Assembly: GCF_037969875.1 (NCBI RefSeq)
Contig: NZ_CP150218.1
Coordinates: 1,302,001 to 1,366,000, forward strand
Reading direction: 5' to 3'
DNA length: 64,000 bases
DNA from: Paenibacillus sp. FSL R7-0337
Lineage (GTDB): Bacteria > Bacillota > Bacilli > Paenibacillales > Paenibacillaceae
In this document: positions 1 through 64,000 of the stretch, piece by piece
Layout: every line of letters begins with the position of its first letter
Numbering within the stretch: position 1 is the first letter of the stretch
Made by a program: the position numbers and the translations under genes
Notes under the pieces: model-generated
The model's input: only the letters and a program-made list of their open reading frames with translations
What the model was told of the DNA's origin: nothing
Database searches by the model: none

Positions 1-1466
1 ATCTGGCGTAAGCGGTACCGCAAAGTGTTGCGGTGTACGAATAGTTCGTCTGCGGTCTTTTGCAGCTGCTGGTTGTTCTTCAAATAGGTATAGAGGGTAT
101 GGTACAAGTCCGCATGATGCTTCTCATCGAATTCACGCAGGACTGTGAGCGCCGGATGGCTGACATCCCGGGAATCATGCTGCGCATGCGGGGATAACAG
201 GTCATACAGCTGCACATCAGCATATAGCACACGCGGCTCCGCAGGCCAGACAATTCGCCCGATCTCCAGCGCCTTGAGCGCCTGCAGATAATATTTGCGG
301 CAGTCCGTGAGATCGCTGAATTCCCGGCTGATCCCCAGGCGGATCTGATGGCTGACGAGAAATTCGCGCAAGCTTGGATCAACCTCTTTTGACCTGGAAG
401 ATACACACTCACCATCACTCACCCCCACCATATGCTCATGGTAAAAGATCAGCCGCTCCTCCCCGAAATGCAGGTGCAGCTGATCTCTTAAATAACCGGT
501 GTGTTTGCCGGAAACCGAAGCATCATACCCCGCAAGATCCAGCACCAGAACGGACAATCTGCCCTTGGGCAGATGCATACCGCTCCGCAGACTCTCCTGA
601 ATAAGCAGCGGTCCGTTCTCTTCATTCTCCAGTAATCCATAGATTAGCTCTTCATATTCCGCCTGGCTGGAGTTCCGGTAAAAGCTGTTCTTCGCCAGCT
701 CCGCCGCCACCAGCCCGGCCGTAAAACCCGCCAGCTCATGATCCCTCTGTTCAATCGGGCGTGTGTCGCCCAGCACAATTACATTTCCGACAGGCTTGCT
801 GCCGATCCTAATCTTGGCGACCAGCTTAGTCACCTGGCTTCCGCTGCATTCCACTTCATAAGCCTCCAGCGACTCTATGCCGGTCTGCACGCTCTTCAGT
901 TGGTGGACGGCAGCAATGAAATCATAGGAGCAATAGCCTTTGTGCAGATTATCGCTCCAGATGGGGTCGGTAACCCCGCTACAATCCGAAGCAGCCAGAA
1001 CCTTATAGCTTACATCGATGATAATCACCGGATTGCCCATCAGCTCTGCCGCAGCACACACGATTACATCCAATCCTTTGCCGGCGACACAGGCCGCAAG
1101 CATCCTGCTCTTAGCCTGCTCCCGTTCAGCTTCTTCCAGGAACAGCTCCCGGATCTGATTATAGAGCTCAAACACATCTTCCTCCGCCCCGAATTCCATA
1201 CGGTTCTGTCCGCTATATATCTGCTGCTGGCCTGATGCTGGCTCCACCATGTCATTAATTAGCATCAGGCTGGCTTGATCCACCCCCTCAGCATCATCCG
1301 GTAATCCGGACTGGTAGCCCACATAGATATATTCAGGTGCAAAATGCGTCAGGCTCTTCGTGATCAGCATCGTATCTGAATAGGCAGTCGTTAATGCTTT
1401 GTTCCACTGGATATGTACGGCGTGCTTACTAAAATGTCTGCTAATCTGTTCAAAGGTAACACTCAT
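1..1466 (-). CDS. PucR-family transcriptional regulator, C-terminus cut by window edge
   Basis: I translated the minus strand from ATG at 1466-1464. It stays open for 488 codons and runs off the window, so the C-terminus is missing. AGGGGGTG (1480-1473) lies 7 nt before the ATG. The last visible ~45 residues (DLYHTLYTYLKNNQQLQKTA, then VHRNTLRYRL) match the PucR/CdaR C-terminal helix-turn-helix, in which the HRNTLRYRL helix is diagnostic. The middle (about residues 150-300) looks like a GAF-type sensor region and the rest like the GGDEF-related PucR domain. Such proteins regulate purine, sugar-acid or amino-acid catabolism; the ligand here is unknown. It is divergent from the decarboxylase-dehydrogenase pair at 1599-3162, which it may control (inference). 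Confidence 0.85.
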   Translation of the reverse strand, partial: MSVTFEQISRHFSKHAVHIQWNKALTTAYSDTMLITKSLTHFAPEYIYVGYQSGLPDDAEGVDQASLMLINDMVEPASGQQQIYSGQNRMEFGAEEDVFELYNQIRELFLEEAEREQAKSRMLAACVAGKGLDVIVCAAAELMGNPVIIIDVSYKVLAASDCSGVTDPIWSDNLHKGYCSYDFIAAVHQLKSVQTGIESLEAYEVECSGSQVTKLVAKIRIGSKPVGNVIVLGDTRPIEQRDHELAGFTAGLVAAELAKNSFYRNSSQAEYEELIYGLLENEENGPLLIQESLRSGMHLPKGRLSVLVLDLAGYDASVSGKHTGYLRDQLHLHFGEERLIFYHEHMVGVSDGECVSSRSKEVDPSLREFLVSHQIRLGISREFSDLTDCRKYYLQALKALEIGRIVWPAEPRVLYADVQLYDLLSPHAQHDSRDVSHPALTVLREFDEKHHADLYHTLYTYLKNNQQLQKTADELFVHRNTLRYRLRQ

Positions 1467-1598
1467 CGCTCTCACCCCCTGCTTATTATAGTGCGCCGCG
1501 CACAAGATTCCCATTTATTTTTATATTTTCCATATATATAATCACTGGAATAGTCATGTTACATTATTCGTGACCCTATAACACAGGAGGAGATTCAG
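1467..1598. promoter_or_regulatory. Divergent promoter region, PucR gene / decarboxylase operon
   Basis: The 132 bp hold both ribosome sites and an AT-rich core. TATAAT at 1537-1542 is a plausible -10 box for the + strand operon, but no good -35 box sits 17 nt upstream, which would fit an activator-dependent promoter. The assignment rests on sequence inspection only. Confidence 0.3.
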
Positions 1599-2384
1599 AT
1601 GAGCAGCTTCGTAAAAGATGTGAATGAAATTACCAAAAGAATCAATACACCTACGACCTTCTATAATGCCGAGACCCTAACCGTCTATTGGGAGACTTCG
1701 CCCGAAGTGATCCGCAGCATTCTGCCCGCCCCGCTTACGCCGGGTCCAAGGCCGCTTGTGCACGCTTTTGTAGCTAACTATCCCCGCACCAGCTTCTGCG
1801 AGCCTTACCGGGAAGCCGCGGTCTTCGTCCTGGCAGCCTACAATGGGCAACCGGGCACCTACTGCCTCTCCATGCCGATCAGCGATGATATCGCGATGGG
1901 CCTGGGGCGTGAGATTTACGGCTTCCCCAAGAAGATGGCCGACATCAGCCTGCAGAAGGAGGATCAGCATGTGGCAGGCAGCGTCTCCCGGCGGGGCACT
2001 GAATTCTTCCATGTAGAGGCCGCGCTTAGCGGGAAAATGAATGCCGGGAACGGACAGCGCATCATCTCCGAGCATTATGGTGACGGACTGCCTGTCTTCA
2101 ACATGAAGTATTCCAAGTCTCCGGATGGCCGAGGCTTCGATCTTGGACCGCTGCTGATCCGGCAGACAGCCTCTATGGATGTCAGCGTGCGCACAGCGGC
2201 AGAAGTAGAGATTCACCTGCATGACTCTCCGCATGACCCTTGGGCTGAACTGGAAGTCGTTCGTATGCTGGGCGGCATCTACACGGTAAGCAATACCGTC
2301 CTTGAACGCGGTGAGGTCCTGACTGCTGTAGATCCTGTACAGTTCCTTCCTTACTCCAACTTGCGCTGGGACTGGTGGAATTAA
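1599..2384 (+). CDS. Acetoacetate decarboxylase family protein
   Basis: The 261-aa protein has the acetoacetate decarboxylase (ADC) fold signature GREIYGFPKKMADI, with the Schiff-base lysine at Lys111 or Lys112, and the usual family length. ADC converts acetoacetate to acetone and CO2; many family members act on other beta-keto or aldol substrates, so the substrate is uncertain. GGAGGAG precedes the ATG. The stop is 13 nt before the GTG of an SDR dehydrogenase, so the two form an operon, possibly a short route that reduces and decarboxylates a keto acid (inference). The PucR gene is divergent. Confidence 0.85.
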   Translation: MSSFVKDVNEITKRINTPTTFYNAETLTVYWETSPEVIRSILPAPLTPGPRPLVHAFVANYPRTSFCEPYREAAVFVLAAYNGQPGTYCLSMPISDDIAMGLGREIYGFPKKMADISLQKEDQHVAGSVSRRGTEFFHVEAALSGKMNAGNGQRIISEHYGDGLPVFNMKYSKSPDGRGFDLGPLLIRQTASMDVSVRTAAEVEIHLHDSPHDPWAELEVVRMLGGIYTVSNTVLERGEVLTAVDPVQFLPYSNLRWDWWN

Positions 2385-2397
2385 TGGAGGTGTGCCA

Positions 2398-3162
2398 GTG
2401 AGAAATCCATTTGATTTGAGTGGAAAAGTAGCGGTGGTGACAGGAGCAGCCGGGGGGATAGGCGCAGAATTGGCTCAAGCTCTGGCCGGGCAAGGCGCGG
2501 ACGTCGCCCTGCTGGATGTAAGAGTAGACAAGCTGGAACCGGCGCGGCAACAGATTGAAGCCCAGGGCCGCCGGGTGCTTCCGGTCCAATGTGACGTAAC
2601 CCGCGGAACAGAGATTGAATCGGCGGTAGCAAGCATTCTGGAGCATTTCGGACAGCTAGATATCCTGGTGAATAATGCCGGAGTCGCCTCCGCAGGCTCT
2701 GTCGAGGAACTGGACGAAGCGGAATGGGACCGGGTGATGGGTACCAATGTGAAAAGTATTTTCCTCATGTCCAAAGCGGTGATCCCGGCCATGAAAGAAC
2801 GCCAGCAAGGCCGCATTATCAACCTTGCTTCCATCTGTGGTGTGAAGGGCAGCAAGCTGGCCGCTCTGCATGCCTATAATGCCTCCAAAGGCGCAGTCGT
2901 GAATCTGACCCGCGGCATGGGCGCGACCCTTGCTTCATACGGAATCACAGTAAATGCGATCGGACCCAGCCTGTTCCCCAGCGGGATGACCCGCGCGCTC
3001 TATCAGGACCACTTCCTGGAGCAGTATAATATGCTATGCCCCATGGGACGTCCCGGCAACCCCGATGAATTGAACGGCGCTGTCCTCTACTTCGCCTCGG
3101 ATGCTTCCAGCTACACGACAGGCCAGACGCTATATGTGGACGGGGGCTGGACAGCCGTCTGA
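2398..3162 (+). CDS. Short-chain dehydrogenase/reductase (SDR), glucose/gluconate-dehydrogenase-like
   Basis: The 254-aa classical SDR has the nucleotide-binding motif TGAAGGIG (about residues 15-22), NNAG (92-95), catalytic Ser (~145), and Tyr160/Lys164 in YNASK. The C-terminal SDASSYTTGQTLYVDGGW is typical of FabG, gluconate-5-dehydrogenase and 3-oxoacyl reductase relatives. I chose GTG at 2398 over GTG at 2392 because GGAGG (2386-2390) then lies 7 nt upstream instead of 1. NAD(P)-dependent alcohol/ketone oxidoreduction is secure; the substrate is not. It is cotranscribed with the ADC-family gene. Confidence 0.88.
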   Translation: MRNPFDLSGKVAVVTGAAGGIGAELAQALAGQGADVALLDVRVDKLEPARQQIEAQGRRVLPVQCDVTRGTEIESAVASILEHFGQLDILVNNAGVASAGSVEELDEAEWDRVMGTNVKSIFLMSKAVIPAMKERQQGRIINLASICGVKGSKLAALHAYNASKGAVVNLTRGMGATLASYGITVNAIGPSLFPSGMTRALYQDHFLEQYNMLCPMGRPGNPDELNGAVLYFASDASSYTTGQTLYVDGGWTAV

Positions 3163-3174
3163 TTCTAGCCTAAA

Positions 3175-3214
3175 GAGCTGTCTTCCTAGCCATGGAATGG
3201 CTGGAGGACAGCTC
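3175..3214. terminator. Rho-independent-like hairpin after SDR gene
   Basis: GAGCTGTC-TTCC-TAGCCAT pairs with ATGGCTG-GA-GGACAGCTC around a short loop, 12 nt after the SDR stop. The T-tract that follows is weak (TAGTTGTAT). It sits between convergent genes and could serve both strands. Confidence 0.6.
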
Positions 3215-3250
3215 TAGTTGTATGAATACAGCAATCGCTTCCAACAGCTT

Positions 3251-3859
3251 TTAAAGCTGCTGCGGCCCCGCCCAGATCAAATGCACCATATTCAGCGAAT
3301 AGCTCTCCACTCTAGTGATTTGCAGCCCCGACTCCCGGACCAGTCCGAGAATATCCCGGGTCTGATGGCAGCCGTATATTCGATAGAGCAGCGGATTCAG
3401 CGCCCGTTGCAGCGTAGAGACCATGATATTAGAACCAATTCCATGCTCCAGGAGCAGGATTGTGCCGTCTGGCTTACACCAGCGGTTAAGCTTCTCTAGC
3501 AGCTTCAGCGGGTTCTTATAGCTGCATAAGGACAGCGTGGAGACAATGGTATCGAACGAATGCGCAGCAAAGCTCATATCTTCGATATCCGCACATATAC
3601 ACTCGGCATCCAGGCGGTACTGTCCGGCGGCCCGTCTGGCCTTCTCAACCATAGCTCCACTGAAGTCCGCAGCTGTGATCTTGACGCCATGAGGATAGAA
3701 CGGGAAGTTCGCCCCGGCTCCGACGGCAAGCTCCAGCACCTCACCCCTCGCAGAACCGATTAGCTTCTGGCGCCAGCGCCGCTGCTTCGGATCTTCTCTT
3801 TTACGGTCATAGTCCGTGGCCTGCCTGTCAAAAATCCGTATCAGCCGCTCTGTATCCAT
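3251..3859 (-). CDS. Class I SAM-dependent methyltransferase (UbiE-like)
   Basis: The 202-aa protein has SAM motif I LELAVGAGAN (residues 42-51), an acidic residue at the end of beta 2 (ITAADFSGAM), motif II around ADIEDMSFA and motif III near KPDGTILLLEHG. This is the Methyltransf_11/UbiE fold at normal length. It transfers a methyl group from SAM to an unknown small molecule, probably in the cytosol. It lies downstream of the PPOX-type flavoprotein (21-nt gap), in a run of four small minus-strand genes. Confidence 0.8.
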   Translation of the reverse strand: MDTERLIRIFDRQATDYDRKREDPKQRRWRQKLIGSARGEVLELAVGAGANFPFYPHGVKITAADFSGAMVEKARRAAGQYRLDAECICADIEDMSFAAHSFDTIVSTLSLCSYKNPLKLLEKLNRWCKPDGTILLLEHGIGSNIMVSTLQRALNPLLYRIYGCHQTRDILGLVRESGLQITRVESYSLNMVHLIWAGPQQL

Positions 3860-3880
3860 TCCCGCTATTCCCTCCCCTTC

Positions 3881-4513
3881 TTAATACAGCCGCTTCTCGT
3901 AGCTCTCCTCTATACCGCGCCGCACCACATCCTCCGTGAACTCCGCTGTATTCACATGCGCCGCAATGATGGCCGGAGCAGATGGGAGCAGGGCTTCAGC
4001 AGGCCATGTGCCGGGGTCCCAGACCTGCGATCTTTTGAAGGCCTTGGCACAGTGCATATAACATTCCTCCACCTTCACTCCAATTCCCAGCGCAGGCCGC
4101 TTGCCTCTGGCTCGCATCCGATCCAGGATAGGCTCATCCTTAATGATATAAGCTTGCCCGTTAACCCGCAGGGTCTCTTCCAGTCCCGGGATAATAAAAA
4201 TCAGACCAATCTGCGGATTAGCCAGGATATTCAGCAAAGAGTCCAATCTGCGGTTCCCCGGCCGCTCCGGAATGACCAGATGCCCTTCATCCAGCACCAG
4301 CACCGAACCGGGCGCATCCCCGCGCGGAGAGACATCGCAAGACCCGTGTTCATCTGCTGTGGACAAGAATAATAGAGGGGACATCGCTATATAATCACGG
4401 CAGTGATGATCCAGATAATGGATCGATTTGCGCTTCACCACTTCACTCGGATAGCCCAGAAGCTCTCTCAGCTCATTTTCCGATGTCAGCATTTCATGAA
4501 AAGGTTTATTCAT
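3881..4513 (-). CDS. Pyridoxamine-phosphate-oxidase-type FMN flavoprotein
   Basis: The 210-aa protein has the split-barrel PPOX fold: LFLSTADEHGSCDVSPRGD (around residues 50-68), then HLVIPERPGNRRLDSLLNIL, and LIFIIPGLEETLRVNG. The order matches the MSMEG_1061-type subfamily of FMN-dependent PPOX-like proteins. An oxidoreductase or cofactor-binding role is likely; the substrate is unknown, and it is not the housekeeping PdxH. It sits between the VOC gene and the methyltransferase gene on the same strand with short gaps, so cotranscription is likely. Confidence 0.75.
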   Translation of the reverse strand: MNKPFHEMLTSENELRELLGYPSEVVKRKSIHYLDHHCRDYIAMSPLLFLSTADEHGSCDVSPRGDAPGSVLVLDEGHLVIPERPGNRRLDSLLNILANPQIGLIFIIPGLEETLRVNGQAYIIKDEPILDRMRARGKRPALGIGVKVEECYMHCAKAFKRSQVWDPGTWPAEALLPSAPAIIAAHVNTAEFTEDVVRRGIEESYEKRLY

Positions 4514-4555
4514 CCCGCATCCCCGATTCTGATTATTATGTTGACTGTGCTCCGC

Positions 4556-4948
4556 CTAACGCCAGACCTTCATCCGTTCATCCAGAGTGGAAGTATGCAG
4601 CTCCAGCTGAATTCCGTCCGGGTCCAGGAAATTCACCGACCAGCCGGTTCCCCGCTCAACAGGTCCTCTGACGATCTCAACGTGATGCTTCTGCAAGATG
4701 CCGACAGCTTCCTTGAAATCATCCTCTGCGATATAAAAAGCTACGTGATCCATCCCGGGATATCCTCCCGGCTGCTGCCCGGCCTCCGTCCGTTCCACCA
4801 GACATACCCAGGCGCTGCCCCACTCCAAATAGGCATCCGACCTCCCGCGGTGTCTAACGCTCATCCCAAGAATCCCTTCATAGAATTTCAATGAAGACTG
4901 AAGATCCTGTACCAGAAGGGTGATGTGACTGAATCCGGCGACTTTCAT
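4556..4948 (-). CDS. VOC-fold metalloprotein resembling FosA/FosB fosfomycin thiol transferases
   Basis: The 130-aa protein is a single vicinal-oxygen-chelate domain pair. The candidate metal ligands are His in FSHITLLV (residue 8), His in GMDHVAFYI (~67) and Glu in GIQLELH (~115), the FosA/FosB layout. AYLEWGSAWVCL and FLDPDGIQLELH resemble FosA, and an Arg follows in the C-terminal tail. FosA/FosB open the fosfomycin epoxide with a thiol. The K+-site serines of FosA are not clearly present, so another VOC function such as glyoxalase-like or extradiol-like is possible. It is first in a likely operon with the PPOX and methyltransferase genes. Confidence 0.65.
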   Translation of the reverse strand: MKVAGFSHITLLVQDLQSSLKFYEGILGMSVRHRGRSDAYLEWGSAWVCLVERTEAGQQPGGYPGMDHVAFYIAEDDFKEAVGILQKHHVEIVRGPVERGTGWSVNFLDPDGIQLELHTSTLDERMKVWR

Positions 4949-4984
4949 GTGAGCAGCTCCTCCTGTTCTCCGTCCCTTAGTTAA

Positions 4985-5449
4985 CTACAACCATCTCATA
5001 AACTTCTTATGTACCACTTCGATCTGATGATGCTCTGCCCATTCCGTTAGCGCCCGTATCCCCTGGTCTTCCTGCTCGGGGAAGTGAAAACAATATTTAT
5101 AAGCAACCAGCAGATAGGCTCTGGGCTTAACTGCGATCACGGGCATGAAGTAGCCTTTGATGTAAATCCGCTTAACAGTAGAGGCTTCAATCTCTATATC
5201 CTTGATCTGTAGAGCTTCCGGCCTTATTTCAATGTTGAACGCCCTGCTAAAGGTAAACAAACGATATATCATAATTCCCGCAACGGCGATTGCGATTCCG
5301 ACGACGAGATAGACCAAAAAATGCTCCAGCGGAGTAGTTCGGTCAAACTCAAGGATATACCATATCCAGAATAACATCAGGGCAATCACGCTTATAGTGG
5401 CCAGCAATTCAGCAGGACGTTTACCCTTTAACACGATCATCTTATCCAT
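4985..5449 (-). CDS. Small membrane protein with PH-like C-terminal half
   Basis: The 154-aa protein has two hydrophobic segments (about residues 15-35 and 42-63) followed by a soluble beta-rich half. That layout is shared by many Firmicute proteins with a bacterial pleckstrin-homology-like domain. No catalytic motif is visible and I do not recognise a specific family. It is probably anchored in the cytoplasmic membrane with the C-terminal half inside. It is divergent from fra (5994) across the 51-nt repeat array. Confidence 0.55.
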   Translation of the reverse strand: MDKMIVLKGKRPAELLATISVIALMLFWIWYILEFDRTTPLEHFLVYLVVGIAIAVAGIMIYRLFTFSRAFNIEIRPEALQIKDIEIEASTVKRIYIKGYFMPVIAVKPRAYLLVAYKYCFHFPEQEDQGIRALTEWAEHHQIEVVHKKFMRWL

Positions 5450-5626
5450 CCTATAACCCCCTTCTAATTATCCTTAAGAACAACAAGCTTCTTCTATCAT
5501 ACAGGGAAATGCTGGAATGAGGAAGGGATGAGGGTCTGACGATATTTAACCGGCCCATGTGCTTTTTTAGCAACATGTTCTGAGTCTAAGTGTTTATTCT
5601 CCCATCGACCGCTTGTATTGAGCAAC

Positions 5627-5805
5627 ATTGTTGCACTTCTTGCAAGATTCCTTAAGAATAATTACTATATTTGGTACATTGTTGCATCATTTGCAGGAAT
5701 TCCAGTATTCAGAGCAAACTAGAGCTGGTTTTGTTGCCTTTATGCAGGATTTCAGTATGGGGCGCTTATAATAGACAGCATTGTTGCACTTCTTGCAGCA
5801 AATTT
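5627..5805 (+). repeat. Intergenic array A: ~25-nt motif every 51 nt, four copies
   Basis: Four copies of a motif close to ATTGTTGCA-N4-TTGCAGGATTTC begin near 5627, 5678, 5730 and 5780. Their TGCARG cores start at 5641, 5692, 5743 and 5794, exactly 51 nt apart. The ~26-nt stretches between copies do not resemble each other. The rest of the 545-bp gap between divergent genes (5450-5993) holds no convincing gene. The same motif with the same period recurs at 27981-28107. Confidence 0.75.
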
Positions 5806-5993
5806 CTAAACAACAATGAAAGAGGACTGTCCCCCAAAGGATGCTCCCTCATTCATTCTCTATTTTTGCAAATCATTGATCTCCTACTCCGTTAACCCCT
5901 TAATCAAATTTATTCATTAAAATTTTTGACTATCCAGCAGCTAGAAGATATCATGGATGGCATAAGGGCTCACAGAGATCAGGAGGATGAACC

Positions 5994-6365
5994 ATGGATG
6001 TGTTTGCAGAGTATCTGGCGAAGATTGATGATCCGGTGCACCGGGCTACGGTGGAGGAAGTACTCGCCTGGGTGTTGCAGGAATTCCCGCAGCTTGAACC
6101 TAGAATCGCCTGGAACCAGCCGATGTTCACCGATCACGGAACGTACATTATCGGCTTCAGTGTAGCCAAAGGGCATATGGCCGTCGCCCCGGAAAAAGCG
6201 GGCATGGATCATTTCGGGGAGGTCCTGAAGCAAGGCGGAGTAGATCACACCAAGCTGCTGATCCGCATGAAATGGACGAATCCGGTGGATTACGGCCTGC
6301 TGAGACAGTTAATCGAGTTCAATATCGCCGACAAGGCGGATTGCACAAGCTTTTGGCGGGTATAG
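5994..6365 (+). CDS. fra: Frataxin-like iron chaperone Fra/YdhG (DUF1801)
   Basis: The 123-aa protein matches the Bacillus Fra/YdhG layout: MDVFAEYLAKIDDP at the start, IAWNQPMFTDHGTYIIGFSV in the middle, and VDYGLLRQLIEFNI with CTSFWRV at the end. In B. subtilis this DUF1801 protein acts as an intracellular iron chaperone that supplies iron for Fe-S cluster and haem synthesis. AGGAGG precedes the ATG by 8 nt. It stands alone, downstream of repeat array A and upstream of palindromic element copy 1. Confidence 0.85.
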   Translation: MDVFAEYLAKIDDPVHRATVEEVLAWVLQEFPQLEPRIAWNQPMFTDHGTYIIGFSVAKGHMAVAPEKAGMDHFGEVLKQGGVDHTKLLIRMKWTNPVDYGLLRQLIEFNIADKADCTSFWRV

Positions 6366-6401
6366 CTGCGGCTAGTCATCCGCTCCCACGCTCCCAGGTA
6401 C

Positions 6402-6490
6402 AGAAAAGGACATGCGCGGGTAGCATGTCCTTCTATTTCTCACTGAAACGGTACCGTCCTTTAAAAGGACGGCAAGGCCGTTTCTACTTG
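6402..6490 (-). repeat. Palindromic element family, copy 1 (inverted)
   Basis: On the minus strand this reads GTAGAAACGG, a CCGTCCTTT/AAAGGACGG hairpin, CCGTTTC, then GAGAAATAGAAGG and a second hairpin, AGAAGGACATGC ... GCATGTCCTTTTCT. Copies 2 (40202-40300) and 3 (49890-49988) share the first hairpin and the GAGAAATAGAAGGA segment. It lies between the convergent fra and YcxB-like genes and may also act as a terminator. Short ORFs here are translations of the repeat. Confidence 0.75.
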
Positions 6491-6988
6491 TCACCAAATC
6501 ACGCCACTGACAATCTTACGGTGATCTAACACATACGCTCTGAACTTATTCTCCTGTGCAGCATCCTCGAACGATTGCTTCGCAACGAACCAATACTCCT
6601 GTGGCCCATGGAACAGCAGATAATAACTCTGGTTCTCCCATACCCGGGTGAAGGAGTCCCATGTCATCACGGACGCATCCTTTTCCGGACTGAAATTGAT
6701 TCCCTCTGCATCGAAAAGATATTCAAATTCCTTATTGTACCTTGTATCTGCCGACAAAATCTTCGGTAAAAGCAAGGTTCGCATCACGATCGACATCCCC
6801 ATGGTCAGAATCAGCGTGATCGATATGCCGAGCAGAATGACCGATTGGTTCTGAGTATACAGAATCATACACACCGCTATAAATACCGCTTGAACTCCAA
6901 TGGCCAATATAGATTTCCACGAGTGGAAATATAGGGCCCGCGCCACCTTGGAAATATGCCGTCCATAATGAAAGCTGATTGTCTCCAT
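6491..6988 (-). CDS. YcxB-like membrane protein
   Basis: The 165-aa protein has two adjacent transmembrane helices (about residues 25-45 and 50-70) and a soluble C-terminal half containing YNKEFEYLFDAEGI, SVMTWDSFTRVWENQSYYLL and FVAKQSF. This is the YcxB-like C-terminal domain of small Firmicute membrane proteins. Function is unknown. It is the last gene of a minus-strand series and its stop abuts palindromic element copy 1. Confidence 0.65.
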   Translation of the reverse strand: METISFHYGRHISKVARALYFHSWKSILAIGVQAVFIAVCMILYTQNQSVILLGISITLILTMGMSIVMRTLLLPKILSADTRYNKEFEYLFDAEGINFSPEKDASVMTWDSFTRVWENQSYYLLFHGPQEYWFVAKQSFEDAAQENKFRAYVLDHRKIVSGVIW

Positions 6989-7020
6989 CCTGCCACCTCT
7001 ATCTCTTTACTTTAATCCGT

Positions 7021-7944
7021 TCATACTTCCCTTGTCTCTTCAGGATGATACAGAATTCGCTGGTAATCCCAATCCTTCGAATCCATATCGCCCAGATACA
7101 TCCGTTCATGCTCCGGCACTAGCTCATATTTGATTCTAAGCTGCTCCCGGTAGTATTCACCTGGATTCTCCAGATAAGCATAATAGGCTGCCCGGCACGC
7201 TTCATGCGCCGTTTGTTCGCCATTAAGCTGCTTGTGAAGGTTATGCAGCTCTTTGAGCTTCTCCTGTGCATCGGAAGAATACAGCGAAGCACCAAGCGTC
7301 ACCTCACCCAATTGCAGAAGTTGGACCGGAGTGGAAACATCCAGGGTAGTAAAGAGCGTCCCATCCGCAAAAAGTCCGTCCAGCTCCTCCAGCCGATACT
7401 CGGCCTCCGCAGGCAGATTATATAAGACTACCCGCCCGTCCATGTACACCACGACATCGGCTAAATAATTCTTACCGCCGTACTTCATGAACAGATGGAC
7501 ACTTTTGCCCTCCGTCGTCTGGTAGAACATTTCGCTGTTGACATAGAATTCCGTAGCGGAAGGTGAATGGGCAATCCGGCGCGCCTCATTGCGCTCCTGC
7601 TCCCGCTCCGAAATGTCATAGATATTCGTAAGCTCAGGATTCAGACGGGCCACCGTATCCTGAATATGCTGATAATAGCTTGCTTCATTATAAGTCCACT
7701 TCGCCGACTCCACGGTATACGCCCCCAGACCATGAATGGACAGCTGCTCTCCTGCCGGGGCTGCCGGCGTCAGCCAGCCCGATTGTATTTTGCCGGATAA
7801 GCCCTTAAGATCTATAAGCTCCCAGCAGTTGACCATGCCGTCTTCGTACACATCTACATTAATATAGAAGTAACTTCCTCCGTTATGGATGATTCCGGGA
7901 ATGGAAGTCCCCTCCACCGTCTTAGTTCTTCTAATGGCTCTCAT
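7021..7944 (-). CDS. Protein of unknown function with apparent internal duplication
   Basis: I do not recognise this 307-aa protein. It is soluble, with no signal peptide or membrane helix. Two halves look related: YFYINVDVYEDGMVNCWEL (around residues 26-44) and YLADVVVYMDGRVVLYNLP (around 157-175), each followed by a loop with Gly-Leu and a later Leu-Gly-(Ala/Glu) motif. This suggests a tandem repeat of a ~100-residue beta domain (inference). AAGGAGG precedes the ATG. It starts 16 nt after the PTS EIIC gene, so the two are cotranscribed. Confidence 0.6.
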   Translation of the reverse strand: MRAIRRTKTVEGTSIPGIIHNGGSYFYINVDVYEDGMVNCWELIDLKGLSGKIQSGWLTPAAPAGEQLSIHGLGAYTVESAKWTYNEASYYQHIQDTVARLNPELTNIYDISEREQERNEARRIAHSPSATEFYVNSEMFYQTTEGKSVHLFMKYGGKNYLADVVVYMDGRVVLYNLPAEAEYRLEELDGLFADGTLFTTLDVSTPVQLLQLGEVTLGASLYSSDAQEKLKELHNLHKQLNGEQTAHEACRAAYYAYLENPGEYYREQLRIKYELVPEHERMYLGDMDSKDWDYQRILYHPEETREV

Positions 7945-7960
7945 ATGTAATCCTCCTTAG

Positions 7961-9085
7961 CTAGGATTTGGCAAGGGGTTCGATGGCCGGCTCGGGTCCA
8001 AGCTTCACACACAGCGTGGCTATCAGGGCAATCAGGAATCCGGTGGTACATGCGATCAGGAAGCCGCCGAATCCGTCCCCCAGATAAGCAGGCAGCGTCG
8101 CCAGCCCCGGAAAAGCGAATGAAATCGCAGACGAGCCGAACATCCCGACCATCCCGCCGCCAATCGAGCCTGCGCAGCAGACAATAATCATCGGCTTACG
8201 CAGCGGCAGATTGACCCCGAACATGGCAGGCTCCGTTACACCGAACAAGGCCGATATGGATGCCGACAGGCTTAGGGTACGGAACTGCTTGTCTTTGGCT
8301 TTGATGAATACCGCCAGCGCGGCTCCCGCCTGGGCGAAGGCAGCAGGACCCATCAGCGCGAGGATCGTGTCTGATCCGCCTGTGCTGATATTGTTGATCG
8401 CCAGCGGCACCAGACTCCAGTGCAGTCCGAAGATCACCATCGGCTGAATGACCGCCCCCAGCACCATTCCAGCGCCGACTGAACTGAAATTGTACACTGT
8501 ACGGTACCCGTCTGCCAGGGCATCCCCGGCCAGCGCCCCCATCGGTCCGAATACCAGAAGCGTCACCGACGAGACCACAACCACAGAGATCAGCGGAGTG
8601 AAGAAGCCGCTGATGACCTCCGGCAATATTTTGACACAGAATCGCTCGACATAGACCAGCAGGCCTACCGCCAGAATGATGGGAATAGCGCTTGCAGGAT
8701 AATTCACCGGCCTAATGCTCATGCCCATAAACTCAATGATTTCGTTGTTCGCGAATAATGTAGTCAGACTGGGATACAGCATAACCCCGCCTATCACGAC
8801 CGCCGTAAAAGGATTGGCCCCGAATTTACGGGCTGCCGTAAACGCCAGCAGCAGCGGAAGGTAATGGAACAGGCTGTCCGCCATGGCATTCAGCACCGTG
8901 TAGGTCCCTTCCGTCTTGCTGACGAGCTCCAGTGCAACCGCACCCGCGAGCAGCCCCTTCATGATTCCTGCCGCGCTCAATATATTAACTATGGGAAGAA
9001 AAATACCAGAAATGCCGTCAATAATAATATTGACCAGACTGCGTTTGGATGGCTTCACGACTGTCTCCTCATTCACTGCGTTCAT
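7961..9085 (-). CDS. PTS glucose/beta-glucoside-superfamily EIIC-like membrane protein, stand-alone
   Basis: The 374-aa protein has about ten membrane helices and the EIIC hallmark FGVTEPAMFGVNLPLRKP (about residues 265-285), the loop that contacts sugar in glucose/beta-glucoside PTS permeases. The start at 9085 follows AGGGGGAT and begins MNAVNEE; the upstream extension to 9178 has no ribosome site. No EIIB (phospho-Cys) or EIIA domain is fused or adjacent, so it would need partners encoded elsewhere or may have another role. It is cotranscribed with the unknown gene at 7021. Confidence 0.75.
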   Translation of the reverse strand: MNAVNEETVVKPSKRSLVNIIIDGISGIFLPIVNILSAAGIMKGLLAGAVALELVSKTEGTYTVLNAMADSLFHYLPLLLAFTAARKFGANPFTAVVIGGVMLYPSLTTLFANNEIIEFMGMSIRPVNYPASAIPIILAVGLLVYVERFCVKILPEVISGFFTPLISVVVVSSVTLLVFGPMGALAGDALADGYRTVYNFSSVGAGMVLGAVIQPMVIFGLHWSLVPLAINNISTGGSDTILALMGPAAFAQAGAALAVFIKAKDKQFRTLSLSASISALFGVTEPAMFGVNLPLRKPMIIVCCAGSIGGGMVGMFGSSAISFAFPGLATLPAYLGDGFGGFLIACTTGFLIALIATLCVKLGPEPAIEPLAKS

Positions 9086-9123
9086 AGGATCCCCCTGCAT
9101 TCTTACTCCACTGTAATACGAAT

Positions 9124-9167
9124 GACCCGTAAGAGTCACTTTTTGCAAAGTGCCCCTCCTACGGGTC
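9124..9167. promoter_or_regulatory. Long imperfect hairpin between ABC-F and EIIC genes
   Basis: The arms GACCCGTAAGAG-TCACTTT and AAAGTGCCCCTCCTACGGGTC pair over about 19 bp around a TTGC loop. A second small hairpin, ACCGGC/GCCGGT, lies at 9177-9194. Neither has a T-tract on the minus strand, so this is not a classical terminator. It is 39 nt upstream of the EIIC start, so an operator or attenuator role is possible. Confidence 0.45.
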
Positions 9168-9202
9168 AAGCTCAACACCGGCGTTATTGCCGGTTCGGTT
9201 CT

Positions 9203-10759
9203 CTAGAAGACTTTAGTCGTCCATGATTCGCAGTTCCAGGTATCGGTCACGATATCCCGGTAGAATTCAGGCTCATGGGAGATCAGCAGAATGCTGCCTT
9301 TATAGGCTTTGAGCGCACGCTGCAACTCTTCCTTCGCATCGACATCGAGATGGTTGGTAGGCTCATCGAGTACCAGCAAATTGCTCTCCCGGTTAATCAG
9401 CTTGCACAGACGTACCTTGGCCTTCTCGCCGCCGCTCAGGACAGCAATTTTACTCTCAATATGCTTGGTGGTCAGACCACACTTCGCCAGCGCTGCACGA
9501 ATCTCGAATTGGGAGTAGGACGGGAATTCGTTCCAGATCTCCTCGATACAGGTGTTGTAATTCGATTCCTTCATTTCCTGTTCGAAATACCCGATCTCCA
9601 GCAGATCGCCAAGACGGGCTGTGCCTGAGATAGGCTGAATCTGTCCGAGAATGCTGCGCAACAGCGTGGTTTTACCAATACCGTTCGCACCGACGAGGGC
9701 AATCTTCTGCCCCCGCTCCATGCTGAGGTCCAGCGGACGCGACAATGGGGAATCATACCCGATGACCAGATCCTTGGTCTCAAAAACCATTTTACCGGAG
9801 GTCCGCCCCTGCTTGAAGTTGAACTGCGGCTTCGGCTTCTCCTTGGCAATCTCGATGACTTCCATCTTATCCAGCTTCTTCTGCCGGGACATCGCCATAT
9901 TGCGGGTAGCTACGCTGGCCTTGTTGCGGGCAACGAAGTCCTTTAGTTCTGATATCTCCTGCTGTTGGCGCTTGAACGCGGATTCCAGCTGCGACTTCTT
10001 CGCTTCGTACACCTGCTGGAAATACTCGTAATCGCCCACGTAACGCGACAGCGACTGGTTCTCCATATGGTAGATCAGGTTGATCACACTATTAAGGAAC
10101 GGAATGTCATGCGAGATCAGGATGAAGGCATTCTCATAATCCAGCAGGTAGCGCTTCAGCCAGTTGATATGCTGTTCATCCAGATAGTTCGTAGGCTCAT
10201 CGAGCAACAGAATATCCGGCTTCTCCAGCAGCAGCTTCGCCAGCAGCACCTTGGTCCGCTGACCGCCGCTGAGGTCGTTGACATCCTTGTCCAGACCGAT
10301 ATCGGTCAGACCGAGCCCGCGTGCGGTTTCATCGATTTTGGCATCGATCATATAGAAGTCCTGGCTGGTCAGCATGTCCTGAATCGTTCCGACATCCTCC
10401 AGCAGTTGCTCCAGTTCCTCAGGGGTCACATCTCCCATCCTGCCGTACATGTCGTTCATCTCTTGTTCCATATCGAACAGATATTGGAAGGCCCCGCGCA
10501 GCACATCCCGGATGGATTGCCCCTGCTGAAGCACCGCATGCTGATCCAGATAACCGGCGCGCATCCGCTTCGCCCATTCCACCTTGCCTTCGTCCGGCTG
10601 CAGCTTACCGGTAATGATGTTCATGAAGGTCGATTTCCCTTCACCATTGGCGCCGATCAGACCGATATGCTCACCTTTCAGCAGACGGAAAGAGACATCC
10701 GTGAAGATGGCCCGGTCGCCGAAGCCGTGACTAAGCTTTTCTACATTTAATATGCTCAT
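9203..10759 (-). CDS. ABC-F family ATPase (YkpA/YbiT-like)
   Basis: The 518-aa soluble protein has two ABC domains: Walker A GANGEGKST (~38) with signature LSGGQRTKV and LLLLDEPTNYLD, and GANGIGKTT with LSGGEKAKV and LLVLDEPTNHLD. There are no membrane segments. The inter-domain linker (about residues 240-310) is rich in charged residues, as in ABC-F proteins that bind the ribosomal E site. ABC-F members act as translation factors or protect ribosomes from antibiotics. The sequence looks closest to the housekeeping YkpA/YbiT type. AAGGTG precedes the ATG; I see no antibiotic-responsive leader upstream. Confidence 0.88.
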   Translation of the reverse strand: MSILNVEKLSHGFGDRAIFTDVSFRLLKGEHIGLIGANGEGKSTFMNIITGKLQPDEGKVEWAKRMRAGYLDQHAVLQQGQSIRDVLRGAFQYLFDMEQEMNDMYGRMGDVTPEELEQLLEDVGTIQDMLTSQDFYMIDAKIDETARGLGLTDIGLDKDVNDLSGGQRTKVLLAKLLLEKPDILLLDEPTNYLDEQHINWLKRYLLDYENAFILISHDIPFLNSVINLIYHMENQSLSRYVGDYEYFQQVYEAKKSQLESAFKRQQQEISELKDFVARNKASVATRNMAMSRQKKLDKMEVIEIAKEKPKPQFNFKQGRTSGKMVFETKDLVIGYDSPLSRPLDLSMERGQKIALVGANGIGKTTLLRSILGQIQPISGTARLGDLLEIGYFEQEMKESNYNTCIEEIWNEFPSYSQFEIRAALAKCGLTTKHIESKIAVLSGGEKAKVRLCKLINRESNLLVLDEPTNHLDVDAKEELQRALKAYKGSILLISHEPEFYRDIVTDTWNCESWTTKVF

Positions 10760-10861
10760 GAAGTTACACCTTTTCCTTTATTCTATATTCTCGTCATATT
10801 ATAAAGGCTAACGCGCAACAACTCCAGAAGGTTTCTGAAAAAAGCCTGCTTCATTTGTATT

Positions 10862-11206
10862 TCACCTTAAAATATCCAGGTAATTTGGCGGAAAATGATG
10901 CCGCTCCGGTCCCTTTAGGTGTTTGTATTCTACTAGCTTAACTTGTGATGATGAGATTCTATAGGTAAACAGATCCTCGCCCACGCTGATATGCGGTCCC
11001 ACCGTAGGGAAGGCTCTCAGCGTAATCTGAAAGTCAAAGCTGCGGAAGCCGTTCAACCTCTCTACCTGCTCTACTTGAACCAGATAAGGATACAACTGAG
11101 GCGTTGTGGTCAAAAGACTGAAATAGGCTGTCCTCAGCTGTTCATTCATGTATGGAAGCAATTTTTCATAGAGTTCAATTTTCTGGAAAGTAATATTTTG
11201 GATCAT
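10862..11206 (-). CDS. DUF3888-like protein, probably N-terminally truncated
   Basis: About 114 residues from ATG at 11206. The segment ELYEKLLPYMNEQLRTAYFS, FDFQITLRAFPTVGPHISVG and VKLVEYKHL follow the DUF3888 pattern. DUF3888 proteins normally carry a signal peptide, and none is visible even in the upstream in-frame extension to 11377. That extension also overlaps the start of the divergent lipoprotein gene. The gene may therefore have lost its 5' end. Function unknown. Confidence 0.45.
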   Translation of the reverse strand: MIQNITFQKIELYEKLLPYMNEQLRTAYFSLLTTTPQLYPYLVQVEQVERLNGFRSFDFQITLRAFPTVGPHISVGEDLFTYRISSSQVKLVEYKHLKGPERHHFPPNYLDILR

Positions 11207-11291
11207 AAACTTACTATATCCTATATTTTGTATTATATTGGTTAGAGAGATGTCGGCAGATTTATAAATTACAGATTTGGAGAAGATACCT

Positions 11292-11690
11292 ATGACTTTT
11301 AAACCGTTCAGAATTCCAACTATACTCTTAATACTTTCAGTCACCTTATTATCCGGGTGCGAAGGCGAACCTTCCAATAATCTCGCGGCAGCAGATAATG
11401 AAGAGTATAATTTGACAATTACTAATAACAGCCCATTATTTTTAAAAAGTGTAGTTGTGACTGTAGATGAAAAAGATGATATTCACATTAATTCTCAAAT
11501 TGATAGTAATATCAAATTTGGAGAAGTCGCAAAGTTCAGGATCAAGAATGGAAATCATAGTCTTAAGATTACGCTCAATCCGAAAAAGAACTACTCAGTA
11601 AGTAAAGAGGTCAGTGAAAAATTCGAACAAGGCAAAGTAATTAACTATCAAGTAGAAATCGATAGAAATGAAGTCACTATTAATAAATAA
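11292..11690 (+). CDS. Small lipoprotein, AT-rich
   Basis: The 132-aa protein starts at ATG 11292, preceded by TTTGGAGAAG. The first 22 residues are a lipoprotein signal with lipobox LLSGC (Cys23). The mature part (ADNEEYNLTITNNSPLFLKS) is beta-rich, with no recognised motif. It would be anchored on the outer face of the cytoplasmic membrane. Its coding sequence is visibly more AT-rich than its neighbours and it abuts a truncated DUF3888 gene head to head, which hints at acquisition (inference). Confidence 0.65.
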   Translation: MTFKPFRIPTILLILSVTLLSGCEGEPSNNLAAADNEEYNLTITNNSPLFLKSVVVTVDEKDDIHINSQIDSNIKFGEVAKFRIKNGNHSLKITLNPKKNYSVSKEVSEKFEQGKVINYQVEIDRNEVTINK

Positions 11691-11737
11691 ACGGACAATG
11701 GGACATCTGGAGAATAACCCTAGTTAGCGGAGGTAAG

Positions 11738-12256
11738 ATGAGAGAACTTAAGGGAATAGGAATCAGTACTGTTAAATACGCACTCCTGAATTTCATGCTG
11801 GTCATTACAAACTTATTATTATATGCTTCAGGACCGGATGGAGGCGGAACCGGGGACCGGGAGGAAGGGCTGATGTTCTATCAGATGTACTTCATCTGCC
11901 TGCTTGCGGGATTTGTCATCTATGGAGTATGGTCCATTACAGCAGGCAGATATGAGAAAAAGACAAGAGGTCTAACGGCTATTCCTGTGTTATTCTCCTC
12001 AGTTTGTATCACCAGTGTATTCATTTATGCTAACAGCAGATATAAGAATCTTTATGATGGTGAGTTTGTAAATGACGTAGGGTACAAGGTCTTGACGCTC
12101 TACGCCGATACTTCCCTCTACCTGGTATACTTCCTTCTGCTGATCGCTATTTGCATCAGCGTGCTTGGAATTGTTAAGCGGAACAAATTATCTATACTGG
12201 GGCTGTTGCTGAATCTATCGCTGCTAGTGCTCTTAACCCTTGTACAATTTCCATAA
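11738..12256 (+). CDS. Four-helix membrane protein of unknown function
   Basis: The 172-aa protein is preceded by GCGGAGG 7 nt upstream of ATG. It has four hydrophobic segments at about residues 12-30, 48-66, 80-97 and 128-170 (the last possibly two helices). No family motif is recognised. It follows the lipoprotein gene by 47 nt on the same strand and could be cotranscribed. Confidence 0.6.
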   Translation: MRELKGIGISTVKYALLNFMLVITNLLLYASGPDGGGTGDREEGLMFYQMYFICLLAGFVIYGVWSITAGRYEKKTRGLTAIPVLFSSVCITSVFIYANSRYKNLYDGEFVNDVGYKVLTLYADTSLYLVYFLLLIAICISVLGIVKRNKLSILGLLLNLSLLVLLTLVQFP

Positions 12257-12336
12257 AACAATGCTCTCCATTCTCGTAGAAATCATGGCATGTTAAGATG
12301 AAGCTATGCTGATCTGGAGTCTTGGAGGTGTACAAA

Positions 12337-12447
12337 ATGTATATGGAACAAGGGAACTTGATTATCCGGGATGCAACTATGGGGCAAGGCACACAGTGTT
12401 TAAAAATGCTGATCCGTTATCTATTTGAAGCACAGGGTTTTCACTAA
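12337..12447 (+). pseudogene. Internally deleted GNAT / AAC(6')-like acetyltransferase remnant
   Basis: A 36-codon ORF with an intact ribosome site (GGAGGTG at 12324-12330) begins MYMEQGNLIIRDAT, the start typical of AAC(6')-type GNATs. It jumps directly to GQGTQCLKMLIRYLFEAQGF, which resembles the acetyl-CoA-binding motif A region (G-x-G-T-x-x-(I/L)-K-x-L-(L/I)-x-Y-L-F). More than 80 residues between these two segments are missing. The product cannot be an active enzyme. The assignment rests on pattern memory of the family. Confidence 0.6.
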
Positions 12448-12554
12448 ATTATATTCAGCATCTTATTTATTCTACAAATCATTCAAAGAACTCTTATCCA
12501 CAAATTTACACTCACCTTTTCCACAGCAGCAGGAAACTATAATATTCTATACAA

Positions 12555-12596
12555 CAAAAAAACGCCAACCGATGCATCCCTGCATTCGTTGACGTC
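12555..12596 (-). terminator. Rho-independent terminator of the DrrAB-type operon
   Basis: On the minus strand ACGTCAACGAATGCA pairs with TGCATCGGTTGGCGT around GGGA and is followed by seven T residues. It lies 15 nt after the ABC-2 permease stop. Confidence 0.85.
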
Positions 12597-12610
12597 TTAC
12601 TAAACCAGGC

Positions 12611-13423
12611 TTACGTCCGGCGCATATACGCACGCACGGTAATTGGAGCGAAGACCGCCACAATCACAGCGGCTCCGATCAGGGAGTAGACCAGATCACT
12701 GCCTACCGTTCCATGGTTGACCAGTTCACGGACAGCAGTGACCAGATGCGAGATCGGATTGTTATTCACGAACCACTGAAGCCATTTCGGCATCGTTTCA
12801 ACCGGCACGAAGGCATTCGAGAGGAACGTTAGCGGGAATAACACGATCATTGAAATCCCCTGTACACTGGATGCCGTGCGGGCGATTACACCGAAAAAGG
12901 CAAAGATCCAGCTGATGGCCCAGGAGCAGCCGATGACCAGAACCGCCGCCAGGGCAACCCCGCCGATGCCGCCTTCCGGCCGCAAGCCCATGATGTAGCC
13001 CATTACGAAGGTGAGTACCGTAGCAATCGTATAACGTATCGTATCTGCTAACAGCGCTCCTGCGAGAGGGGCAATCCGGGCAATCGGCAGCGATTTGAAG
13101 CGGTCGAACACCCCTTTCTCCATGTCCTCCCGCAGCTGGACACCGGTGACGACAGAGGTCGTAATTACGGTCTGCACCAAGATTCCCGGAATGATTACCG
13201 GCAGATAACTTGCCACATCACCGGCAATCGCCCCGCCGAAGATATACGTGAACATCAAGGTGAATATAATCGGCTGAAACGTGACGTCAAACAATTGCTC
13301 CGGTGTACGCCGGATCTTGAGCAGTCCTCTGTAGGCCATCGTTAAGGAATTACGTACCACTTGGCCGAAGCTGGTATGGTTTTTTAAATTACGGTCTACA
13401 CCCGGCTTGATTAAAGTACTCAT
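12611..13423 (-). CDS. ABC-2 type permease (DrrB-like)
   Basis: The 270-aa protein has six predicted membrane helices and the ABC-2 membrane-domain pattern of daunorubicin-resistance exporters (FDVTFQPIIFTLMFTYIF; REDMEKGVFDRFKSLPIAR; FVNNNPISHLV). It overlaps the ATP-binding gene upstream by 4 nt (ATGA), so the two are translationally coupled. Together they form a drug or lipid-type exporter; the substrate is unknown. Confidence 0.88.
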   Translation of the reverse strand: MSTLIKPGVDRNLKNHTSFGQVVRNSLTMAYRGLLKIRRTPEQLFDVTFQPIIFTLMFTYIFGGAIAGDVASYLPVIIPGILVQTVITTSVVTGVQLREDMEKGVFDRFKSLPIARIAPLAGALLADTIRYTIATVLTFVMGYIMGLRPEGGIGGVALAAVLVIGCSWAISWIFAFFGVIARTASSVQGISMIVLFPLTFLSNAFVPVETMPKWLQWFVNNNPISHLVTAVRELVNHGTVGSDLVYSLIGAAVIVAVFAPITVRAYMRRT

Positions 13424-14439
13424 GCTAGTACCCCCTTCTTCTGTGCGCTATCCGTGACAAGCCCCGCATCTTCCTTGACGCCATGACCGGTTAAGGTCAA
13501 GAATACTTCATCCAGCGTCGGCTTCTGCACACTCATCTCAAGGAGCGGTATGCTGGCCTCGCGAAGGGCGATCAGCAGATCGGTTACCCGGTCCACGTTC
13601 CCCATCGGTGCAATAATTTTGGCTGCTTCTGCGGACAGGTTAGAGCGTACCTGAAGCACCTGCTCCACAATCTGCTGCGCCTTCAGCAACTGCTGCGGTT
13701 GGACCACCTTCAGGTGAAGCGAGGAGCTGCCAACCGAGCTCTTGAGTTCATCAACGGTTCCCTCTGCAACCACCTTACCGGTATCAATCACGGCAATCCG
13801 GTCCGCCAGTTGATCCGCTTCTTCAAGATATTGGGTCGTCAGCAGGACCGTTGATCCCGTATTCACCAGCCTGCGGATCGTCTCCCACATCTGATTGCGC
13901 GTCCGGGGATCAAGTCCCGTTGTCGGCTCATCCAGGAAAATGAGCGGCGGTTGCGCAATTAGACTGGCCGCCAGATCCAGCCGCCGGCGCATCCCTCCGG
14001 AGAAATTCTTCAGCGGGCGCTTCGCTGCTTCCGTCAAGCCGAATTCCTCCAGCAGCTCAGAGGCCTTGCTGCGCGACTCCGCACGCCCCAGGCCATGAAG
14101 CCTGGAGAAGATCACCAGATTCTCCGTTGCGCTAAGCGATTCATCCACCGATGCATATTGACCCGTCACTCCGATTAACTGACGCACGATCTGCGGTTCT
14201 TTTGCCACATCATGTCCGAAGATACGCGCCGAACCTGCGTCAGGCCGCAGTAGGGTCGCCAGCATGCGAATTACGGTTGTCTTCCCGGCACCATTGGGAC
14301 CCAGCACCCCATAGATCATTCCTGTGCCTACCTTGAGATCCACCCCATCCACGGCCCGGTTGCTCCCGTAGATTTTGACCAATCCCTGCGCTTCAATGGC
14401 GTAGCTGCTGCTCTGCCCTGCTGATTGTGTCTGCTTCAT
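13420..14439 (-). CDS. ABC transporter ATP-binding protein (DrrA-like)
   Basis: The 339-aa protein has Walker A GPNGAGKTT (~47), signature NFSGGMRRRLDLAASLI, Walker B PLIFLDEPTTGLD and H-loop region VLLTTQYLEEADQLADRIAV, followed by a ~100-residue C-terminal extension ending KPTLDEVFLTLTGH. This is the DrrA subfamily layout. It powers the ABC-2 permease encoded immediately downstream. A small palindrome (14489-14505) lies about 50 nt upstream of the start. Confidence 0.9.
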   Translation of the reverse strand: MKQTQSAGQSSSYAIEAQGLVKIYGSNRAVDGVDLKVGTGMIYGVLGPNGAGKTTVIRMLATLLRPDAGSARIFGHDVAKEPQIVRQLIGVTGQYASVDESLSATENLVIFSRLHGLGRAESRSKASELLEEFGLTEAAKRPLKNFSGGMRRRLDLAASLIAQPPLIFLDEPTTGLDPRTRNQMWETIRRLVNTGSTVLLTTQYLEEADQLADRIAVIDTGKVVAEGTVDELKSSVGSSSLHLKVVQPQQLLKAQQIVEQVLQVRSNLSAEAAKIIAPMGNVDRVTDLLIALREASIPLLEMSVQKPTLDEVFLTLTGHGVKEDAGLVTDSAQKKGVLA

Positions 14440-14488
14440 GCTTCATTCCTCCTTGATTGCTGAATCTATAAGGATAGTAACCGGCATA

Positions 14489-14505
14489 TTTAAACTGAAT
14501 TTAAA
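14489..14505. promoter_or_regulatory. Inverted repeat upstream of DrrAB-type operon
   Basis: TTTAAA-CTGAA-TTTAAA is a 17-nt dyad located 50 nt before the ATP-binding gene start. It is the size expected of an operator for a small dimeric repressor (MarR or TetR type), but no such regulator gene is adjacent. Confidence 0.3.
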
Positions 14506-14551
14506 CCCCCTCCTCCACTATCCGGTTGCTGTTTCCCTATCCCATTAAACC

Positions 14552-14576
14552 AAAAATCCGATCCCTTGGGATCGGA
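14552..14576 (-). terminator. Rho-independent terminator after lipoprotein gene
   Basis: On the minus strand TCCGATCCC-AAG-GGATCGGA is followed by TTTTTGG, 46 nt after the lipoprotein stop. Confidence 0.8.
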
Positions 14577-14621
14577 CTTGCGGAGTACGCTTGCAGTCGT
14601 ACACTCTATATGCTGTTCTCC

Positions 14622-15167
14622 TTAGTCATAGCCGCCTTCAGCTTCGGGCAATGCCTGGTACTCTTCTTTACCGGCTACGATCTCCGCGATGAAGGTCCGC
14701 AGCTCCAGCAGCTGCTCTGCATCTTCCGTAAGCTCACATTTCCCGCCGGACCAGGACCAATTCCGTGTGAACCCGTTGACAGTGATCCTCCAGCTATCTT
14801 CCTGGTAAGGAACCACCGCACAGCCCTGCTTGAGGGGCACAAGCGCAAGCTTCCCCATGATGCCGATGCCTCTCATCCGCTCATAAATGCTACGCATTTC
14901 ATCTTCGGTCAATGTAATATCCGCTGTGGCTGTTCCGTTCATAATCAGATCTTTTACCACGGTATCCTGATACGTATTAATCTCATTCTTGGTGACCTCC
15001 CCATACCCGTACCGGACGAAAAAATCGAAATCAGCAGGCATGTCCTCAGGCATCTCTCCCAATACCTCCGGCTGTTCCGGAGCGGGTTGTGCATCCTTAT
15101 TCGTGCTACAGCCAGCTATGAGCAGTACGGCCAGCAGCAAGTAATATATAGGCCTCAGGGTGGTCAC
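14622..15167 (-). CDS. Lipoprotein of unknown function, start uncertain
   Basis: The product carries a lipobox LIAGC after a hydrophobic stretch, so it is a secreted, lipid-anchored protein of about 170 mature residues; no domain is recognised. The start is unusual. GTG at 15167 is directly abutted by GGAG and TTG at 15188 has no ribosome site. By contrast GGAGGTG followed 6 nt later by CTG at 15158 would give a perfect short signal peptide, MRPIYYLLLAVLLIAGC. A CTG start is rare but fits best here. It follows the phosphotransferase gene by 60 nt. Confidence 0.65.
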   Translation of the reverse strand: MTTLRPIYYLLLAVLLIAGCSTNKDAQPAPEQPEVLGEMPEDMPADFDFFVRYGYGEVTKNEINTYQDTVVKDLIMNGTATADITLTEDEMRSIYERMRGIGIMGKLALVPLKQGCAVVPYQEDSWRITVNGFTRNWSWSGGKCELTEDAEQLLELRTFIAEIVAGKEEYQALPEAEGGYD

Positions 15168-15227
15168 CTCCACAATGTCTATCTTCAAAGAGCTATGGTA
15201 AATTCTAGCCGCAACGAAATAATGAGC

Positions 15228-16142
15228 CTAATCCGACAGTGCCCGCATGATGTTGGATTTCGCCTCTGCCGCAATCGCTTCATTTCCGTCATCGACCGCT
15301 TGCATTAGGATCAGCATGGGGATGTATACCGCGATCAGCCGCGCCAGCAGCTTCGTTTCCTCGTCCGCTCCTCCGTACGTTTCGAAAAACACGCCGCGGG
15401 CGTAAGGTGGTAAAAAGCTATAAGCAACGCTCAAATCGCAAGCCGGATGGCCTACGCTCAGATCTCCCCAATCAATGATGCCGGAGACGATTCCGTTCTC
15501 ATTCACAAGCATATTTTTGAAATGAAGATCGCCATGCAGCAGTACATTCACCGCCTCGACACGGTCCTTTTGCAGCCTGCTAATATACGCTTCGATCACA
15601 CCGGACTCCTCCGGCGACAAGTGTCCAACCACCTTCGATAGAAAGCCCTCCAATTTCACTTTGCGCGATGCTATGTCCGTCAAGCTTCGATGATCTTGCT
15701 GAACTCCGCACTTCAGTGCCGCCCGCACCGGGAACTCATGCAATCTCCGCAAAAATTTCGCCAGCGTCTCTGCCGATAAAGCCCGGCGTTCTTCCGTCAA
15801 ACCGATGGGGAAATCGCCTGGCACGTGAGCATAGCCAAGAAATGGTGCCGGGTATTCGTCACTTGCTTCGCCATAAAACAACGGTTTCGGATAGGGGATA
15901 GTCAAATAGGCCTCCAGCTTCGGCAGCAGCTTCCCCTCCATACGAATCGCGCCAACTGCAAACGTCCTTCTTGGAAACCGGAACACGTACTCGTCACCGA
16001 TGAGAAAAACCGTATTGTCCCAGCCCCAGCCTAGTCGCTTCACTTGCTTCGAAGACAGCTGAGGGAATTGTCTGCCGATCAGCGTCCGCGCCTGTTCTTC
16101 GCTAACCTCCCACTCCGCATCCCATACATTCGTTCCTCCCAT
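15228..16142 (-). CDS. Aminoglycoside phosphotransferase (APH)-family kinase
   Basis: The 304-aa protein has the APH/protein-kinase-like signature: Brenner motif LLHGDLHFKNMLV (catalytic Asp around residue 204), DFG-equivalent GIIDWGDLSVGHPACDL, and N-lobe nucleotide loop WGWDNTVFLIG with FRFPRR. Family members phosphorylate aminoglycosides, macrolides or small metabolites; the substrate cannot be read from sequence. The GNAT gene is 22 nt upstream on the same strand, forming a two-gene unit of modification enzymes behind a structured leader. Confidence 0.85.
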   Translation of the reverse strand: MGGTNVWDAEWEVSEEQARTLIGRQFPQLSSKQVKRLGWGWDNTVFLIGDEYVFRFPRRTFAVGAIRMEGKLLPKLEAYLTIPYPKPLFYGEASDEYPAPFLGYAHVPGDFPIGLTEERRALSAETLAKFLRRLHEFPVRAALKCGVQQDHRSLTDIASRKVKLEGFLSKVVGHLSPEESGVIEAYISRLQKDRVEAVNVLLHGDLHFKNMLVNENGIVSGIIDWGDLSVGHPACDLSVAYSFLPPYARGVFFETYGGADEETKLLARLIAVYIPMLILMQAVDDGNEAIAAEAKSNIMRALSD

Positions 16143-16164
16143 GAATTGTCTGTCTCCCCGTTCC

Positions 16165-17007
16165 TTAGGTAGTATAGTTGTAGGTGGCTAAATATTTCGC
16201 AATGACTTCCTTACTCTCATGCCACCACAGAATAGGAACTTCGCCTACCTTCACCAGACCTAACTTAGCGGCCAGATGATTGGAGCCAGTATTGCCGGTA
16301 TCACAATCCCAATATGTTGTTAGCTGCCGCTGACGGGCAAGCGCTATGAATTCTTGACACAGTCTGAACGCCAACCCTTGATTACGGTATTCCTTGTGCG
16401 TGATGATATCCGGTTCAATATAGCCGCCACCCACATAAAAAGTATTACAAGCGCTTACAAATCCGCTCTCATTCAAATAACAATAACCAAAGGCCCTGTC
16501 CAGATAGGTCTCAGCCGAAGTCCACAGTAACCGGTAACTATCATCCAGCTCCTGAATGTAGCGTTCAAACAACTGCTCATCAATTCTAGTTAAAACAAAT
16601 TCTCCAGAATCCTCCTGAATGTCAGCAGGCGCTTTAGCGTTACTGTTCATCTTATAATGAGTTCTACTGAGCTCCACTGTGTTGTCTTTCAAAGGTTCTT
16701 TCAGCAGCGCTAGCCATTGACTGGAGGAGAAGTACAAATCATAGAAATTCGCGTGATTGGCCGGATTGGCTAAGAAATCAAGCAGGCTTCGATTGAACTG
16801 CTCATCATCTTCCTGCCCGAACAGATAATATTTTCCGCCTCGGCTTGTGACAAGCCCCGCAGTCGGCTGATCTAAGTTATTCACAAATATTCTGCCTGGC
16901 TGATCAAGATCTATGACCCCATGAACAAATACAAAGATGAATTCTCCTTCTCTATGCGCTAGAAGATGCTTGATTCTACTATACTCACTAGACTGTAATT
17001 CAATCAT
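16165..17007 (-). CDS. GNAT acetyltransferase (ZmaR-like two-part family)
   Basis: The 280-aa protein has a ~130-residue N-terminal domain and a C-terminal GNAT domain containing YIEPDIITHKEYRNQGLAFR (acetyl-CoA binding loop, HKEYRNQGLA) and WDCDTGNTGSNHLAAKLGL. This layout matches the GNAT_acetyltr_2 family that includes the zwittermicin resistance protein ZmaR. The substrate is unknown. It is the first gene of an operon with the APH-like kinase. A paralogue with the same architecture lies at 57196-58026. Confidence 0.8.
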   Translation of the reverse strand: MIELQSSEYSRIKHLLAHREGEFIFVFVHGVIDLDQPGRIFVNNLDQPTAGLVTSRGGKYYLFGQEDDEQFNRSLLDFLANPANHANFYDLYFSSSQWLALLKEPLKDNTVELSRTHYKMNSNAKAPADIQEDSGEFVLTRIDEQLFERYIQELDDSYRLLWTSAETYLDRAFGYCYLNESGFVSACNTFYVGGGYIEPDIITHKEYRNQGLAFRLCQEFIALARQRQLTTYWDCDTGNTGSNHLAAKLGLVKVGEVPILWWHESKEVIAKYLATYNYTT

Positions 17008-17029
17008 TCTAATCCTTCCTCTCAGTTAA

Positions 17030-17222
17030 TTACCTGTTATGTATACCTGCCCTTCTCCTGGCAAAATCCCCCCACAAAGTGAGGCTTTAGCTTCGATGAT
17101 GACTCAGGTACTTTGCAGGGACCCCAAAACATATATAAATTCTTACTTGGCAAAAAAGCCGGGGCCACAGTCACCTGTGTCCGCCAGCCTAGTATATCAT
17201 GCCTACCGCCAATTTTTCACCT
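17030..17222 (-). promoter_or_regulatory. Promoter and structured 5' leader of the GNAT-APH operon
   Basis: On the minus strand an extended -10 (TGATATACT, about 17194-17186) lies ~180 nt before the GNAT ATG. The leader then holds several hairpins: CACAG-GTGA-CTGTG with a GNRA loop; GGC-TTTTTT-GCC; and CAAAGT-ACCT-GAG pairing with CTCACTTTG about 20 nt later. A 31-codon ORF starting MFWGPCK overlaps the second half. It matches no riboswitch consensus I know. It may be an attenuator or an unrelated small RNA. Confidence 0.4.
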
Positions 17223-17262
17223 CTACCCAAGCGGCGCCCGGTCCTGCTGGATACCTGCACCG

Positions 17263-18142
17263 TTATGAGCGCCCTGCTTCCCGCACCGGAATCCATATTT
17301 CACTTTTAAATGTTGGCGAGCGGGTATCCTTGCTTTCATTCCACAGAAGCTCCGGCCCTTCGACCTGCTCATAATTGGAAGAAGGGAACCACTCGGAATA
17401 GATCCGGCCCCAGACATTCTGGAGTGTATCCGGAAAAGGTCCCGCCACTTCGAACACAGCCCATGCAGACGCAGAAACCTCAAGCTGGGCGTGACGGAGG
17501 GCATTCCTGCGCGGTAGCCACTCCAATATAATGATCCAGCTCCCCCCGTTCTTCCATCCGGCCTTCGGAGAAATTCACCGATGCACTGATCAGCCCTGAC
17601 GGAACCATATCTGACAGCCCCTTCAGCTCGCCTATCATCTCCATGCTCAGACTCTGCCACATGGCAGCGATCTCCGGGTTCACCCCGCTGAACTGGATGG
17701 CTACCCTTTTCTTGAGTCCAACGATCCGGAAAGCCTCTTTCTCCTCAATACGGTAATTCATTTCACTGCCTCCTCTGATGGTCAACTGAAAAGTCATTCG
17801 AGGAAAGGCCTTCAGGGGTGTCCCTGCCGTTCTTGCTTCTGAAGGCGTTACGCCGTGAAGCTGCTGAAAGGCTTTGGTGAATGCATCCGGCGAAGTATAT
17901 CCATACTCCAAGGCAACATCAATTATCCGGTGCTGGCTCCCCTGCAGCTTGAAGGCAGCCAGCGTGAGACGTCTGCGGCGGATATATTCGGAGAGCGGGA
18001 TACCGGCCAGGAAGGAGAACATCCGTGTAAAATGATACTCCGAGCATAACGCGTAGCCCGCTGCCACTTTTACATCGATCTCGTCGTCCAGGTGCTCTTC
18101 AATGTAGAAGAGTGCAGCATTCATATCTTCCAGCAGATTCAT
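17263..18142 (-). pseudogene. AraC-family regulator with GyrI-like domain, frameshifted
   Basis: From ATG 18142 (GGGAGG 6 nt upstream) the frame encodes an AraC-type double helix-turn-helix: [21 protein letters not shown] (about residues 28-48) and [20 protein letters not shown] (about 75-95). It continues into a GyrI-like ligand-binding domain but stops early at 17480. The missing C-terminus ([18 protein letters not shown] ... IWIPVREAG) continues in another frame to 17263. One extra base in a CCC run near 17492-17508 would explain it. The joined length (~293 aa) is normal for AraC-GyrI regulators of drug response. A sequencing error is possible. Confidence 0.75.
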
Positions 18143-18364
18143 TGTGTACCTCCCTTTCCTCACCATCAGATTAACAGCTGTACCGGGACAGCATCCGACA
18201 GTTCCTGCACCATATTAACGGATACTTTCATAGCCGCATGAATAATTCCCAAATCCATAATCATTCAAGACAATCCGCTAATTTAGAGGCATAATGAAGC
18301 ATAGAATATATACGAATAAGCGAGACAGGAAGTCCCTATTACGCGGTTAAAAAGGGAGGTTGCC

Positions 18365-18898
18365 ATGAAGCTTGTCCCCAACTGCATCACGCTCAGCCGG
18401 ATCGGGCTGGCTCTTCTGCTGCTGTACCTGGCGCCGCTGGGCACGGGCTTCACTGTAGTCTACCTCCTGTGCGGAATTACCGATCTGCTGGATGGCCCTA
18501 TTGCCCGAATGTCCGGTACAGTTAGCAGCCTCGGTGCCAAGCTCGATTCCGTGGCCGATATGACGCTGGCAGGCACTGCACTCTATACCTTATATCCGTT
18601 CCTTGGTCTGACCTTCGGCCTCCTCCTGTGGATCGTGCTGATTGCCGTTATCCGGGGAGCCTCCATCCTGACCGCGCTGCGCAAATTCAGCACCTACGGC
18701 AGCATTCATACCTACGGGAACAAGCTGGCCGGATTGCTGCTATTCCTTACACCGTTGCTGCTTCCCTATGTGAATCAGGCGATCTGGACAATAGCTGTAT
18801 GCTTAATAGCCACTCTATCTGCAATCGAGGAACTGATCCTGCTTCTGATCTCAAGTGAGCTGCAGCTGGACCGCAAGGGATTGTATGTGCGGCGCTGA
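18365..18898 (+). CDS. CDP-alcohol phosphatidyltransferase family protein
   Basis: The 177-aa membrane protein carries the family signature D-G-x2-A-R-x8-G-x3-D-x3-D, read here as DGPIAR, then G, then KLDSVAD (about residues 43-65). There are five or six hydrophobic helices. Such enzymes transfer a phosphatidyl group from CDP-diacylglycerol to an alcohol (glycerol-3-phosphate, inositol or other) in the membrane. It is shorter than typical PgsA and probably an accessory paralogue. GGGAGG precedes the ATG. Confidence 0.8.
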   Translation: MKLVPNCITLSRIGLALLLLYLAPLGTGFTVVYLLCGITDLLDGPIARMSGTVSSLGAKLDSVADMTLAGTALYTLYPFLGLTFGLLLWIVLIAVIRGASILTALRKFSTYGSIHTYGNKLAGLLLFLTPLLLPYVNQAIWTIAVCLIATLSAIEELILLLISSELQLDRKGLYVRR

Positions 18899-19161
18899 TC
18901 AGCGTTCTGCGAAATGATGAAGCAACTCCTTAGCCCAATCCAGCTTCTCCGGGCAGCCTTCGTTCATATCCGGGCGGGTCTGGTTACGGTACATGACACG
19001 ACGCTTCACAATCCGGTACATACATAACATCCGGGGTAAATCCAGAAAAATAATGACATCCGCACGCCCCAGTCTGCTCTCCGATGTAGAAGAGCACCAA
19101 GCTGACGGGCCAGGGTAGACTTGCCTGATCCTCCTGATCCGAGAATTAAAATCCGGTTCAT
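18899..19161 (-). pseudogene. P-loop topology-modulation/FlaR-like kinase, internally deleted and frameshifted
   Basis: ATG 19161 (AAGGAG upstream) opens MNRILILGSGGSGKSTLARQ with an intact Walker A, but the frame stops at 19006 after about 50 residues. A second frame ending at 18899 encodes RLGRADVIIFLDLPR, then TRPDMNEGCPEKLDWAKELL, which is the C-terminal half of the same family. About 50 residues between the two parts are missing; the junction lies near 19075-19090. It is the last gene of the GDSL-SMR-amidase operon and is convergent with the phosphatidyltransferase gene. Confidence 0.7.
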
Positions 19162-19199
19162 AGGCTTCTCCTTATGCATTATGACATCATAGTGATCCA

Positions 19200-19943
19200 T
19201 CATTCCAGCCCCAGATACTCCCTAATCCCATCTACAACAGCGGAGGCCACGCTCTCCTGGAACCCGGAGGTCCACATCTTCGCCTCGTCGCCGGGATTCG
19301 TCAGGTAGCCCAGCTCCAGCAGCACCGACGGCATTACCGTATCGCGCAGGACGAAGAAATTCCCTTTTTTCACGTCGCGGTCTTTGAGGCCGGTAGCTTG
19401 AATGACATGCTTATGTATTGTCTCGGCCCAAGCCAAGGATTCTTCATGATAATAAAAGGTTTCTGTACCCGATGCCGATGCATCCTCATAGGTATTGCCA
19501 TGAATGGAGATGAACAGGTCTGCGGGCAAATTATTGGCGAACTGGGGCCGGAACAGCTCTTGTGAGGAGATAAAAGCATCTCCGGTCCGGGTAAGCAGGA
19601 TCTCAAGCTGCGGGTCCTGCTCCACATTGGCTGCGATTTTCTCTGACAGGCCCAGATTGAAATCCTTCTCCATACGTCCGCTGACAGAGACTGCCCCGGG
19701 ATCATCCCCGCCGTGCCCCGGATCTACTACAACCTTATAGACTTTGCCCAGGTAGGGCTGGCTGCTGCTCTGCGGCTGATCCGATCTGGCAGCAGGTGCA
19801 GGAAGAGCAGCCTCCTCAGCCGGACCCTCACTGAGGCTGGTACCGGCAATCTTCCCGCCTGATCCGCTGTCTGCCCCATTACTGCATGCCGCCAGTATCA
19901 GCAAGGTGAGCCATGCGGCAGCTATCAGGTACATTTTCCTCAT
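19200..19943 (-). CDS. N-acetylmuramoyl-L-alanine amidase (Amidase_3), lipoprotein
   Basis: The 247-aa protein has a lipoprotein signal with lipobox ILAAC (Cys20), a low-complexity linker to ~65, and an Amidase_3 domain. The visible Zn ligands are His in VVDPGHGG (~76), Glu in MEKDFNLGLS and His in LFISIHGN; the catalytic Glu is in LLELGYLTNPGDE. It would cleave the amide bond between MurNAc and L-Ala outside the membrane. The ATG overlaps the upstream SMR stop (ATGA), indicating coupling. Confidence 0.9.
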   Translation of the reverse strand: MRKMYLIAAAWLTLLILAACSNGADSGSGGKIAGTSLSEGPAEEAALPAPAARSDQPQSSSQPYLGKVYKVVVDPGHGGDDPGAVSVSGRMEKDFNLGLSEKIAANVEQDPQLEILLTRTGDAFISSQELFRPQFANNLPADLFISIHGNTYEDASASGTETFYYHEESLAWAETIHKHVIQATGLKDRDVKKGNFFVLRDTVMPSVLLELGYLTNPGDEAKMWTSGFQESVASAVVDGIREYLGLE

Positions 19944-20308
19944 TCGGGTAACTCCTTCCCGCCCGCTTCAGGGGTGCTCTCCCGGCCGGCCTTATCCGGT
20001 GAATTCAGCAGCACCAGCCCCCCGATGATGATCAGCAGACTGATGCCGGTGAGCAGATTGAACGGATCATTCCAGATCAGGATGCCGATCAGTGCCGTCA
20101 GCGCCGTTCCCACGCCAGACCAGATGGCATAAGCCAGGCTTAGAGGTATGGTGCGAAGACTAATCGATAAGCAGTAAAAAGCCAGCCCCATTCCAAGCAC
20201 TACCCCGATCGACGGCAGAACACTGCTGAATCCATCGGAGAGCTTAAGCATAGTCGTACCGAAGATTTCCGAAATAATAGCGATGCTTAGCGCGAAGTAA
20301 CCTCTCAT
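19940..20308 (-). CDS. SMR-family drug efflux subunit (EbrB/YkkD-like)
   Basis: The 122-aa protein has four membrane helices with the essential Glu14 (SEIFGTTMLKLSDGF) and the YAIWSGVGTALTALIG signature. A ~20-residue hydrophilic tail extends past TM4, unusual for SMR proteins. It starts 2 nt after a second SMR gene, and such pairs (EbrAB, YkkCD) form heterodimers exporting cationic compounds. It is co-operonic with an SGNH hydrolase and a cell-wall amidase. Confidence 0.88.
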   Translation of the reverse strand: MRGYFALSIAIISEIFGTTMLKLSDGFSSVLPSIGVVLGMGLAFYCLSISLRTIPLSLAYAIWSGVGTALTALIGILIWNDPFNLLTGISLLIIIGGLVLLNSPDKAGRESTPEAGGKELPE

Positions 20309-20310
20309 CT

Positions 20311-20634
20311 CTACACCCCCGTTGACAGCTTCAGCAGAACCACACCGCCAATGATGAGAATTAAGCCTGCTATTTTCCGCACATTCAGACGTTCCTTATA
20401 GACCAGTACGCCAACCAGTGCGGTTAACGCCGTTCCTACGCCAGACCAGATGGCATAAGCTGTCCCGAGAGGAATCTCCTTCAGCGCCAGCGACAGATTG
20501 AAGAACGCCAGGCCCATACCGGCGACCACCGCAATGGAGGGAAGCAGCTTTTTGAACCCGTTCGATGCCTTCAGCATAGAGCTGCCGAAGACCTCGCTCA
20601 CAATGGCTAACGATAATAACACATAAGCATTCAA
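20311..20634 (-). CDS. SMR-family drug efflux subunit (EbrA/YkkC-like)
   Basis: The 107-aa canonical SMR protein has four helices, Glu14 in SEVFGSSMLKASNGF and the YAIWSGVGTALTALVG motif shared with its partner. It contains Lys/Arg in the TM3-TM4 loop (YKERLNVRKI). A shared TM3 motif and similar N-termini indicate an old tandem duplication. AGGAGG lies 7 nt before the ATG. Confidence 0.9.
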   Translation of the reverse strand: MNAYVLLSLAIVSEVFGSSMLKASNGFKKLLPSIAVVAGMGLAFFNLSLALKEIPLGTAYAIWSGVGTALTALVGVLVYKERLNVRKIAGLILIIGGVVLLKLSTGV

Positions 20635-20650
20635 TGGATTGCCTCCTAAC

Positions 20651-21781
20651 TCATGACCCTGACAAAAGTCCCCGGATATAGCCGCTTAACTCCCCTGCAG
20701 TCTGCTGATGGGCAGGCAGCCCCGGATGGGTCCGCGCTCCTGCTGTCTCGCTGGTCGTATTCGGCAGCTGGAACACCGACACATTCTTGTCGCCCGTGGA
20801 CTTCATGTACTCATCCACCGCACGGTAGATCGACGGCATCAGGGAGAGGCCCAGCATCCCATACACCCAGAGAAGATGCGCCCCGGGGTTATAGCTTCTC
20901 AGCTTCGCCAAGAACCTCGTAACCGCGGCCTCGAAGGCGGCCAGCTCCTCCTCATGATAGCTTCCATCTTCATTCAGCCGCTGCTTATAGATGCGCCCGG
21001 TGTCCTCCTCCAGCCACTCCGGGGAGTTGAACGCGCCGTCATCGTTGGTGCCCAGGTTAACTACAACCACATCCGGTTGCCAGGCAGCAAAATCATTCAC
21101 CTGATGTGCCCCAAGTGCCTCATTACGGGGACCTGTCAGCAGACCACAGACCTGCTCGTAGATGTCAGGGATATTGCCTCCAGGATTGTTGTCCCAACTG
21201 GAGAGCACGCCCCATCCGCTCTGTGAGATCACCCGGAATTCGGCCTGCACGGCCTCGGCAGTTATCGCTGTGTAGTTATGAACGCCGCTGAACCAGGCGG
21301 GAATCCAGTCCTCTTCACTTGTGGCACCAATTACACCCTCACCTGATGTGATGCTGTCACCAATGAACTCCAGCCGGTACGGCTTCGCTTCAACAGGCAG
21401 GAAGCTGCCGTCAGTAAGGACCGCATGGAACTGGAGATAGGCGCCGGGATCGCCGCTCATCGCCTGAACCTCTTTTACAATCCGGATATTCTTCACCCGC
21501 TCAGGATTCATTCCTCTGAATATGCAGACCCAGTGCCTTCCGGCATTCACCATCTGTCTGCTGACGGGAACGGAGTTGATCAATATACTGATCCAGGACT
21601 CGTGATGATCGTAGCCGGACTCTACTTCAAGCCACAGCTCAGAGGCCTGGAGGTTCACCTCTATCGCACTGCCCGTCCAGAATAACGTCAGAGGGCTCAG
21701 CGCTCCGGTCGTTCTGCCATGGATCTTCAGATGCTTGATCTCTGTCAAAGGCTGTATCTGTAAGTGAGAATTGCTGCTCAT
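20651..21781 (-). CDS. SGNH/GDSL-type carbohydrate esterase
   Basis: The 376-aa protein starts at ATG 21781 after AGGAGGG. It has an N-terminal jelly-roll-like half (to ~135), then an SGNH hydrolase domain: block I FIGDSITSGEG with nucleophile Ser, block III VVNLGTNDDGAFN, and a C-terminal Asp-x2-His-like region ARTHPGLPAHQQ. This bipartite plan is like CE2-type acetyl-xylan esterases. There is no signal peptide, so it probably acts inside on imported oligosaccharides. Its ATG overlaps the stop of the small gene upstream, and the SMR genes follow 16 nt downstream. Confidence 0.8.
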   Translation of the reverse strand: MSSNSHLQIQPLTEIKHLKIHGRTTGALSPLTLFWTGSAIEVNLQASELWLEVESGYDHHESWISILINSVPVSRQMVNAGRHWVCIFRGMNPERVKNIRIVKEVQAMSGDPGAYLQFHAVLTDGSFLPVEAKPYRLEFIGDSITSGEGVIGATSEEDWIPAWFSGVHNYTAITAEAVQAEFRVISQSGWGVLSSWDNNPGGNIPDIYEQVCGLLTGPRNEALGAHQVNDFAAWQPDVVVVNLGTNDDGAFNSPEWLEEDTGRIYKQRLNEDGSYHEEELAAFEAAVTRFLAKLRSYNPGAHLLWVYGMLGLSLMPSIYRAVDEYMKSTGDKNVSVFQLPNTTSETAGARTHPGLPAHQQTAGELSGYIRGLLSGS

Positions 21782-22035
21782 TCTAAGCCCTCCTGTTTGC
21801 TGGCGATCGAGAAGCTGCGGACCTTCATCCACTTCCCGCCTACCCATTCGTCAATGGTGCCCTTCCGCGTTCTAACACAGAACTTATGCGAGGTACCGCG
21901 GTCAAAGCCCGTTGCTTCATATAACAGGTCCTCGCCCTGCTGTCCCTTGAAATACACCTGCTTCAGGCCTAGTCTGTTCAATAGTTCCTGCTTCACACTG
22001 TCTGTATATTGGCGCGAGAATTCTTTTGTCATCAT
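21778..22035 (-). CDS. Small conserved-looking protein of unknown function
   Basis: The 85-aa protein starts at ATG 22035 with AGGAGG 6 nt upstream (the ORF extends further but lacks a ribosome site). It is soluble and basic, with GQQGEDLLYEATGFDRGTSH and EWVGGKWMKVRSFSI. I do not recognise the family. It is translationally coupled (4-nt overlap) to the SGNH esterase, so it is the first gene of the esterase-SMR-amidase operon. Confidence 0.6.
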   Translation of the reverse strand: MMTKEFSRQYTDSVKQELLNRLGLKQVYFKGQQGEDLLYEATGFDRGTSHKFCVRTRKGTIDEWVGGKWMKVRSFSIASKQEGLE

Positions 22036-22212
22036 TGTTCCTCCTGCTTCGTTTATCAACGGTTCAACTTCCCGGATGCTTCTTAGAGAATAACGTATAT
22101 GCGGCGAATTTTCACCTTTATTTTTCACCAAACTGCCCTTAAATCCGATTGATTTTGAACTCGGCCTTGTAATAAAATTAATGGATTATATAGAAAAGGA
22201 TGCGCATACGCA

Positions 22213-24093
22213 ATGCCTTACAAGGAATCACGTTCTCTACGAAAAAGGTCGATTCTGTTCTTCTCGCTGATTATGCTCGTGAAGAGTTATTTCGCCTGGT
22301 ATTACCTGTTCGAGGACGGTCCGACCTGGACCACCTGGCTGAAGGAAATCCCGTTCGTGCTGCTGCTGTTCTGCCTCATCGAATGGTTCGCCACCAAGCA
22401 TAAGGTCGCCATCTATCTGATCGTCAATCTGCTCATTACCGTCCTGTTCTTCTCTCTCATCGTCTATCATAATCATTTTGGAATGATTGCTACGTCCCAA
22501 GTCTTCGGTCAGGTCAAGCAGGTAGGCGCCGTCAAAAAAAGTATATTCGCCGTCGTGCATCCGCAATATATGCTTATCTTCGTAGACATCATTATCATCA
22601 GCCTGATCATGCTCAGACGCAAAAAAGCACTCGCCTGGAAGCATTCCATGTCCCGCCCCAGCAACCGCAAGGCGGTGGCTGTCCTGTTCTGCATCTCGCT
22701 TATGCTGTGCATGATGAATATTTTCCCCAACAAAGCCAGTATGAATGAGAACGTCAAGGCAGAGCAAATGGGCATTCTCAATTATGAAGCCTACGCCCTG
22801 CTGCGTGAACCCGCAGAAGAGCCTATGGACCCTGCACAGATCTCCCAGGCCGGCATCGACATGACGAAGGGCATCCAGCAGAAGGCGGATCGGGTCCTGT
22901 TCGGGGCTGCCAAGGGCAAGAATCTGATCATCCTGCAAATGGAATCTCTGCAGACCTTCCTGATCAACCTGTCGGTGGACGGAACCGAAATTACGCCTAA
23001 CCTGAATAAGCTGGCTGGCGAGAGCTACTACTTCCCCCGGTTCTTTCAGCAGGTAGGCCAGGGCAATACTTCAGATGCCGAATTCATCGTCAACACTTCC
23101 TTTTATGTGCCGCCGGACGGTCCGGCCACAGATAAGTATGCTCCGAAGGTTCTGCCCAGTCTGCCGAAGCTGCTGGAGGCCCAGGGCTACGACACCGCAA
23201 CTTTTCATACCAATAATGTAGAGTTCTGGAACCGCGGGGAGCTGTACAAGGCACTGGGCTTCAATCAATATTACGACAAAGCCTACTTCGGCGAAGAGGA
23301 TGCGGTCTTCTACGGCTCCTCGGATGAAGTCCTGTACAGGAAGACCTCTGCGGAGCTTGCGCGGATGGATCAGCGTGAACAGCCCTTCTATGCCCATGTC
23401 ATCTCAATGTCGTCACATAATCCGTTCTCCATCCCGGAGAGCAAATACAAGATGACCTTGCCGGAGCGTTACGAGGGAACGCTGGTCGGCGACTACATCC
23501 GGGCCGAGAACTATGCGGATTATGCACTGGGCCAATTCATCGACGAGCTGAAGAGCAGCGGTGTGTGGGATAACAGCGTAGTAGTCCTCTACGGCGATCA
23601 CCGGGGGCTTCCGATCTTCTCACTGAAGGATGGGGATAAAGTCCTGCTGCAGGAAATCCTGGAGCATGATTATACTGAGCGTGATCTGATTAATGTTCCG
23701 CTGATCATCTCAGCCACCGGTGTTACGACACCGGCACTGAAGGAGCAATTAGGCGGCCAGGTAGACATTCTGCCGACCGTTGCGAATCTGCTCGGGGTCC
23801 CGCTGGACTATCATATCCACTTCGGACAGGATTTGCTTAATCAGACAGCATACAACCTGCTGCCGCAGCGCTATTATCTCCCTACGGGGTCCTTCGTTAA
23901 TAATGAAGAGCTGTTTCTGTCAGGCAGCGGGTTCGAGGACGGCCAGCATTACACCCTGTCCGGTGACGGAATGGATCTGCTTCAATCGACGGAGGATGAA
24001 TTTACCCGGGCGCTGGAGCTGCTGCGCATGTCCGACAGTTATGTGACGCAATTGCCGGACCGCCCGGTGGAAGAGACGGAACTGAGCGAGTAA
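22213..24093 (+). CDS. LtaS-family sulfatase-fold phosphoglycerol transferase
   Basis: The 626-aa protein has about five N-terminal membrane helices (to ~170) and an extracellular sulfatase-fold domain. The LtaS residues are visible: Glu244 in LQMESLQ, catalytic Thr286 in GQGNTSDAEF, SSHNPF at 400-405, and Asp462/His463 in LYGDHRG. LtaS polymerises glycerol-phosphate from phosphatidylglycerol into lipoteichoic acid; paralogues act as primases or modify other polymers. Start codon is ATG 22213. A hairpin terminator follows at 24101. Confidence 0.9.
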   Translation: MPYKESRSLRKRSILFFSLIMLVKSYFAWYYLFEDGPTWTTWLKEIPFVLLLFCLIEWFATKHKVAIYLIVNLLITVLFFSLIVYHNHFGMIATSQVFGQVKQVGAVKKSIFAVVHPQYMLIFVDIIIISLIMLRRKKALAWKHSMSRPSNRKAVAVLFCISLMLCMMNIFPNKASMNENVKAEQMGILNYEAYALLREPAEEPMDPAQISQAGIDMTKGIQQKADRVLFGAAKGKNLIILQMESLQTFLINLSVDGTEITPNLNKLAGESYYFPRFFQQVGQGNTSDAEFIVNTSFYVPPDGPATDKYAPKVLPSLPKLLEAQGYDTATFHTNNVEFWNRGELYKALGFNQYYDKAYFGEEDAVFYGSSDEVLYRKTSAELARMDQREQPFYAHVISMSSHNPFSIPESKYKMTLPERYEGTLVGDYIRAENYADYALGQFIDELKSSGVWDNSVVVLYGDHRGLPIFSLKDGDKVLLQEILEHDYTERDLINVPLIISATGVTTPALKEQLGGQVDILPTVANLLGVPLDYHIHFGQDLLNQTAYNLLPQRYYLPTGSFVNNEELFLSGSGFEDGQHYTLSGDGMDLLQSTEDEFTRALELLRMSDSYVTQLPDRPVEETELSE

Positions 24094-24100
24094 ATGGACA

Positions 24101-24140
24101 AAGCCCGGTTCGGGAGATATCTCCTGAACCGGGCTTATTT
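24101..24140 (+). terminator. Terminator after LtaS-like gene
   Basis: AGCCCGGTTCGGGAGAT pairs with ATCTCCTGAACCGGGCT, followed by TATTTAT, 8 nt after the stop. Confidence 0.8.
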
Positions 24141-24218
24141 ATGCTTGAGGTGGAGTTAGGGCTGCACCAATCCCGCCTTCTAATCATACACAGATAGAAA
24201 AGAAGGGCGGGATGCGGA

Positions 24219-25016
24219 ATGCGTAACAGTAGAAATGAAGAAGAATGGGCGATTGTGCTGGCGGCTGTCTGCGGACAGACCTATACCCAATTTGCCAATG
24301 CGGAGGGTGCGTTCGTGGTGCCGGATGGCTTCACGGCCGTGCACAGCTTCCAGGCGAAATCGATGGGCAATGTCTGGGAGCTGTTCGGCTTCATTCTGGA
24401 ATCTCCGCAGGAGATCATTATAGCCTGGCGCGGAAGCATCTCCACCAATGACTGGCTCTCGAACATGAATGCCGCGCAAAAGAAATTCAAATACATTCAA
24501 GAGCCCTGCATGACCCATCGGGGCTTCACCGATATCTATGCATCCGCTCGGGATGCCATTCTCTCTGTGCTTGGTACTCTGACCCCGGAGAAGACGCTAT
24601 ATGTAACAGGCCATAGCCTTGGCGGGGCACTGGCCACCCTATGTGCGCTGGATGTTGCCGCCAATTCTGCCTTCACCGCTCCGCGGCTGTATACCTACGG
24701 GTCTCCGCGTGTCGGGGACCCGGATTTCTCCAAGGCCTTCAGCCGGTATGTGCGCAGCAGCTACCGCTATGCCAATCTTTTTGACATCACAACGTATGTT
24801 CCGCCAACCGTCTACAAGCTGCCTAAGCAGAAGACCAAATACTATTACACCCATGTACAGACTTTGAAATCCCTGTCCTTTCAGAATGGCAGCCCTGAGC
24901 TGAACCATGTCATCCGTAGTTATTTCGCTGTGCTGAGGTTAACCCGGCCGGACTTCACCACAGCTCTGTGCGCTGCGAACCCCGGGTTCTGTCCGGTCCC
25001 GGAGCTGGTCACTTAA
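24219..25016 (+). CDS. Class 3 lipase (alpha/beta hydrolase)
   Basis: The 265-aa protein has the lipase elbow TGHSLGGALA (Ser133), oxyanion region IIAWRGS, Asp189 in YANLFDITTYVPP and a C-terminal His (ELNHVIRSYF). This is the Lipase_3 order. There is no signal peptide, so it is cytosolic or exported by an unknown route. It hydrolyses acyl esters; the lipid is unknown. It is convergent with the GH2 gene with a 24-nt gap. Confidence 0.88.
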   Translation: MRNSRNEEEWAIVLAAVCGQTYTQFANAEGAFVVPDGFTAVHSFQAKSMGNVWELFGFILESPQEIIIAWRGSISTNDWLSNMNAAQKKFKYIQEPCMTHRGFTDIYASARDAILSVLGTLTPEKTLYVTGHSLGGALATLCALDVAANSAFTAPRLYTYGSPRVGDPDFSKAFSRYVRSSYRYANLFDITTYVPPTVYKLPKQKTKYYYTHVQTLKSLSFQNGSPELNHVIRSYFAVLRLTRPDFTTALCAANPGFCPVPELVT

Positions 25017-25040
25017 TCTCCGCTCTGCGGATAGACCTTG

Positions 25041-26798
25041 CTAGCGGTTGATCTTACGAATCTCTTCGAGCGAAATCTTCGGTGTCCGGTCCGCCGTCAA
25101 TAGTCCGTTCACTTCCTGCTGGACATCCGTAATCTGAGTGTAGCAGTACCCGCAGATGTACGGGGTATCCTTGATCGCCTGTGTGATGCTGCGGAATCGT
25201 TCAATAAACGCCCCAGTGCTGCTCACCTGCTCCCCATAGCCCCACCCTTCGCCGGTGTCGAAGGCAATGCCCCCGAATTCACTGACTATGACAGGCTGAC
25301 CCCGGTATTCGTATCCCTGGGCCATTGCGTATTTCCAGTTATTGAACGAGGAACTGCCGCCAAGCACACTGTCCGAATCTGCATAACGCGCAAGCAGCGC
25401 AGCACCGCTCTCCTCATAGTCATGGAGGGTAATAATATCGCTGATGGTATGCTCCCAGCCGTCATTGACGATCACTGGACGATCCGGGTCCATCGCTTTG
25501 GTCAGATGATAGATGCCCTCAGTGAATTGCTGCTGACGCTTGTTCGTGTAGACCTGCGGAATGCCCCAGGATTCATTAAAAGGCACCCAGGTGATCACCG
25601 AGGGATGATTATATTGCTGCCGGACAATCTCTGTCCACTCCTTCGTGAACTGCTCCACTGCTTCATCATTGAACTCATAGGTGGCCGCCATCTCCGACCA
25701 GACCAGCAGCCCCTTCACATCACACCAGTACAGGAAGCGCGCATCCTCAATCTTCATATGCTTGCGGACCCCGTTGTAGCCCATTGCGAGAATCGCGTCA
25801 ATGTCAGCAATCAGCGCCTCCTCCGAAGGCGGGGTCAGATGGCTGTCCGGCCAATAGCCTTGGTCCAGAATCAGCTTCTGATATACTGGCGTATTGTTGA
25901 GCAGCACCTTGCCCTGTTCGATGGAGATTTTGCGGAGTCCGAAGTAAGAGTAGATCCGGTCTATTACCTGCTCCGCCTGGTACAGAACGAACTCTATCTC
26001 GTACAGCACCGGTGCGGCAGGCGACCAGGACTGGAGCTTCCATGGCCCGTTCGCTTCATGCGTCAGCTCGACATCCAGCTGTAGTGAGGCCCGGTCTGCC
26101 TGCAGCGAGACCTGCTTGAAGGTCTTCTCCCCGGTGCTGATCCGCGTCTCCAACCGGAGATCAAGGCTCGCTCCATGGGTATTGTATTCAAAATGTACCG
26201 AGCGGTTATCGAGATCCGGGGTGATTTTGACAGACTTAAGATACGAAGGGGATACATACTCCAGCCACACACTTTGCCAGATTCCCGTGGTCTGCACATA
26301 GAAGCACTCGAAATTCTCATCCACCCAGCGCTGCTTGCCCCGTGGTTGTGTACAGCTCTGGCTATCCTCTGCCTTGACCGTCAGACGGTTCACTGCTCCG
26401 GCTCCCGTGTTGAGATCATCGGTAATATCCAGTGTAAAAGCCGCATACCCGCCTTGGTGCCCCCCGGCATAGCTGCCGTTCACCCACACCTTTGCGATAT
26501 AATCCACCGCCTGGAAATTCAGTAGCACCCGCTTGTTGCCCAAGCTGTCAGGTAGTTGTACCTCCCGCTCATACCACACATACGGATGGAACACAGTCTC
26601 GCCGATTCCGCTCGCCTCCGTTTCGTACGTGAACGGAACCTGAATCTTCAGCTCGCCGTGCAGCTCCTCATGCCATCTCTCCCGTTCCCCCGTGTTGTCA
26701 TCGTCATACCGGAAATCCCATTCCCCATTCAGACTCTGCCAGGCGTCACGTACGAACTGCGGCCGCGGATAATCCTTGATATAATGCCGGGTTGTCAT
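25041..26798 (-). CDS. Glycoside hydrolase family 2 enzyme (beta-galactosidase/glucuronidase type)
   Basis: About 585 residues from ATG 26798. An N-terminal jelly-roll sugar-binding domain (SLNGEWDFRYD; VWVNGSYAGGHQGGYAAFTLDI) is followed by an Ig-like domain and a TIM barrel. The acid/base Glu lies in VPFNESWGIP (~409) and the nucleophile Glu in VSEFGGIAF (~507). It is shorter than LacZ and lacks a signal peptide, so it cleaves imported oligosaccharides. An inverted repeat overlaps its promoter region, and an ArsR-like regulator is encoded upstream on the same strand. Confidence 0.9.
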   Translation of the reverse strand: MTTRHYIKDYPRPQFVRDAWQSLNGEWDFRYDDDNTGERERWHEELHGELKIQVPFTYETEASGIGETVFHPYVWYEREVQLPDSLGNKRVLLNFQAVDYIAKVWVNGSYAGGHQGGYAAFTLDITDDLNTGAGAVNRLTVKAEDSQSCTQPRGKQRWVDENFECFYVQTTGIWQSVWLEYVSPSYLKSVKITPDLDNRSVHFEYNTHGASLDLRLETRISTGEKTFKQVSLQADRASLQLDVELTHEANGPWKLQSWSPAAPVLYEIEFVLYQAEQVIDRIYSYFGLRKISIEQGKVLLNNTPVYQKLILDQGYWPDSHLTPPSEEALIADIDAILAMGYNGVRKHMKIEDARFLYWCDVKGLLVWSEMAATYEFNDEAVEQFTKEWTEIVRQQYNHPSVITWVPFNESWGIPQVYTNKRQQQFTEGIYHLTKAMDPDRPVIVNDGWEHTISDIITLHDYEESGAALLARYADSDSVLGGSSSFNNWKYAMAQGYEYRGQPVIVSEFGGIAFDTGEGWGYGEQVSSTGAFIERFRSITQAIKDTPYICGYCYTQITDVQQEVNGLLTADRTPKISLEEIRKINR

Positions 26799-26835
26799 GG
26801 AACAATTCACACTCCTTATAAACAATAATTTTGTT

Positions 26836-26858
26836 TTAATACAATAAATATGTATTAA
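26836..26858. promoter_or_regulatory. Operator-like inverted repeat before GH2 gene
   Basis: TTAATACA-N7-TGTATTAA is a perfect 8-bp dyad about 40 nt upstream of the GH2 start, in an AT-rich segment. The size and symmetry fit a winged-helix dimer site; the neighbouring ArsR-like regulator (27001) is the obvious candidate (inference). Confidence 0.55.
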
Positions 26859-26943
26859 TTATTGCAGAATCCGCCGAAATGTCAATGCACAATGCTTATC
26901 AGAAAAAAATGCCTGCGCCATCGCCAATTTCTAATCAAAAACG

Positions 26944-26973
26944 AAAAAGAACCCACCGGAAGCAGCAGGTTCT
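26944..26973 (-). terminator. Terminator after ArsR-like regulator gene
   Basis: On the minus strand AAGAACC ... GGTTCTTTTT forms a hairpin ending in a T-run, about 30 nt after the regulator stop. Confidence 0.75.
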
Positions 26974-27000
26974 TCACAATAAGCCCAATTCGTGTTCCCG

Positions 27001-27948
27001 TTAGGCCTTCACACTATAAAAAATCTTCATCACCAGGTCCTGCTCATGGTCGCCGAACTTCTTGCCGAACAAGTTCATTCCGCCCTTGTACCTGGCATCC
27101 TCCTTCACGCCCAGCCGCAGATCCACATGGCTCCTCCGGGGGAGGTTAAGCTGCTCCAGAGTCACAGCGGATAGCTCCTGATGGTCAATGGCGCTGCGGG
27201 TATGGTCTACGCTCCAGGTCTTGAGTGCACCGAACTGGGTGCCCGAATCGATCCACCAGGCAGGGTTCAGCTTTCCGCGCCTGCCGCCGAAGTCGCCCGG
27301 TGAGGTCCAGGTGCCTACCTCAACCCCGTTGATCCAGAGCGTAATATCCGAAGGCCAGTCATTGGCATAATTCGGCGCTTCCGAACAGATCTCCATTGAG
27401 AACTGGATCTCGCGGATCTCTGCCCCTGACGGAATCTCCAGCGGGTAGCGGTATTCGAGATAACCCTTGCGCAGCCAGAGTAGCTGGGCCTGTACCCGGT
27501 CCGGGTGAAAGAACCCCGCCGGCGAGTCCTCCGTAATAATCGGCCCCGTCTCACTGACCATGCCGCAGGTCGGCGCCACCTCGCAGGCGGTGAAATTGCC
27601 GATCGGCATGGCAATCTCGTAGCAATACTCGCCCTGGCCGGCCTCAGCCAGGGGCTGCGGGGCATTGATGATGATCTTGATATCATCATAGATCCGGCTG
27701 CAGACCTTCATCGCACCGCGTGAAGCAGGCAGCAGCTCAGTCACGATTAGCCCGGCCTGCTCCAGCACCTTCACATTGGAGGCCGCTGTCGATACCGGGA
27801 TCTCAAGCGCCTCCGCCAGCTCCGCCACATTCATTCTCCGGGTGTTGAGCAGCGCAAGCATTCTTAACCTAAGCTCCGTAGACAATGCATGTGTCACCTT
27901 CACCAGCTCATCCGCATGTTCCATGGATAGTTCCAGTATCTCGCTCAC
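27001..27948 (-). CDS. ArsR-type winged-helix regulator with beta-sandwich sensor domain
   Basis: About 315 residues. The N-terminal winged helix (LSTELRLRMLALLNTRRMNV, AELAEALEIPVSTAASNVKV, LEQAGLIV) is ArsR-like. The ~200-residue C-terminal part looks beta-rich, with ITLWINGVEVGTWTSPGDF and HVDLRLGVKEDARYKGGMN. This combination recurs beside glycosidase genes in Paenibacillus-type genomes. The start is unclear: ATGs further up lie within repeat array B, so I chose GTG at 27948 beside AAAGGGG. It probably senses a sugar and controls the GH2 gene (inference). Confidence 0.7.
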   Translation of the reverse strand: MSEILELSMEHADELVKVTHALSTELRLRMLALLNTRRMNVAELAEALEIPVSTAASNVKVLEQAGLIVTELLPASRGAMKVCSRIYDDIKIIINAPQPLAEAGQGEYCYEIAMPIGNFTACEVAPTCGMVSETGPIITEDSPAGFFHPDRVQAQLLWLRKGYLEYRYPLEIPSGAEIREIQFSMEICSEAPNYANDWPSDITLWINGVEVGTWTSPGDFGGRRGKLNPAWWIDSGTQFGALKTWSVDHTRSAIDHQELSAVTLEQLNLPRRSHVDLRLGVKEDARYKGGMNLFGKKFGDHEQDLVMKIFYSVKA

Positions 27949-27980
27949 CCCCTTTAACTGTCCGTAATTACATATCCTGC

Positions 27981-28107
27981 AATCCTGCACTAATTGCAAC
28001 ATTCCCCGGATCGAACACCCGCTAACCCGAGAATATTGCATAAAATGCAGCAATTCCTTCGCATAAGGCAGCTATTCCGGACAATTCCTGCAATCTGTGC
28101 AACAATT
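27981..28107 (-). repeat. Intergenic array B: same motif as array A, three copies at 51-52 nt
   Basis: Read on the minus strand, copies at 28107-28083, 28057-28032 and 28005-27981 follow AATTGTTGCA-N4-TTGCAGGAATT. Their first TGCA cores are 52 and 51 nt apart. The 26-27-nt spacers differ from each other. The motif has the same orientation relative to the downstream gene as in array A at 5627-5805. The gap between the regulator and MOSC genes otherwise holds nothing I can assign. Confidence 0.7.
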
Positions 28108-28225
28108 CTCCCAACGGTGCCGCTGCTGAGATATCAAAGTTGTAAAACTTACAACATTATAGTCGCAAAAGTCATTATGTAGGTGACCGCTCACCTTTGA
28201 CAGGAACGTAGGACGTCTGTCCAGC

Positions 28226-28951
28226 TTAGTTATCCAGCATCACAATCTGATCACCGAGCCGGACCTCTCCCGGAGTGATGACGGAAGCATAGACGCCGAA
28301 CTGCTGCTTCAGCTCTTTGTAGACTTGCTTAAGCAGGGAGCTGTCCCGTTCGAGGGTATCCGGGTTCGTGGTAATCATCACGCAGCGCTCACAATAGCTA
28401 TCCACTTGCAGCACTGTACTGCCTATCGACAGACGGCGGCCGAGCCACTCTTCCTCCCCGAGCGAGTCCTCAGTCACTTCCACGAGGAAGTTGCCCCGGA
28501 AGCGGCGCTGATCGACCGGCTTGCCCCACAGGGCTTCCAGCTTCTTCAGGCTCTTATCCGTCACCAGCAGAATACTCGCTCCATCTACCGATAACAGCTC
28601 CGGGTGCTTCTCTTCCGGGTGTGGTGCCATGAACTCAGACATGGTAATTTCTGTGGAAGTCAGACTTTGAATTTCATCCAGCAGCTCCTGATTCCAGCCG
28701 AATACCCGGCCATCTGCAGCCGTCACGCGAATATCTTCCCCCGTATATTCAGCCTTATAGGACATCATTTTGGGAATCTTCCGGGCAGTGATATACTGCG
28801 ACCAGTCTTTTTTGGTCATATCATAAAAGGAACAATACCGGTCCCCCTCCACTCCGTAAGTTACAACCTTACAGGACTCCAGCGCCTCCCCCGCAAAGGA
28901 TTTCACCGGATAACGGTTAATCGATTTAATCTCCCCAACTGTAACTGACAC
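28226..28951 (-). CDS. MOSC-domain protein
   Basis: About 241 residues from GTG 28951 (GAGGTGGGGG upstream). The N-terminus SVTVGEIKSINRYPVKSFAG is the MOSC N-terminal barrel. The MOSC core contains FRGNFLVEV and YCERCVMITTNPDTLERDSS, including the conserved Cys, and ends with VRLGDQIVML. MOSC proteins handle molybdenum cofactor-bound sulfur (as in mARC/YcbX and MocoS C-termini). It is probably a YcbX-like reductase component or sulfur carrier; no Moco biosynthesis genes are adjacent. Confidence 0.85.
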   Translation of the reverse strand: MSVTVGEIKSINRYPVKSFAGEALESCKVVTYGVEGDRYCSFYDMTKKDWSQYITARKIPKMMSYKAEYTGEDIRVTAADGRVFGWNQELLDEIQSLTSTEITMSEFMAPHPEEKHPELLSVDGASILLVTDKSLKKLEALWGKPVDQRRFRGNFLVEVTEDSLGEEEWLGRRLSIGSTVLQVDSYCERCVMITTNPDTLERDSSLLKQVYKELKQQFGVYASVITPGEVRLGDQIVMLDN

Positions 28952-28986
28952 GCCCCCACCTCTTCTGTCTATAATCTGATAGTCTG

Positions 28987-29157
28987 CTACTTTTGTTTGC
29001 TCCAATAGTAAAGGGTCCTTTTCTCGGTGTCGTATTTGTTGAACAGCTGCATCTCTACATTGATAATTTCGCCCTCAGTCGTCTTGGCCCGAATGTCGAG
29101 AATAGACTGCTTATCCCGAGGAGAGTCCTTGTCGGTGTAAGGATTCAGTAGAAAGCT
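28987..29157 (-). pseudogene. Fragment of Rpn-family (PD-(D/E)XK) recombination-promoting nuclease
   Basis: An open segment ending at TAG 28987-28989 encodes NPYTDKDSPRDKQSILDIRA and INVEMQLFNKYDTEKRTLYY. These are the catalytic-core motifs of Rpn/putative transposase nucleases, with the D ... E-M-Q PD-(D/E)XK residues visible. A stop codon lies directly upstream, and the N-terminal ~70 and C-terminal ~170 residues of the family are absent. It is a dead remnant between the Bce permease and MOSC genes. Confidence 0.75.
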
Positions 29158-29239
29158 TCAGCCAGTCCAGCCTCCAATTCAGTCTTATTATACCATTATC
29201 GCTGCCTGTTTTGCGTAAGGCAAGAGCCGGACAGCAAAA

Positions 29240-29266
29240 TAGAAAAGGACAGCCCGAAGGCCATCC
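29240..29266 (-). terminator. UUCG-capped terminator after Bce permease
   Basis: On the minus strand GGATGGCC-TTCG-GGCTGTCC (8 bp with two G-U pairs) is followed by TTTTCTATTTT, shortly after the permease stop. Confidence 0.85.
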
Positions 29267-29282
29267 TCATCGTTGCATATAA

Positions 29283-31226
29283 TTACAGTGACTCCCGGAT
29301 CACCCGCTTGTAATACAGGACCGACAGGAGGCCGAAGATCGAATACAGCACGGTATATAGTCCCATCACTACGAACATCGGGGTCAGCATCTCGGTTCCA
29401 AACAGGAACCAGCCGGATTTTACCGCAAAATAACTGTGGCACAGGCCGACAATCAGCGGTATACCGAAATTGAACAGCTGCTTGAACTGGATGCCGCGCA
29501 GAAGATCTCCTTGAGTGAAGCCCAGCTTGCGCAGGATCGTATATCCTTCCCGCTCCTCCTCGCCTTCATCCATCTGCTTGAAATAGAGAATACAGCCGGA
29601 GGTAATCAGGAACGTCAGGCCCAAGAAGCCGACAATGAACATAATGAGGCCCATATTGGTCCGCTGGTTGAACTCAAACTCATATTGTGAGAAGCTTTGC
29701 AGCTCTGGCTTTTGCTGCTTATACATCTCATACGCCTGCTTGGCCTGCGAAGATCCCGTAAGATTGATACCGTAGTAGATTCCTCCGCCTTTCACTCTTT
29801 TTTGCTCATCCGGGTCTTTATGCTGGAGTAATTCCTGGAAGACAGAATCATCCACCACGAACACCCCCAAGACTCCCCCGCCAAAATAGAACGGCAGCAC
29901 AGTCTCCTCTGATAAACCCGCGAGCTGCTGCTTCATCACACCATCCTTGGTGGAGAAATAGAGCTCCCCCTCCTTCTTGAGCCTCAGCATAGTTTGCTTT
30001 GTAGTCGTATACCCTTTAATCTGTACCTCGCCCGGCTGCAAATCCATGTCCTTCAGACTGCTGTCACTGATCACAGTTGCTGAGAGAATGGTTTCATTAC
30101 CCGGGGTATTTCTAGTATCCAAAACATTCTTAAGATCGACTTCTACCTGGACCGTTGGAATTTCCAGAGTAGCATACCCAATGCCAGCCTGATCCAGCAC
30201 CTTCCGGAATGCCGTCTCATCCGCCTTCTGCAGAAAACCGTAATCATGCGGTGAACTCTCTCTGGCAGAGGCCCCCACCGAATAATAAGAGATATAGCTT
30301 AGGGAGAGCAGGCCGATGGCCAGCGCAGATACTGTAGTGATGACCGTCAGCAGCAGGGCGTTCGATTTCATTCGGAACATAATGGAAGAGAGCGATAATA
30401 CCTCCCGAATGGACAGGTAGCCTTTTTTGCTGCGGCGGATGAGATTAAAGAGGAAGCTGACCGAGCCTTTGTAGAACAGATAGGTTCCGATAATCACCAG
30501 TGTGAGGATGGCAATCATCGCATACATCAATCCGTTCATGCCCGTGAATTTGCCGCTGAACAGCTCCCCGGAGATATAATATCCCCCCAAAATACTGCCG
30601 ATTCCAAGGACGCCGATCACAACCTCCCACAGCGACATTCGCTGAATACGTGTCTGGGAAGTGGCCGTTGCCTTGAACAGCGACAGAATGCTCTGGGCAC
30701 GGATGAAGGTGTAATTCATGATCATAATCAGCACGTACACGGCGGCAAACACCAGCACCGTCCGCTGCAAGGCCTCGGGCGAGAAGCGAAGAGCTGCCAG
30801 CTGGTCAACCTCCAGGATTTTGAACAGAATCATCAGAATCAGCCTTGACATCACGAACCCTGCGCCGATTCCAGCGAACATCGACCCGAAATACAGAATC
30901 AGATTCTCCGCACTCAGCAGCACGAAGATTCGGCTCTTGGTCAGTCCGATCAGCTGGAACAGCCCGATCTCCTTACTTCGGCGCTTGATGAAGATCGTGT
31001 TCGCATAGAGCAGGAAGATGGCTACAATCGCAACCAGCAGGACGGAGGATGCGCCGATGGCAGCCCCGCCTTTGACGGAGCCTTTGACCTCATCCATAGA
31101 AGGATCGAACTGAAGAGTCACGAAGGAGAAGTACAGGGCCACACTGAAAATAAGGGCGAAGACGTAGAGATAATAGTTCTTAACATTCTTTTTAAGGTTC
31201 CGCAGGATAATATAATTCAGACTCAT
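29283..31226 (-). CDS. BceB-type ABC permease (FtsX-like, peptide sensing/resistance)
   Basis: The 647-aa protein has ten predicted membrane helices, with one before and three after FtsX-like cores and a ~200-residue extracellular domain between the middle helices (about residues 310-525). This layout is specific to BceB-type transporters that detect cell-wall-active peptides such as bacitracin and signal to a partner kinase. [20 protein letters not shown] is a typical BceB start. It is coupled to the ATPase gene by a 4-nt overlap and ends in a terminator. Confidence 0.88.
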
Positions 31227-31978
31227 TGCGCGACACCACCAAGTACGCCCTGCGTGCTGATAATATCACCCAAAAAGGATTGCCGCGATTCCTCCCCCTT
31301 GTTCAGCTGAGTGTAGATTTGCCCGTCCCGGATGAAGACCACGCGGCTGCAGTAGCTTGCGGCAACGGCATCATGCGTAACCATGACAATGGTAGCTTCA
31401 CGCTTGCTGTTCATGGCGGCCAGCTTGTTCAGCAGATCGGACGCAGATTTGGAATCCAGGGCTCCTGTAGGCTCATCGGCAAAAATAATGCTCGGATCAT
31501 GCACGAACGCCCGCGCCGCCGACGTACGCTGCTTCTGCCCGCCGGAGATTTCCGCCGGATATTTGTCCTTCAGCTCATGGATTCCCAGCTCACCGGCCAC
31601 TTGGTCGAATTTCTGATGCGCCTCCTTCTTGGAGATGCCTGTAATCGACAGCGGCAGCATGATATTCTCCTTGACCGTCAAGGTGTCGAGCAGATTATAA
31701 TCCTGGAAAATAAACCCGAGATGATGCTTGCGGAACTCGGCGAGCTGCTTCTCCTTCATCCCCGTGAATTCCTTGCCCTCAATTTCGATCGTGCCTTTGC
31801 TTACCCGGTCAATCGAGGAGAGAACGTTCAGCAGCGTCGTTTTGCCTGAACCCGAGGGTCCCATGATTCCTACGAACTCACCCTTGTCCACCTGAAGATC
31901 AATGCCCCTCAGAACTTCCTGTTTATTGAATTTGTTGCCATAGGTTTTATAGATTTTGTTAGCCTGCATAATAAGCAT
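31223..31978 (-). CDS. BceA-type ABC transporter ATP-binding protein
   Basis: The 251-aa protein has Walker [10 protein letters not shown] (~40), Q-loop [14 protein letters not shown], signature [15 protein letters not shown], Walker [15 protein letters not shown] and H-loop VTHDAVAA. This is the MacB/LolD-like subgroup that pairs with FtsX-fold permeases. AAGGAG precedes the ATG. The operator-like palindrome at 32060-32085 is centred about 95 nt upstream, where the cognate response regulator would act. Confidence 0.9.
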
Positions 31979-32059
31979 CTGTTCCCCACTCCTTTTCTAT
32001 ATTTCTATCATAAGCGGGTGGATGATCATTTTCCTGCGCTTCGCCGAACAAACGGAATA

Positions 32060-32085
32060 GGCATGTGACACTATTGTCACATGCC
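32060..32085 (-). promoter_or_regulatory. Predicted BceR-type operator upstream of bceAB
   Basis: GGCATGTGACA-CTAT-TGTCACATGCC is a perfect 11-bp inverted repeat with a 4-nt spacer. Its core TGACA-N4-TGTCA matches the TnACA-N4-TGTnA form described for BceR-like regulators. It overlaps the kinase stop codon (32077-32079), so the operator of the transporter operon is partly inside the kinase gene. A -10-like TATGAT lies about 50 nt downstream on the minus strand. Confidence 0.75.
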
Positions 32086-33081
32086 TGTCAGGCGCTGAAA
32101 GTCATTTTCCCTTGGAAAGGTCAGCGTAAATACACTCCCCTGCCCAAGCACGGAAGCAGCGTGAAGTCTGATCAGCAGCGGCTCCGCAACCTGCCGGGTC
32201 AGGTACAGCCCCATGCCGGTAGCTGCCCCCTCCTGGCGGAAGCGCGATGAGGTGAAGCCCTTATCGTAGATCCGCGGCAGATCCCTGGGATCAATCCCCT
32301 GGCCGCTGTCTTCAATCATAAGCACAACATGGCCGCCCTCTTCACGGCTCCGGATGACGATATCGGAGGCTTCGCTGTATTTCACAGCATTGGTCAAGAG
32401 CTGCCGAAGCATGAAGGCCAGCCATTTGCCGTCTGTCAGTACCGTTTCAGCTTCAAGCTCCATGTCGAACCCGATGCGTTTGGAGATGCACCAGGATTTC
32501 AGTGCCCGGATCTCTTTATTAAGAATAGGAGCAAGACCGACCTTCTCAATGAACAGATCATTACGGATGAAGGGAATGCGCTTCTGATGCAGCTGCTGGT
32601 CAAGCAGATGGTGGATACGCAGCCATTCGTACATCATCTGTCTCTGCAGAGTCTCATCCGGCAGGCGTTCTATCATGAGCTGCATAGCAGTCAGCGGAGT
32701 CTTAACCTCATGTATCCAGCTGAGCAGCTCGTCCTTCTCCGATTCCAGCAGCTGGACATTCATGGAGGATTCGCGCTTGTAGCGGTCCGTCTGGGCGCTT
32801 ACCGCCTCATGGACCAGCCGCTCCATCGGACTACCCGGCTCGAGGACCGCCTGCAGCTCATAGATCTGATCCCAAGAGGCAAGGCTCTTATAGAACCGGG
32901 TCTCACGGGAATAGCGCAGGAAAACGAAGGCCAGACAGAGCAGCGTATTCAGGAGTACAATGTACAGGATCGGCAGCAGCGGGATGGCAGAGTCAATGTA
33001 GGCTACGAACATAATAATCAGCTGGAAGGCGGCCAGCAGGAGCAGCCAGCTCCGTTTCTCGCTCAGATATTTCCTTATCAT
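32077..33081 (-). CDS. BceS-type sensor histidine kinase (intramembrane sensing)
   Basis: The 334-aa protein has two short membrane helices (about residues 14-31 and 35-53) with almost no extracellular loop, the hallmark of BceS kinases that read the transporter rather than the drug. The phosphoacceptor His is in LLSWIHEVKTPLTAMQLMIE (~129). ATPase motifs are N-box LLTNAVKYSEA, G1 IEDSGQGIDPRDL and G2 GAATGMGLYLT. The ATG overlaps the regulator stop by 4 nt. Its 3' end contains the predicted operator. Confidence 0.9.
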   Translation of the reverse strand: MIRKYLSEKRSWLLLLAAFQLIIMFVAYIDSAIPLLPILYIVLLNTLLCLAFVFLRYSRETRFYKSLASWDQIYELQAVLEPGSPMERLVHEAVSAQTDRYKRESSMNVQLLESEKDELLSWIHEVKTPLTAMQLMIERLPDETLQRQMMYEWLRIHHLLDQQLHQKRIPFIRNDLFIEKVGLAPILNKEIRALKSWCISKRIGFDMELEAETVLTDGKWLAFMLRQLLTNAVKYSEASDIVIRSREEGGHVVLMIEDSGQGIDPRDLPRIYDKGFTSSRFRQEGAATGMGLYLTRQVAEPLLIRLHAASVLGQGSVFTLTFPRENDFQRLTGM

Positions 33082-33767
33082 TGTTCCGCCTCTTCTGTCG
33101 CCATATACCCTTGACCGACCTTGGTCTCAATATAGGCATCCAGGCCGAGCGGCTCCAGCTTTTTGCGCAGCCGGTTCACATTCACAGTCAGCGTATTATC
33201 GCTGACAAAATGCTCATTGTCCCACAGGCTGGTGATGATCTCCTCACGCTCTACAATGGTGTTTTTGCGCTCCAGCAGGATTTTGAGAATCAGCATCTCA
33301 TTCTTCGTGAGCACCGCCGTTCCCCCGCTCCCCGTAACCGTATTCTTCACGAACTCAATCGCCGCTCCGCGCCAGGTCTTCAGCTCTGTGCCTTCCATGC
33401 TGTAATTATAGACACGGCGCAGAATGGCCTGAATCTTAGCAATCAGCACTTCGAAATGGAAGGGCTTCTGAATGAAATCATCGGCACCCAGCTGCATGGA
33501 CATCACCATATCGCTCGGATGGTCCCGGGAGGAGAGGAAAATAATCGGCACCTTGGAGTGGCTGCGCAGAATCCGGCACCAGTGGAAGCCATCGAAGCGC
33601 GGCAGCTGGATATCAATCACCACCAGGTCGGGCTTCACCTCAGAGAACTCCTGCAGGACCTTACCGAAGTCCGTAACCCCGTACACCTCATACGACCATT
33701 GGGCCAGACGCTCCCGGATCTCCCCGAACAGCGTAATATCGTCTTCAATCAGCATAATTTTGAACAC
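33078..33767 (-). CDS. BceR-type OmpR-family response regulator
   Basis: About 229 residues from GTG 33767 with GGGAGAG upstream. The receiver domain has the acidic pair in IMLIEDD, phospho-Asp in LVVIDIQLPRFDG and Lys in FIQKPFHFEVL. The winged-helix output domain ends with VSDNTLTVNVNRLRKKLEPL and VGQGYMA. First gene of the regulator-kinase pair; it is expected to bind 32060-32085 and activate the transporter operon. Confidence 0.9.
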   Translation of the reverse strand: MFKIMLIEDDITLFGEIRERLAQWSYEVYGVTDFGKVLQEFSEVKPDLVVIDIQLPRFDGFHWCRILRSHSKVPIIFLSSRDHPSDMVMSMQLGADDFIQKPFHFEVLIAKIQAILRRVYNYSMEGTELKTWRGAAIEFVKNTVTGSGGTAVLTKNEMLILKILLERKNTIVEREEIITSLWDNEHFVSDNTLTVNVNRLRKKLEPLGLDAYIETKVGQGYMATEEAEQ

Positions 33768-33869
33768 AAAGGACTCTCCCTCAGCAGGTATTTCGTTAAT
33801 CCACATATTCCCTTCATTCTACCTCAAATCACGATCTGTTCATAGAAAAGGCCGCATTCTCCGCAACGG

Positions 33870-34178
33870 ATGACTCAATATGTACGTAGTTTATTAAAGG
33901 ACTATCGATCTCCAGAGGAAATAACACTAACTAAGGAGCTGATTATCATCGAAATATTTAACGGAGTTTTCACCATACTGATGGGATTGTTACTGAATGC
34001 AGGAGGTTTATTTGTTCGTAGAAATCCCGACGCCTTCTGGCGGATGAATGAAGGCTGGAAGATGAAGGGGGATGCCTAACCGAGCGAGGCCTATCTTAGC
34101 TCCAGACGCTTCACCGGAGCCGTACTCTTGTGGATTGGATCATTTTTTATCATCATGGGGATCTTGCTTTTGCTCTAA
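33870..34178 (+). pseudogene. Small two-helix membrane protein interrupted by an in-frame TAA
   Basis: One frame runs from 33870 through ELIIIEIFNGVFTILMGLLL and FWRMNEGWKMKGDA to a TAA at 34077-34079, then continues without shift as PSEAYLSSRRFTGAVLLWIG to a second TAA at 34176. The join GDA-stop-PSEAYL resembles the (A/E)EPSEAYL linker of small DUF6199-like membrane proteins, so GAA to TAA is the simplest lesion. The 5' start is also unclear: AAGGAG is followed by no ATG. Confidence in the decay is higher than in the family. Confidence 0.6.
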
Positions 34179-34544
34179 TGGGATGACCATTTCAAGTAGT
34201 TCAAGCTGCAATAATGTACTATAGTCCTTGTCACGCCGGGTGTATATTCAGGTAACTCTAGCATAACTATTTCCGGTCTCCTCCATTAAAATTCTTCCAA
34301 AAGCCGCAATTCAGCGGTCGAACTGGCTCATCAAAGTCCTGTTTAGGGCTTCCGGTGAGGCAGTTATTTGGCGTTCCACCCGTAAACTGAAAGGCTCACC
34401 ATCCATACAATTCTCATCCGAACATAATTCCTACTTTACAAACTCCTGTTTTTAGCTTATTTTAACATTAAGTAAATATTAAATGTTGATCATTAATAAT
34501 TAATATTCAATATTTATAACAAAGAGTTTAAACAGGAGGAACAA
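34179..34544. promoter_or_regulatory. 366-bp gap with large AT-rich dyad before ArsR-like gene
   Basis: The left part holds no gene I can support. At 34474-34515 AAATATT and AATATTT flank an AT-rich core (ATTAATAATTAATATT), and AACAGGAGGAACAA then leads into the regulator ATG. The dyad is a plausible autoregulatory operator for the ArsR-like protein that precedes the ABC exporter. Confidence 0.4.
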
Positions 34545-35651
34545 ATGAACTATTCTTTGCAAGAGACACTGATGAAAAATATCCGTTTTGCGTATAACGA
34601 GGCTATTGAGTTTATTGTTTCCATGGGAATGTTGGCCTGTGAGGATCAGCTGGCAGATCTGGCAGCGGAATATAAAATCGAAATTGATGAGCTGCTGGGG
34701 ACCTATTTTGAAGATGCCCGAAAGTTATTGTCACCTCATTTCACTCGTGAGCTGATGTTTTTTTTCCGTCACAACTTTTTTCACAATGCACTGGATTTCC
34801 CGTTATATGAATCCGCCTGTTCCTATCCAGAAGCGCAGACTGCCGAAGAATGGATCAACAGACTAGCGGACAGCCCTGCTGAGCACATCGTTTCAGAGAT
34901 GGTCTATGGCGTCTACCACGATAATATGGAGGCATTGTTGAAGGGTAACGATTGGGAGGTGGTCAAAAGGGATCTCAATAAGCTCTTGGAACTTGCTTCC
35001 GACACGCAACCTCAGCCTGAAGTGATAGAAGCCCATGGTCCGCTGCTTGAATGTCTTGCTCGTCCGCAAGAAACCAAGCTGCGTTACATACAGCTTCTGC
35101 GTCAATTCCATCAGGATGTTTTCATTCACTGGAAGGACCGGATTCAAGCAATCTCTGAACAGGCCTCACTTCGTTATGAGGCCCAGTTCCGTAGTAATCC
35201 GGAGGTTTTTATTCGTGAACTTCATAAGAATGAGCCTGCACTCTTTGACTTCCCTGCTACCTTCCATGTCAGCTTTGTTTCACAGGTGAACAACAGCTTC
35301 TACAATTTCCATACGGAAACCGGGCTGATAGGCTGGGTCATCTTCGGCGTACACAATGACCGCGTATACGGACCCGTTGCCGACCGGGAGAAGACAGAGC
35401 TGTTCCTCAAAGCCTTCTCGGATAAACGGCGCCTGGATCTCCTGCTTCTACTCAAACAGCGGCCGCACTATGGTAAGGAAATTGCGACTGCGCTCGGTAT
35501 CACACCTGCTGCTGTGAATTATCATGCCAACTTCCTGTTTTTCCTGGATCTTCTAGACATCGAACGGGTGGATCACCGCCTGTATTATGTGCTCAGAACC
35601 GATACTTTGCGCAATCTGCTTGCCTTAACAACAAAAGTCATGCTGGACTAA
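34545..35651 (+). CDS. Large ArsR-type winged-helix regulator
   Basis: The 368-aa protein has a C-terminal winged helix: FSDKRRLDLLLLLKQRPHYG, KEIATALGITPAAVNYHANF and a wing ending HRLYYVLR. The ~270-residue N-terminal part is helical, of unknown fold, and probably senses a ligand. This domain order is the reverse of most ArsR proteins. AGGAGG precedes the ATG. Two exporter genes follow 29 nt downstream, so it probably controls them and itself. Confidence 0.75.
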   Translation: MNYSLQETLMKNIRFAYNEAIEFIVSMGMLACEDQLADLAAEYKIEIDELLGTYFEDARKLLSPHFTRELMFFFRHNFFHNALDFPLYESACSYPEAQTAEEWINRLADSPAEHIVSEMVYGVYHDNMEALLKGNDWEVVKRDLNKLLELASDTQPQPEVIEAHGPLLECLARPQETKLRYIQLLRQFHQDVFIHWKDRIQAISEQASLRYEAQFRSNPEVFIRELHKNEPALFDFPATFHVSFVSQVNNSFYNFHTETGLIGWVIFGVHNDRVYGPVADREKTELFLKAFSDKRRLDLLLLLKQRPHYGKEIATALGITPAAVNYHANFLFFLDLLDIERVDHRLYYVLRTDTLRNLLALTTKVMLD

Positions 35652-35680
35652 GACTCAATTATTAACTGGAGGGGTTCCCC

Positions 35681-37528
35681 TTGAATCGGACCACTAATAC
35701 CGGAGCAGTACCACTAGATAAACAGCCCGCCGCTGCCCAGAATATCTTTATCCGTTTGCTGAAGCTAGGCAAACCTTATACTGGCTGGTATATCATCCTT
35801 TGTTTTTTTGCAGCCATCACCTCACTTACAAGCGTAGGTATTGCTGAAATTCTACGGCGTATTATTAATGCGGCTACACACCATGACACTTCCGGTCTTG
35901 CAGCCGCGATGACTTTTGCCGTTGTCATTATAGTTATCGATGCTGGAGTCCACTTTCTGAATACCTATCTCTCAGGACTGCTGGAGATCAAATCCACCTC
36001 CAGGCTTCAGGTCTCCCTGCTGACAAGATTAATGAACATTCAGATGAAAGAGCTAGACCGTTATCATTCCGCCGATCTGATCAGCCGGATGAACGATTCT
36101 GCGCCAGCCGCCCAGCAAGGAATTAACAGGAAGACCATCGAGCTGATCAGCAATCTATTGCAAATCGCATTTCTGCTGACTTATCTTCTGTCTCTGCAGT
36201 TTGTTCTAACCCTAGGTACTATACTTATCTGTTCGCTAGTCCCGCTGGTCATGCTCCCCTTTACCTCCAGGCTTCGCAGGATGAATGAGCAGCGCCAGAG
36301 TATTGAGAGTGAACAACAGGCATTCGTTCAAGATTCGATACAGGGCGCAGAGGTCGTGCGTGCTTTCTCCCTTGCTTCCCGCCTGCTAGGGCAGTTCAAC
36401 CATAGAGTCCGTCAGTTTAACACTGTTCATTTGTCAGTATCACGGGTTGAAGCCGTAGGATACAATATGCCTCTGGCTGTTACCCTCGGCGGATTGCTCT
36501 ATGTTCTATCTTATGGTGGCTATCTGGTAGTCGGAGGCCGGCTTGATGTAGGGGCCGTTGCCGCTTTTCTTATCTGTTTTGAGCAAATTTCTAACCCGAT
36601 ATCCAAGCTTGCCAATCTATGGACTGAATTACAAGCTTCACTGGCACAAGGTAAACGTTTATTTGAGATTATGGATCTGCCCTTGGAAGGCGAGAGCCCG
36701 GCTAATACAGACGCTGCAGAACAGCACTCTGAAGCATGGACTGAAGATAATCAGCCTGTAGCCGGTCAGCTGCCCCTTATATTCCGTAATATCACCTTCG
36801 GGTACGGACAACACAACGTATTAGCCGGCATCCATCTGCGGATTGAGCCCGGAAAGGTAACTGCCTTTGCAGGTGCGAGCGGCAGCGGCAAAAGCACCAT
36901 TCTTCAGCTAATGCTTGCAGCTTATGTGCCTGATGGAGGGAGCATTCATCATGGCGGCATGCCTTTACATACGATTCCACCGCATAGCTGGCGCAGACAT
37001 ATCGCCTACGTATCCCAGGAGCCTTATCTATTCTCCGGTACGCTATACGAGAATATTGCCTGGGGACGACCCGGGGCATCCCGTGAAGAAGTTATATCCG
37101 CTGCCAATAATGCGGGTATTCACGAGTTCATTATGGGAACTCCCCTGCAATATGAGACGATTATCGGTGAAAGGGGGCTTACTTTATCAGGAGGTGAACG
37201 TCAGCGGCTATCCATTGCCCGGGCCTTCGTCCGCGAACCGGGGCTGTTGCTGCTTGATGAGCCTACTGCTGCCCTTGACAGCCATAATGAGGAGGTTGTT
37301 CAGCAGGCTTTGCAGGTGCTGATGATGAACCGGACCACGGTGGTGATTGCTCACCGGCTGTCAACCATCAGGCATGCGGATCATATTTACTTCATGGAAG
37401 CAGGAGCGATTGCTGAACAAGGGACACATGGAGAACTGATGGCCATGCAGGCCAAGTACCACGCTATGGCCCAGGCAGGTGTCCAGACAGAGGCAATTGC
37501 CGGAGGAGGATTACAAAATGAATGCTAA
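35681..37528 (+). CDS. Heterodimeric ABC exporter subunit 1
   Basis: The 615-aa half-transporter starts at TTG 35681 (GGAGGGG upstream). Six membrane helices span about 35-320, then an ATPase domain: Walker A AGASGSGKST, signature LTLSGGERQRLSIARAF, Walker B LLLLDEPTAALD and H-loop VIAHRLST. All catalytic residues look canonical. It overlaps the second subunit gene by 11 nt. Such pairs (BmrCD/LmrCD type) export drugs, peptides or lipids. Confidence 0.9.
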   Translation: MNRTTNTGAVPLDKQPAAAQNIFIRLLKLGKPYTGWYIILCFFAAITSLTSVGIAEILRRIINAATHHDTSGLAAAMTFAVVIIVIDAGVHFLNTYLSGLLEIKSTSRLQVSLLTRLMNIQMKELDRYHSADLISRMNDSAPAAQQGINRKTIELISNLLQIAFLLTYLLSLQFVLTLGTILICSLVPLVMLPFTSRLRRMNEQRQSIESEQQAFVQDSIQGAEVVRAFSLASRLLGQFNHRVRQFNTVHLSVSRVEAVGYNMPLAVTLGGLLYVLSYGGYLVVGGRLDVGAVAAFLICFEQISNPISKLANLWTELQASLAQGKRLFEIMDLPLEGESPANTDAAEQHSEAWTEDNQPVAGQLPLIFRNITFGYGQHNVLAGIHLRIEPGKVTAFAGASGSGKSTILQLMLAAYVPDGGSIHHGGMPLHTIPPHSWRRHIAYVSQEPYLFSGTLYENIAWGRPGASREEVISAANNAGIHEFIMGTPLQYETIIGERGLTLSGGERQRLSIARAFVREPGLLLLDEPTAALDSHNEEVVQQALQVLMMNRTTVVIAHRLSTIRHADHIYFMEAGAIAEQGTHGELMAMQAKYHAMAQAGVQTEAIAGGGLQNEC

Positions 37529-39359
37529 TTTATCTTCAACTGGGCGAATCCGGCTTCGGGAAGCGCTCAAGCGGCTACTCCCTTATATCAAGCCATACCG
37601 GCTCGGATTTCTGACAGCTGTAGTATTGCTCACAGCCAAGCTTGCTCTGGATGTAGGGTTTGCAACGATTCAGCAGGTTTTCATTGATACTATTAACAAT
37701 ACCGATATGCAGTCCTTGACAAGGATAACCGTCATTTGTTCTCTGGCTTGTCTAGTGACTATCATCTGTCTTATGCTGCAGCATTACCTCCGCTTCACCG
37801 TTCACAGCCGTATGTCCTGGGATTTCCGGGCAAAGCTCTTTGACACCAGTCACCGGCTGCCCTATAGCCAGCTGCAAGCTATGCACTCCGGCGATCTGAC
37901 CTCGCGTAATACTAAGGATGCGGGAACAGCCATGGGAATGATCAGTAGTCTGGTTTACGATCTGGGTTATAATCTATTGCTCTGCTTGGTAGCATTTCTG
38001 TATTTAGCCAGTATGGATGTATGGCTCGCACTGCTTGCCCTTGGCACGGGACCCGTGGTCTTTCTGTCAGGACGTTTCTTTGACCGCAGACTACGCAAGC
38101 TGTTCACGCAGATCTATGCCCAGGAAGCTCTGTTACGGGGAATTCTGCAGGAGACTACCCAAGGGATGAAGGTCGTCCGTTCATTTTCACTGGAGAATAT
38201 GCTGCTGAGCAGGTATGCCACTGAACGCAGAAAGCTGAACCAGCTTCAAAAGCAAAGAACCTTGCTGAATGCCCTGCTCTGGCATTCTTCCGCTTTCATC
38301 AACAACGCTGTAATGATCGGCTGTGCTGTACTTATTGCAAGATCAGCGATGCGGGGAGAGACCACGGCAGGTGAAGTGCTTGCCTTCATCCTCCTGATGG
38401 GACGAGTTCAATGGCCGTTCGTCGAAATTTCGCAGACCTGGGGCGGGGTACAGGAATCACTCGGAGCAGCTGATCGTGTATTTGAAGTTCTTGATGCTGC
38501 TTTGGAAGGAGAAGTCTCTACATATAGTGAATGCTTCTCTTCCCCTGAAGCAGTTGCCGGTGCCGAGGACAATGTATTAAATATACAAGGGCTGTGCTAT
38601 AGCTTCGCTGGGCCTCAGTCCAAGGAGAAGACCGGCTTATCTGAGATTAATCTCCAGCTACAGCATGGCGAGACCGTCGCTGTTGTCGGACCCAGCGGCT
38701 CGGGTAAAACAACGCTGGTGCGATTATGCTGCGGACTGTACGAACCGCAAGCCGGCAGTATTAGCGTGTGCGGTAATGACATAAACGGTCAGCTGGAAGA
38801 GGCCCGCCGGATGATCTCCTATGTGCCGCAGAACCCCTGCTTATTCTCCGGCAGTATCCGGGAGAATATTGCATTCAGCGCAGCTGAGGCAAGTGACGGG
38901 GAGATACGAGAAGCCGCCCGGTTGGCAGGTGCAGATGAATTTATCATGCGCCTGCCGGAAGGCTATGACACAATGATTGGTGAACATGGCTCCTCCTTAT
39001 CCGGTGGTCAAAGGCAACGCCTGGCTATCGCCAGAGCATTCCTGCGTAATGCACCGCTCCTGCTGCTGGATGAAGCTACATCAGCACTTGATAATGAGTC
39101 CGAACGGCTGGTGCAGCAATCACTCGAACGGCTAATGACAGACAGAACCACCCTCGTGATAGCCCACAGACTGTCAACGGTACGGGATGCCTCACGGATT
39201 ATAGTTCTTGACCAGGGGACAATCGCCGAGGAAGGGACTCATGATGAACTTCTGGAGCGAAACGGACTCTATGCTGAACTCTACCATCTACAATTCAGCT
39301 CTTTAGAGGCTGGAACCATGGGTTCGGCACTACTAACGGAATCGCTTACTGCAGGATGA
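37518..39359 (+). CDS. Heterodimeric ABC exporter subunit 2
   Basis: The 613-aa half-transporter starts at ATG 37518 (GGAGGA 6 nt upstream), inside the end of subunit 1. Six helices precede an ATPase domain with Walker [10 protein letters not shown], signature SLSGGQRQRLAIARAF, Walker B LLLLDEATSALD and H-loop VIAHRLST. Both partners keep a Glu after Walker B, whereas many heterodimers have one degenerate site. The substrate is unknown. Confidence 0.9.
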   Translation: MNANLSSTGRIRLREALKRLLPYIKPYRLGFLTAVVLLTAKLALDVGFATIQQVFIDTINNTDMQSLTRITVICSLACLVTIICLMLQHYLRFTVHSRMSWDFRAKLFDTSHRLPYSQLQAMHSGDLTSRNTKDAGTAMGMISSLVYDLGYNLLLCLVAFLYLASMDVWLALLALGTGPVVFLSGRFFDRRLRKLFTQIYAQEALLRGILQETTQGMKVVRSFSLENMLLSRYATERRKLNQLQKQRTLLNALLWHSSAFINNAVMIGCAVLIARSAMRGETTAGEVLAFILLMGRVQWPFVEISQTWGGVQESLGAADRVFEVLDAALEGEVSTYSECFSSPEAVAGAEDNVLNIQGLCYSFAGPQSKEKTGLSEINLQLQHGETVAVVGPSGSGKTTLVRLCCGLYEPQAGSISVCGNDINGQLEEARRMISYVPQNPCLFSGSIRENIAFSAAEASDGEIREAARLAGADEFIMRLPEGYDTMIGEHGSSLSGGQRQRLAIARAFLRNAPLLLLDEATSALDNESERLVQQSLERLMTDRTTLVIAHRLSTVRDASRIIVLDQGTIAEEGTHDELLERNGLYAELYHLQFSSLEAGTMGSALLTESLTAG

Positions 39360-39392
39360 CTTGGAGTCTATCGACATTCCTCCTTCGGAAAT

Positions 39393-40091
39393 TTATCTAT
39401 TTACCGGGGGCACAATTGTCCCGCTCCCCCGGACATCTGTAATAACCTTGGTTGCGATTATTTTCCCGGCCTGATCCAGTCCTTCGATCTCGAACGGAAC
39501 GCCCGCCGTCGCCGGTTGAAAAGCGAACCAGATCATCCGGCCGGAAGCCGCTGTAATCAGCTTCGCTTCGGATTTGTCCGTCCCGGCTTCCTTCTGCTGA
39601 ACAACGATCTGCTTAATGGCCGGGTCCAGCACCTCTCCGAATACCATAGGAAACGGCGTGGAGACCTGCTCTATTTCAGGCACCCTCATATAATTCATAG
39701 CCGCTGGGGAAGGAGCTTCGCCCTGTCCATACCCTGCTCCCCAGACCCATTTCCATCCAAGCCAGGTTTTGCGGACATACTCTACCTGAAGATCGCCGCC
39801 TTCTTGCTGGCCTGACCGGGTAAGGAACACAAGCTCTCCCCTGCCGACAGTCTCCTCATGTACCACCGTCATGGAATCCGACTCACGGAACAACCGCACC
39901 GCTTCCTCCGGACTGCCGCCAAGCGGAATCTGGAGGGTCTGCTTCAGCCCTAAGGATTGCGACATCCGCCGGTCAGACCAGCCGCCTGGTTTTTCATACA
40001 TATATAATAAGATATAGAGTACCGCTACCGAAGCAAGAATCACTCCGGCTGCTATCCCCCATCTACGGGTAGTTTTCATCTCTTTATACAT
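39393..40091 (-). CDS. Membrane-anchored protein of unknown function
   Basis: The protein is about 232 aa long from ATG 40091 (MYKEMKT; ATG 40079 is an alternative). One N-terminal membrane helix (about residues 10-30) precedes a ~190-residue extracellular region rich in beta strands. That region has a Trp-rich segment, TWLGWKWVWGAGYGQG. No family recognised. It is convergent with the exporter genes (34-nt gap). Confidence 0.6.
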   Translation of the reverse strand: MYKEMKTTRRWGIAAGVILASVAVLYILLYMYEKPGGWSDRRMSQSLGLKQTLQIPLGGSPEEAVRLFRESDSMTVVHEETVGRGELVFLTRSGQQEGGDLQVEYVRKTWLGWKWVWGAGYGQGEAPSPAAMNYMRVPEIEQVSTPFPMVFGEVLDPAIKQIVVQQKEAGTDKSEAKLITAASGRMIWFAFQPATAGVPFEIEGLDQAGKIIATKVITDVRGSGTIVPPVNR

Positions 40092-40201
40092 CCCCAATCC
40101 CAAGTGTTTACGCTTACAAAGGCTTCCATCTAACTATAGAATATTTCCGGTCAGATTACAAAATTACCCCTGCAGCAAGCTGTAAACATATATTTATTCA
40201 T

Positions 40202-40300
40202 CAAGTGGAAACGGCTTTGCCGTCCCTTTAAAGGACGGTACCGTTTCGGCGAGAAATAGAAGGATAATGTATAGCTTGAAACATATACATTCTTATATTT
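40202..40300 (+). repeat. Palindromic element family, copy 2
   Basis: The element reads CAAGTGGAAACGG, then CCGTCCCTTTAAAGGACGG, then CCGTTTCGGCGAGAAATAG, followed by a second AT-rich hairpin (AGGATAATGTATA pairing with TATACATTCTT). It shares near-identical first-half sequence with copies at 6402-6490 and 49890-49988. It lies in the 290-bp gap between a membrane protein gene and a lipoprotein gene, next to a terminator. Confidence 0.8.
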
Positions 40301-40302
40301 GC

Positions 40303-40349
40303 AAAAAGCCAGCAGACCAGGCTCCAAGTGGGCCTTCATCTGCTGGCTT
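40303..40349 (-). terminator. Terminator after lipoprotein gene
   Basis: On the minus strand AAGCCAGCAGA pairs with TCTGCTGGCTT and a T-run follows (TTTTTGC), 31 nt beyond the lipoprotein stop. It abuts palindromic element copy 2. Confidence 0.8.
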
Positions 40350-40379
40350 ATGTCATTCACATTTATGCTATGAATGATA

Positions 40380-40934
40380 TTATTTAACTTCAGTAGCTCC
40401 GGTTACTTTACCTTCAAGTACAGCCGTTGCCTTTACATCTTCGCTGGAAAAATACAGGTTGCCGTCGATAGTAGCATCCTTGTACACGTTGAAGCCGTTA
40501 GCTTCTACGTAGACATCACCTTTGATCGTACCGCCTTGAACGCGGAAGTTCTCGCTCTGTACAGTTACTTTCGGTGCTGTAAGAGTGTAAGTAGCTGTAA
40601 CTTTGTGGTCTGCATCCTGTGCGTACAGGGCCAGCTTACGGTAGATTGGCTTTGCTGTATCGTTCTTGTCGTGGAATTCGCCTGCTACCACTACATCCTT
40701 GTCCACAGTCAGATCATTCAGAATAGCAACGATCCAGGTTCCCTTGTCGCTTACTGCACTAATGAAAGCATCTGCCTGGTTCACGATTGAAGCGGAGGTA
40801 ACTGCATCTGTCTGCTCTGTTGCTGGTGCAGTTGTTGCTGCTGCCCCTTTGTCTGCATTGTTTTTATCCGATCCACAACCCGACAACAAAGCTACCGATA
40901 CGCCTGCTACTACTAATACTTTAAATAATTTCAT
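40380..40934 (-). CDS. Lipoprotein with bactofilin-like beta repeats
   Basis: The 184-aa protein has a lipoprotein signal ending LLSGC (Cys20), an Ala/Thr-rich linker, and a C-terminal third with short G-x-V/L-x-V-type strands (GTIKGDVYVEANGFNVYKDA, IDGNLYFSSEDV). Such periodicity resembles the right-handed beta helix of polymer-forming bactofilin-like proteins (inference). It would be exposed on the outer membrane face. Function unknown. Confidence 0.65.
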   Translation of the reverse strand: MKLFKVLVVAGVSVALLSGCGSDKNNADKGAAATTAPATEQTDAVTSASIVNQADAFISAVSDKGTWIVAILNDLTVDKDVVVAGEFHDKNDTAKPIYRKLALYAQDADHKVTATYTLTAPKVTVQSENFRVQGGTIKGDVYVEANGFNVYKDATIDGNLYFSSEDVKATAVLEGKVTGATEVK

Positions 40935-41041
40935 TTTAATTCCCCCTGTTTCTTTAAGTTAATCTTATTATATATTAAAATTTTATGAATACAACGTGAT
41001 AATTTTCACGAAATTGTGTCTTTTTTCACAAACATTCATAT

Positions 41042-41584
41042 TTACTCTTTCAAAGTATCCTCCCACTCCTCTCTAAGCAGCCCCATCCGGATAGAATCAT
41101 AGAATATTCCGTTATAATATCGGCATTTTCTCAGCCTGGCCTCCATTGTCATACCCAGCTTCATTCCTGCTTTCATCATGCGCTCATTCCCGGACCAGGT
41201 GGTATAGCCGACACGGACGAGCGGAAGGGTAGTGAATAAATGGCTGATCCACAGCTTGAGCGCTCTAGTCCCGTAACCGCTGCTCCAAAAAGCAGGATCA
41301 TAGATGTCAATCCCCATCTCCAGCCAGTATGACGGCTCATGCTCCCAGTAGTAGCTGACGTCGCCTATAATAACACCCTCTACTTCTATAACCCAATTGT
41401 TCCCACATCCAATAATTTCGGCTCGCTTCCCGTAATACGTCTCCCATGTAACCCGCTTATGTTCATAATAAGGCGCATCCCATTTCTTCCATTCCGGCGC
41501 TTCCTCTTTATAAGCGAGCTCCCACAGCCTGGGCAGATCCCCTTCAGCTATTGGACGTATCCGCAATTCATGATCCTGAACCAT
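41042..41584 (-). CDS. RimJ/RimL-type GNAT acetyltransferase
   Basis: The 180-aa protein opens with HELRIRPIAEGDLPRLWEL and has the acetyl-CoA-binding region GIDIYDPAFWSSGYGTRALK and a C-terminal RVGYTTWSGNERMMKAGMKL, as in N-acetyltransferases of the RimJ/L group. The acceptor (protein N-terminus or small molecule) is unknown. It stands alone on the minus strand. The 233-bp gap to the next gene shows nothing assignable. Confidence 0.8.
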   Translation of the reverse strand: MVQDHELRIRPIAEGDLPRLWELAYKEEAPEWKKWDAPYYEHKRVTWETYYGKRAEIIGCGNNWVIEVEGVIIGDVSYYWEHEPSYWLEMGIDIYDPAFWSSGYGTRALKLWISHLFTTLPLVRVGYTTWSGNERMMKAGMKLGMTMEARLRKCRYYNGIFYDSIRMGLLREEWEDTLKE

Positions 41585-41817
41585 AAATCTCCTCCGCTCC
41601 TGTATGCCTGACGTACTTCTTATAATAACTGACTATGGCAAGCCGCGGCTGGTAATAAATGTGTATAAACAAATTGGACTTCCCGGCGTCAGATTGAGAT
41701 AATACAGGGGAATTCATCAAAGGTGGTGTACGCAGATGCCAGCAACCTGGACATTTCATGCAAGCAGAATCAGAGTATCCCTTACTGTTAACTAATCATC
41801 TACAGGGGGAATGAACA

Positions 41818-42465
41818 ATGAGAATGTCTGACCGGTTAATAAAACAATATTTGAAGCACGTATACTGGATTTGCGGCGGACCTTGCGGGGGGAAAAGTAC
41901 TATGGCCGGGCTAATCTCCACTAAGCGGGGAATGAACTACTATTCATCTGATGATCATGCGTTTGAATATAAGCAACTCGCTAATCCGCAGGACCATCCG
42001 GCCATTCTAAGGTATTTCGTCAATTGGGAATGGTATTTCCTCGGGCAAGGCAATGACAGGAATCAATGGCTGGTCTCGGCAGCGGAAGAAAGTGTAGAAT
42101 TCATCCTGCTGGAGCTGCTACAGATGGGCAAGAGCAAGCCTATAATCATTGATACAGATATTGCTCCAGAGTTTCTTCGGGGGATTGCCGATGATAACCG
42201 GATCGTATACTTATATGCAGAGGATGAACTCATCCACAGGGATTATTTCAACCGTGATCATGTGCGGGGAATGCTGGATCTCTTCCCGGCCCTCTCAGAC
42301 CCGGAACGCGCTAAGCGCGAGACTATGGATGGAATTATTGCGAATAGCCGCAAATCTTTACAGCAAGCACGACAGCAGCATGTCCAGTATTATATACGAA
42401 ATGCCCAGACCACTACCGAAGAGATGCTTGCCAGAATTGAGACACATTTCGGTTTAGAACAGTAG
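41818..42465 (+). CDS. P-loop nucleoside/small-molecule kinase-like protein
   Basis: The 215-aa protein has a Walker A motif WICGGPCGGKSTMAG (about residues 17-31) and a Walker B-like PIIIDTDIAPEFL. The C-terminal helical half contains HRDYFNRDHVRGMLDLF. Overall shape resembles AAA/NMP-kinase-like proteins such as shikimate or nucleoside kinases; the substrate is not readable. AGGGGGA precedes the ATG. Confidence 0.7.
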   Translation: MRMSDRLIKQYLKHVYWICGGPCGGKSTMAGLISTKRGMNYYSSDDHAFEYKQLANPQDHPAILRYFVNWEWYFLGQGNDRNQWLVSAAEESVEFILLELLQMGKSKPIIIDTDIAPEFLRGIADDNRIVYLYAEDELIHRDYFNRDHVRGMLDLFPALSDPERAKRETMDGIIANSRKSLQQARQQHVQYYIRNAQTTTEEMLARIETHFGLEQ

Positions 42466-42578
42466 AGGGAGTTGGGGGCGGCCTAACTGCACTTTGTAAC
42501 TCCATTCGTGGTAAACCGGACGTCTGAGTTGTACCAATTACACTTAAAGCTCCAACATGTCCCACATAATCTTTCGGC

Positions 42579-42608
42579 GCACGGCCACCATTCACTCGGT
42601 GGTCGTGC
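42579..42608. promoter_or_regulatory. Strong hairpin in 5' leader of serine hydrolase gene
   Basis: GCACGGCCACC-ATTCACTC-GGTGGTCGTGC forms an 11-bp stem ending 32 nt before the serine hydrolase ATG, outside the ribosome site. No T-run follows directly (CTATATATG). It could be a terminator of the upstream kinase gene, a leader hairpin or an mRNA stabiliser. Confidence 0.4.
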
Positions 42609-42640
42609 CTATATATGTATATGCAGAAAGGATAACCCCA

Positions 42641-43588
42641 ATGAACCTGTCCACCCTATCCGCCTCACTTGCACCCCTGAATCTTCGCAGCTGTCTGATT
42701 CAGCAGCAAGGCAGGCTGATCTTCGAGCATTATAGAGATCAGCGCACAGCCTCCGAGCTGGCCAAGATCAACTCCTGCACCAAGAGCATCCTCTCCGCGC
42801 TGATCTGCATCGCCATAGACCAGGGGCTGCTGCCCGGCCCTTCGGCCCCGCTAAGCGGCTTTTTCCCGCAGGTTCTTCGCGATAAGGACGCACGGAAGCA
42901 GGACATTACGCTCGAGCAGCTGCTGACCATGTCCGCAGGCTTTCGCTGGACGGAGTTCGGCGGGGCCAACTCCTTCCCGAAGATGACCCGTACCCCGCAT
43001 TGGGTGAATTATGTGCTGGAGCAGCCGCTTGCGGATGAGCCGGGCACCCGGATGGAATACAATTCTGGAATCTCGCAGTTACTGTCTTCGATTCTGGTAC
43101 AAGCCACAGGACAGAGCACAGCCAGCTATGCCGAACAGGTTCTCTTCGGACCGCTCGGTATCCGGGACTATGACTGGGAATCGGACCCCCAGGGCATCCA
43201 TACCGGCGGCTTCGGGCTGAAGCTGCGTCCGGCAGACCTGCTAAATTTTGGACAGCTCTATTTGCAGCAGGGAGTATGGAAGAATTCGCAGATCATCTCC
43301 GGCAGTTGGGCCGTACGTTCGGTACAGCCAGTCATGCACACGGAGCCTCCCCGTCACGGGGGATACGGCTGGCACTGGTGGACAGATGCCCTGTCCCGCA
43401 GCACAGCAGCCGGAGAATTCAGTCTGGTAGACTACTATTACGCCCGCGGGTACGCCGGACAATTCATATATGTAGTGCCGGAGCTTCAGCTTATCGCTGT
43501 GCTGACCCAGGATAACAAGCGCGGGAAAAATAATCCTCCAGCGGATGTGTTCCGTGACTATATCGTGCCTTTATTGGGGTCTACTTAA
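42641..43588 (+). CDS. Class C beta-lactamase-type serine hydrolase
   Basis: About 315 residues from ATG 42641 (AAAGGA 7 nt upstream). The catalytic SxxK is SCTK (residues 45-48), YxN is EYNSG, and the third motif region is RHGGYGWHWW. There is no signal peptide, so it probably acts as a cytosolic esterase or peptidase rather than an antibiotic beta-lactamase. It overlaps the convergent gerB-type gene by 8 nt at the 3' end. Confidence 0.85.
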   Translation: MNLSTLSASLAPLNLRSCLIQQQGRLIFEHYRDQRTASELAKINSCTKSILSALICIAIDQGLLPGPSAPLSGFFPQVLRDKDARKQDITLEQLLTMSAGFRWTEFGGANSFPKMTRTPHWVNYVLEQPLADEPGTRMEYNSGISQLLSSILVQATGQSTASYAEQVLFGPLGIRDYDWESDPQGIHTGGFGLKLRPADLLNFGQLYLQQGVWKNSQIISGSWAVRSVQPVMHTEPPRHGGYGWHWWTDALSRSTAAGEFSLVDYYYARGYAGQFIYVVPELQLIAVLTQDNKRGKNNPPADVFRDYIVPLLGST

Positions 43589-44654
43589 GCCTGCTCCTGA
43601 GCTTGCTGGCAGCATACCATAATAGCGGACACAGCAGGTTGAAGAAGAATACATTGAGATACCAGACATCATTTAACTCAGCAATCACCGAGGGATTATC
43701 CCAGATATTCATCGCCAAGGGAATGGTGACCAAGGCCAGCGGAATCAGCAGTCCCTTGTATTGCTTAATTCCGAATAACTCAGCACAGCCATAGGCAGCA
43801 ATGAAGAGGGTAAGAATCAGCCGGTAAAAAATAACGATGAACCAGATGACCGTGACTATGGTCTCAATCCGCTCATAGAATCCGCCTATCGTTACTGTCT
43901 TGGCCGCAAACTGGCTGACATAAGGCATGTTCGGCGGCAGGCTTTCGCCCAGCACCGCAATAATCAGCACCGTCAGCAGGAGCAGGGCGATACTGGTAAT
44001 CCAGGTGCTGTGGACGAGCGCTTTTCGATAAGAAGCTTTGTCCTTGATGAAGGAAACCAGGAACAGGCTTAAGGCCACCTCGCTGCTCGGATAACTCAGG
44101 AACATAACCGTGCCCTGAAATACCGGCTGCACCCCCTTCTCAAAGACGGGCAGGAAGTTCGTCCATTCCGCACCGTGCAGCAGGGACAGTAAGAACAGCA
44201 ATAGGAGGGCCATGGCAACCGGGAAAGTAATCTCAGCAGACAGGCCGACTGCAATAATACCTTTATACAGGCAATAGACCAAGGCGAACAGGATCAGGAC
44301 ATAGATCGCTGATGGCGGAGTCTCTACAAACAGGTCGTTGCTGGTAAAGTCGCCAAGGCTGCGGAGTGTCAAGATGAAGATGAGAAAAGGCACACAGAAT
44401 ATATACAGGGCCAGCATGATTTTACCGCCCGCCTTCCCCAGAACACGGCTTAGAAATTGCCCCAGGGTATCGCCGTTCATCTCGGAATACAGCGCCACGA
44501 ATAACCGGATGATCAGCAGCTGAATCAGCATGCCCAGCAGAATCGGCGCCCAGGAATCTTTACCGGACAATCCGATGATCATGGAAGGCAGCCCCAGCAA
44601 GGCACTTCCCCAATAATGCAGCGTCAGCAGCATCATTAACTGCCGGGAGCTCAT
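43581..44654 (-). CDS. GerB-family spore germinant receptor permease subunit
   Basis: About 357 residues from ATG 44654. Ten membrane helices with the GerAB/APC-like pattern (LTLHYWGSALLGLPSMIIG at the start; AAKTVTIGGFYERIETIVTV in the middle). GerB subunits bind the germinant in the spore inner membrane. The gene is last in the operon A-C-small-B. Confidence 0.88.
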   Translation of the reverse strand: MSSRQLMMLLTLHYWGSALLGLPSMIIGLSGKDSWAPILLGMLIQLLIIRLFVALYSEMNGDTLGQFLSRVLGKAGGKIMLALYIFCVPFLIFILTLRSLGDFTSNDLFVETPPSAIYVLILFALVYCLYKGIIAVGLSAEITFPVAMALLLLFLLSLLHGAEWTNFLPVFEKGVQPVFQGTVMFLSYPSSEVALSLFLVSFIKDKASYRKALVHSTWITSIALLLLTVLIIAVLGESLPPNMPYVSQFAAKTVTIGGFYERIETIVTVIWFIVIFYRLILTLFIAAYGCAELFGIKQYKGLLIPLALVTIPLAMNIWDNPSVIAELNDVWYLNVFFFNLLCPLLWYAASKLRSRLK

Positions 44655-44689
44655 CTGTACATCCCCTCCTTTGTTGAATCTACTTCCAT

Positions 44690-44914
44690 TTAGCCTAGAA
44701 TGTCCCATGGCTTCAAGAATTGTAGCAGGTTAATGAACGGCCGCAGCAGATCCGGAGTGAACCCGTCTTTGGCCGACACAATATTTAAGCCCAGTGCTAG
44801 CGCGTACAGAGCGTACACAAGTGTTCTCTCCCGGAGTCTGCCCCGTTTCTTGCGGTACCGGCTGAATTGCCACATCCATAGCAGCACATTGATTGAGATT
44901 AGACAAGCATTCAT
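44690..44914 (-). CDS. Small membrane protein within the ger operon
   Basis: The 74-aa protein starts at ATG 44914, overlapping the gerC stop by 4 nt, and ends 35 nt before gerB. It has a membrane helix at residues 1-17, an arginine-rich loop (RYRKKRGRLRERTL) and a second helix (~31-47). Its position recalls the fourth 'D' subunits of some Bacillus ger operons, which are also short two-helix proteins and modulate receptor function. Family identity is inference from size, topology and position. Confidence 0.65.
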   Translation of the reverse strand: MNACLISINVLLWMWQFSRYRKKRGRLRERTLVYALYALALGLNIVSAKDGFTPDLLRPFINLLQFLKPWDILG

Positions 44915-46113
44915 GCATCCGGTTCCTTAAATGGCGGATTTACAATTCTTCCTCGACCTTTAATGATGTATTCCACAACCACCTTCACATCCATTCTGCT
45001 GAATTTCTCATTCCATTGATCCTTCCATTTACTCCAGTACCGGGGATGCTTCTGATGAAATTTGTTGCCAAAGCCAAAGATATCTACGCCAAATTGGTTC
45101 TGCACATCCCTTATTCCAGTAGCAATTAGCGCCTCCGTCCGTACTATGGCCATCTCCTTCATCTTCCCCAGCGTCTCCCGGCTGTTCAAATCAAGGTTAC
45201 ATTCCACCTCACCCACATTAGCCTCAATTCTCACCTTGACAGTGGCCGAAGGCTCGCCGTTTCGCACTTCAGGCTTAATCGAGGTCTTGGCATCCAGTAC
45301 CTCCATTACAAAATCTCCGTCCAGGTCCGGACAATTCACCTTGCCTACTGTCGATTTGACCTTGCCGGTCACATAGTTATAAGCCTTGCTGTCCGATTCA
45401 TTCAGCCAGCCGAGCAGAACATCATCCTTCATCACTCCGATGCCCCGATACTCAAATTTGAGCGGGCTGTTAATGGAATCTACATTTTCTTTCGTCTTTC
45501 CCTTCTCGAGATCACCCACCAGATGAAGACCGGTCAATACGGCTTCCTGGCCGTCCAGATCAAACCATTTCATCAGATCAAGCAGGCGTACCGCCGAGGT
45601 CGGAGCCCAGTTCTTCTGCGACCCGTTCAGCGAATCATAGAGGTCTCTGGCCGGCAACCGCTCCAGCGGGGTCATGATGGATAAGGCATCGTAAGCCGTC
45701 CCTTCCCGGACGATGGCCACATCGAAATCCGGCCGGACTTCGTGATCCCTGAACAGAAAATCCAGCGGCTTGCGGATGCCCTCCCTGGCCATGGCCTCGT
45801 CCAGCAGCAGCATGCTCAGATGGGATAGATATATCTTACGCGGCAGCATAGTGGTCAATTTGCGCAGAGCTTCCATAATCGTTGCTGACTCCGTAGCAAC
45901 CACAAGGGCCGGAGGTCCTCCCGAACCACCGCTGCTGGCAGCCGCCAGACTGGGCGCGACAATCTGCACGGTTACCCGGTAGCCCTTGTCCGTACGATCA
46001 ATGCCAAGACCGATGGCGACTGCCAAATCGCTAAGCTCTTTGCGGCTCCAGCAGCCCGTTAACGGCGTACTCATCAGGACCAGCACACAGATCAGGATTA
46101 CCATCCTTCTCAT
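44911..46113 (-). CDS. Ger(x)C-family germinant receptor lipoprotein
   Basis: The 400-aa protein has a lipoprotein signal with lipobox LTGC followed by WSRKELSDLAVAIGLGID, the standard GerC start. The following ~370 residues include FLFRDHEVRPDFDVAIVREG and the C-terminal GFGNKFHQKHPRYWSKWKD. GerC is lipid-anchored to the outer face of the spore inner membrane and completes the receptor with A and B. It starts 2 nt after gerA stops. Confidence 0.92.
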   Translation of the reverse strand: MRRMVILICVLVLMSTPLTGCWSRKELSDLAVAIGLGIDRTDKGYRVTVQIVAPSLAAASSGGSGGPPALVVATESATIMEALRKLTTMLPRKIYLSHLSMLLLDEAMAREGIRKPLDFLFRDHEVRPDFDVAIVREGTAYDALSIMTPLERLPARDLYDSLNGSQKNWAPTSAVRLLDLMKWFDLDGQEAVLTGLHLVGDLEKGKTKENVDSINSPLKFEYRGIGVMKDDVLLGWLNESDSKAYNYVTGKVKSTVGKVNCPDLDGDFVMEVLDAKTSIKPEVRNGEPSATVKVRIEANVGEVECNLDLNSRETLGKMKEMAIVRTEALIATGIRDVQNQFGVDIFGFGNKFHQKHPRYWSKWKDQWNEKFSRMDVKVVVEYIIKGRGRIVNPPFKEPDA

Positions 46114-46115
46114 GG

Positions 46116-47615
46116 CTAAGCCCCGTTCCTAGTGCGTTTATTCCGCGAACCGGACCAGTAAGGACTGCGGAAGACACCATCTCCTTGCTCGCTCTTCAAA
46201 TAAGGCGCATAAGGCCGCATGTAAGGGACACCCGCAGACTCCAGGCTGCAGATATGCACAGTCAGAATGACGAACCCCACAGTGATCCCGTATATTCCGA
46301 AGGAAGCCGCCGCCCCCATGAATAGAAACCGGATGAGCCGGATGGGGATCGACATATTATAGGCCGGAATGACGAAGCTTGAAATTCCGGTGATCGCCAC
46401 CACGATAACCATCCCTGCCGAGACAATTCCGGCGTCTACCGCCGCCTGCCCTACAATCAGAGTACCCACAATGGATACCGCCTGACCGATGTTACGAGGC
46501 ATACGGATTCCGGCTTCACGTATGATTTCGAAGGTGATCTCCATGAGCGTGGCTTCAACAAAAGCCGGGAACGGCACGCCCTCGCGCTGAAACATAATGC
46601 TCAGCAGCAGCCGGGTAGGCAGCAGATCCTGATGGAAGGTTGTAATGGCAATGTATAGTCCGGGAGCAAAGATGCTGATAATTACAGCGGTAAGCCGCAA
46701 GATCCGAATCAGACTGGAAAACAGATAAGGCTGATAGCTGTCCTCCGCCGACTGGATGAAATCCAGGAACAGGGAGGGAATAATCATGACAAAGGGTGTC
46801 CCATCCACTATAATGGCAACTCTGCCTTCAGCCAGGCCTGCCGTGATGCTATCCGGCCGCTCCGTGTTCAGCACTGTCGGAAACACCGTGTATTTGTTGC
46901 TCTGCAGATACTCCTCGATGAATTCGCCTTCCAGGACAGTCTTCAGCCCGATCTGATCGAACATCTCCGATATCCGGTTCAGCACCTGCTGATCGGCCAG
47001 CCCCTCGATATAGAGGATTGAAATATCTGTCTGCGTGACCTGCCCCACCGAACGGGTTACAATTCTCAGCCGCTCATCCTTCATCTTCCTGCGGATCATC
47101 GTAATATTAGTGCGCAGATCATCGGTGAAGCCTTCCTGCGGCCCACGAATCACCGTTTCCGTCTTGGTTTCATCGATACTCTTCTTCTCATAGCCCTGGA
47201 TGGCAAGCGCAAGGGCCTCTTCGCAGCCATCAATCAACACGAGGACACAGCCGGATAAAATATCCTTGACCGCTCCGCTCAGGTCCCCAGCCGTTCTAAC
47301 CTGTCCCGCACTCAGGATGTGGTTGCTGAAATAGTCCAGCAGGCTGTGCCCGTCCGGGGCGGGCAGTGCAGATTGAATCGCCGGAATAAATGACTCCTCC
47401 AGGACCTGGTTATTCACCATTCCGTCCAGGAAGATTAATTGAATGACGCATTCCTGCTGTGCATGGGTCCAATCCAGACGAAGCGAACGGACGCTTATAT
47501 CTGAGCTGTTCCCCAGTCTGCGGCAGATCAGCTCCGTATTGATGTGAGCTTCCCGGCTCAGCTGCTGAGGATGCTCATTGTGCAAGTGACTGGGATGTTG
47601 TTCATGAAATTTCAT
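46116..47615 (-). CDS. GerA-family spore germination protein
   Basis: The 499-aa protein has a soluble N-terminal half (to ~260) containing VLVLIDGCEEALALAIQGYE and VIRGPQEGFTDDLRTNITMI. It is followed by five or six membrane helices including GIRMPRNIGQAVSIVGTLIV and a hydrophilic tail. These are characteristic GerA blocks. It is the first gene of the receptor operon, likely expressed in the forespore under sigma-G; I cannot confirm a sigma-G promoter by eye. Confidence 0.92.
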   Translation of the reverse strand: MKFHEQHPSHLHNEHPQQLSREAHINTELICRRLGNSSDISVRSLRLDWTHAQQECVIQLIFLDGMVNNQVLEESFIPAIQSALPAPDGHSLLDYFSNHILSAGQVRTAGDLSGAVKDILSGCVLVLIDGCEEALALAIQGYEKKSIDETKTETVIRGPQEGFTDDLRTNITMIRRKMKDERLRIVTRSVGQVTQTDISILYIEGLADQQVLNRISEMFDQIGLKTVLEGEFIEEYLQSNKYTVFPTVLNTERPDSITAGLAEGRVAIIVDGTPFVMIIPSLFLDFIQSAEDSYQPYLFSSLIRILRLTAVIISIFAPGLYIAITTFHQDLLPTRLLLSIMFQREGVPFPAFVEATLMEITFEIIREAGIRMPRNIGQAVSIVGTLIVGQAAVDAGIVSAGMVIVVAITGISSFVIPAYNMSIPIRLIRFLFMGAAASFGIYGITVGFVILTVHICSLESAGVPYMRPYAPYLKSEQGDGVFRSPYWSGSRNKRTRNGA

Positions 47616-47710
47616 GTGTGCCTCTCCCTGCTGCGTATCGGCGTAGTTATGTAATCCAGTGTTGCCTAAGTTGGTTTATTTCAAAACCAAGCAGCAGCGG
47701 CTTTCCCATC

Positions 47711-47753
47711 AAAAAATCCCCTTCCCTCCGGGTAGGAGAGAAGGGGATTTTTA
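47711..47753. terminator. Strong bidirectional-looking terminator upstream of gerA
   Basis: AAAAAATCCCCTTC and GAAGGGGATTTTT flank a short loop, giving A- and T-runs on both strands. It marks an upstream boundary about 95 bp from the gerA start. Confidence 0.8.
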
Positions 47754-48529
47754 TGTACATACGCACAAATCCCCGCTGCCTATTGCTTAAGGCCCGGGGA
47801 TTCATGTGTTGATTACGCTATTCAATTCAATCATTTCCTCCAAGTAACAAAAGCCATATCCCTGACATGGTGATTGTTCTCAATATCATGTTTCCTTCAT
47901 GCTTCCGTGTTGCCCGTTCGCTCCATTTCGGAGTATTGCTCCATGTCCTGCATATGGGGTGGATTCCCGCGTACACGATTTCACGAAAAACGTTTTCACG
48001 GACGTTTTCCCTACTGTGATGAATCGCAGTTGTACGCTTCGCTAACCTTTTTCATTGGAATCACGCTCTTTCTTCCGCAAGAACCTTCTCTTGCTTGAAT
48101 AATTAGCTTCGTTCTTCTTCCAATAAAGATTTGCTTCTTGGGTTCCCGCATACCCACGATCTGCCAGAAGATGTTATCATCCACCTTCTTCATCAGCAGC
48201 CGATTCCGGCATGCTTCGCTAACGCTAGTACATCGGGGCTCTCTCCTTTCCTTCATTCATTGCTAAATTTAGGAATGAGACCATCACCTGCGGTACCACT
48301 TGTAATGCTTGGGGCTCTTGTTGCTGTGGTTCCTGTGGTGATGTCTACATTATACCTCAGGAATGCTTAAATTTAAACTTTCAAAAACCTGCATATCCCC
48401 GCAGAATCTGCGATATTTCAGGAGAATTGTAAATAAAGTGCCTATCTCTATAAATTGCTTCGTTTACGGATTATTTACTCCAGTTAGCTGCTAATTATCA
48501 TGTATGCGCTATCATTTTGTCAGAACAAT
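47754..48529. other. ~775 bp with no supported gene; scrambled coding-like signal on minus strand
   Basis: I find no intact gene. Several minus-strand pieces read like protein but in different frames: QEPQALQVVPQVMVSFLNLA preceded by a TAG directly after an ATG (near 48345); ADRGYAGTQEANLYWKKNEA (near 48110-48170), which faintly recalls a DDE transposase block; and CYLEEMIELNSVINT near 47815. This may be a decayed gene or insertion sequence. Evidence is weak. Confidence 0.3.
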
Positions 48530-48568
48530 ACCGGCCAGACTGATGATTTTCTCTCCAGACAGGCCGGT
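48530..48568 (-). terminator. Terminator-like hairpin after CPBP protease gene
   Basis: On the minus strand ACCGGCCTGTCTG pairs with CAGTCTGGCCGGT (imperfectly), then ATTGTTCTG. The gene stop is 5 nt upstream. The T-tract is weak. Confidence 0.55.
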
Positions 48569-48572
48569 GCAT

Positions 48573-49331
48573 CTACAGAGTGAGACTATGATTTCTGGAC
48601 TTGCGGCTTAATACCATGAGCAGATAAATTCCATAGAGGAGATACAGAATATTAAGAATAGAGACGATTAGTACCTCATGCTCCAGATTCTCATTGCTGA
48701 CCATAGCCAGCGCATCGTAGATAAAGTGGAACGCGATCAGCGGAACAATATTCCGGCCTGTCTCCATTAGCAAGGCGAGCACACAACCCAGCAGCAGCGC
48801 ATTGATAACCTGGAGAAGCGTATGTATAAGATCATTTCCGCCAAAGGCATTAGCCATATGTAGAACTCCGAAGAAGATGGATGAGAACACAATATAGAAC
48901 AGAGGGCCTTTAGATCTAAGATAATTCCAGATCACTCCTCTAAAAATAGCTTCCTCGGTGTAGCCCACCAGCAGCGTCATAATAACAATGCTGATCACTT
49001 CAGGCGCTCCAAGCTCGACATTGATTCCATTCATCAGCGGCTGGGCCACCGCAATTATGAGCAGCGGGATGTAGAACAGTACCGCTCTGGACGGCTTGGC
49101 CTCCAGCTTGCGGAAGCCGAAGCTGACGAGCGTGGAATCCTTTCTTTTCATATAGAGGGTTACAATAATACCCATAACCAGAAAGGCGCAGGCTTGGGCA
49201 TTCCTTATCCCCATGTCGCCGAACTCCATAACCATGGATACAGCGGAGGCAACGGATACAGCCAGGGTCAGGACTACTCCCCATACCAGCGAGTAAACGA
49301 TAGGACGTCCTTGTGCAGCAGTGTTCTTCAT
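48573..49331 (-). CDS. CPBP-family intramembrane metalloprotease (CAAX protease-like)
   Basis: The 252-aa protein has about eight membrane helices and the three ABI/CPBP motifs: TEEAIFRGVIWNYLRS (EExxxR), FFGVLHMAN (FxxxH) and AFHFIYDALA (HxxxD/N-like). Family members cleave or modify membrane-associated substrates, including bacteriocin self-immunity and sigma-factor control. The substrate is unknown. No peptide gene is adjacent. Confidence 0.85.
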   Translation of the reverse strand: MKNTAAQGRPIVYSLVWGVVLTLAVSVASAVSMVMEFGDMGIRNAQACAFLVMGIIVTLYMKRKDSTLVSFGFRKLEAKPSRAVLFYIPLLIIAVAQPLMNGINVELGAPEVISIVIMTLLVGYTEEAIFRGVIWNYLRSKGPLFYIVFSSIFFGVLHMANAFGGNDLIHTLLQVINALLLGCVLALLMETGRNIVPLIAFHFIYDALAMVSNENLEHEVLIVSILNILYLLYGIYLLMVLSRKSRNHSLTL

Positions 49332-49493
49332 TTCTGATCTCCTTTATAGTAGACTAACGTATTGCCGCTTCAGGACAATAATGGATTAATTGTAAGCCAT
49401 TTTGCGGAATTATACTATTATAATCTTCCAGTGGGCATCGCGGTCTGTACATGCTATAATCTCTCAATCCCACAATAAGAATGGAACAACAAC

Positions 49494-49862
49494 ATGAACA
49501 ATCCTATCAAAATCTTCAAAGTGACCGTGCAGCTGGAAAAGGATGAATATGGCCTTGAGGTAAGCCATTGGCGGCTGCTGGTGGAAACGAACCGCTATTA
49601 TGAGATCAAGCCGGAGAGCGGACCGGTAAAACGGATCTACAAAGAAAAACTGAATACGGTAGTGGATGACACCAAAACCTATACAGACGGCTTTCTGGCT
49701 TGTTCAGCGTTCTGTATAGAGGACCGTATTGATGATATGCATACTGAAATGCTGCATAAGCTGCAGGTTAAGATCAAGGCGTATATGGCTGAGCTTCATT
49801 TGAACCAGCAGGCCATCGAGCTGCAGTTCAAGAGCCCGGGGCCTATGAGTAACCGGAAGTAG
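49494..49862 (+). CDS. Conserved-looking small soluble protein, unknown function
   Basis: The 122-aa protein has no signal or membrane helix. It contains KIFKVTVQLEKDEYGLEVSH, WRLLVETNRYYEIK and a C-terminal amphipathic helix (HTEMLHKLQVKIKAYMAEL). No recognised motif. It is a stand-alone + strand gene followed directly by palindromic element copy 3. Confidence 0.55.
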   Translation: MNNPIKIFKVTVQLEKDEYGLEVSHWRLLVETNRYYEIKPESGPVKRIYKEKLNTVVDDTKTYTDGFLACSAFCIEDRIDDMHTEMLHKLQVKIKAYMAELHLNQQAIELQFKSPGPMSNRK

Positions 49863-49889
49863 ACCTCTATAACCTTAGACTGTAACACA

Positions 49890-49988
49890 AGTGGAAACGG
49901 CTTTGCCGTCCTTTAATAAGACGGCACCGTTTCAGCGAGAAATAGAAGGATAAGTTATCGTGTGAAACATATAAATTCTTATATTTTC
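49890..49988 (+). repeat. Palindromic element family, copy 3
   Basis: The element reads AAGTGGAAACGGCTTTGCCG, then CCGTCCTTTAATAAGACGG, then CCGTTTCAGCGAGAAATAGA, and ends with an AT-rich hairpin sharing GTGAAACATATAAATTCTTA with copy 2. Copies 2 and 3 are close to identical over about 100 nt except for stem positions. A strong terminator hairpin follows immediately. Confidence 0.8.
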
Positions 49989-50037
49989 AAAAAAACCGGA
50001 AGGGCCGCAAGACTTGCTGCGACTGTTCCGGTTTTTT
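49989..50037. terminator. Strong bidirectional terminator
   Basis: AAAAAAACCGGAA pairs with TTCCGGTTTTTT with an internal GGGCCGCAAG/CTTGCTGCGAC stem. It lies between convergent genes (49862 + and 50054 -). Confidence 0.85.
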
Positions 50038-50053
50038 GGCTTTGCTTATTCCC

Positions 50054-50215
50054 TTACAGCAGTCCTGCGTTCTTCATGGCGTGTTCCCAGCTTGGAAAAT
50101 AATACAGCGCACTTCTCATCAGCTCGGGCTCCTGCTGCTTGATCTGCTTTTTGTTCATGTTGCCCCCACCAGATTGAAGCTGCTTGATCCTACTGATAAC
50201 TTCATCTGAAGCCAT
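50054..50215 (-). CDS. 53-aa protein with homing-endonuclease-associated repeat
   Basis: I read this from ATG 50215: MASDEVISRIKQLQSGGGNM and then LMRSALYYFPSWEHAMKNAG. The second segment matches the short HNH/homing-endonuclease-associated repeat (x-x-A-x-x-Y-F-x-S-W-E-x-A-x-x-x-A-G-L). Such one-repeat proteins are small DNA-binding modules with no nuclease domain. A weak GTG alternative lies upstream beside AAAGGGGTG. It is downstream of cheA on the same strand. Confidence 0.6.
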   Translation of the reverse strand: MASDEVISRIKQLQSGGGNMNKKQIKQQEPELMRSALYYFPSWEHAMKNAGLL

Positions 50216-50311
50216 TGTAATATCCAACTCTTCACCCCTTTCCGGTGTTTCTTTCCATATTTTTCACCATTACTGCCAGTTCTATACCAGCTTGCGGCAC
50301 TCGGAAAGTAA

Positions 50312-52306
50312 TCAGTGGCTAACGAGATAAGAGGCATCCAGAATCAGGGCGACCCGGCCGTTGCCCAGGATGGTTGCCCCGGACAGATGGTTCATCGTCC
50401 CCAGATACGCGCCCAGGGACTTGATGACGACCTCCTGGTTGCCGATGATTTCATCAACAGCGAACGCAGCGATCCGGTCAACAGATCTTACAATCACAAG
50501 CGGAATCGTCTTGGAGCGGCGCTCTGTACGCGGATAATGCAGCTTGTCTCTGAGCCAGGAGAGCGGAACAATCCGCCCGTGGTTGATAATCGCCTGCTCC
50601 CCTTGAACGACCTGAATCTCTTCGGGAGCGATCCGCACAATCTCGGCCACATTATACATCGGGAGGATCAGCACACGCCCGGAGACTTTGACCAGCAGTC
50701 CCTTGATAATGGCCAGTGTAAGCGGCAGGCGGATCGTAAACAGAGTGCCTGCCCCCGGCTCGGTCTGAATATCTATGATTCCGTTGAGACGTCCAATCTG
50801 ACTGCGGACAATATCCATTCCCACGCCCCGCCCTGACACTTCACTGACTTCGGAGGCTGTGGAGAAGCCCGGCTCGAAGATCAGGCTAACGGCTTCCTGC
50901 GCGGTTAAGTACCCTGCCTGCTCTTCTGTAATGATCCCTTTGCTAAGCGCAGAGGCTGTAATCCGGGCGGCATCGATGCCCTGTCCATCATCCTCCAGGC
51001 GAATCACGACCTGATTCTCCTCATGAAAAGAAGTAAGCGTAATTCTGCCCTTCGGAGCCTTGCCCTGCTGCACACGCACCTCTGGACTCTCTATTCCGTG
51101 ATCGGCGCTGTTACGGATCAGGTGGATTAGCGGATCACTTAGCTCTTCAATGATCATCCGGTCCAGCTCGGTCTCGCCTCCCTGAATCTGCAGTTCAATA
51201 TCCTTGCCCAGCTTCTGGGCCAAATCCCTGACCAGCCTCGGAAAACGGTTAAACAGCTGATCCATCGGCAGCATCCGGGTCTTCATAACCCCTTCCTGAA
51301 GCTCTTTGATAATTCCGCCCATATGATCTGATATCGAGCCGATATCAGGCAGAACCTTGGCGGGATCAGTACGTTGTCCCGTAGCGCTCAGATCGGCCAG
51401 AGAGGTCTGCTCGATCAGCAGCTCTCCCACCAGATTCATTAAATGATCCAGCCGCTCCACACTCACCCGGACCGTTGACTGTACCTCATGGGATTTACCT
51501 TTGCCCGGAGCAGAGGACGAAGATTCAGCAGGCACCGGTTCGGCCGTAGTCTGGATGTCAGTCCCGGCAACAGGTGCGGGCACGAACGGTGTAATGACAA
51601 TACTTTCGGCATCTGTCTCCCCTGCCAGTTGCTCGGACACCTGCCGGATCTCGCGCGGGGAAGCAGCGACTACAGCAAATTGGCTGTAGCGGGCGTCTTC
51701 ATCGGCTCCAGGCCCCGCCGGGGGCGCCAGGGCAACAGCAATTACCGGACCGCAGACCTCTTCGATACGCTGCAAGAGGATATAATGCCGGGCCGCCTTC
51801 ATCTGGCAATCCTCTCTTAAGGTGACCACAAGTGCCTGAAGCGAGTAACCCGCTGCGACAGCCTCTTCCGCCTGAAGCAGCTCCGCTGCATTTAGGACCG
51901 GGAGCCGGACCGGCTGGAGTTCAGCCGGCTGATTAATCAGCGCCTTGATCTCCGCCACCACAGCGGAGCAATCTGTGAAGCCCTCTCCGCGAACATACTG
52001 AGTACGCAGCAGCTTCATCGCGTCCAGTGCCCGGAAGAGCGTATCAATCAGATTGCCGGTAATCTCCGGCTTCTTCTCCCGCACCCACTCGAGCGCATAC
52101 TCCACCTCATGCGTGAGATCGCTCATCTCGCGGAAGCCCATCGTGGAAGCAGAGCCCTTGATCGTATGGGCTGCGCGGAAGATCGTCTGAATCAACTCAG
52201 CGGTTGGAGCATGCTCCAACGCAAGCAGGGACTGGTCGATCCGCTCTAATTGCTCGTTCAGCTCTTCTATGAATATATCGCGGTATGCCGACAGTTCCAT
52301 CATCAT
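50312..52306 (-). CDS. cheA: CheA-type chemotaxis histidine kinase
   Basis: The 664-aa protein has domains in CheA order: Hpt with phospho-His in IFRAAHTIKGSASTMGF (~48); a poorly conserved P2-like region (about 150-270); dimerisation; ATPase with NSADHGIESPEVR, EDDGQGIDAARI and VSGRGVGMDIV; and a C-terminal CheW-like domain. AAGGGG precedes MMMELSAY. It phosphorylates CheY-type partners, none of which is encoded nearby. It follows the cheW gene by 15 nt. Confidence 0.92.
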   Translation of the reverse strand: MMMELSAYRDIFIEELNEQLERIDQSLLALEHAPTAELIQTIFRAAHTIKGSASTMGFREMSDLTHEVEYALEWVREKKPEITGNLIDTLFRALDAMKLLRTQYVRGEGFTDCSAVVAEIKALINQPAELQPVRLPVLNAAELLQAEEAVAAGYSLQALVVTLREDCQMKAARHYILLQRIEEVCGPVIAVALAPPAGPGADEDARYSQFAVVAASPREIRQVSEQLAGETDAESIVITPFVPAPVAGTDIQTTAEPVPAESSSSAPGKGKSHEVQSTVRVSVERLDHLMNLVGELLIEQTSLADLSATGQRTDPAKVLPDIGSISDHMGGIIKELQEGVMKTRMLPMDQLFNRFPRLVRDLAQKLGKDIELQIQGGETELDRMIIEELSDPLIHLIRNSADHGIESPEVRVQQGKAPKGRITLTSFHEENQVVIRLEDDGQGIDAARITASALSKGIITEEQAGYLTAQEAVSLIFEPGFSTASEVSEVSGRGVGMDIVRSQIGRLNGIIDIQTEPGAGTLFTIRLPLTLAIIKGLLVKVSGRVLILPMYNVAEIVRIAPEEIQVVQGEQAIINHGRIVPLSWLRDKLHYPRTERRSKTIPLVIVRSVDRIAAFAVDEIIGNQEVVIKSLGAYLGTMNHLSGATILGNGRVALILDASYLVSH

Positions 52307-52321
52307 TGCTTGTTCCCCTTT

Positions 52322-52747
52322 TTACCCGCCCAATATTTCTTCGAGCTTCAGAATACCGATCAACTGATCATCCCGCTGCCCCACTCCGTGGAACACCGCA
52401 TCGCGGCTGCGGTTATGTCCGCCGGCCGGCGGATGAATCTCGGCGTACGTAGTCACCTTGTTCACCTTATCTACAATCAGTCCGACGAATTCCTCGCGGT
52501 AGTTGACCACAATAATTCTTGTGCTCCGGGTATACGGCTCATCAGCCATTCCCAGCAGATTGCGCAGGCTCATGACACAGACCACCTTGCCGCGCAGATT
52601 GACTACACCTTTGACTTCATTCCGGCTAAAGGGGATATCTGTAATACTGAGCATTTTGATAATCTCATGAATCTCTTCAATACGGATGGCACAGGTCTCG
52701 GCTCCTACCGCAAGCTCGATGTATTGTTCCTTCTGTAAGGATGACAT
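52322..52747 (-). CDS. cheW: CheW-type chemotaxis coupling protein
   Basis: The 141-aa single CheW domain has EQYIELAVGAETCAIRIEEI at the start and NEVKGVVNLRGKVVCVMSLR in the middle. It links methyl-accepting receptors to CheA. It lies between the MCP and cheA genes with short gaps, so the three are one operon. Confidence 0.92.
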   Translation of the reverse strand: MSSLQKEQYIELAVGAETCAIRIEEIHEIIKMLSITDIPFSRNEVKGVVNLRGKVVCVMSLRNLLGMADEPYTRSTRIIVVNYREEFVGLIVDKVNKVTTYAEIHPPAGGHNRSRDAVFHGVGQRDDQLIGILKLEEILGG

Positions 52748-52770
52748 GGCTTCACCTTCCGTCTGTTGAA

Positions 52771-54360
52771 TTAATGGGTCTTGAATGCGGCTGCCGATTG
52801 GGCCAGATCCTCAGACAGCAGGGCTAGAGCCTGGCAGGTTGTCGCCGTCTCCTCAGAAGCCGCTGCCGACTCCTCGCTGGAAGCCGCAATGGACTGAACC
52901 GAGTCCATTACTTCCGCAGCCTGGGCGGATTCCTCTTCGCAGGCGGCAGCAATCTCGTTAACCTTGAGTGCGGAGGTATTGACCATCTGAATAATTTGCT
53001 CGAAGGCCTGGCTGGTCATCGAGGCCTGCTCGACACTCTCAGCCACCGCCCGGACACTCTGCTTGGTATTCTCCTGGATGACCTTGATAATCTTTGTAAT
53101 CTCCTTCGTGGCATCGCTGCTGCGTTCAGCAAGCTTGCGGACCTCGTCCGCCACCACGGCGAAGCCGCGTCCCTGTTCTCCGGCACGTGCCGCTTCAATC
53201 GCTGCGTTCAGGGCCAGGAGATTGGTCTGCTCGGCGATATCGTCGATCACTTCGATGATATCCCCGATTTTGCTGGAGTCGTCTTCAAGCTGCTTCATCT
53301 GGTGATTGACGCTCTGCATCCCCTGCAGCGAAGTCTCCACCACATATCCGCCTTCGCGGGCGGTCCGCACCGTATCATTGGACAGCTCTGCCGCTTCCTC
53401 AGCACTGGAGGCTACAGAATCAATCGCCAGCGACAGCTCCTTGAACAGCTCGGTGATATTGGTCGCCGCCGCCGACTGGTTCGTGCTGGTGCTGGCAATC
53501 TCCTGGGTGCTTGCTGAGATCTGTTCGGAAGAGGCCGCAACGCTCTGTGAATTCATCACAATCCCGTTGATTAATTCCTTCAGGTTATGAACCATCCGGT
53601 TGAGGGCTGTGGCAAGCTGTCCGACTTCATCCTTAGTTGATATATCCGCTTGCTGCGTCAGATTACCATTAGCCACTTCAGTAGCCACATGCAGCATCTG
53701 CATCAGGGGTCTGGAAATCGATCTTGCGATCAGGTAGCCGATTATAATACTAAGGATAACCGCCGCGATGACCACTGATATCGTAAGGATGAACGCCGAG
53801 GAATACGCAGACTGTGAAAGGTTGTTTGCCGTCTCTGCCAGCTCAACGTTCACCTTGATCAGGCCATCCAGATTGTTCAGCACGGTCTGCCCCTGGACGG
53901 CCAACTGTGTGCTCACAAATGTATTGAAGGCAGCGACATCATCCTGCTCCGCCAGAACCAGCGCCTGCTCGAACAGCTTCTCATAGCCTGCATACTCCTG
54001 GTCAAAAGAGGCCAGCAGCTCAACTTCGCGGGGAGTCGTCGCCAGTGGACGGTAGTTATCCACCTTCCGGGTGATTTCCTCGCGGCCATCAGCAATTTTT
54101 TGTTTAAACTCAGCAATCTTCACCGTATCTGTTGTATTGCTCATATCACGGATATACACCCGGTTAAGCTGATAGCTAATCTGGGCGGCAGACAGATCTC
54201 TGACGGAAATCAGGTTATTGCTGTACATCTCTTTCATATTCATGTTGTTGCTGCGCAGGGATAAGACCGAATAGACTCCAAGTCCTGCCAGGATTAAAGA
54301 GACAATCAAAAAAGCGGAGACGATCTTTGTAGCTGTTTTCAAATTCCCGAACCATTTCAT
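52771..54360 (-). CDS. Methyl-accepting chemotaxis protein
   Basis: The 529-aa protein has TM1 (~8-30), a ~150-residue extracellular four-helix-bundle-like sensor, TM2 (~190-212), HAMP ([20 protein letters not shown]) and the signalling domain. The hairpin tip is [29 protein letters not shown], near residues 370-400. The C-terminus lacks an NWETF-like CheR tether. It is the first gene of the MCP-cheW-cheA operon. Confidence 0.92.
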
Positions 54361-54667
54361 GTGGCTTCCCCCTGTGGTTACATCATAGCGTCCTTCTTGT
54401 CGGCGTTAATCTTACACTCCCCTATCAGCCGGCGGGACATCATTAGCTATATTTCGACATTTTATATCAAAAAATTTATATTCCAATTTGAGTTTTTCAT
54501 ATTATTTTCATAAAACTCAGTTTAATCCTACCCTTTACAAATCGAAATGTTCACTATTCCGTAGTTTGATGCAGAATCCGCTTGACAGAACATAGAAATA
54601 AGTTATAAATAAACATAATTAGCAATCGATTCAATCCAATTTTATCCTCCGCGAAAAGAGGCTTGTC
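54361..54667. promoter_or_regulatory. 307-bp divergent intergenic region (MCP / GPH symporter)
   Basis: It is AT-rich with long T/A runs (around 54475-54530) and must hold promoters for both directions. I cannot assign a sigma-D (TAAA-N15-GCCGATAA) site with confidence. No repeats of the families seen elsewhere in the window. Confidence 0.25.
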
Positions 54668-56005
54668 ATGTCAGCAAAAGTACCTGTGGCCGAAAAACTG
54701 GTGTTCTCAGGCGGTCTGCTGGGCCAGAATATGCTCTATAGCTTCATGTCGATGTACATCCTGTTCTTCTACACGGATCTGCTCGGAATTCCGGCAACCA
54801 CCGCCAGTGTCATTCTGGTGGCAGCAAGCATTATTGATGCTTGTCTTGATCCGCTCATGGGTATGATTACCGACAAAACACGCTCCAGATGGGGGAAATT
54901 CCGGCCTTATCTGCTGTTTGCTCCTTGCCTGATCGCGCTGGCGACCATCCTCTGCTTCTGGGACTTCGGCGGCTCCCGGACGGTGACAGTTGTAGTCGCT
55001 ACCGTCTCTTACCTGCTATGGGGAATGCTGTACACGGTCTGTGACACACCGCTCTGGGCCTTGTCGTCCGTAGTCTCCACCGATCCGGGGGAACGCACCT
55101 TATTCGTCACACTGGGCAAAATCGGCGGAACGCTCGGCGCAGTCGTTATCACCATCGGCGGTATCCAGCTTCTGCTCGCCTTCGGCGGAGAACGGAATAC
55201 GCAGGCTTACCTGTACTCAGCAATCATTATCGGAGTTATCGCGGCACTGTCGATTATTCTGACCGGGATGCTCACCAAGGAACGGGTCATCCCTTCCGCC
55301 GAGAAAATCTCATTTCGCCAGAACCTGCAAACAGTGTATAAAAACAAGCCGCTGCTCACCCTGCTCGCCTCCCTCTTGATTATCAACCTGGTGAACGGCA
55401 TCCGACAGAGTATTCAGCTCTATTATGTGGTCTATGTCTGGGGAGATGCGGGGTATGCCACACAGGTCGGGATCGCTCTGGTGGCCGGTATGCTGCTGGG
55501 GATGATCGCTACGCCGCCGCTGCTGCGCCGCTTCGCCAAAAAGAAGGTATTCATTATCTCCTGTATTCTGGGGAGTGTAGCCTGCATTCTGCCTTATCTG
55601 CTGGGTGACCATAACGTATTGAACACGCTAGTGTTCTTCGGGGTCAGCTTCTTCTTCTCCGGCATGACAACGATTGCCAGTACCTCAATGCTGCTCGATA
55701 CGATTGATTATTCGGAATGGAAGCTTGGCTTCCGGGGCGAGGGCATTGTGTTCTCCACGAACACCTTCATTACCAAGTTCAGCGGAGCGGTGTCGCGGAT
55801 GATTATTGGAGCCAGTCTCGGTCTGCTCAGCTACGTGGAGAATCAGCCGGCGACTCCGCAGCTCCAGCACGGCCTTAGTTTCGTGATGTTCCTGTTGCCT
55901 GCTCTCTGCTTCCTGGCCGCTATTCTGCCGATTCTGTTCTACAATATAACGGAGAAGCAGCGGGTGCAGATCCTGAAAGATCTGAATCATAGCCGGTCCC
56001 TGTAG
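54668..56005 (+). CDS. GPH-family sugar:cation symporter (MFS)
   Basis: The 445-aa protein has twelve membrane helices and the glycoside-pentoside-hexuronide symporter signature near LDPLMGMITDKTRSRWGKFR (about residues 58-77). The order matches LacS/MelB/YicJ relatives without an EIIA domain. It imports glycosides with Na+ or H+. A PIG-L deacetylase gene follows on the same strand after 370 bp, suggesting handling of an amino-sugar-containing glycoside (inference). Confidence 0.88.
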   Translation: MSAKVPVAEKLVFSGGLLGQNMLYSFMSMYILFFYTDLLGIPATTASVILVAASIIDACLDPLMGMITDKTRSRWGKFRPYLLFAPCLIALATILCFWDFGGSRTVTVVVATVSYLLWGMLYTVCDTPLWALSSVVSTDPGERTLFVTLGKIGGTLGAVVITIGGIQLLLAFGGERNTQAYLYSAIIIGVIAALSIILTGMLTKERVIPSAEKISFRQNLQTVYKNKPLLTLLASLLIINLVNGIRQSIQLYYVVYVWGDAGYATQVGIALVAGMLLGMIATPPLLRRFAKKKVFIISCILGSVACILPYLLGDHNVLNTLVFFGVSFFFSGMTTIASTSMLLDTIDYSEWKLGFRGEGIVFSTNTFITKFSGAVSRMIIGASLGLLSYVENQPATPQLQHGLSFVMFLLPALCFLAAILPILFYNITEKQRVQILKDLNHSRSL

Positions 56006-56084
56006 TGGGGCTGGTGGGGAGATGAGCGGATGGAGGAGAGATGATGGCGGGGATTTACTTTTCCCTGATTGAATCGTTCATGGT

Positions 56085-56240
56085 CAGGGGTGCGGCTGGG
56101 TGTAACGGACTCAGCTGCGCTTATTTCTGCCAAAAGGCAAGATTGGAGCAAGTTAGGGACTACGGCCCTTTTTGCCGGATTTTCCGCGCCATAACATTGA
56201 TTATGGAGCAAATAAGGGCGCCTTAGTCCGCAAGGCAACC
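56085..56240 (+). repeat. Intergenic repeat with ~60-nt period
   Basis: GGAGCAAGTTAGGGACTACG begins at 56145 and GGAGCAAATAAGGGCGCCTT at 56205, exactly 60 nt apart. A less similar preceding unit includes AACGGACTCAGCTGCGCTTA. The 370-bp gap between the symporter and deacetylase genes otherwise holds a ribosome site (GGGAGG) before the deacetylase and no gene. The family differs from the 51-nt arrays and the palindromic elements. Confidence 0.5.
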
Positions 56241-56374
56241 AAATAAGTCTGTTTCTTGTAAATAACGGCTTCCGGTCCATAAGGAGTAGGCCCGGTTGAG
56301 TAATTTCTCTTCATCCAACCTTTAGAGGGACTAACTATACCCTTGCCACAGATTAATAGGGAGGTATTTGGATT

Positions 56375-57130
56375 ATGGATATATCCACACTAGCAGCGTT
56401 GATGTCTCCTCCAGATCTTAGCGGGTGCCGGACGGTATTATGCATACAGCCGCACCCGGACGATAATGAGGTAGGCATCGGCGGCACCATTGCCTCATTC
56501 GCGCAGCAGGGCTGCGAGATTCATTATCTTACCGTCACGAACGGAGATCTGGGCGCGCTGGATGAGCAGTTGTCTTCCGCCGGTATCGCCGCCATCCGAG
56601 CAAGCGAACTAGAAGCAGCCGGGAGATTGCTGGGAGCGACAGTTTTCCACCAATTGGACCATGGCGACGGAACACTGGAGCATATCCCCGCCCTCGCGGG
56701 CGAGATTGCCGAGATCATCCGGACGGTCCAGCCGGATGCGATACTGTGTCCTGATCCTTGGCTGAGCTATGAGGCGCATTATGACCATATCGTTACAGGC
56801 AGAGCCGCAGCCCAGGCTGTCTTGTCTTCCGGGCTTCCCCTGTATCCGAGGGGTACCCTTACCCGGCCATGGCAGCCGAAGGCCATCGGCTTCTACTTCA
56901 CCGCTGAGCCTAATACGGTCATCGACATTACGGACCACTTCGAGCGCAAGTTCACGGCCATGGCCCTGCACGTCAGCCAGTTCAATGAAGAGCAGCTCGC
57001 CATGTACCGGATCTATTTCGGCGAGCAAGGCCGCCAGCTGGCCGAAGGCAGAGGCTTTGGGCTGGGCGAAGGGCTGAAGGTGCTGTCACCGCTGCACCTG
57101 CATTGCTTTGTGGATGCACGGCGGATTTGA
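56375..57130 (+). CDS. PIG-L/LmbE-family deacetylase
   Basis: The 251-aa protein has the Zn-binding PHPDDNEVGIGG motif (His27, Asp29-Asp30) and the distal His in YEAHYDHIVTGRA. The family removes acetyl groups from GlcNAc-type sugars (bacillithiol BshB, MshB, PIG-L). Its location downstream of a GPH symporter suggests action on an imported GlcNAc-containing glycoside rather than bacillithiol synthesis (inference). Confidence 0.88.
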   Translation: MDISTLAALMSPPDLSGCRTVLCIQPHPDDNEVGIGGTIASFAQQGCEIHYLTVTNGDLGALDEQLSSAGIAAIRASELEAAGRLLGATVFHQLDHGDGTLEHIPALAGEIAEIIRTVQPDAILCPDPWLSYEAHYDHIVTGRAAAQAVLSSGLPLYPRGTLTRPWQPKAIGFYFTAEPNTVIDITDHFERKFTAMALHVSQFNEEQLAMYRIYFGEQGRQLAEGRGFGLGEGLKVLSPLHLHCFVDARRI

Positions 57131-57148
57131 CGGTTTTCCCATTTAATG

Positions 57149-57194
57149 CAAAAGAGCAGCAATCCCCCATCCATAAGGGGAGTTGCTGCTCTTT
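57149..57194. terminator. Bidirectional terminator between convergent genes
   Basis: AAAGAGCAGCAA-TCCCC pairs with GGGGA-TTGCTGCTCTTT (one-nucleotide bulges), with A- and T-rich ends. It separates the deacetylase gene (+) and the GNAT gene (-). Confidence 0.8.
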
Positions 57195-57195
57195 G

Positions 57196-58026
57196 TTAGG
57201 CGGGAAGCTCGGCCAAACGGTAGTAGGGTATGTTCAATAGCGGCTTGAAGCCCAGCTTTTGCGCCAGTCTGTAAGAGCCCACATTCTCTTGGCGGCAGCC
57301 CCACACCGGCTCCAGTCCCTGCTCCAGACAGTAGTCAATTAACTTGCAGCACACTGAGAAGGCAAAATGATTTCCCCGGTGACCCGGTGCCGATTCAATT
57401 CCAATCTCCAGTTGATTCGTTGTCCGGTAAGCCGAGAATGCGCTGGAGGCCTGCTCTCCCTCCCACCATAAAGTGTATCCTTTGCCTGAAGCCAGGAAGC
57501 GCTCTGCGTCAAGCCAGAAATACCTGGGAATCACTGCACCCTCCTGCTCGCCGAATCCTTCTCCGTCCATCTGGACAATCTCCGCATCCTGCCGGAACCA
57601 TTGCGCCTTCGCACGGTTATAGACCTCCGGTTCGAACGTAAAATTCACCCGGGTCTGTATGTACATTCTGCGTGAATCCGCCGCATCAAGCCGTGAATTA
57701 TGCTCAGTAAGCATTGCTTCAATCAGCGGGTCCCAGCCCCCTGCCGGATCAGCCTGCAGCCATTCTGCTGAATGCCGGTGCCCCGTCTTGTTCGTAATAT
57801 AGTCCGACAAGCTCCGGTTAAACTCCTCATTCACCGAATCCCCATAGACCAGCGACATCCCGTATTCATGAGCCACGTAGAAGGTACGGGGGTTATGGAG
57901 CGAGTCCACATACACACTACCTGTCGTCTGCCCGCTCAGAACGCCTTCAGCGAACAGGGTGTTAATCTTCACTTCCTTTAACAGCGTCCAGGCAAGGGCG
58001 TAATCCCGGCTATCTAGCTTCAGCAT
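57196..58026 (-). CDS. GNAT acetyltransferase (ZmaR-like two-part family), paralogue of 16165
   Basis: The 276-aa protein has an N-terminal helical domain, then the GNAT core with IGIESAPGHRGNHFAFSVCC (acetyl-CoA loop GHRGN) and PVWGCRQENVGSYRLAQKLG. Length and layout match the protein at 16165-17007, but identity between them looks low, so they are old paralogues. The substrate is unknown. It starts 17 nt after a metallo-beta-lactamase-fold gene, which suggests one transcript. Confidence 0.8.
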   Translation of the reverse strand: MLKLDSRDYALAWTLLKEVKINTLFAEGVLSGQTTGSVYVDSLHNPRTFYVAHEYGMSLVYGDSVNEEFNRSLSDYITNKTGHRHSAEWLQADPAGGWDPLIEAMLTEHNSRLDAADSRRMYIQTRVNFTFEPEVYNRAKAQWFRQDAEIVQMDGEGFGEQEGAVIPRYFWLDAERFLASGKGYTLWWEGEQASSAFSAYRTTNQLEIGIESAPGHRGNHFAFSVCCKLIDYCLEQGLEPVWGCRQENVGSYRLAQKLGFKPLLNIPYYRLAELPA

Positions 58027-58043
58027 GCTTATCTCCTCTTTTC

Positions 58044-58967
58044 TTAGGAATTAGTATAGATATTGAACAGCCAGCGGAAATTCCACTCGAAGATATGAGA
58101 GCCCTCCCATGTATTAAAAGGCTCCGGGATTCCCTTGGCCATCCAGTGCTCTGCACTTTCCCCGCTTCGGGCTGCTGCTGCAGCATACTCCTGGATCTCT
58201 GTGAGATAGCGTAGCATTTCAGGGATGCTCTCCCGTCCGGCAACCTCCCCATGACCGGGAATCAGCCGTTTGAAATCAATCTCCCTGCCAATCCGCTCTA
58301 CAATAGTTGTCCATGCTTCCGGGAATCCATGGAGCATCGCCGGGTGGAATCTGTTCAGAACCAGATCTCCTGCGATCAGCACCTGAACATCTGTAACGTA
58401 CACCATAGCATCGCTGAGGGTATGACCGCCGCCATACGTGAACAGATGCAGGGAACGCGATGATCCGTGAATATCCAGACTATCCCTGAAGGTCATCCCT
58501 GCTCTCAGTCTGCGGATTGTTGGCGTGGCCTCCAACAACGCCTGTTTGTCGGATATTTCATTAACGAGCGCTTGCTGTAGACGGGAATCCGTAGCAGCAT
58601 TGCTTATCTCCTGTAATCCTGTGATCTGCTTCTGCAGACCTTCCTGCCATTCCTCCAGAGCAGGTGGTGCATGGGTTGTCAGCACCTCACGGGTGAGCTC
58701 TGTTGATAGAATGATGCTGCCTGGAAACTCCTGATTACCGTAATGATGATCCCCGTGATAATGAGTATTAATTATGTACTTGACCGGCTTCCCTGTCAGA
58801 TTCTCGGCCGTTTCCCGCAGAAGCCTGGCTGCTGCCGGCAGGCTGAAGGTATCTACTACGACTGTACAATCCCCAAGATCGATGATCGACGCATTGCCTA
58901 CCGCGCCCCGGCCCGGAATAACAATTGCGGCCCACACTCCCTGCGCTACTTCCTCTACCCTGAACAT
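58044..58967 (-). CDS. Metallo-beta-lactamase-fold hydrolase
   Basis: The 307-aa protein has the HxHxDH motif in NTHYHGDHHYGN (His69, His71, Asp73, His74), then distal ligands in GGGHTLSDAMVYV and IAGDLVLNRF and the C-terminal His in LIPGHGEV. The family includes glyoxalase II-like, lactonase and beta-lactamase enzymes. There is no signal peptide, so it is cytosolic. A long helical insert (about residues 100-155) distinguishes it from glyoxalase II. The substrate is unknown. Confidence 0.85.
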   Translation of the reverse strand: MFRVEEVAQGVWAAIVIPGRGAVGNASIIDLGDCTVVVDTFSLPAAARLLRETAENLTGKPVKYIINTHYHGDHHYGNQEFPGSIILSTELTREVLTTHAPPALEEWQEGLQKQITGLQEISNAATDSRLQQALVNEISDKQALLEATPTIRRLRAGMTFRDSLDIHGSSRSLHLFTYGGGHTLSDAMVYVTDVQVLIAGDLVLNRFHPAMLHGFPEAWTTIVERIGREIDFKRLIPGHGEVAGRESIPEMLRYLTEIQEYAAAAARSGESAEHWMAKGIPEPFNTWEGSHIFEWNFRWLFNIYTNS

Positions 58968-59098
58968 ACAGATCTTCCCATCTATATTTTTCTACTTATT
59001 ATACCTTACTATGTCACGCATGAATAAATGAATGTTATAATACACTCATTGTCATGCGAATGACTTGAATCCTGGCTCAACCTGAAAGGAAACGACCT

Positions 59099-60136
59099 AT
59101 GATTAATACTATTCCTGAAGTGAATTTCGAGGCTTCCCCTTACTATAATCCCGGCCTCAAAAATGTAGTCATCCTCGCCACCGGCGGTACGATTGCCGGC
59201 AGCGGCGAAGCCCATAAAACCTTGAATTACGAGCCCGGCGCCCTGCCCGTGCAGGACCTGCTGGATAGTGTGCCGCATCTGGAACGGCTGGCGAACTGCG
59301 CCGGGGTACAGGTCAGCAATCTGTGCAGCGCTGATATTACCAGCGAACACTGGCTTACCCTGGCAACCTACATTAACACGCTTGTGCTCAGGGAGGATGT
59401 GCACGGATTCGTCATTACCCACGGCACCGACACCCTGGATGAGACGTCCTACTTCCTGAACCTGGTGATCAAGACCGACAAGCCGGTAATCATTACCGGC
59501 TCTATGCGTCCGGCTACCGCAATCAGCGCCGATGGCCCTCTGAATCTGTATCAGTCCGTAGCGCTGGCAGCGAATCCTGAGGCCTCCGGCCAAGGCGTGA
59601 TGGTTGTCTTTGCTGAGGGCATTTATAGCGGGCGGGATGTGCAAAAGGTGAACACCTTCAAGGCCAACGCCTTCGATGAGCGCGATTTCGGCTGCCTGGG
59701 ATATATGCGTGACAGCCATGCCTTTTTCTATACGCGCACCCTGAAGCGGCATACCACCGCAACCCAGTTCGATGTATCTGTAATCCAGGAGCTGCCCGAA
59801 GTGTCCGTAGCTTATTTCCATGTGGATGCCAATCCCGGAATTCTGGATTATCTGGCTACGGTCTCCAAGGGGATTGTCATTGCCGGAGCAGGCGGAGGGA
59901 TCTACAGCAAGCCTTGGATTGACAAGGTGGGGGAGCTGAAGAACAATAACATCCCGGTAGTCCGCTGCTCGCGGATTTCCAGCGGAATTACACTCAAGGA
60001 TTCCTACATTGATTTGTCTGCCAATTCTATTCCCTGCAACAGCCTGGTCCCGCAAAAAGCCAGAATCCTGCTCTCCCTCGCCCTGACGCAAACTACCGGC
60101 TACGATGAAATAGCCGCAATGTTCAACGAGTACTAA
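59099..60136 (+). CDS. L-asparaginase
   Basis: The 345-aa protein has both asparaginase signatures: ILATGGTIAGSGEA (catalytic Thr31) and GFVITHGTDTLDET (Thr110, Asp111). TGSMRPATAISADGPLNLYQ follows. There is no signal peptide, so it is probably cytosolic. It hydrolyses asparagine to aspartate and ammonia. Its TAA overlaps the convergent kinase stop by 4 nt. Confidence 0.93.
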   Translation: MINTIPEVNFEASPYYNPGLKNVVILATGGTIAGSGEAHKTLNYEPGALPVQDLLDSVPHLERLANCAGVQVSNLCSADITSEHWLTLATYINTLVLREDVHGFVITHGTDTLDETSYFLNLVIKTDKPVIITGSMRPATAISADGPLNLYQSVALAANPEASGQGVMVVFAEGIYSGRDVQKVNTFKANAFDERDFGCLGYMRDSHAFFYTRTLKRHTTATQFDVSVIQELPEVSVAYFHVDANPGILDYLATVSKGIVIAGAGGGIYSKPWIDKVGELKNNNIPVVRCSRISSGITLKDSYIDLSANSIPCNSLVPQKARILLSLALTQTTGYDEIAAMFNEY

Positions 60137-61545
60137 ACGCTGCCCGCAGATGGCGGGAACTCAAAGGTGAAGACTGCGCCGCCCTCCGGGCGGTTCCGGG
60201 CACTAAGCTCTCCGCCGCAGCGTTCCACAATAGCACGTGCGATGGCGAGTCCCAGCCCGGATTCGCCATTTTTCCCTTTGACGAACCTGTGAAACAGGCT
60301 GGGCAGCAGCTCCTCTGCAATGCCCGGACCATCGTCAGCAACCGTTAATACAATCCTCCCCCTGCTTGTATGCACCTCTACTTCAATACGCTTCCCGGCA
60401 TATCGGGCCGCATTGGACAATACGTTCAGCAGAGCTTGCAGCAGCTTATCCCGGTCCGCTCTTACCATCCCCCCGTGGTCCCCGGAGACTACCGGATGCA
60501 GCGACAGCTTCCTTGCCGCCAGCAGCGGATTGACCCGCTCCACCGCCTCGCTCAGCAGCTCCTCCAGATCCGTATCCTCCGCCTTATAAATATCCTCTTC
60601 ACTGTCCAGCTTCGCCAGAAGAGTCATTTCGCTGACCAGGTCACGTAAGCGCCCGCTTTCACTCAGAATAATATCCAGTCCTTTACGGATGCCTTCTCCT
60701 TCAAATACCCCATCCCTAATGCCCTCCGCATAACCGGCTATCGACATCAGCGGAGATTTCAGCTCATGCGAAGCATTCTGGAAAAACTGCTTCTGCACCC
60801 GGTTGAACCGGTGCAGCTCACCGGCCATCTCGTATACCGCCCTGGCGACAGATCCGATTTCACCGCCTGCCCGGATCAGATTCACCTCGGCAAACCGGCG
60901 GTTTTTCACTTTCCCCAGCTCCTGACGCAGGTTGATCAGCGGATGAATCAGCTTCCGCGTAATGAACAGGCTGAACAGAAGCATTACTGCCGCTCCCGCA
61001 GCAAAGACAAGAATCAGCCGTTTCAAGAGTGACTGCTCGATGGCCTTGATTCTGCTGACAGGCGTCAGCAGGGTGAGCTTACCTTGGGGAAGCGTGTTGA
61101 CCTGCACCAGATAACGCGGATCATTGCCATCCCATAAGCTCTGCAGGCTCCCCTGCTTCATAGCTGTGACATCCACCGTTACCCCGGACTGCACGGGCAG
61201 AGCCGGGAGATTTCCCGAGACCACATTCCCCTGCTGGTCGCTCACGATGGCCTGTACTCCGCTGGAGAGCGTAGGATATGGAGCCGTAAGCGGCTCGCTT
61301 TTCCCCAATGTGAATGCACCTCCTTCGGTGAATGGAGCCTGCTCCAGACTCGCGGTAAGGGAAGCACCCAGCGTCCTTAATCCCTCTTGCTCCGTGCCAA
61401 TGAAATGGTCCATCAGCACATAATGGATCATCACTCCCGTGATGGACAGGACCAGCAGCAGAGACAGCCCAAAAGCAAAGTTGATCTGATGCACCAGCTT
61501 CAGCTTTTTCATCCGCAGGTTTAGCCTTTCCGCCATCCCCATCAT
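60133..61545 (-). CDS. Sensor histidine kinase (HAMP, OmpR-partner)
   Basis: The 470-aa protein has TM1 (~20-42), a ~120-residue extracellular sensor with no known motif, TM2 (~165-185), HAMP (LIHPLINLRQELGKVK), and the HisKA box FFQNASHELKSPLMSIAGYA. ATPase motifs are N-box LLNVLSNAARYAGK, VADDGPGIAEELL and GKNGESGLGLAIA. The start overlaps the response regulator stop (ATGA). The divergent secreted protein gene (62407) is a candidate target. Confidence 0.92.
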   Translation of the reverse strand: MMGMAERLNLRMKKLKLVHQINFAFGLSLLLVLSITGVMIHYVLMDHFIGTEQEGLRTLGASLTASLEQAPFTEGGAFTLGKSEPLTAPYPTLSSGVQAIVSDQQGNVVSGNLPALPVQSGVTVDVTAMKQGSLQSLWDGNDPRYLVQVNTLPQGKLTLLTPVSRIKAIEQSLLKRLILVFAAGAAVMLLFSLFITRKLIHPLINLRQELGKVKNRRFAEVNLIRAGGEIGSVARAVYEMAGELHRFNRVQKQFFQNASHELKSPLMSIAGYAEGIRDGVFEGEGIRKGLDIILSESGRLRDLVSEMTLLAKLDSEEDIYKAEDTDLEELLSEAVERVNPLLAARKLSLHPVVSGDHGGMVRADRDKLLQALLNVLSNAARYAGKRIEVEVHTSRGRIVLTVADDGPGIAEELLPSLFHRFVKGKNGESGLGLAIARAIVERCGGELSARNRPEGGAVFTFEFPPSAGSV

Positions 61546-62249
61546 TCCTGCACCTCTCTCATACGGTAGCCGTGTCCCCAGACCGATTCCAGCGGCAGGC
61601 CGTCCATTTTTTTGCGGATACGCTTGATCAGATGGTCGACAGCGCGGTCGCTGCCGAAATAATCCTCTCCCCAGACATGGCCCAGCAGCTCTTCGCGCGT
61701 AAAGGCCCGGTTCGGACTTCCCGCAAAGACCATCAGCATCAGGAATTCCTTGCTGGTCAGCTCCACTTCAGCTCCTTGCCAGAAGGATCTTCTCTCCGTA
61801 GGATGCAGCAGCAGACTTCCCAGCTCTATCCCTGAATGCACTGCAGGCAGAGCAGCCGCAGACGGAGAGGGGTGAAGGCGTTCCCACCTTTTCAACTGGC
61901 GGTTAATCCGGGCTACCAGCTCACGGGGACTGAAGGGCTTGACCAGATAATCGTCGCTGCCAAGCTCCAGACCCAGGATTTTATCCACTTCATTATCCTT
62001 GGCAGAGATCATAATAATCGGCACCTCCGCCTCATCGCGGATACGCCTGCACAGCTCATAGCCGTCCATTCCCGGAAGCATAATATCGAGCACCCACATG
62101 CCGGGAGGATCATTCCTCCATAAATCCCACGCCTCCTCGGCACTTCCAAGTCCAACCGTCCGGTAATTCTCCTTATGTAAATAAGCTTCCACCAGATTGC
62201 GTATATTCTCGTCATCGTCCACAACAGCAATGACCGTTTGATTGTTCAT
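61542..62249 (-). CDS. OmpR-family response regulator
   Basis: About 235 residues from ATG 62249, with GGAGG upstream. The receiver has VVDDDENIRNLV, phospho-Asp in MWVLDIMLPGMDGYE and Lys in YLVKPFSPREL. The winged-helix domain ends SDRAVDHLIKRIRKKMDGLP and VWGHGYRMRE. It is paired with the downstream kinase. The signal is unknown. Confidence 0.92.
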   Translation of the reverse strand: MNNQTVIAVVDDDENIRNLVEAYLHKENYRTVGLGSAEEAWDLWRNDPPGMWVLDIMLPGMDGYELCRRIRDEAEVPIIMISAKDNEVDKILGLELGSDDYLVKPFSPRELVARINRQLKRWERLHPSPSAAALPAVHSGIELGSLLLHPTERRSFWQGAEVELTSKEFLMLMVFAGSPNRAFTREELLGHVWGEDYFGSDRAVDHLIKRIRKKMDGLPLESVWGHGYRMREVQE

Positions 62250-62406
62250 CCAGGTAACCTCCGTGATTTGTCTCTTCACCATTATAGCAAGCGGCTAAGC
62301 GGGATAGGGCAATGACATTGTTTTTCCACATTACTGACCCTCTCCTGCCACAGAAGCCCGCTATAGTGAGAGCTGTAAGACAAACCACCTGAAGGAGTGT
62401 TCGTAC

Positions 62407-63078
62407 ATGAATCGTCTAATCGTGAAAAGAATGGCTCTATCCACCCTGCTGCTGTCCAGTATCGCCACCCCGGTCTTCGCGGATACGGGAACCGCTTCGC
62501 CCCCCGCACAGGGACCCACTGCCACCATAAGCACGGCCGCTGAATCCACAAATGGCAGTAAGCTGCTCCCCTTGCTTGAACCGCAGGTTCTGGCACTGGT
62601 GAACAGATATGCACCGGAAACAGCCCAGGACTGGCGGGATACGCTCAGCCGCTATCATGCCTTAACAAGCACGAAGGCGCTTAGCGTGGATCTGACCACG
62701 CCAATACCGCCCACTCCATGGACAGACAAAACCGGCATTATGGAGGTGCAATTAGCAACGACTGGAACGTTGACAGATGCCGAAACGGTTCCGCTTGCCA
62801 CTATACCGGAATACGGGACAGCCGGGGGCCACGCTGAGGCAGCCCTGTCTGCCTCAGGAGCTGTTAACCTCACATTAGCGGGGCTTAACCATCTGGAATC
62901 CGGCAAGCTTGCCAATGCGGTAACCATACATGTGGCATATATCGACGGCGTATTCAAAGAGCAGGCTGCCCTGGCAGAGGCTGCACAAGCCACAGATGCA
63001 GCAGCAATTAAGCAGGCACTGTCCGCACTGCTGAAACAATATAAGGACCTTAACTACAAGCTGGAAGAAGCGAAATAA
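62407..63078 (+). CDS. Secreted protein of unknown function
   Basis: The 223-aa protein has a Sec signal peptide (basic start MNRLIVKR, hydrophobic core, cleavage near TPVFA-DT). The mature part is Ala/Thr-rich with LVNRYAPETAQDWRDTLSRY and a C-terminal helix (AIKQALSALLKQYKDLNYKL). No domain is recognised. GGAG precedes the ATG. It is divergent from the two-component system, a frequent arrangement for a direct target (inference). Confidence 0.65.
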   Translation: MNRLIVKRMALSTLLLSSIATPVFADTGTASPPAQGPTATISTAAESTNGSKLLPLLEPQVLALVNRYAPETAQDWRDTLSRYHALTSTKALSVDLTTPIPPTPWTDKTGIMEVQLATTGTLTDAETVPLATIPEYGTAGGHAEAALSASGAVNLTLAGLNHLESGKLANAVTIHVAYIDGVFKEQAALAEAAQATDAAAIKQALSALLKQYKDLNYKLEEAK

Positions 63079-63103
63079 ACCGCGCATACCCTGTATCCAT
63101 TAG

Positions 63104-63141
63104 AAAAGCAGGCCAAGGAATTCCTCCCTGGCCTGCTTTTT
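63104..63141. terminator. Bidirectional terminator
   Basis: AAAAGCAGGCCAAGGAA pairs with TTCCTCCCTGGCCTGCTTTTT (one bulge), flanked by A- and T-runs, between convergent genes. Confidence 0.85.
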
Positions 63142-63175
63142 CTGTTCAGAACAATTCGTATAGCGTAGCCGCCGC

Positions 63176-63817
63176 CTAACGGCGGGGATACATCGGATAA
63201 GGGTAGAATGCAGCAGCCGGTTGTTGGGCTGCGTAGGCGGGCATACTTTTGGCGGGCGGGCCCATATTCATTTCCCCGGCAGATCCTGGGGCGGCGCAGC
63301 CCGGAGGGGGTCCAAGAATAATCGATTCCTTCAGCGGAGCCACAGCCATGGCGTACTCCTCTTCATTAATACAATAAGCGCGTTGGATGACCTCTTTGGG
63401 CACAGCCCGCAGGAAGTCTGAACCATACACAATATCCGGTGTCGGCGCATCGAAGATCGCCAGGAAATGGGCTTGTTCGCTCTCGGCCAGAATCCAGTGG
63501 AACCAGCCCTTCGGGAAGACAGCAATTTGTCCGGCCTTCAGATGATAGGTCATTAGCTTCTGGGTGAACGGATCGAACACGGAGGCAATTAGCTCCCCGC
63601 TAATCACGAAGATCATCTCCGTCACATTCGTGTGCCAGTGCGGCTGAACAATGAAGCCTCTGCTCATATGGGCATTGAAGAACCCGTTGCGTATCGCCGG
63701 AAGCTGTTCGCCAAAAAGCTGCGTAATATAATTGTTCGCATCCCGCTTATAATTAAGCACCTGATTAGAATCGGCGGCAAGCTTCAGGTCCGGTGCCTGC
63801 AATACTGGATCTAGCAT
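63176..63817 (-). CDS. Cupin-domain protein with Pro-rich tail
   Basis: About 213 residues from ATG 63817 (GAGGAGGAAC upstream). A single cupin: motif 1 PHWHTNVTEMIFVISGEL (metal-binding His-x-His ... Glu) and motif 2 near GQIAVFPKGWFHWILAESEQ. A Pro/Ala/Tyr-rich tail ends YPYPMYPRR, as in some spore-coat or surface proteins. It resembles the oxalate-decarboxylase/germin-like group. Enzyme activity is unproven. Confidence 0.75.
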   Translation of the reverse strand: MLDPVLQAPDLKLAADSNQVLNYKRDANNYITQLFGEQLPAIRNGFFNAHMSRGFIVQPHWHTNVTEMIFVISGELIASVFDPFTQKLMTYHLKAGQIAVFPKGWFHWILAESEQAHFLAIFDAPTPDIVYGSDFLRAVPKEVIQRAYCINEEEYAMAVAPLKESIILGPPPGCAAPGSAGEMNMGPPAKSMPAYAAQQPAAAFYPYPMYPRR

Positions 63818-63922
63818 GATTAGTTCCTCCTCAGACTGGATTGTAGCCTTAAGTAACACTGGGCATTCGTCCAGATACTGTATGCAGGGGAGGAACTCTT
63901 TGACACTAAAGACAGGTGCGGA

Positions 63923-64000
63923 CTAGATCAGACGAGCGATACTCTCAATCTCCACGGCGGAAGCTGCGAGCTGCTGCATGGAGGCGGTAATCTCCTCTGT
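63923..64000 (-). CDS. C-terminal end of a second methyl-accepting chemotaxis protein
   Basis: The last 25 codons before TAG (63925-63923) read TEEITASMQQLAASAVEIES and then IARLI. This is the typical C-terminal end of an MCP signalling domain (T-E-E-I-x-A-S-M-x-x-L). The rest lies beyond the window. It shows a second receptor in the region. Confidence 0.7.
   Translation of the reverse strand, partial: TEEITASMQQLAASAVEIESIARLI

Follow-up and report, generated by a model that had tools for sequence, protein, structure and literature searches.

Helically phased palindromic arrays in intergenic DNA of Paenibacillus as candidate sites for DNA-bending proteins

The DNA upstream of an ArsR-like gene in Paenibacillus sp. 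FSL R7-0337 contains an array of palindromic units, designated array B, and on balance we slightly favor the interpretation that it is a selected array of dimer-binding sites for putative DNA-bending or DNA-wrapping proteins, of a class that lies mostly beside the 3' ends of genes. Conserved sites, constant spacing, and spacers whose letters are free to vary, three features expected of a phased protein-binding array, were all found. Comparisons within this genome and with its relatives show that both the cores and the distances between them are important and that a bending signal is present in the DNA.

Results

Array B contains four units between two minus-strand genes

Array B is located in the window, that is, the whole stretch of 64,000 nucleotides analysed here, in the intergenic region between an ArsR-like gene and a MOSC-domain gene, both encoded on the minus strand (Table 1). 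A preliminary description of this stretch had reported three units with steps of 51 and 52 bp, matching those of a first array, array A (5632-5797), and all three were confirmed in place. A fourth unit (unit 1 in Table 1) had been overlooked; array A also has four units, and the core-to-core steps of array B are 51, 52, and 52 bp. In unit 1, both halves of the TGCA-N5-TGCA core are altered symmetrically, and the resulting core type also occurs in genome G219. The units had been thought to share one orientation, but unit 3 fits better when inverted, so they are not all direct.

Table 1. Positions in the window of arrays A and B and of the genes flanking array B
Feature	Position	Strand	Remarks
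Array A, subfamily I, four units	5622..5815	+	cores 5632-5644, 5683-5695, 5734-5746 (one base short), 5785-5797
Array B, four palindromic units in ~190 bp	27974..28165	-	outer limits estimated from footprint
Array B unit 1 core, TGTA-AAACT-TACA (TGTA-N5-TACA variant)	28141..28153	-	52 bp from unit 2; absent from the preliminary count
Array B unit 2 core, TGCA-N5-TGCA, inside TGTTGCA...TGCAGGAATT	28089..28101	-	
Array B unit 3 core, opposite in orientation to units 2 and 4	28037..28049	+	1 mismatch on +, 2 on -
Array B unit 4 core, TGCA-N5-TGCA, inside TGTTGCA...TGCAGGA	27986..27998	-	
ArsR-like HTH gene adjoining array B	27001..27948	-	PF12840, PF01022; likely true start at or below 27948
MOSC-domain gene, 3' end toward array B	28226..29005	-	PF03473

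An open reading frame of 350 aa (27001-28053), which has a TTG start, extends into array B, and the array also contains in-frame ATG codons. The suspicion that such starts create false N-terminal extensions of the ArsR-like gene proved justified, as the gene is retained from approximately window position 27950 down in four array-less relatives (G242, G243, G244, and G267), and the likely true start in Table 1 was placed accordingly. Array B is present in place in G268-G271, and a relic of an end unit is left at this locus in G275. Given this relic and the in-place sharing among G268-G271, the array-less relatives look like losses rather than sites that were never filled. Between this genome and G269/G270, array B differs by 4-7 changes in 196 bp (window 27970-28165) and the adjoining genes by approximately 10%; array B is thus better conserved than its neighboring genes, which is unlike most arrays.

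One reading of this arrangement is that array B is an operator cluster for its neighbor, here a regulator that perhaps regulates itself. The array does fill the DNA upstream of the ArsR-like gene, but the four relatives mentioned above keep this gene without any array, and arrays of this type occur mostly beside gene 3' ends and near varied genes, so that we regard an operator role as very improbable. Helically phased multi-site operators with palindromic or paired sites at fixed spacing are represented by the Hin/Gin enhancer, which has two Fis sites, and by ComK boxes. These serve one locus or regulon, whereas here 40 arrays are present in the DNA sampled and few are at promoters.

The arrays form a genome-wide family in fixed register

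Within the window, GTTGCANNNNNTGCAGNA with at most two mismatches occurred 21 times (both strands, with some places matched on both), compared to 6.3 ± 2.6 in shuffled sequence, and none of 100 shuffles reached 21. Across the chromosome, a single contig of 7,714,111 bases (7.71 Mb), exact TGTTGCANNNNNTGCAGNA occurred 78 times, 23 on the plus strand and 55 on the minus strand, and the control pattern, TGTTGCANNNNNTGCAGNA read backwards, occurred 0 times.

A 721-kb sample of this genome, made up of the window, three regions taken without selection, and 37 regions picked because of their arrays, contained 128 exact TGCA-N5-TGCA cores and 40 multi-unit arrays, two of which are arrays A and B. All 111 core pairs less than 230 bp apart in this sample, most of which was chosen around arrays, were separated by 51-52, 102-104, or 153-156 bp; when a further 400 kb of unselected DNA was included and the limit raised to 260 bp, 111 of 113 pairs were in register. 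Steps determined by profile scan were 51 bp (123 cases), 52 bp (98), 53 bp (5), and 50 bp (1), with one step each of 102 and 104 bp. The arrays of this genome have two to six units, with four units in 24 of the 40, and at the G269/G270 loci, which were chosen for the motif, 32 of 38 arrays have four units and one has 19. In 1.12 Mb, TRF detected repeats with a period of 51 in 17 cases and of 52 in 6 cases, a few of these being TGCA arrays, while every other period above 25 was represented by at most 3 repeats.

A period of 51 nt equals 17 codons, and a coding tandem repeat was therefore considered; this was ruled out by the alternation of 51- and 52-bp steps, which keeps no reading frame through the units. 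An open-frame test over 115 nt does not separate coding from noncoding DNA here, as a frame is open in 53 of the 65 arrays from Paenibacillaceae as well.

Two subfamilies account for arrays A and B. Subfamily I, the array A type, has 21 members by BLAST; all of its units are direct, its spacers are alike in letters (mean column identity 76% among 9 members), and its copies must have dispersed at some past time. Subfamily II, the array B type, has little in common beyond the cores, and one unit of four is inverted. The named genomes in which the three-unit pattern occurs include P. silagei and P. piscarius, whose spacers resemble those of this genome. Two recurrent clusters of apparent proteins from loci of this genome and P. 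silagei turned out to be translated repeat arrays, which may figure as hypothetical proteins in annotations.

Other palindromes occupy the same register

When noncoding DNA was examined by 6-mer autocorrelation, without reference to any motif and after masking of the TGCA arrays, the highest peaks were at 51 (386 pairs) and 52 (283 pairs), followed by their multiples at 104 and 102, and the best unrelated lag was 38 with 116 pairs. Further palindromic units in this genome are TGTAT-N12-ATACA, with 3-4 sites at 51/52 bp, AGGGATTTATCCCT, and AGGTGCA-N4-TGCACCT-like sites. At several loci, TGTAT-N12-ATACA arrays start 80-84 bp past a subfamily-I array, and at L131 four AGGTGCA-N4-TGCACCT-like sites are followed by four AGGGATTTATCCCT sites at exactly 51 bp throughout, eight in a row. 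In noncoding DNA of random regions of this genome (L336-L355), a separate repeat excess was noted at lags 41 and 82 (210 and 157 7-mer pairs), perhaps reflecting another tandem repeat.

Noncoding DNA from 16 Paenibacillaceae genomes (40-400 kb each) contained 26 repeat clusters at lags 51/52, found in 11 of the 16, compared to approximately 2.5 clusters per other lag; the clusters in G001, G031, G028, G014, and G134 are two units long and could be due to chance, and none was detected in the 40-80 kb sampled from G256, G226, G012, G030, and G108. In G060, there is no TGCA pair, yet long 51-52-bp arrays of quite different units are present. None of the 14 repeat clusters in two genomes of other families fell at lags 51/52.

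TGCA-type pairs were found in 109 of 394 genomes of the family, with up to 119 pairs in the richest, G267, although in genomes with one or two pairs chance or coding repeats may account for them; the reversed control pattern matched in 5 genomes, with at most 8 matches. Among the 80 loci listed of 95 matching stretches, 15 that match the three-unit pattern are from outside Paenibacillaceae, and by eye most of these look like coding or simple repeats. Two loci from Bacillaceae, L205 from Neobacillus sp. (1301-1781) and L168 from Pseudalkalibacillus (3446-3665), contain 52-bp tandem TGCA-N5-TGCA arrays, with no open frame through the first three units of L205, and the array class may reach beyond Paenibacillaceae in these two cases. 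The three-unit pattern also matched 27 viral stretches in IMG/VR, all with 51+51 steps; 24 of these are open through all 138 codons examined and the remaining three through 113, 124, and 137, and they therefore look like coding or simple repeats.

Cores and spacer lengths are conserved between orthologous arrays

Nineteen arrays of this genome were compared with one ortholog each from G269 or G270. Substitutions per site amounted to 0.075 in genes (795/10591), 0.139 in intergenic flanks (737/5287), 0.139 in spacers (257/1854), and 0.058 in the 19-bp cores (83/1422); spacers and flanks do not differ (p=0.97), whereas cores and spacers do (p=2e-14). Indel events per kb were 1.7 in genes, 13.6 in flanks, 1.6 in spacers, and 1.4 in cores, making spacer indels about eightfold rarer than those in flanks (p=8e-7). 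The spacer indels consist of three events: one affects a single base, another a complete 51-bp unit, and the third is an insertion of 1.4 kb. The preliminary description had noted that the spacers differ from one another, and indeed their letters are free while their length is fixed.

The TGCA letters are altered at 3 of 448 sites, a count biased toward conserved cores because the G269/G270 loci were picked for the motif, a choice by which losses of arrays are also undercounted. This bias is partly corrected by 15 units that match the search motif in neither species, in which the TGCA letters are altered at 1 of 120 sites and the five letters between the TGCA halves at 7 of 75. The footprint extends from approximately -10 to +12 around the core center, or approximately 23 bp per site.

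Eleven of 30 ortholog pairs were kept outside the rate comparison, five as extra orthologs of arrays already counted and six for unit gain or loss or for absence: e3043494, e4761343 (6 versus 19 units), e5025096, e6328261 (4 versus 6), e6423808, and e1307632 versus G269. Among the 24 arrays of this genome that were compared, five differ from the relative by the gain, loss, or absence of whole units or of the array itself, one more is missing from G269 alone, and another is present twice in G269. Since whole arrays and units are gained, lost, or missing in relatives, no single array is essential. Judged from these substitution and indel patterns, it is the array type that is under selection, and individual arrays can grow, shrink, or vanish.

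Several rearrangements in G269 were observed in the course of these comparisons. At L267 (6,060,466 and 6,061,972), one subfamily-II array that is single in this genome occurs twice, approximately 1.5 kb apart; at L265 (5,011,059-5,012,636), an insertion of approximately 1.4 kb interrupts an array that is whole in this genome; and at L251 (163 kb), an array of 19 units, 6 in this genome, has a three-unit super-repeat of 154 bp, which looks like growth by three-unit steps.

The arrays had been described as a dispersed family, either functional or mobile. A functional family is upheld by the genome-wide copies, the rigid period, and the purifying selection on cores, but mobility is not evident from array B, considering its conserved location in relatives and the relic in G275.

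We also considered that the arrays might act in the transcript, where tandem hairpins would form an attenuator or another structured RNA. As RNA, array B does fold better than shuffled sequences (z=-3.8), but among nine aligned members of the 21 in subfamily I, a two-sided change was found in 1 of 40 predicted pairs and the covariation term was unfavorable (+0.83), and in four array B orthologs eight changed pairs are broken, two are kept, and none is compensated. The window had 0 Rfam matches at the gathering score, and an RNA would leave the helical wave described below without a reason; we consider this explanation highly improbable. A hairpin across the spacer was likewise rejected: spacer-end complementarity exceeded shuffles in only 2 of 15 groups (this genome, p=0.003, and G269/G270, p=0.007), and in these two the orientations are mixed and ancestry is shared.

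Spacers carry a helical A/T wave

Thirteen groups supplied 176 non-redundant spacers, in which the fraction of A/T, by distance from the core center, is 0.91 at 11 bp, 0.30-0.32 at 15-16 bp, 0.66 at 20-22 bp, and 0.38-0.39 at 24-25 bp. A cosine of 10.3-bp period has an amplitude of 0.073 in these spacers, compared to 0.000 ± 0.005 with the inner spacer letters shuffled. Each of the 8 groups that have 10 or more spacers shows the trough at 15-16 bp below the peak at 20-22 bp, and this order was not seen in P. contaminans, which is represented by one spacer only.

In 35 arrays of at least four units, A/T power at 10.3 bp was 9.2, compared to 1.3 in 142 array-free intergenic windows and 1.0 after shuffling, and with the 27-bp cores masked the spacer power was 3.0 versus 0.9. 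Array B alone has a power of 12.07 at 10.3 bp, a value reached by 0 of 1000 shuffles. Throughout, shuffle p-values are too small, since related spacers are not independent. Of the first ten harmonics of 51.5 bp, the fifth (10.3 bp) alone is prominent, the others having a power of 0.7-1.6, and the position of the whole-array peak is partly forced because a 51.5-bp repeat has power only at its own harmonics. A single-spacer fit, which is free of repetition, was best at 10.25-10.5 bp (R2 of 0.73-0.74, compared to 0.63 at 10.75 bp). Five turns of 10.3 bp equal 51.5 bp, the observed period. Such a wave is the pattern expected if the DNA were to bend toward a protein surface at each turn.

The wave also bears on the main rival explanation, in which each array would be a strong site for DNA gyrase and the equivalent, in Gram-positive bacteria, of BIME-2, where gyrase would wrap the phased DNA and relieve or hold supercoils between convergent genes. 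In the parts of the published account available, E. coli gyrase recognizes a 130-bp motif with a nucleosome-like GC wave of 10.75-bp period and prefers BIME-2 (PMC6379681), and this motif is like the arrays in having a helical A/T-G/C wave on either side of a symmetric center, but unlike them in having no multi-site register (PMC6379681). The arrays carry a wave of this kind and favor convergent intergenic DNA. On the other hand, the published motif, as far as that account goes, is degenerate, whereas the core letters here are near-invariant, and gyrase would leave both the 51-bp register and the class-specific palindromes unexplained. The difference between the gyrase period and the best-fitting period of the spacers also argues against gyrase, albeit weakly, given the R2 still attained at 10.75 bp. 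For these reasons, we consider it unlikely, if well worth keeping in mind, that the arrays are gyrase sites.

Arrays favor convergent gene ends

By flanking genes, 21 of the 40 arrays are convergent, 16 tandem, and 3 divergent, and the bias toward convergent over divergent positions is significant against other intergenic gaps longer than 200 bp (p=2e-4, from counts taken by hand); genes were called for this purpose by a simple method based on hexamers, and ORF calls overlapped seven of the array regions. The idea that the arrays point toward the downstream gene thus holds for array B but not as a rule.

GC skew places the origin at 4.10-4.20 Mb and the terminus at 0.65-0.80 Mb. Subfamily I is opposed to the leading strand in 19 of 21 members (p=2e-4) and the other classes in 11 of 11 arrays, and by eye subfamily II follows no strand rule. 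Composition could explain part of this bias, since the leading strand is somewhat purine-rich and the array orientations are T-rich.

No conserved neighbor gene was prominent among 483 array-flanking ORFs clustered by BLASTP (array-bearing loci among 151 loci). The largest clusters contained 6 ORFs, two of them being spurious repeat ORFs and the others, found near arrays of several genomes, glycosidase-like and ABC-permease-like (named by eye), which we read as common paralogues. A glycosidase-like ORF directly adjoins a TGCA array at L092, L128, L163, L179, L181, and L198, in several genomes, which may reflect either descent from a single array or chance. In a Pfam search, 10 genes beside long arrays had unrelated functions, one being an integrase and one having no match.

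The dispersed, intergenic, and palindromic nature of the arrays could also indicate a selfish element of the REP/REPIN kind, spread by a Y1 (RAYT) transposase and later decayed into arrays. The 21 copies of subfamily I are alike, and 19 are opposed to the leading strand, an orientation expected from single-strand transposition that may nevertheless be compositional; Y1 matches (PF01797) were found in 9 of 14 array-bearing genomes tested, with five in this genome. PF01797 is absent, however, from the other five, namely G267, which has the most pairs of all (119), G343, G114, G320, and G093, while the array-free G217 and G226 hold 6 and 5 Y1 matches; a Y1 transposase is thus not required. Moreover, the copies are mostly common to species in place and are selected unit by unit. 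Taken together, a decayed selfish element is quite unlikely.

As a kind of sequence, REP/BIME elements of enterobacteria and pseudomonads, in particular BIME-2, are the nearest to the arrays, being likewise dispersed intergenic palindromes in mosaics of unit types, with a wrapping signal like that of strong gyrase sites, but three of four features compared are not shared. The Y1 transposase associated with REP/BIME is absent from the five array-bearing genomes named above; REP/BIME units alternate, whereas array units are mostly direct (all in subfamily I, with one inverted of four in subfamily II); and the GTAG/CGTC tag was not seen, by eye, in a 63-position profile of 81 units from this genome. 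The arrays also have free spacer letters with the length fixed near 51.5 bp.

Discussion

Under the favored interpretation, in which putative bending or wrapping proteins bind the arrays, the usual four palindromic sites, spaced 51-52 bp apart, would all face the same side of the helix. Each palindrome would take a protein dimer, and the spacer DNA would bend or wrap onto the protein surface, much as it does in a nucleosome or around gyrase, to form one nucleoprotein particle of approximately 200 bp. The palindrome classes in the same register might have related proteins as their readers, or a single protein that recognizes shape. Because arrays are rare at divergent promoters and favor gene 3' ends, we propose, speculatively and judging by position, that the particle would probably insulate topology or transcription, or anchor the nucleoid, and would be less likely to act as an operator for a single gene.

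Lrp sites are approximately 30 bp apart, and we know of no Lrp/AsnC protein or RemA that reads TGCA-N5-TGCA. Most bacterial nucleoid proteins are known as weakly sequence-specific. Octamers of the Lrp/AsnC family and RemA rings are nevertheless among the proteins proposed to wrap DNA, according to the portion of the source consulted (PMC8481266), and LrpC is composed of four dimers, where arrays usually have four sites. RemA had two matches in each of 30 genomes tested, with or without TGCA arrays, and being present everywhere regardless of the arrays it explains nothing by itself. Neither neighbor clustering, the Pfam search of neighbors, nor the RemA survey yielded a candidate binding protein.

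A description of such arrays was not found in the full text of open papers. For P. vortex, 231 tandem repeats are mentioned in the accessible part of one report (PMC3012674).

More broadly, it is possible, though we advance it tentatively and with more doubt than confidence, that Paenibacillaceae have a chromatin-like code, in which sequence-positioned particles of approximately 200 bp, typically with four palindromes five helical turns apart, would use interchangeable palindromes on a 51.5-bp scaffold, and a putative family of DNA-wrapping proteins would insulate gene ends topologically. The repeats also account for spurious small ORFs and false N-terminal extensions, and the 190 bp of array B would offer an exact bait for finding the protein. 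If this proposal is true, these intergenic elements would be ruled by helical register, with selection on length and not letters, and would constitute a sequence-encoded architecture comparable to nucleosome positioning or to BIMEs.
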